DNA of 8,192 nt from a bacterium (GTDB lineage Bacteria > JALSQH01). The stretch lies in the NCBI GenBank assembly GCA_026985515.1, contig JALSQH010000203.1, positions 1-8,192 of the forward strand, written 5' to 3'. Within the stretch, counting starts at the first letter, position 1. Each line of letters starts with the position of its first letter. The notes beneath the pieces are model-generated. The model ran no database searches, was not told the origin of the DNA, and saw only the letters and a list, made by a program, of their open reading frames with translations. Positions 1 to 8,192 of the stretch are shown here, piece by piece. Made by a program: the position numbers and the translations under genes.

Positions 1-438
1 GACGGTACAATTAACAGAAAATTGCTGGGTAAAATTGTGTTTTCTGATCGTAGCAAGCTTGAAAAATTAAATTCCATAGTTCATCCAGCAGTTATTGAAA
101 AGTTGAAGGATATTCTCATGAAGTACCAGTCGGCAGGTCAGGAAATGCTGGTTGTGGAGGTACCTCTTCTTTACGAAGTTGGTCTTGAAAAGCTGTTTGA
201 TCATGTTGTTGTGGTGTATGCCCCTGAAGAAATCCAGATTGAAAGAATAATGAAGAGGGATGGTTTGAGCAGAGAAGAGGCACTTTCCAGAATAAGAAAC
301 CAGCTTTCCATTGAGGAGAAGAGGAGGAGGGCTGATGTTGTTATTGATAATTCAGGGAATCTGGAGAAAACGAGAAAGGAATTTGAGAGGGTTTTCTCTA
401 TACTTTACGATTCATCAGAAAAGGGAGTAAGGATTTAA
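1..438 (+). CDS. coaE: Dephospho-CoA kinase, 3' part (5' end outside the window)
   Basis: Catalyses the last step of coenzyme A synthesis, ATP-dependent phosphorylation of the 3'-hydroxyl of dephospho-CoA, in the cytoplasm. The frame is open from base 1, and the residues before the first possible start (DGTINRK, from bases 1-21) already match the family, so the TTG at 22 is internal and the gene begins upstream. About 145 residues are visible of a usual 195-210; the N-terminal P-loop is missing. Recognisable family blocks are the LNSIVHP segment, the substrate-lid segment VVEVPLLYE, the V-x-Y-A-P-E-x-x-Q-x-x-R block, the MKRDGLSREEA block and the C-terminal ADVVIDNSG. The stop (436-438) lies one base before the MCP start, so the two genes are probably co-transcribed, although a functional link is not obvious. 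Identification is firm; only the N-terminus is unseen. Confidence 0.95.
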   Translation, partial: DGTINRKLLGKIVFSDRSKLEKLNSIVHPAVIEKLKDILMKYQSAGQEMLVVEVPLLYEVGLEKLFDHVVVVYAPEEIQIERIMKRDGLSREEALSRIRNQLSIEEKRRRADVVIDNSGNLEKTRKEFERVFSILYDSSEKGVRI

Positions 439-439
439 A

Positions 440-2509
440 ATGAGGAGTAAACTTGGCTGGAAATTCTCAGCAACAATTATAATCTCAGTGGTGGTAATTT
501 TCACCTTTTACACCCTTCTGATTTTGAATATCTTTTCGAGACAGTACCGGGTGCTTATTGATGATAAAGCGAAAAATATATCAAAATTTCTGCTGGATCC
601 CATAAGGAATCAGCTCAACATGACAGATGGGGATCTACAGAGCTTATCTGCGTTTGCTCTTGACCTTAAAAAGACCCTGGAGAGAAACAGGGAACTTTCA
701 ATAATTGAAATTGTGGATCCCTCCGGAACCATTGTTTCTCATCCTGACCTAAAGTACATAGGAAAGAGAATATCTTCCTCTCTGATATCTCTTCTTTCCT
801 CAGGGAGAGGTGAAAAGGTTCTTTACTCCGGTACGATCTACCACTATTTCATACCAATTGTTTATGCTACCAAGGGAGTTGTTGCGTATCTGCATCTTGG
901 ATTCAGTACTTCCTTTATCAAGGAGGGAAGAAGGAAAATCATTTTCCAGCTTATCATAGTTACAATACTTTCCATTTTGTTGATTTATTTCATCGTTTCT
1001 TACATGGTGAGAAGAAATATTATGGAACCGATATCTCTTTTGAGTGAATTTGCATCATCTGTGTCAAAGGGAGACCTCACAGGCAAAGTTGAATTGGAAA
1101 CCCATGATGAGCTTGAGGATCTTGGAAGGGCGTATAATGAAATGGTTGAGGGATTGAGGAATCTTGTGACCAAGGTCTTTATGCTTTCTGATGAAATTCA
1201 CAGGCTTGTTTTCAAAACACAGGAAGATTTTCAAAATTTGAAAACTCGCTCCGATGAGCAAACAGAAGTACTTCTTGAAGCAGATAAGCATCTGGAAAAA
1301 ATAAAGACTGGAACTGTTCACATCACAGGTCAGATCGAAGAACTCTTCCTTACCACTCAGGAAACGAGTTCCTCTGTGCTCGAATTGGGTAGTACCAGTG
1401 AAGAAATCAAAAACAATATGAACAAACTTACACAGGCGATTTCTGAAATATCTGCGGGAATTGATGAGATGGCTGCTTCCATAAACCAGGTAAATAACAA
1501 TCTTCAGAGAATGGTTTCTGATGCTGATGAGATGACAACTTCGGCGGCAGAAATAAGTACCTCAATTGAAGAGGTTGAGAGGATCACAAAGCACAACAAT
1601 GAGCTGACAAAGGAAGTCAATGAAAATGCACAGGAGGGAATGGAGTCAGTTAAAAAGACCGCAGAAGGGGTGGCAAAGATCAAGGAATCAGTTTCAGAGA
1701 TAGCCAGGGTCATAGAGAAATTACAGGAAAGATCACAGCAGATTGGCACAATTACGATAGTGATAAATCAGGTGGCCGAAAGGACGAATCTTCTTGCTCT
1801 CAATGCCTCAATAATTGCAACACAGGCTGGGAAACATGGAAGAAGTTTTGCCGTGGTTGCAGAGCAGATCAGGAATCTATCACAGCAGGTATCCAGCAGT
1901 ACCAAGGAAATAGAATCGATAATTAAGGGCATACAGGAGGAAATTGAAACAGCGGTGAAGCAGGTGCAATCTGCCCTTAAGGACGTGGCAGCGGAGGAAT
2001 CGCTGACAGCTGTTGCTGAAGAGAGACTGAAAAGAATTATGGAATCTTCACAGAAAACTCTGGAGATGAGCGAGGTAATTTTTCAGGCTATTAAGGAGCA
2101 GACATCAGGTAACAAGTTAATATGGGAGGCCGCTGAGAGGATAACCTCATCTGCGCACGAGCTTGCCAATGCAATTGAGCAGCAGGCTGCCTCTTCGTCA
2201 CAGATTGCAAGAGCAACTGAAGAGGTTGGTGAGTTGAGTACAATGATAAATCAGGCTGCATCTCAGCAGGCTGAGAGCAACAGAGTGATAAGTGATGCTA
2301 TTGAAAAAATCAATAATTCCCTTGAAATTATAAAGGAGACAAGTAAGAGTCACTCCATTGAAACGGAGGAGGTTTTCAACATCATTCACAAAAATCTGGA
2401 ACTCATCAAGGAAAATTACAGGTTGATGTCTGATGTTTCCGGTCAGGTTGAGAATTTACAGCAGAAAATTAAGGAACTTGTTAAGGATGTGAGAAACTTC
2501 AAGGTTTAA
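440..2509 (+). CDS. Methyl-accepting chemotaxis-like transducer with single Cache-type sensor, HAMP and divergent signalling tip
   Basis: Membrane receptor of 689 residues. Visible order: short cytoplasmic N-terminus, TM1 about 11-32, an extracytoplasmic sensor about 33-166, TM2 about 167-190, HAMP about 191-245, then a long alpha-helical coiled coil to the C-terminus. The sensor contains IIEIVDPSGTIVSHPDLKYIGK (86-108 region), the pattern of small Cache domains. The hairpin region is about 445-485, with TNLLALNAS and FAVVAEQIRNL clearly of MCP type. Each arm is about 210 residues, against about 125 in E. coli Tsr, so the stalk is long. Candidate methylation site: E580-Q581 in NAIEQQAASS. No CheR-tethering pentapeptide is present (it ends NFKV). 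Tip residues differ from the canonical set (see findings). The start ATG at 440 has an AGGA at 430-433 with 6-nt spacing. The ligand is unknown, and no che genes are in the window. Confidence 0.9.
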   Translation: MRSKLGWKFSATIIISVVVIFTFYTLLILNIFSRQYRVLIDDKAKNISKFLLDPIRNQLNMTDGDLQSLSAFALDLKKTLERNRELSIIEIVDPSGTIVSHPDLKYIGKRISSSLISLLSSGRGEKVLYSGTIYHYFIPIVYATKGVVAYLHLGFSTSFIKEGRRKIIFQLIIVTILSILLIYFIVSYMVRRNIMEPISLLSEFASSVSKGDLTGKVELETHDELEDLGRAYNEMVEGLRNLVTKVFMLSDEIHRLVFKTQEDFQNLKTRSDEQTEVLLEADKHLEKIKTGTVHITGQIEELFLTTQETSSSVLELGSTSEEIKNNMNKLTQAISEISAGIDEMAASINQVNNNLQRMVSDADEMTTSAAEISTSIEEVERITKHNNELTKEVNENAQEGMESVKKTAEGVAKIKESVSEIARVIEKLQERSQQIGTITIVINQVAERTNLLALNASIIATQAGKHGRSFAVVAEQIRNLSQQVSSSTKEIESIIKGIQEEIETAVKQVQSALKDVAAEESLTAVAEERLKRIMESSQKTLEMSEVIFQAIKEQTSGNKLIWEAAERITSSAHELANAIEQQAASSSQIARATEEVGELSTMINQAASQQAESNRVISDAIEKINNSLEIIKETSKSHSIETEEVFNIIHKNLELIKENYRLMSDVSGQVENLQQKIKELVKDVRNFKV

Positions 2510-3092
2510 GGATTTCAAAGTTACCGGCAATTCTTCTGAATTTTTCTTCTATTTCTGGCGAAATATTAATGTTATCATGGATGATGAGCTGGATACTCCT
2601 GCTACCTTCCAGCAGATCAGCGGTAAGAGAGAGATCTTCTTCTGAGAAATGGCTGCCTGCGTGAATGACTATTTTCTGTTCCCCCGCCCAGTTCTGAAGG
2701 GATGTTATGGAGGCTATGAAGAGGTCAGGATTGACTTTCTCTCCACAGAAAGAATCGCATTTAGTTACTGGTGCCACCAGGTGCAGTTCCACATAATCCA
2801 CCAGCCACTCATACAGTACGCTTCTCAATTTTGAAGGGTAGGTACCGTTGGTTTTAATCTTTATGAAATCAACCTGCTTTCTTATTCTTCTCAGAAGAGG
2901 TATAATGTCCGTTGCAAATGGCTCCCCGCCTGCAATTTCCAGCTCATCTATCTTTTCCCCCGCATCAATGAGGGTGGGAAGCGACCCCCCTTCATTCCTC
3001 TCCTTCCAGCAGAAACAGTATCTGCATTTCAGATTACAATCTTCCACTCTCCACTTTATTCCCCCCCTTCCCTCTGTGACGGTAGTTTCCAT
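2499..3092 (-). CDS. Small radical SAM protein (NrdG / PFL-activase-like), 197 residues
   Basis: Probable radical S-adenosylmethionine enzyme. With the ATG at 3092 as residue 1, the 4Fe-4S motif CxxxCxxC is C19, C23, C26 (CNLKCRYCFCW). It is followed by GGEP at 55-58 (SAM amino-group contact) and KTNGT at 80-84. The short length and the later DYVELHLVAP segment resemble the activating enzymes of glycyl-radical proteins, but no glycyl-radical enzyme gene is nearby and the substrate cannot be named. Extra cysteines sit at C28 and at C112 and C116 (CDSFC), possibly further metal ligands. A TTG at 3098 is an alternative start that would overlap the previous stop; I prefer the ATG, two bases after that stop and preceded by GAGAG. 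The C-terminus overlaps the 3' end of the MCP gene by 11 bp, tail to tail. The family is firm, the reaction unknown. Confidence 0.85.
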   Translation of the reverse strand: METTVTEGRGGIKWRVEDCNLKCRYCFCWKERNEGGSLPTLIDAGEKIDELEIAGGEPFATDIIPLLRRIRKQVDFIKIKTNGTYPSKLRSVLYEWLVDYVELHLVAPVTKCDSFCGEKVNPDLFIASITSLQNWAGEQKIVIHAGSHFSEEDLSLTADLLEGSRSIQLIIHDNINISPEIEEKFRRIAGNFEILKP

Positions 3093-3094
3093 CT

Positions 3095-3658
3095 TCAACT
3101 CTCTTCGAGAGCTTCGGCCCTTTTATACTTTCTGAGATACCACCACATCGCTATGAAGATGACTATGAGGACAATACTGAAGATGTTCATCAGCGTTCCC
3201 ACAGGACTGGCAGGAGAATTCAGAGGTACAGCTTTCCCCTTGAGGAATTCTTCCCTTGTGCCAACAAAGTAGTATCTCTGGAAGAGAAGCAGAATGATCA
3301 GCAGTTCCATTATGAGAAAGTAAACCACACTTATCCAGTAGACAACTTTGCTCCTTTCCGAAAGCACCATTCCAAGCAGAAAACCACCAATAAAGGGAAA
3401 GTAGTAAAGCACAGAAAGGATGTAGATCCAGCCCCAGATGTTGAGAGAACTCTTCTCCGGGAAATACATCCACATCCAGTCAGGAGCAAGGAAATAGGAC
3501 CAGATTACAGAAATCACAAAAATTGTGGAAAAGATAAATCCAAAAATGAATGCCCTTGATAAACATGGAGCTTTTTTCTCCTTCTCCCTCACATAAGGGC
3601 CGAAGAGCAATCCAAAGATTATCATTACTGGTGTGTCAATCAGGAATGTTTCAACCAC
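3095..3658 (-). CDS. Hypothetical integral membrane protein, about five TM helices
   Basis: I do not recognise a family. The 187-residue product is strongly hydrophobic, with likely membrane segments near residues 5-22, 35-57, 73-98, 105-127 and 155-175. It is rich in Trp, Tyr and Phe. A basic loop REKEKK lies at 24-29, and the C-terminal tail is charged (LRKYKRAEALEES). There is no lipobox or recognisable catalytic motif. The start is a GTG at 3658, because an in-frame TGA lies just upstream. The purine tract AAAGGGG abuts the GTG with no normal spacing, so the ATG at codon 12 (3625) cannot be excluded, though it lacks a ribosome site. The stop is two bases before the radical SAM start, so the two genes form a translationally coupled pair. 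That it works with the radical SAM protein is inference from this spacing alone. Confidence 0.75.
   Translation of the reverse strand: MVETFLIDTPVMIIFGLLFGPYVREKEKKAPCLSRAFIFGFIFSTIFVISVIWSYFLAPDWMWMYFPEKSSLNIWGWIYILSVLYYFPFIGGFLLGMVLSERSKVVYWISVVYFLIMELLIILLLFQRYYFVGTREEFLKGKAVPLNSPASPVGTLMNIFSIVLIVIFIAMWWYLRKYKRAEALEES
3099..3111 (-). promoter_or_regulatory. Small hairpin covering the ribosome site of the radical SAM gene
   Basis: On the - strand the bases form CTCTC-GAA-GAGAG, a 5-bp stem with a 3-nt loop. The 3' arm GAGAG is the only Shine-Dalgarno-like sequence for the ATG at 3092 (6-nt spacing). Because it lies inside the end of the membrane-protein gene, ribosomes finishing that gene would open the stem, consistent with translational coupling. 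The stem is short and could be chance. Confidence 0.3.
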
Positions 3659-3678
3659 CCCCTTTCATTTTTTTCTCT

Positions 3679-3706
3679 ATTTTAGCATACTCATCTTTAA
3701 TTTCAA
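3679..3706 (-). promoter_or_regulatory. Predicted sigma-70-type promoter for the membrane protein / radical SAM pair
   Basis: Read on the - strand: -35 TTGAAA (3706-3701), a 16-nt spacer, -10 TAAAAT (3684-3679) with an upstream TGc, giving an extended -10. Initiation would be near 3672, about 14 nt before the GTG at 3658. It sits in the 57-bp gap after the stop of the fusion-protein gene. No terminator hairpin is seen in that gap, so read-through from upstream is also possible. Confidence 0.5.
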
Positions 3707-3715
3707 ATCATAAAA

Positions 3716-5410
3716 TCACATAAACAGATCTTTCAGGTCTCCAAAAGGCTTACCTCCATATCCCTCTCTGTTTAGAACGTTTATATAGTTTGTTATTTCA
3801 TCAATTACTTCTTCTGATGGTTTGAAGTCATAGTGTACACGGCTGAGAAATAGTTTTACCTCTTCCTCTGGAATTCCCATTAACTCATAGCTCATCGCTG
3901 CTGCTTCTTCCCTGTGTGCATTTATCCAGTTTATAGCATCCAGAGTTTCTTCAAGAAAAAGCTCTACTATTGAAGGATACTCCCGGAGAACTTCTCCCTT
4001 AAATACGACTCCAGCATTTGGAAGATTCCCCTGTTCAGGGAAAATTTTTTTCCAGAGGTCCCTGTATGCAAATGCTTCTCTTACTTTACCTCTGCTTTCA
4101 AAGATGGCAAAACTTGCTTCTGGCTCTCTGAGGAGGCCAGCTTCAATTTTCCCCTTAATCAGCATGTCTTTTATTTCATCAGGTCTGCCAAAAGGGTGTC
4201 CAAATTTAAATCTGAAGTCTCCGGGATCGTATCCCAATTGCCTCAAAATGAACAGTGTTACTGCATATGGGGGTGCAGTGTTAATAAGGGGGAGATATAT
4301 TTCCTTTCCCTTGAGATCATCGAAGCTTCTTATCTCAGGGTTGTTTGTCATCATGAAGAAATTATCCCAGAGAACTATTGCCTTCATTTTTATATCCAGT
4401 TCTTTCATGAAGAGTTTCGCAACTGCTGCGACAGCAGAGAAACTTATGTCTGCCTTTTTGTTAACTATCCAGCCGAGATGTTTTTCAGTTTCCCTCCAGA
4501 TTTTAAGTTCTTCTATTTTGATTTTTCTCATCAATCTATCAGACTGAAGTAACCTCATTATGAGTGGATAAACCACAGGAGTGGCTGATTGAATCACCAG
4601 CGGTATTCGACCCTCTTCAATCTTTTTCTTCTTTTTTTCCTGTGGCTTTTTGAAGAAGTAAACATGATTTTCAAGTGGTCCCTTTTTTTCTATGTGTACT
4701 TCAAAGCCCATGGGTTCAAGCATATTGATAAGCGGTCGTGGAACAAAGTACTGAATTATTTTGAATCCCTCACCTTCTGGAAGATCATGAGCTTTTTTTA
4801 TGATGGCAGAAAAAGGATCCTTTCTCCATCCTCTTACATCCATAACTTCAAATTCCTCTTTTCGGTCAAGCCAGTTTTCAAAGTCTTTTTTCTTCCATTT
4901 AACATAAACTTCGTATTCCTCTGGTCCTTTTTCTTCTATGTAAATCTGGTAGCCTTCCTCTTTCAGCAGATTTACCAGTGGTGCGGGAAAAAATGAGTTA
5001 ACAATTTTAAGTACTTCACCTCTGTGCAGGGATTTTACTCTCTGCATTATTTCAACGAAAAAGAAATCCTCTCTTTCTCTTACATCTTCTACAATTATTT
5101 CTCTTGCATCCTCAAGCCAATCAGGTTTTTCTTTTGAAATTTTCAGTTCTTCTTCTTTGATACAATCGGGAGCAATTTTCATCAATTCTTTTTCCATGCC
5201 AATCTTACTGTTGAGGGTGTGGAGAAGTTCGCAGATTGAGATTTTTCCTATCCTGGCAATATCGCCAACAGTTGCCCATCGTGCCACTGTGTTGTAGATA
5301 AATTTGTTGTTGAGTTTCTGAAACTTTGGCGAAATTTTTATGAGTTCCTCCCTAAGCTCCGGATATTTCTCAAGCATTTCCTTCACTTTGGTTGATGCTG
5401 TTATGACCAT
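3716..5410 (-). CDS. Fusion protein: DUF1858 - DUF2249 - DUF2249 - SsuA/NMT1-type substrate-binding-like domain, apparently cytoplasmic
   Basis: A 564-residue multidomain protein. Residues 2-70 match DUF1858 (VKEMLEKYPELREELIKISP, then a TVARWATVGDIARIG helix). Two DUF2249 units follow, about 106-173 and 188-254. Each opens with DVR (D109, D191), has a P-x-P-L-[IV]-N-[LM]-L core (142-149, 224-231) and ends in an IE-[EK]-KGP beta region. A lysine-rich linker (259-263) leads to about 268-555, a type-2 periplasmic-binding fold like SsuA/NMT1: ADISFSAVAAVAKLF, SFDDLKGKEIYLP, FILRQLGYDPGDF and AGLLREPEASF. No signal peptide, lipobox or TM helix is present, so it should stay in the cytoplasm. No ABC permease or ATPase is nearby. 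The ATG at 5410 has AAGGAG (5424-5419) with 8-nt spacing. DUF2249 and DUF1858 often occur with hemerythrin or nitrogen-oxide proteins; a link to such ligands here is inference. Domain calls are firm, function unknown. Confidence 0.85.
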   Translation of the reverse strand: MVITASTKVKEMLEKYPELREELIKISPKFQKLNNKFIYNTVARWATVGDIARIGKISICELLHTLNSKIGMEKELMKIAPDCIKEEELKISKEKPDWLEDAREIIVEDVREREDFFFVEIMQRVKSLHRGEVLKIVNSFFPAPLVNLLKEEGYQIYIEEKGPEEYEVYVKWKKKDFENWLDRKEEFEVMDVRGWRKDPFSAIIKKAHDLPEGEGFKIIQYFVPRPLINMLEPMGFEVHIEKKGPLENHVYFFKKPQEKKKKKIEEGRIPLVIQSATPVVYPLIMRLLQSDRLMRKIKIEELKIWRETEKHLGWIVNKKADISFSAVAAVAKLFMKELDIKMKAIVLWDNFFMMTNNPEIRSFDDLKGKEIYLPLINTAPPYAVTLFILRQLGYDPGDFRFKFGHPFGRPDEIKDMLIKGKIEAGLLREPEASFAIFESRGKVREAFAYRDLWKKIFPEQGNLPNAGVVFKGEVLREYPSIVELFLEETLDAINWINAHREEAAAMSYELMGIPEEEVKLFLSRVHYDFKPSEEVIDEITNYINVLNREGYGGKPFGDLKDLFM

Positions 5411-5431
5411 AACTTTAACTCCTTTTTTGAA

Positions 5432-5458
5432 AATACTTTACCAAATTAGTAAAGTATT
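5432..5458. promoter_or_regulatory. 27-bp perfect palindrome (10-bp arms, 7-nt spacer), probable operator
   Basis: AATACTTTAC (5432-5441) and its exact reverse complement GTAAAGTATT (5449-5458) flank CAAATTA. It lies across the spacer and -10 of the promoter for the fusion gene, so a dimeric regulator bound here would block RNA polymerase. The AT-rich look with a central CAAATTAG core is reminiscent of Rrf2-family sites, but that assignment is only a guess. As a terminator for the upstream tatD gene it would be weak, because the stem has only two G-C pairs and the following T-run is short. Confidence 0.65.
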
Positions 5459-5463
5459 GTCAA
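5435..5463 (-). promoter_or_regulatory. Predicted sigma-70-type promoter for the DUF1858/DUF2249 fusion gene
   Basis: On the - strand: consensus -35 TTGACA (5463-5458), a 17-nt spacer, -10 TAAAGT (5440-5435; four of six matches). Predicted initiation is near 5428, leaving a leader of about 18 nt that holds the AAGGAG ribosome site. The overlap with the palindrome supports regulated transcription separate from the SCP2/ADH/TatD operon. Confidence 0.6.
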
Positions 5464-5471
5464 GAAAATTT

Positions 5472-6263
5472 TTATTCAGGAGAGGTGAGAGTAGAGAAAA
5501 GGCGATTAATATTTGAATCTATGATTCTTTCAACATTCTCGATATTCTCTTCTTTGATCTCCGCAATTTTACGATAAACATACTCCACGAATGATGGTTC
5601 ATTCCTTTTTCCACGATAAGGAGCAGGGGTAAGATATGGTGAATCGGTCTCGGCAAAGAGCCATTCCAGAGGTACTGCTTTAACGACTTCAACTGTTTTA
5701 AGGGCGTTTTTGAATGTTACCACTCCCGAGATAGAGATATAAAAACCAAGTTCTTCTATGTACCTGAGTGCCTCATCTCTGTCACCTGAAAAGCAATGCA
5801 TTACGCCCCTCAGGTTATTTTTTCCCTCCCCGAGTATCCTGAAAGTATCATCTCCGGCTTCTCTTGAGTGAATTACCACAGGTAAATCATAATCCCTGGC
5901 CAGATAGAGCATTTTTCTAAAAACTTCCTGCTGGACCACTGGATCGGAAAAGTTGTAGTGGTAGTCAAGGCCTATTTCCCCAATTCCCACAATAATGTCT
6001 CTGTTTTCTTCAATAAGTTTGCGAAGTTTTCTTTCAATATCATTGTTGAACAGCTTTGCATCGTGGGGGTGTATGCCCACAGTAGCATAGATATATCCCG
6101 CATTTTCTCGTGCGATTTGAATACTTTTCAAGTTCCCTTCAAAGCCGTATCCACTTCCAATGTTAATAATTAGAGATACACCTTTCTCTCTTGCTCTATT
6201 TATTACTTCATCACGGTCAGAATCGAATCTTTCATCGTTGAGGTGGCAGTGAGAATCTATCAT
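5472..6263 (-). CDS. tatD: TatD-family metal-dependent hydrolase (putative DNase)
   Basis: Metal-dependent hydrolase of the amidohydrolase (TIM-barrel) superfamily; characterised relatives are cytoplasmic 3'-5' exonucleases acting on DNA or RNA. At 263 residues it has the usual full length. Metal and catalytic residues are visible in order: H5 and H7 (DSHCHL), E96 (GIGEIGLDYH), H132 (VIHSREA), H156 (MHCFSG) and D207 (ETDSPYL), with GIHPH at 63-67. The ATG (6263-6261) overlaps the stop of the alcohol dehydrogenase gene as ATGA, so it is translated as the last cistron of the SCP2/ADH/TatD operon. The gene symbol is given in the family sense (tatD/ycfH); paralogues are common and the exact substrate is not determined. 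Family identity is very sure. Confidence 0.95.
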   Translation of the reverse strand: MIDSHCHLNDERFDSDRDEVINRAREKGVSLIINIGSGYGFEGNLKSIQIARENAGYIYATVGIHPHDAKLFNNDIERKLRKLIEENRDIIVGIGEIGLDYHYNFSDPVVQQEVFRKMLYLARDYDLPVVIHSREAGDDTFRILGEGKNNLRGVMHCFSGDRDEALRYIEELGFYISISGVVTFKNALKTVEVVKAVPLEWLFAETDSPYLTPAPYRGKRNEPSFVEYVYRKIAEIKEENIENVERIIDSNINRLFSTLTSPE

Positions 6264-7456
6264 TTCCCCTCATAAGCCTTTCTTATCAATTCCAGAGCCT
6301 CTTTTCTATCCATATCCCGTGGATTAAACATCAGCGATCCATCATTAATGGCATGTTCCGCAATTTCTTCCAGCTGATCCTCCTTTACCCCCGCCTCTTT
6401 CAGTGTCAGGGGCAGGCCAGATAACTGGTGGAGTTCCTCCCTCAGCTGATTGACAAGTTCAATGAGTCTGTATGGTCTCTTTTCTTCCGGTGTTCTGGCA
6501 TATTCTTCAGGCCCAGCAAATGGAAGTAAAAGTTCACCAATGTATTTCCCGGCAACGGGAATATTGAACTCCAGGCCAATTGGTAGAAATATCGCCATTG
6601 CTACACCGTGGGGTATGTGGGCAACACCCCCCGCTGCATGTCCAAGACTGTGAACAACTCCCACCATGGAATTTGAGAATGCGACTCCCGCCACAGTTGC
6701 AGCATTGGCCATAACATAACGGGCTTCTTCATCCTTTCCATCCTTTACTGCCCTGACAAGATATTTTGATATCATACTTATGGCAGTGATGGCATAACCA
6801 TCGCTGAAAGGATTCTTCTGGTTGCAGTAATAAGCTTCCATGGCATGGGTCAGTGCGTCCATTCCTGTAGCAGCAGTAATTTTGGGTGGCATGGTCATTG
6901 TCATCCTGGGATCAATGATGGCTGTGTTGGGAAAGAGTCTGTATGATGTGAAGGGCATTTTTACATCTTCTGCAGGGTTGCTGATCATGGCAACGAGAGT
7001 AACTTCGGAACCTGTGCCTGCAGTTGTGGGGATAACAATAAATGGCTTCATGGGTTTTTTCAGTACCTCTGCCCCCATCAGCTTTGAAAGATCATCGGCA
7101 TTTTCTGTAACCACTATGTTGACACCCTTTGCAGTATCAATTACTGATCCTCCCCCTATTGCCACTATGGAGTCGCAGTTATTTTCTCTGAATAGTTTTG
7201 CCGCCTCGTTTACAACTTCAATGGATGAATCTGGAGGAGTTTCATCGTAGATTGCTCCTATTTCCATCTCTCCGGCATCCATCGCTTTTTTAACGATTTC
7301 CAGAAGCCCCGCCTTTTCTATTCCTTTGTCGGTTACTATGAATGGTCTTTTTGCCTGTAACTGATCAAGTTCATAGGGGAGATTATCCACCGCCTTTCTT
7401 CCAGAAACAATCTTGACTGGTGCGAAAAATTCAAAGTAATCTGGTAAGTTAAACAT
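6260..7456 (-). CDS. Iron-containing (group III) alcohol dehydrogenase
   Basis: NAD(P)-linked oxidoreductase interconverting alcohols and aldehydes or ketones, cytoplasmic. I take the ATG at 7456 as the start (398 residues) because a very strong AAGGAGGAGG lies 4 nt upstream; a TTG at 7480 would extend it by eight residues inside the SCP2 gene and lose that site. Visible motifs: the nucleotide-binding AIGGGSVIDTAKG (99-111), PTTAGTGSE (143-151) and the metal ligands D200, H204, H269 and H283. Their spacing equals that of E. coli FucO (D196, H200, H263, H277), and H273 matches its additional active-site histidine. Length is normal and all key residues are intact. Substrate cannot be told from sequence; relatives include butanol, lactaldehyde and 1,3-propanediol dehydrogenases. 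It is the middle gene of an operon, 13 nt after SCP2 and overlapping tatD. Confidence 0.95.
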   Translation of the reverse strand: MFNLPDYFEFFAPVKIVSGRKAVDNLPYELDQLQAKRPFIVTDKGIEKAGLLEIVKKAMDAGEMEIGAIYDETPPDSSIEVVNEAAKLFRENNCDSIVAIGGGSVIDTAKGVNIVVTENADDLSKLMGAEVLKKPMKPFIVIPTTAGTGSEVTLVAMISNPAEDVKMPFTSYRLFPNTAIIDPRMTMTMPPKITAATGMDALTHAMEAYYCNQKNPFSDGYAITAISMISKYLVRAVKDGKDEEARYVMANAATVAGVAFSNSMVGVVHSLGHAAGGVAHIPHGVAMAIFLPIGLEFNIPVAGKYIGELLLPFAGPEEYARTPEEKRPYRLIELVNQLREELHQLSGLPLTLKEAGVKEDQLEEIAEHAINDGSLMFNPRDMDRKEALELIRKAYEGK

Positions 7457-7460
7457 TTTT

Positions 7461-7470
7461 CCTCCTCCTT
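7461..7470 (-). promoter_or_regulatory. Strong Shine-Dalgarno that fixes the ADH start
   Basis: AAGGAGGAGG on the - strand, 4 nt before the ATG at 7456 (7 nt if the first AAGGAGG is used for pairing). It directly follows the SCP2 stop codon and decides the ATG over the upstream TTG. Confidence 0.75.
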
Positions 7471-7973
7471 TATTTTCCAAAAGGTAAGTTAAGCATAACT
7501 TTTAATCTTTTCATCTGTCTTCCACCCATGGGTGGAACACGTTTCAGGACAATCCCTGCCACAAATTTCGGGAAGAGGTATGCCTGTACAATGTTCAGAC
7601 ATCTTGTAAAAATCATGGCCTTAACAAGGTCTCCCTTCACGCTTATTCTGTGCTCTGCATATGCTCTGTGGGTGCTCATCTGCGCAGTTAACACCATAAA
7701 AGCTGATTCAAGATTTTTAAACATCACCACAAGATCAGCCTTATCTTCTGGATAATCAGAGCCAAGGTAATGGAAGCGGTCACCTTCCTTTTTTACAGCC
7801 ATTGAAGGACCGGATGGAAGCACCTTCATCATTGCTACAAAACCTTCCGGTAATGCTCGCATTTCCATTTTAACCTCTTCATCTACTTTTGATACTTCCT
7901 GTATGGCCTTGCCAAGTAGAGAAAGGACGAATTTTACAATGGATCTCTTGAACCTGTTCCCCGCATATTTCAT
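7470..7973 (-). CDS. SCP2 sterol-transfer-like (lipid-binding) domain protein
   Basis: A 167-residue soluble protein resembling the SCP2 sterol-binding fold: a basic amphipathic N-terminal helix (residues 1-29), a strand pair EVKMEMRALPEGFVAMMKV and SMAVKKEGDRFHYLG, then ADLVVMFKNLESAFMVLTAQMSTHRAYAEHRISVKGDLVKAMIFTRCL. That last stretch has the family's typical pattern of acidic strand, helix and ISVKGD strand. Such proteins bind acyl chains or other hydrophobic molecules in a tunnel; in bacteria the physiological ligand is usually unknown. The ATG at 7973 has GAGGAG (7986-7981) with 7-nt spacing. It is the first gene of the operon with alcohol dehydrogenase and TatD, so a role in presenting a hydrophobic alcohol or aldehyde to the dehydrogenase is possible, but this is inference from position only. 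Confidence 0.75.
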   Translation of the reverse strand: MKYAGNRFKRSIVKFVLSLLGKAIQEVSKVDEEVKMEMRALPEGFVAMMKVLPSGPSMAVKKEGDRFHYLGSDYPEDKADLVVMFKNLESAFMVLTAQMSTHRAYAEHRISVKGDLVKAMIFTRCLNIVQAYLFPKFVAGIVLKRVPPMGGRQMKRLKVMLNLPFGK

Positions 7974-7997
7974 TTCCCTGCTCCTCTATTTTTCTCA

Positions 7998-8026
7998 ATT
8001 ATAGCATTAAATTGAACTGGTGTAAA
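7998..8026 (-). promoter_or_regulatory. Predicted strong sigma-70-type promoter for the SCP2/ADH/TatD operon
   Basis: On the - strand: -35 TTTACA (8026-8021, five of six), a 17-nt spacer, perfect -10 TATAAT (8003-7998) preceded by TGc (extended -10). Initiation would be near 7991, about 18 nt before the SCP2 ATG. The -35 begins only a few bases past the plsY stop, and no terminator is seen between. Confidence 0.65.
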
Positions 8027-8028
8027 TA

Positions 8029-8192
8029 TTACATTCTTTCAGTTTTTTCCTCTCCTGCAAGCAATCTTTTTATATTTTCCCTGTGCCTGAGGATCACCCA
8101 GATTGATAAAAGGAGGGTAAAAATAAATAAGTCTCTGTCGTAGAGAAAATATGTTGCCAGAGGCAGTGAAATGGCAGCTAAGAGGGAACCAA
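8029..8192 (-). CDS. plsY: Acyl-phosphate:glycerol-3-phosphate acyltransferase, C-terminal end only
   Basis: The last 53 codons plus stop of a gene that begins beyond the right edge. PlsY is an inner-membrane enzyme that transfers an acyl group from acyl phosphate to glycerol 3-phosphate, the first step of phospholipid synthesis. Visible are GSLLAAISLP, a final hydrophobic segment (LFIFTLLLSIWVIL) and the hallmark C-terminal block RHRENIKRLLAGEE, matching the family's H-R-x-N-I-x-R-L-x-x-G-x-E pattern. The frame ends with TAA at 8031-8029. The downstream operon starts from its own promoter but may also receive read-through. Recognition rests on this short but very typical tail. Confidence 0.9.
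   Translation of the reverse strand, partial: GSLLAAISLPLATYFLYDRDLFIFTLLLSIWVILRHRENIKRLLAGEEKTERM

Follow-up and report, generated by a model that had tools for sequence, protein, structure and literature searches.

A fusion of DUF1858 and DUF2249 domains to an SsuA/NMT1-type binding domain, very probably cytoplasmic and a candidate ligand sensor

The 8,192-nt stretch of contig JALSQH010000203.1 analyzed here (hereafter, the window) carries on its minus strand, at positions 3,716–5,410, an ATG-initiated ORF of 564 amino acids. The ORF list, Pfam, NCBIfam, and a profile search together place in it a DUF1858 domain, two DUF2249 units, and a type-2 periplasmic-binding protein (PBP) domain of the SsuA/NMT1 type, in that order. 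Specifically, DUF1858 (residues 3–63; 5,222–5,404) matches Pfam above the curated cut-off (E = 2.6e-13), as do two stretches for DUF2249 (E = 9.9e-20), which map to about residues 109–170 (4,901–5,086) and 190–252 (4,655–4,843), while the PBP domain takes up the last ~296 residues (about 269–564; 3,719–4,606), all on the same strand. In the five genomes tested for it (G000, G050, G101, G110, and G202), the fused protein is the sole DUF2249 protein.

The PBP assignment needed more than single-sequence searches, in which Pfam returned sub-cut-off matches (Phosphonate-bd, 0.0064; NMT1, 0.04) and NCBIfam SsuA_fam scored E = 2e-10 at 40.4 bits, below a curated cut-off (163.5) that ABC-type substrate-binding protein (SBP) relatives likewise fail to reach. 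A profile built from 22 relatives (312 positions) matches PDB 3hn0 over profile positions 25–310 (E = 6e-38) and also SsuA 2x26 (E = 2.6e-10), so that the fold is secure at the sequence-profile level; the sequence-only reading of a PBP fold behind DUF1858 and two DUF2249 units is thereby borne out. The same profile matches the NrtC/CmpC proteins weakly (E = 0.002–0.006), and it matches THI5/THI13 and the MqnA-like AF1704 structure 1zbm, again more weakly than it matches SBPs. The fused protein thus shares the SsuA/NMT1 fold (closest solved structure, 3hn0; SsuA itself, 2x26) across the whole domain and keeps the family-invariant EP, W, and P positions. In the alignment it departs from ABC SBPs by a 4-residue insertion, which creates a PFGRP motif that is invariant, and by REPEA where they have PEPF. 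The domain contains zero cysteines and no metal-ligand pattern. A single-sequence structure prediction of the domain (pLDDT 38.7) was kept out of the fold searches.

SsuA/NMT1 SBPs carry a signal peptide and work with a permease and an ATPase; the fused protein has neither. Its reading frame is closed 9 codons upstream of the ATG, which leaves no room for an upstream signal peptide, and peak N-terminal hydropathy reaches 0.64–0.91 in fused proteins vs 1.9–3.4 in ABC-type relatives, all aligned members of which have the hydrophobic N-terminus that fused proteins lack. No other ORF in the window resembles an ABC component, and no permease or ATPase adjoins the fused gene in any fused locus read. 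On these sequence features the protein is very probably cytoplasmic. Both absences, of an export signal and of ABC partners in the window, had been proposed from the letters alone and hold up. Of the two observations that had been named in advance as contrary evidence, neither was made: the window protein hides no signal peptide, and its full-length homologues are not ABC components.

Upstream of the gene lie a ribosome-binding site (AAGGAG, 5,419–5,424, minus strand, 8 nt before the ATG) and a putative sigma-70-like promoter on the same strand (TTGACA-17-TAAAGT with TG before the -10, 5,435–5,463), a consensus match at 10 of 12 positions. A 27-bp perfect palindrome, AATACTTTAC-N7-GTAAAGTATT (5,432–5,458), runs from the final base of the -35 across the promoter spacer and the -10. 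When the intergenic region (61 bases) was shuffled 5,000 times with dinucleotides preserved, 43 shuffles reached an arm of ten bases, and the exact core is unique in the window genome. The palindrome is a possible operator or repressor site. The HcpR motifs quoted in PMC1274295 (GTAACnnnnGTTAC and others) mismatch it, and HcpR was set aside as its reader. A search upstream of the fused homologues did not recover the window palindrome. In those of family f50 (L051, L052, L053, and L054), the -10 is closely followed by a different palindromic element, which is GATAAAAATTATC-like and to which the G202 upstream region shows no clear match. Rfam finds no riboswitch in any fused locus or ahead of the ABC operons read, with the exception of one TPP element in L040; as this lone element lies about 1.3 kb beyond where the SBP gene ends, we abandoned the idea of a thiamine link.

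The fusion is rare but recurrent. It is present in 6 of ~490 distinct genomes searched, as full-length relatives that are 40–47% identical and fall in three phylum-level lineages, and none of these homologues is an ABC component. Within the lineage of the window genome (a 2.36 Mb assembly in 268 contigs), the gene is absent from one compared relative of the same family. Family f50, of another phylum and, we think, a member of Thermotogota, has the fusion in G050, G099, G101, and G110. Its three intact copies are 41–43% identical to the window protein along the whole length, and the G099 copy (L054:8,634–10,510) carries a frameshift that separates its first part from the second DUF2249, through either an assembly error or pseudogene formation. 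G202, the sole sampled genome of its phylum, also carries a full-length relative. The phyla of G202 and G480 were represented by one and three genomes, respectively. A second sweep for relatives covered nearly the same genomes and returned no further fusions, while a genome-contig collection yielded one distant SBP only and a viral-contig collection no match. In a maximum-likelihood tree of the PBP domain, all fused proteins form one clade (support 98/98) that stands beside the ABC binding proteins, not inside them, which suggests that the fusion probably arose once.

Between the window protein and its homologues, DUF1858 is 45–51% identical, and the second DUF2249 is 49–56% identical to those of f50; the PBP domain, at 44–45% among fused proteins, is as conserved as these two, which argues for selection on the binding domain. 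In f50 the first DUF2249 has degenerated (17–23% identity, no Pfam match), and the G202 protein is missing it. Only two cysteines occur in the window protein, Cys60, which is invariant and lies within DUF1858, and Cys83 (codon at 5,162–5,164, minus strand), both ahead of the first DUF2249. A cysteine census and alignments place them at identical positions in all five intact fused proteins compared. The four intact homologues contain the equivalents of this pair and four ferredoxin-ligand cysteines, and no more; the f50 and G202 proteins start with a single-cluster [4Fe-4S] ferredoxin (Fer4_13, E = 1e-13 to 1e-15). The window protein lacks this N-terminal domain, so the ferredoxin is not essential to basic function. 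Both cysteines are absent from DrpB of Thermus thermophilus and from the other DUF1858–DUF2249 proteins aligned. Strict retention of the pair in otherwise cysteine-free proteins suggests that it serves as thiols, as metal ligands, or as a disulfide.

DrpB is the closest known counterpart of the N-terminal half. It consists of DUF1858 and two DUF2249 units and resides in the cytoplasm; nitrate reductase requires it both for control in response to nitrate and for full activity (PMC6282519). The fused protein shares this order and is about 32% identical to DrpB over residues 2–162, but continues with the PBP domain where DrpB ends after its second DUF2249; DrpB has no PBP and no ferredoxin. Their genomic settings also differ: the drpB locus we retrieved sits directly behind narGHJI, in the nar operon, whereas the fused gene does not. 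Others have shown that DUF2249 genes are induced during haloarchaeal denitrification (PMC11218638) and that NnrS and Hcp belong to core NO-responsive regulons (PMC1274295). In the window genome, neither Hcp nor hemerythrin was found, so a part in nitrogen-oxide metabolism is only a possibility there.

No gene neighbor of the fused gene is conserved across the fused loci read. Downstream in the window (2,499–3,658), the gene for a membrane protein of 187 aa overlaps at its end with that for an NrdG2-like radical SAM protein of 199 aa, and this pair is not kept beside the fused homologues. The neighborhoods of the stand-alone PBP relatives, which are exported ABC binding proteins, come mostly from one collection (plasmid records). 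One clade of them adjoins NnrS in every genus inspected, seven in all (Sulfurimonas, Nitratiruptor, Aliarcobacter, Arcobacter, Azospirillum, Paracoccus, and Neisseria), in operons of binding protein, permease, and ATPase that often include a TonB receptor and a Crp/Fnr or Rrf2 regulator. This uncharacterized SsuABC-like importer travels with NnrS in denitrifier-rich genera (L076, L077, L078, L079, L080, L103, L104, L105, and L108). A Paraclostridium SBP relative is flanked by genes for Crp/Fnr, hemerythrin, ferredoxin, Hcp, NifU, and a DUF1858 protein. However, the link between SBP and NnrS is not universal, as NnrS is absent from the neighborhoods of the SBPs of Haliovirga and Pseudomonas nitroreducens; no nitrogen-oxide genes occur in the three Thermotogota-type ABC loci read, which hold the best-scoring SBP relatives, and the fused clade is not nested within the NnrS-linked clade of the PBP tree. 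Nitrogen-oxide links exist for both halves of the protein, though of unequal strength. The nitrogen-oxide association of DUF2249, raised in the sequence-only reading, is nonetheless firmer than first stated, given the architecture of DrpB and the NnrS operons of one PBP clade.

Other surroundings were recorded along the way. The SBP operon of L072 (4,775–10,143) follows a NifX-like (Nitro_FeMo-Co) gene, two genes for NUBPL/MinD-like ATPases (one confirmed by Pfam to have 4Fe-4S domains, the second recognized by eye), and a DUF59-like gene. In L057 (8,015–11,685), an SBP-permease-ATPase operon of a PBP relative lies between hydE/hydG-like and hydF-like genes (by eye), that is, within an [FeFe]-hydrogenase maturation cluster (hydG-hydE-hydF). 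A DUF1858–DUF2249 gene in L070 (8,034–10,016) is followed by genes for a DUF438-hemerythrin protein and a PAS-like protein.

We tentatively favor a cytoplasmic ligand sensor, in which the PBP domain would bind a small molecule and switch the DUF1858/DUF2249 module through thiol or Fe-S redox chemistry. Under this model, a PBP domain from the family that serves SsuABC-like importers would have lost its export signal and been joined once to a DrpB-like DUF1858–DUF2249 module. Its clamshell may close on an intracellular small molecule, for which a nitrogen-oxide-related anion or product is our leading guess, and closure would alter the state or the partners of the module. By analogy with DrpB and its proposed targets in nitrate respiration, the module might act through protein-protein contacts on regulators or maturation factors, and the Cys60/Cys83 pair, together with the [4Fe-4S] ferredoxin of the f50 and G202 homologues, could couple the response to redox state. 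There is precedent for an SBP-like regulatory unit inside the cell in the C-terminal domains of NrtC and CmpC, from cyanobacterial nitrate and bicarbonate transporters (PMC6603209). Those domains, however, are attached to an ABC ATPase and control its transporter, while the window protein has DUF1858/DUF2249 as partner and no ATPase domain, and no transporter takes part. The bolder version of the model, a new class of redox-gated cytoplasmic sensor in which a captured importer domain reads a nitrogen-oxide- or sulfur-related ligand with the help of a dithiol and an optional ferredoxin, seems to us rather unlikely as it stands.

The choice between sensor and enzyme, left open in the sequence-only reading, is one that the sequence does not decide, though it leans toward the sensor. 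An uncharacterized enzyme would use the PBP cleft as its active site, as do THI5 and MqnA/MqnD, which likewise place an SBP fold in a cytoplasmic protein, and would reduce a bound sulfur or nitrogen compound with electrons from the ferredoxin and the two cysteines. The ferredoxin fused in the homologues, the strictly conserved dithiol, and the profile matches to THI5/THI13 and 1zbm are all consistent with such a role. Yet with no cysteine in the PBP domain, the iron/cysteine site of THI5 is missing, the THI5 and MqnA-like similarities are weaker than those to transport SBPs, no pathway genes adjoin the fused loci, and the window protein lacks the electron-donor ferredoxin. Because the THI5 cluster is absent and the ferredoxin is lost in the window protein, we rate an enzyme below a sensor and consider it improbable, and the enzyme analogy first drawn from the letters has lost ground. 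Membership of known families fared no better: THI5/HMP-P synthase was rejected on the lack of PBP cysteines, MqnA/MqnD on a PF02621 (VitK2_biosynth) score of 15.5 bits against a cut-off of 26, and TusA sulfurtransferase on E = 0.068 and the absence of the active-site cysteine from both DUF2249 units. A third possibility, less probable still, is a carrier or chaperone whose PBP and DUF2249 domains would hand a metal cofactor, haem, or an Fe-S precursor to client enzymes. We raise it since in DrpA and DrpB mutants nitrate reductase is produced but shows little activity (PMC6282519) and DUF1858–DUF2249 genes adjoin DUF59/MIP18-type assembly genes in three loci (L073, L074, and L082); the Fe-S ATPase and NifX-like surroundings of L072 and the hydrogenase-maturation surroundings of L057 point the same way. 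These Fe-S-type settings of SBP relatives are single cases, however, the PBP domain has no metal-ligand pattern, and the fused DUF2249 units lack, in the alignment, the conserved histidines reported for DrpA-type proteins.

Two more mundane accounts are weaker. That the protein is an ordinary ABC binding protein, mis-annotated or exported by an unusual route, draws on the family to which its PBP domain belongs and on Thermus DrpA, which is periplasmic without a recognizable signal (PMC6282519). We judge this very improbable: DrpB itself is cytoplasmic, ferredoxin and DUF1858 occupy the N-termini of the homologues, the start site leaves no upstream space for a signal peptide, and transporter genes adjoin no fused locus. 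Nor is the fusion a product of assembly or gene calling, although the window comes from a fragmented assembly and the G099 copy is frameshifted. The same fusion recurs intact in independent genomes, including contigs of >2 Mb in G101 and G110, with the position of the linker and conserved residues retained, and this refutes an artefact.

DUF1858 and DUF2249 are widespread and often tied to nitrate or NO metabolism, without an assigned biochemical function, and their natural fusion to a small-molecule-binding fold thus offers a handle on that function: whatever the PBP domain binds should reveal the signal to which the module responds. It could also account for the uncharacterized ABC importers that accompany NnrS in denitrifiers, and the fusion is a further, rare instance of an importer binding protein put to use inside the cell. 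Elsewhere in the window (440–2,509), a coaE-like gene fragment is directly followed by the gene for a methyl-accepting chemotaxis protein whose sensor region is single-cache-like.
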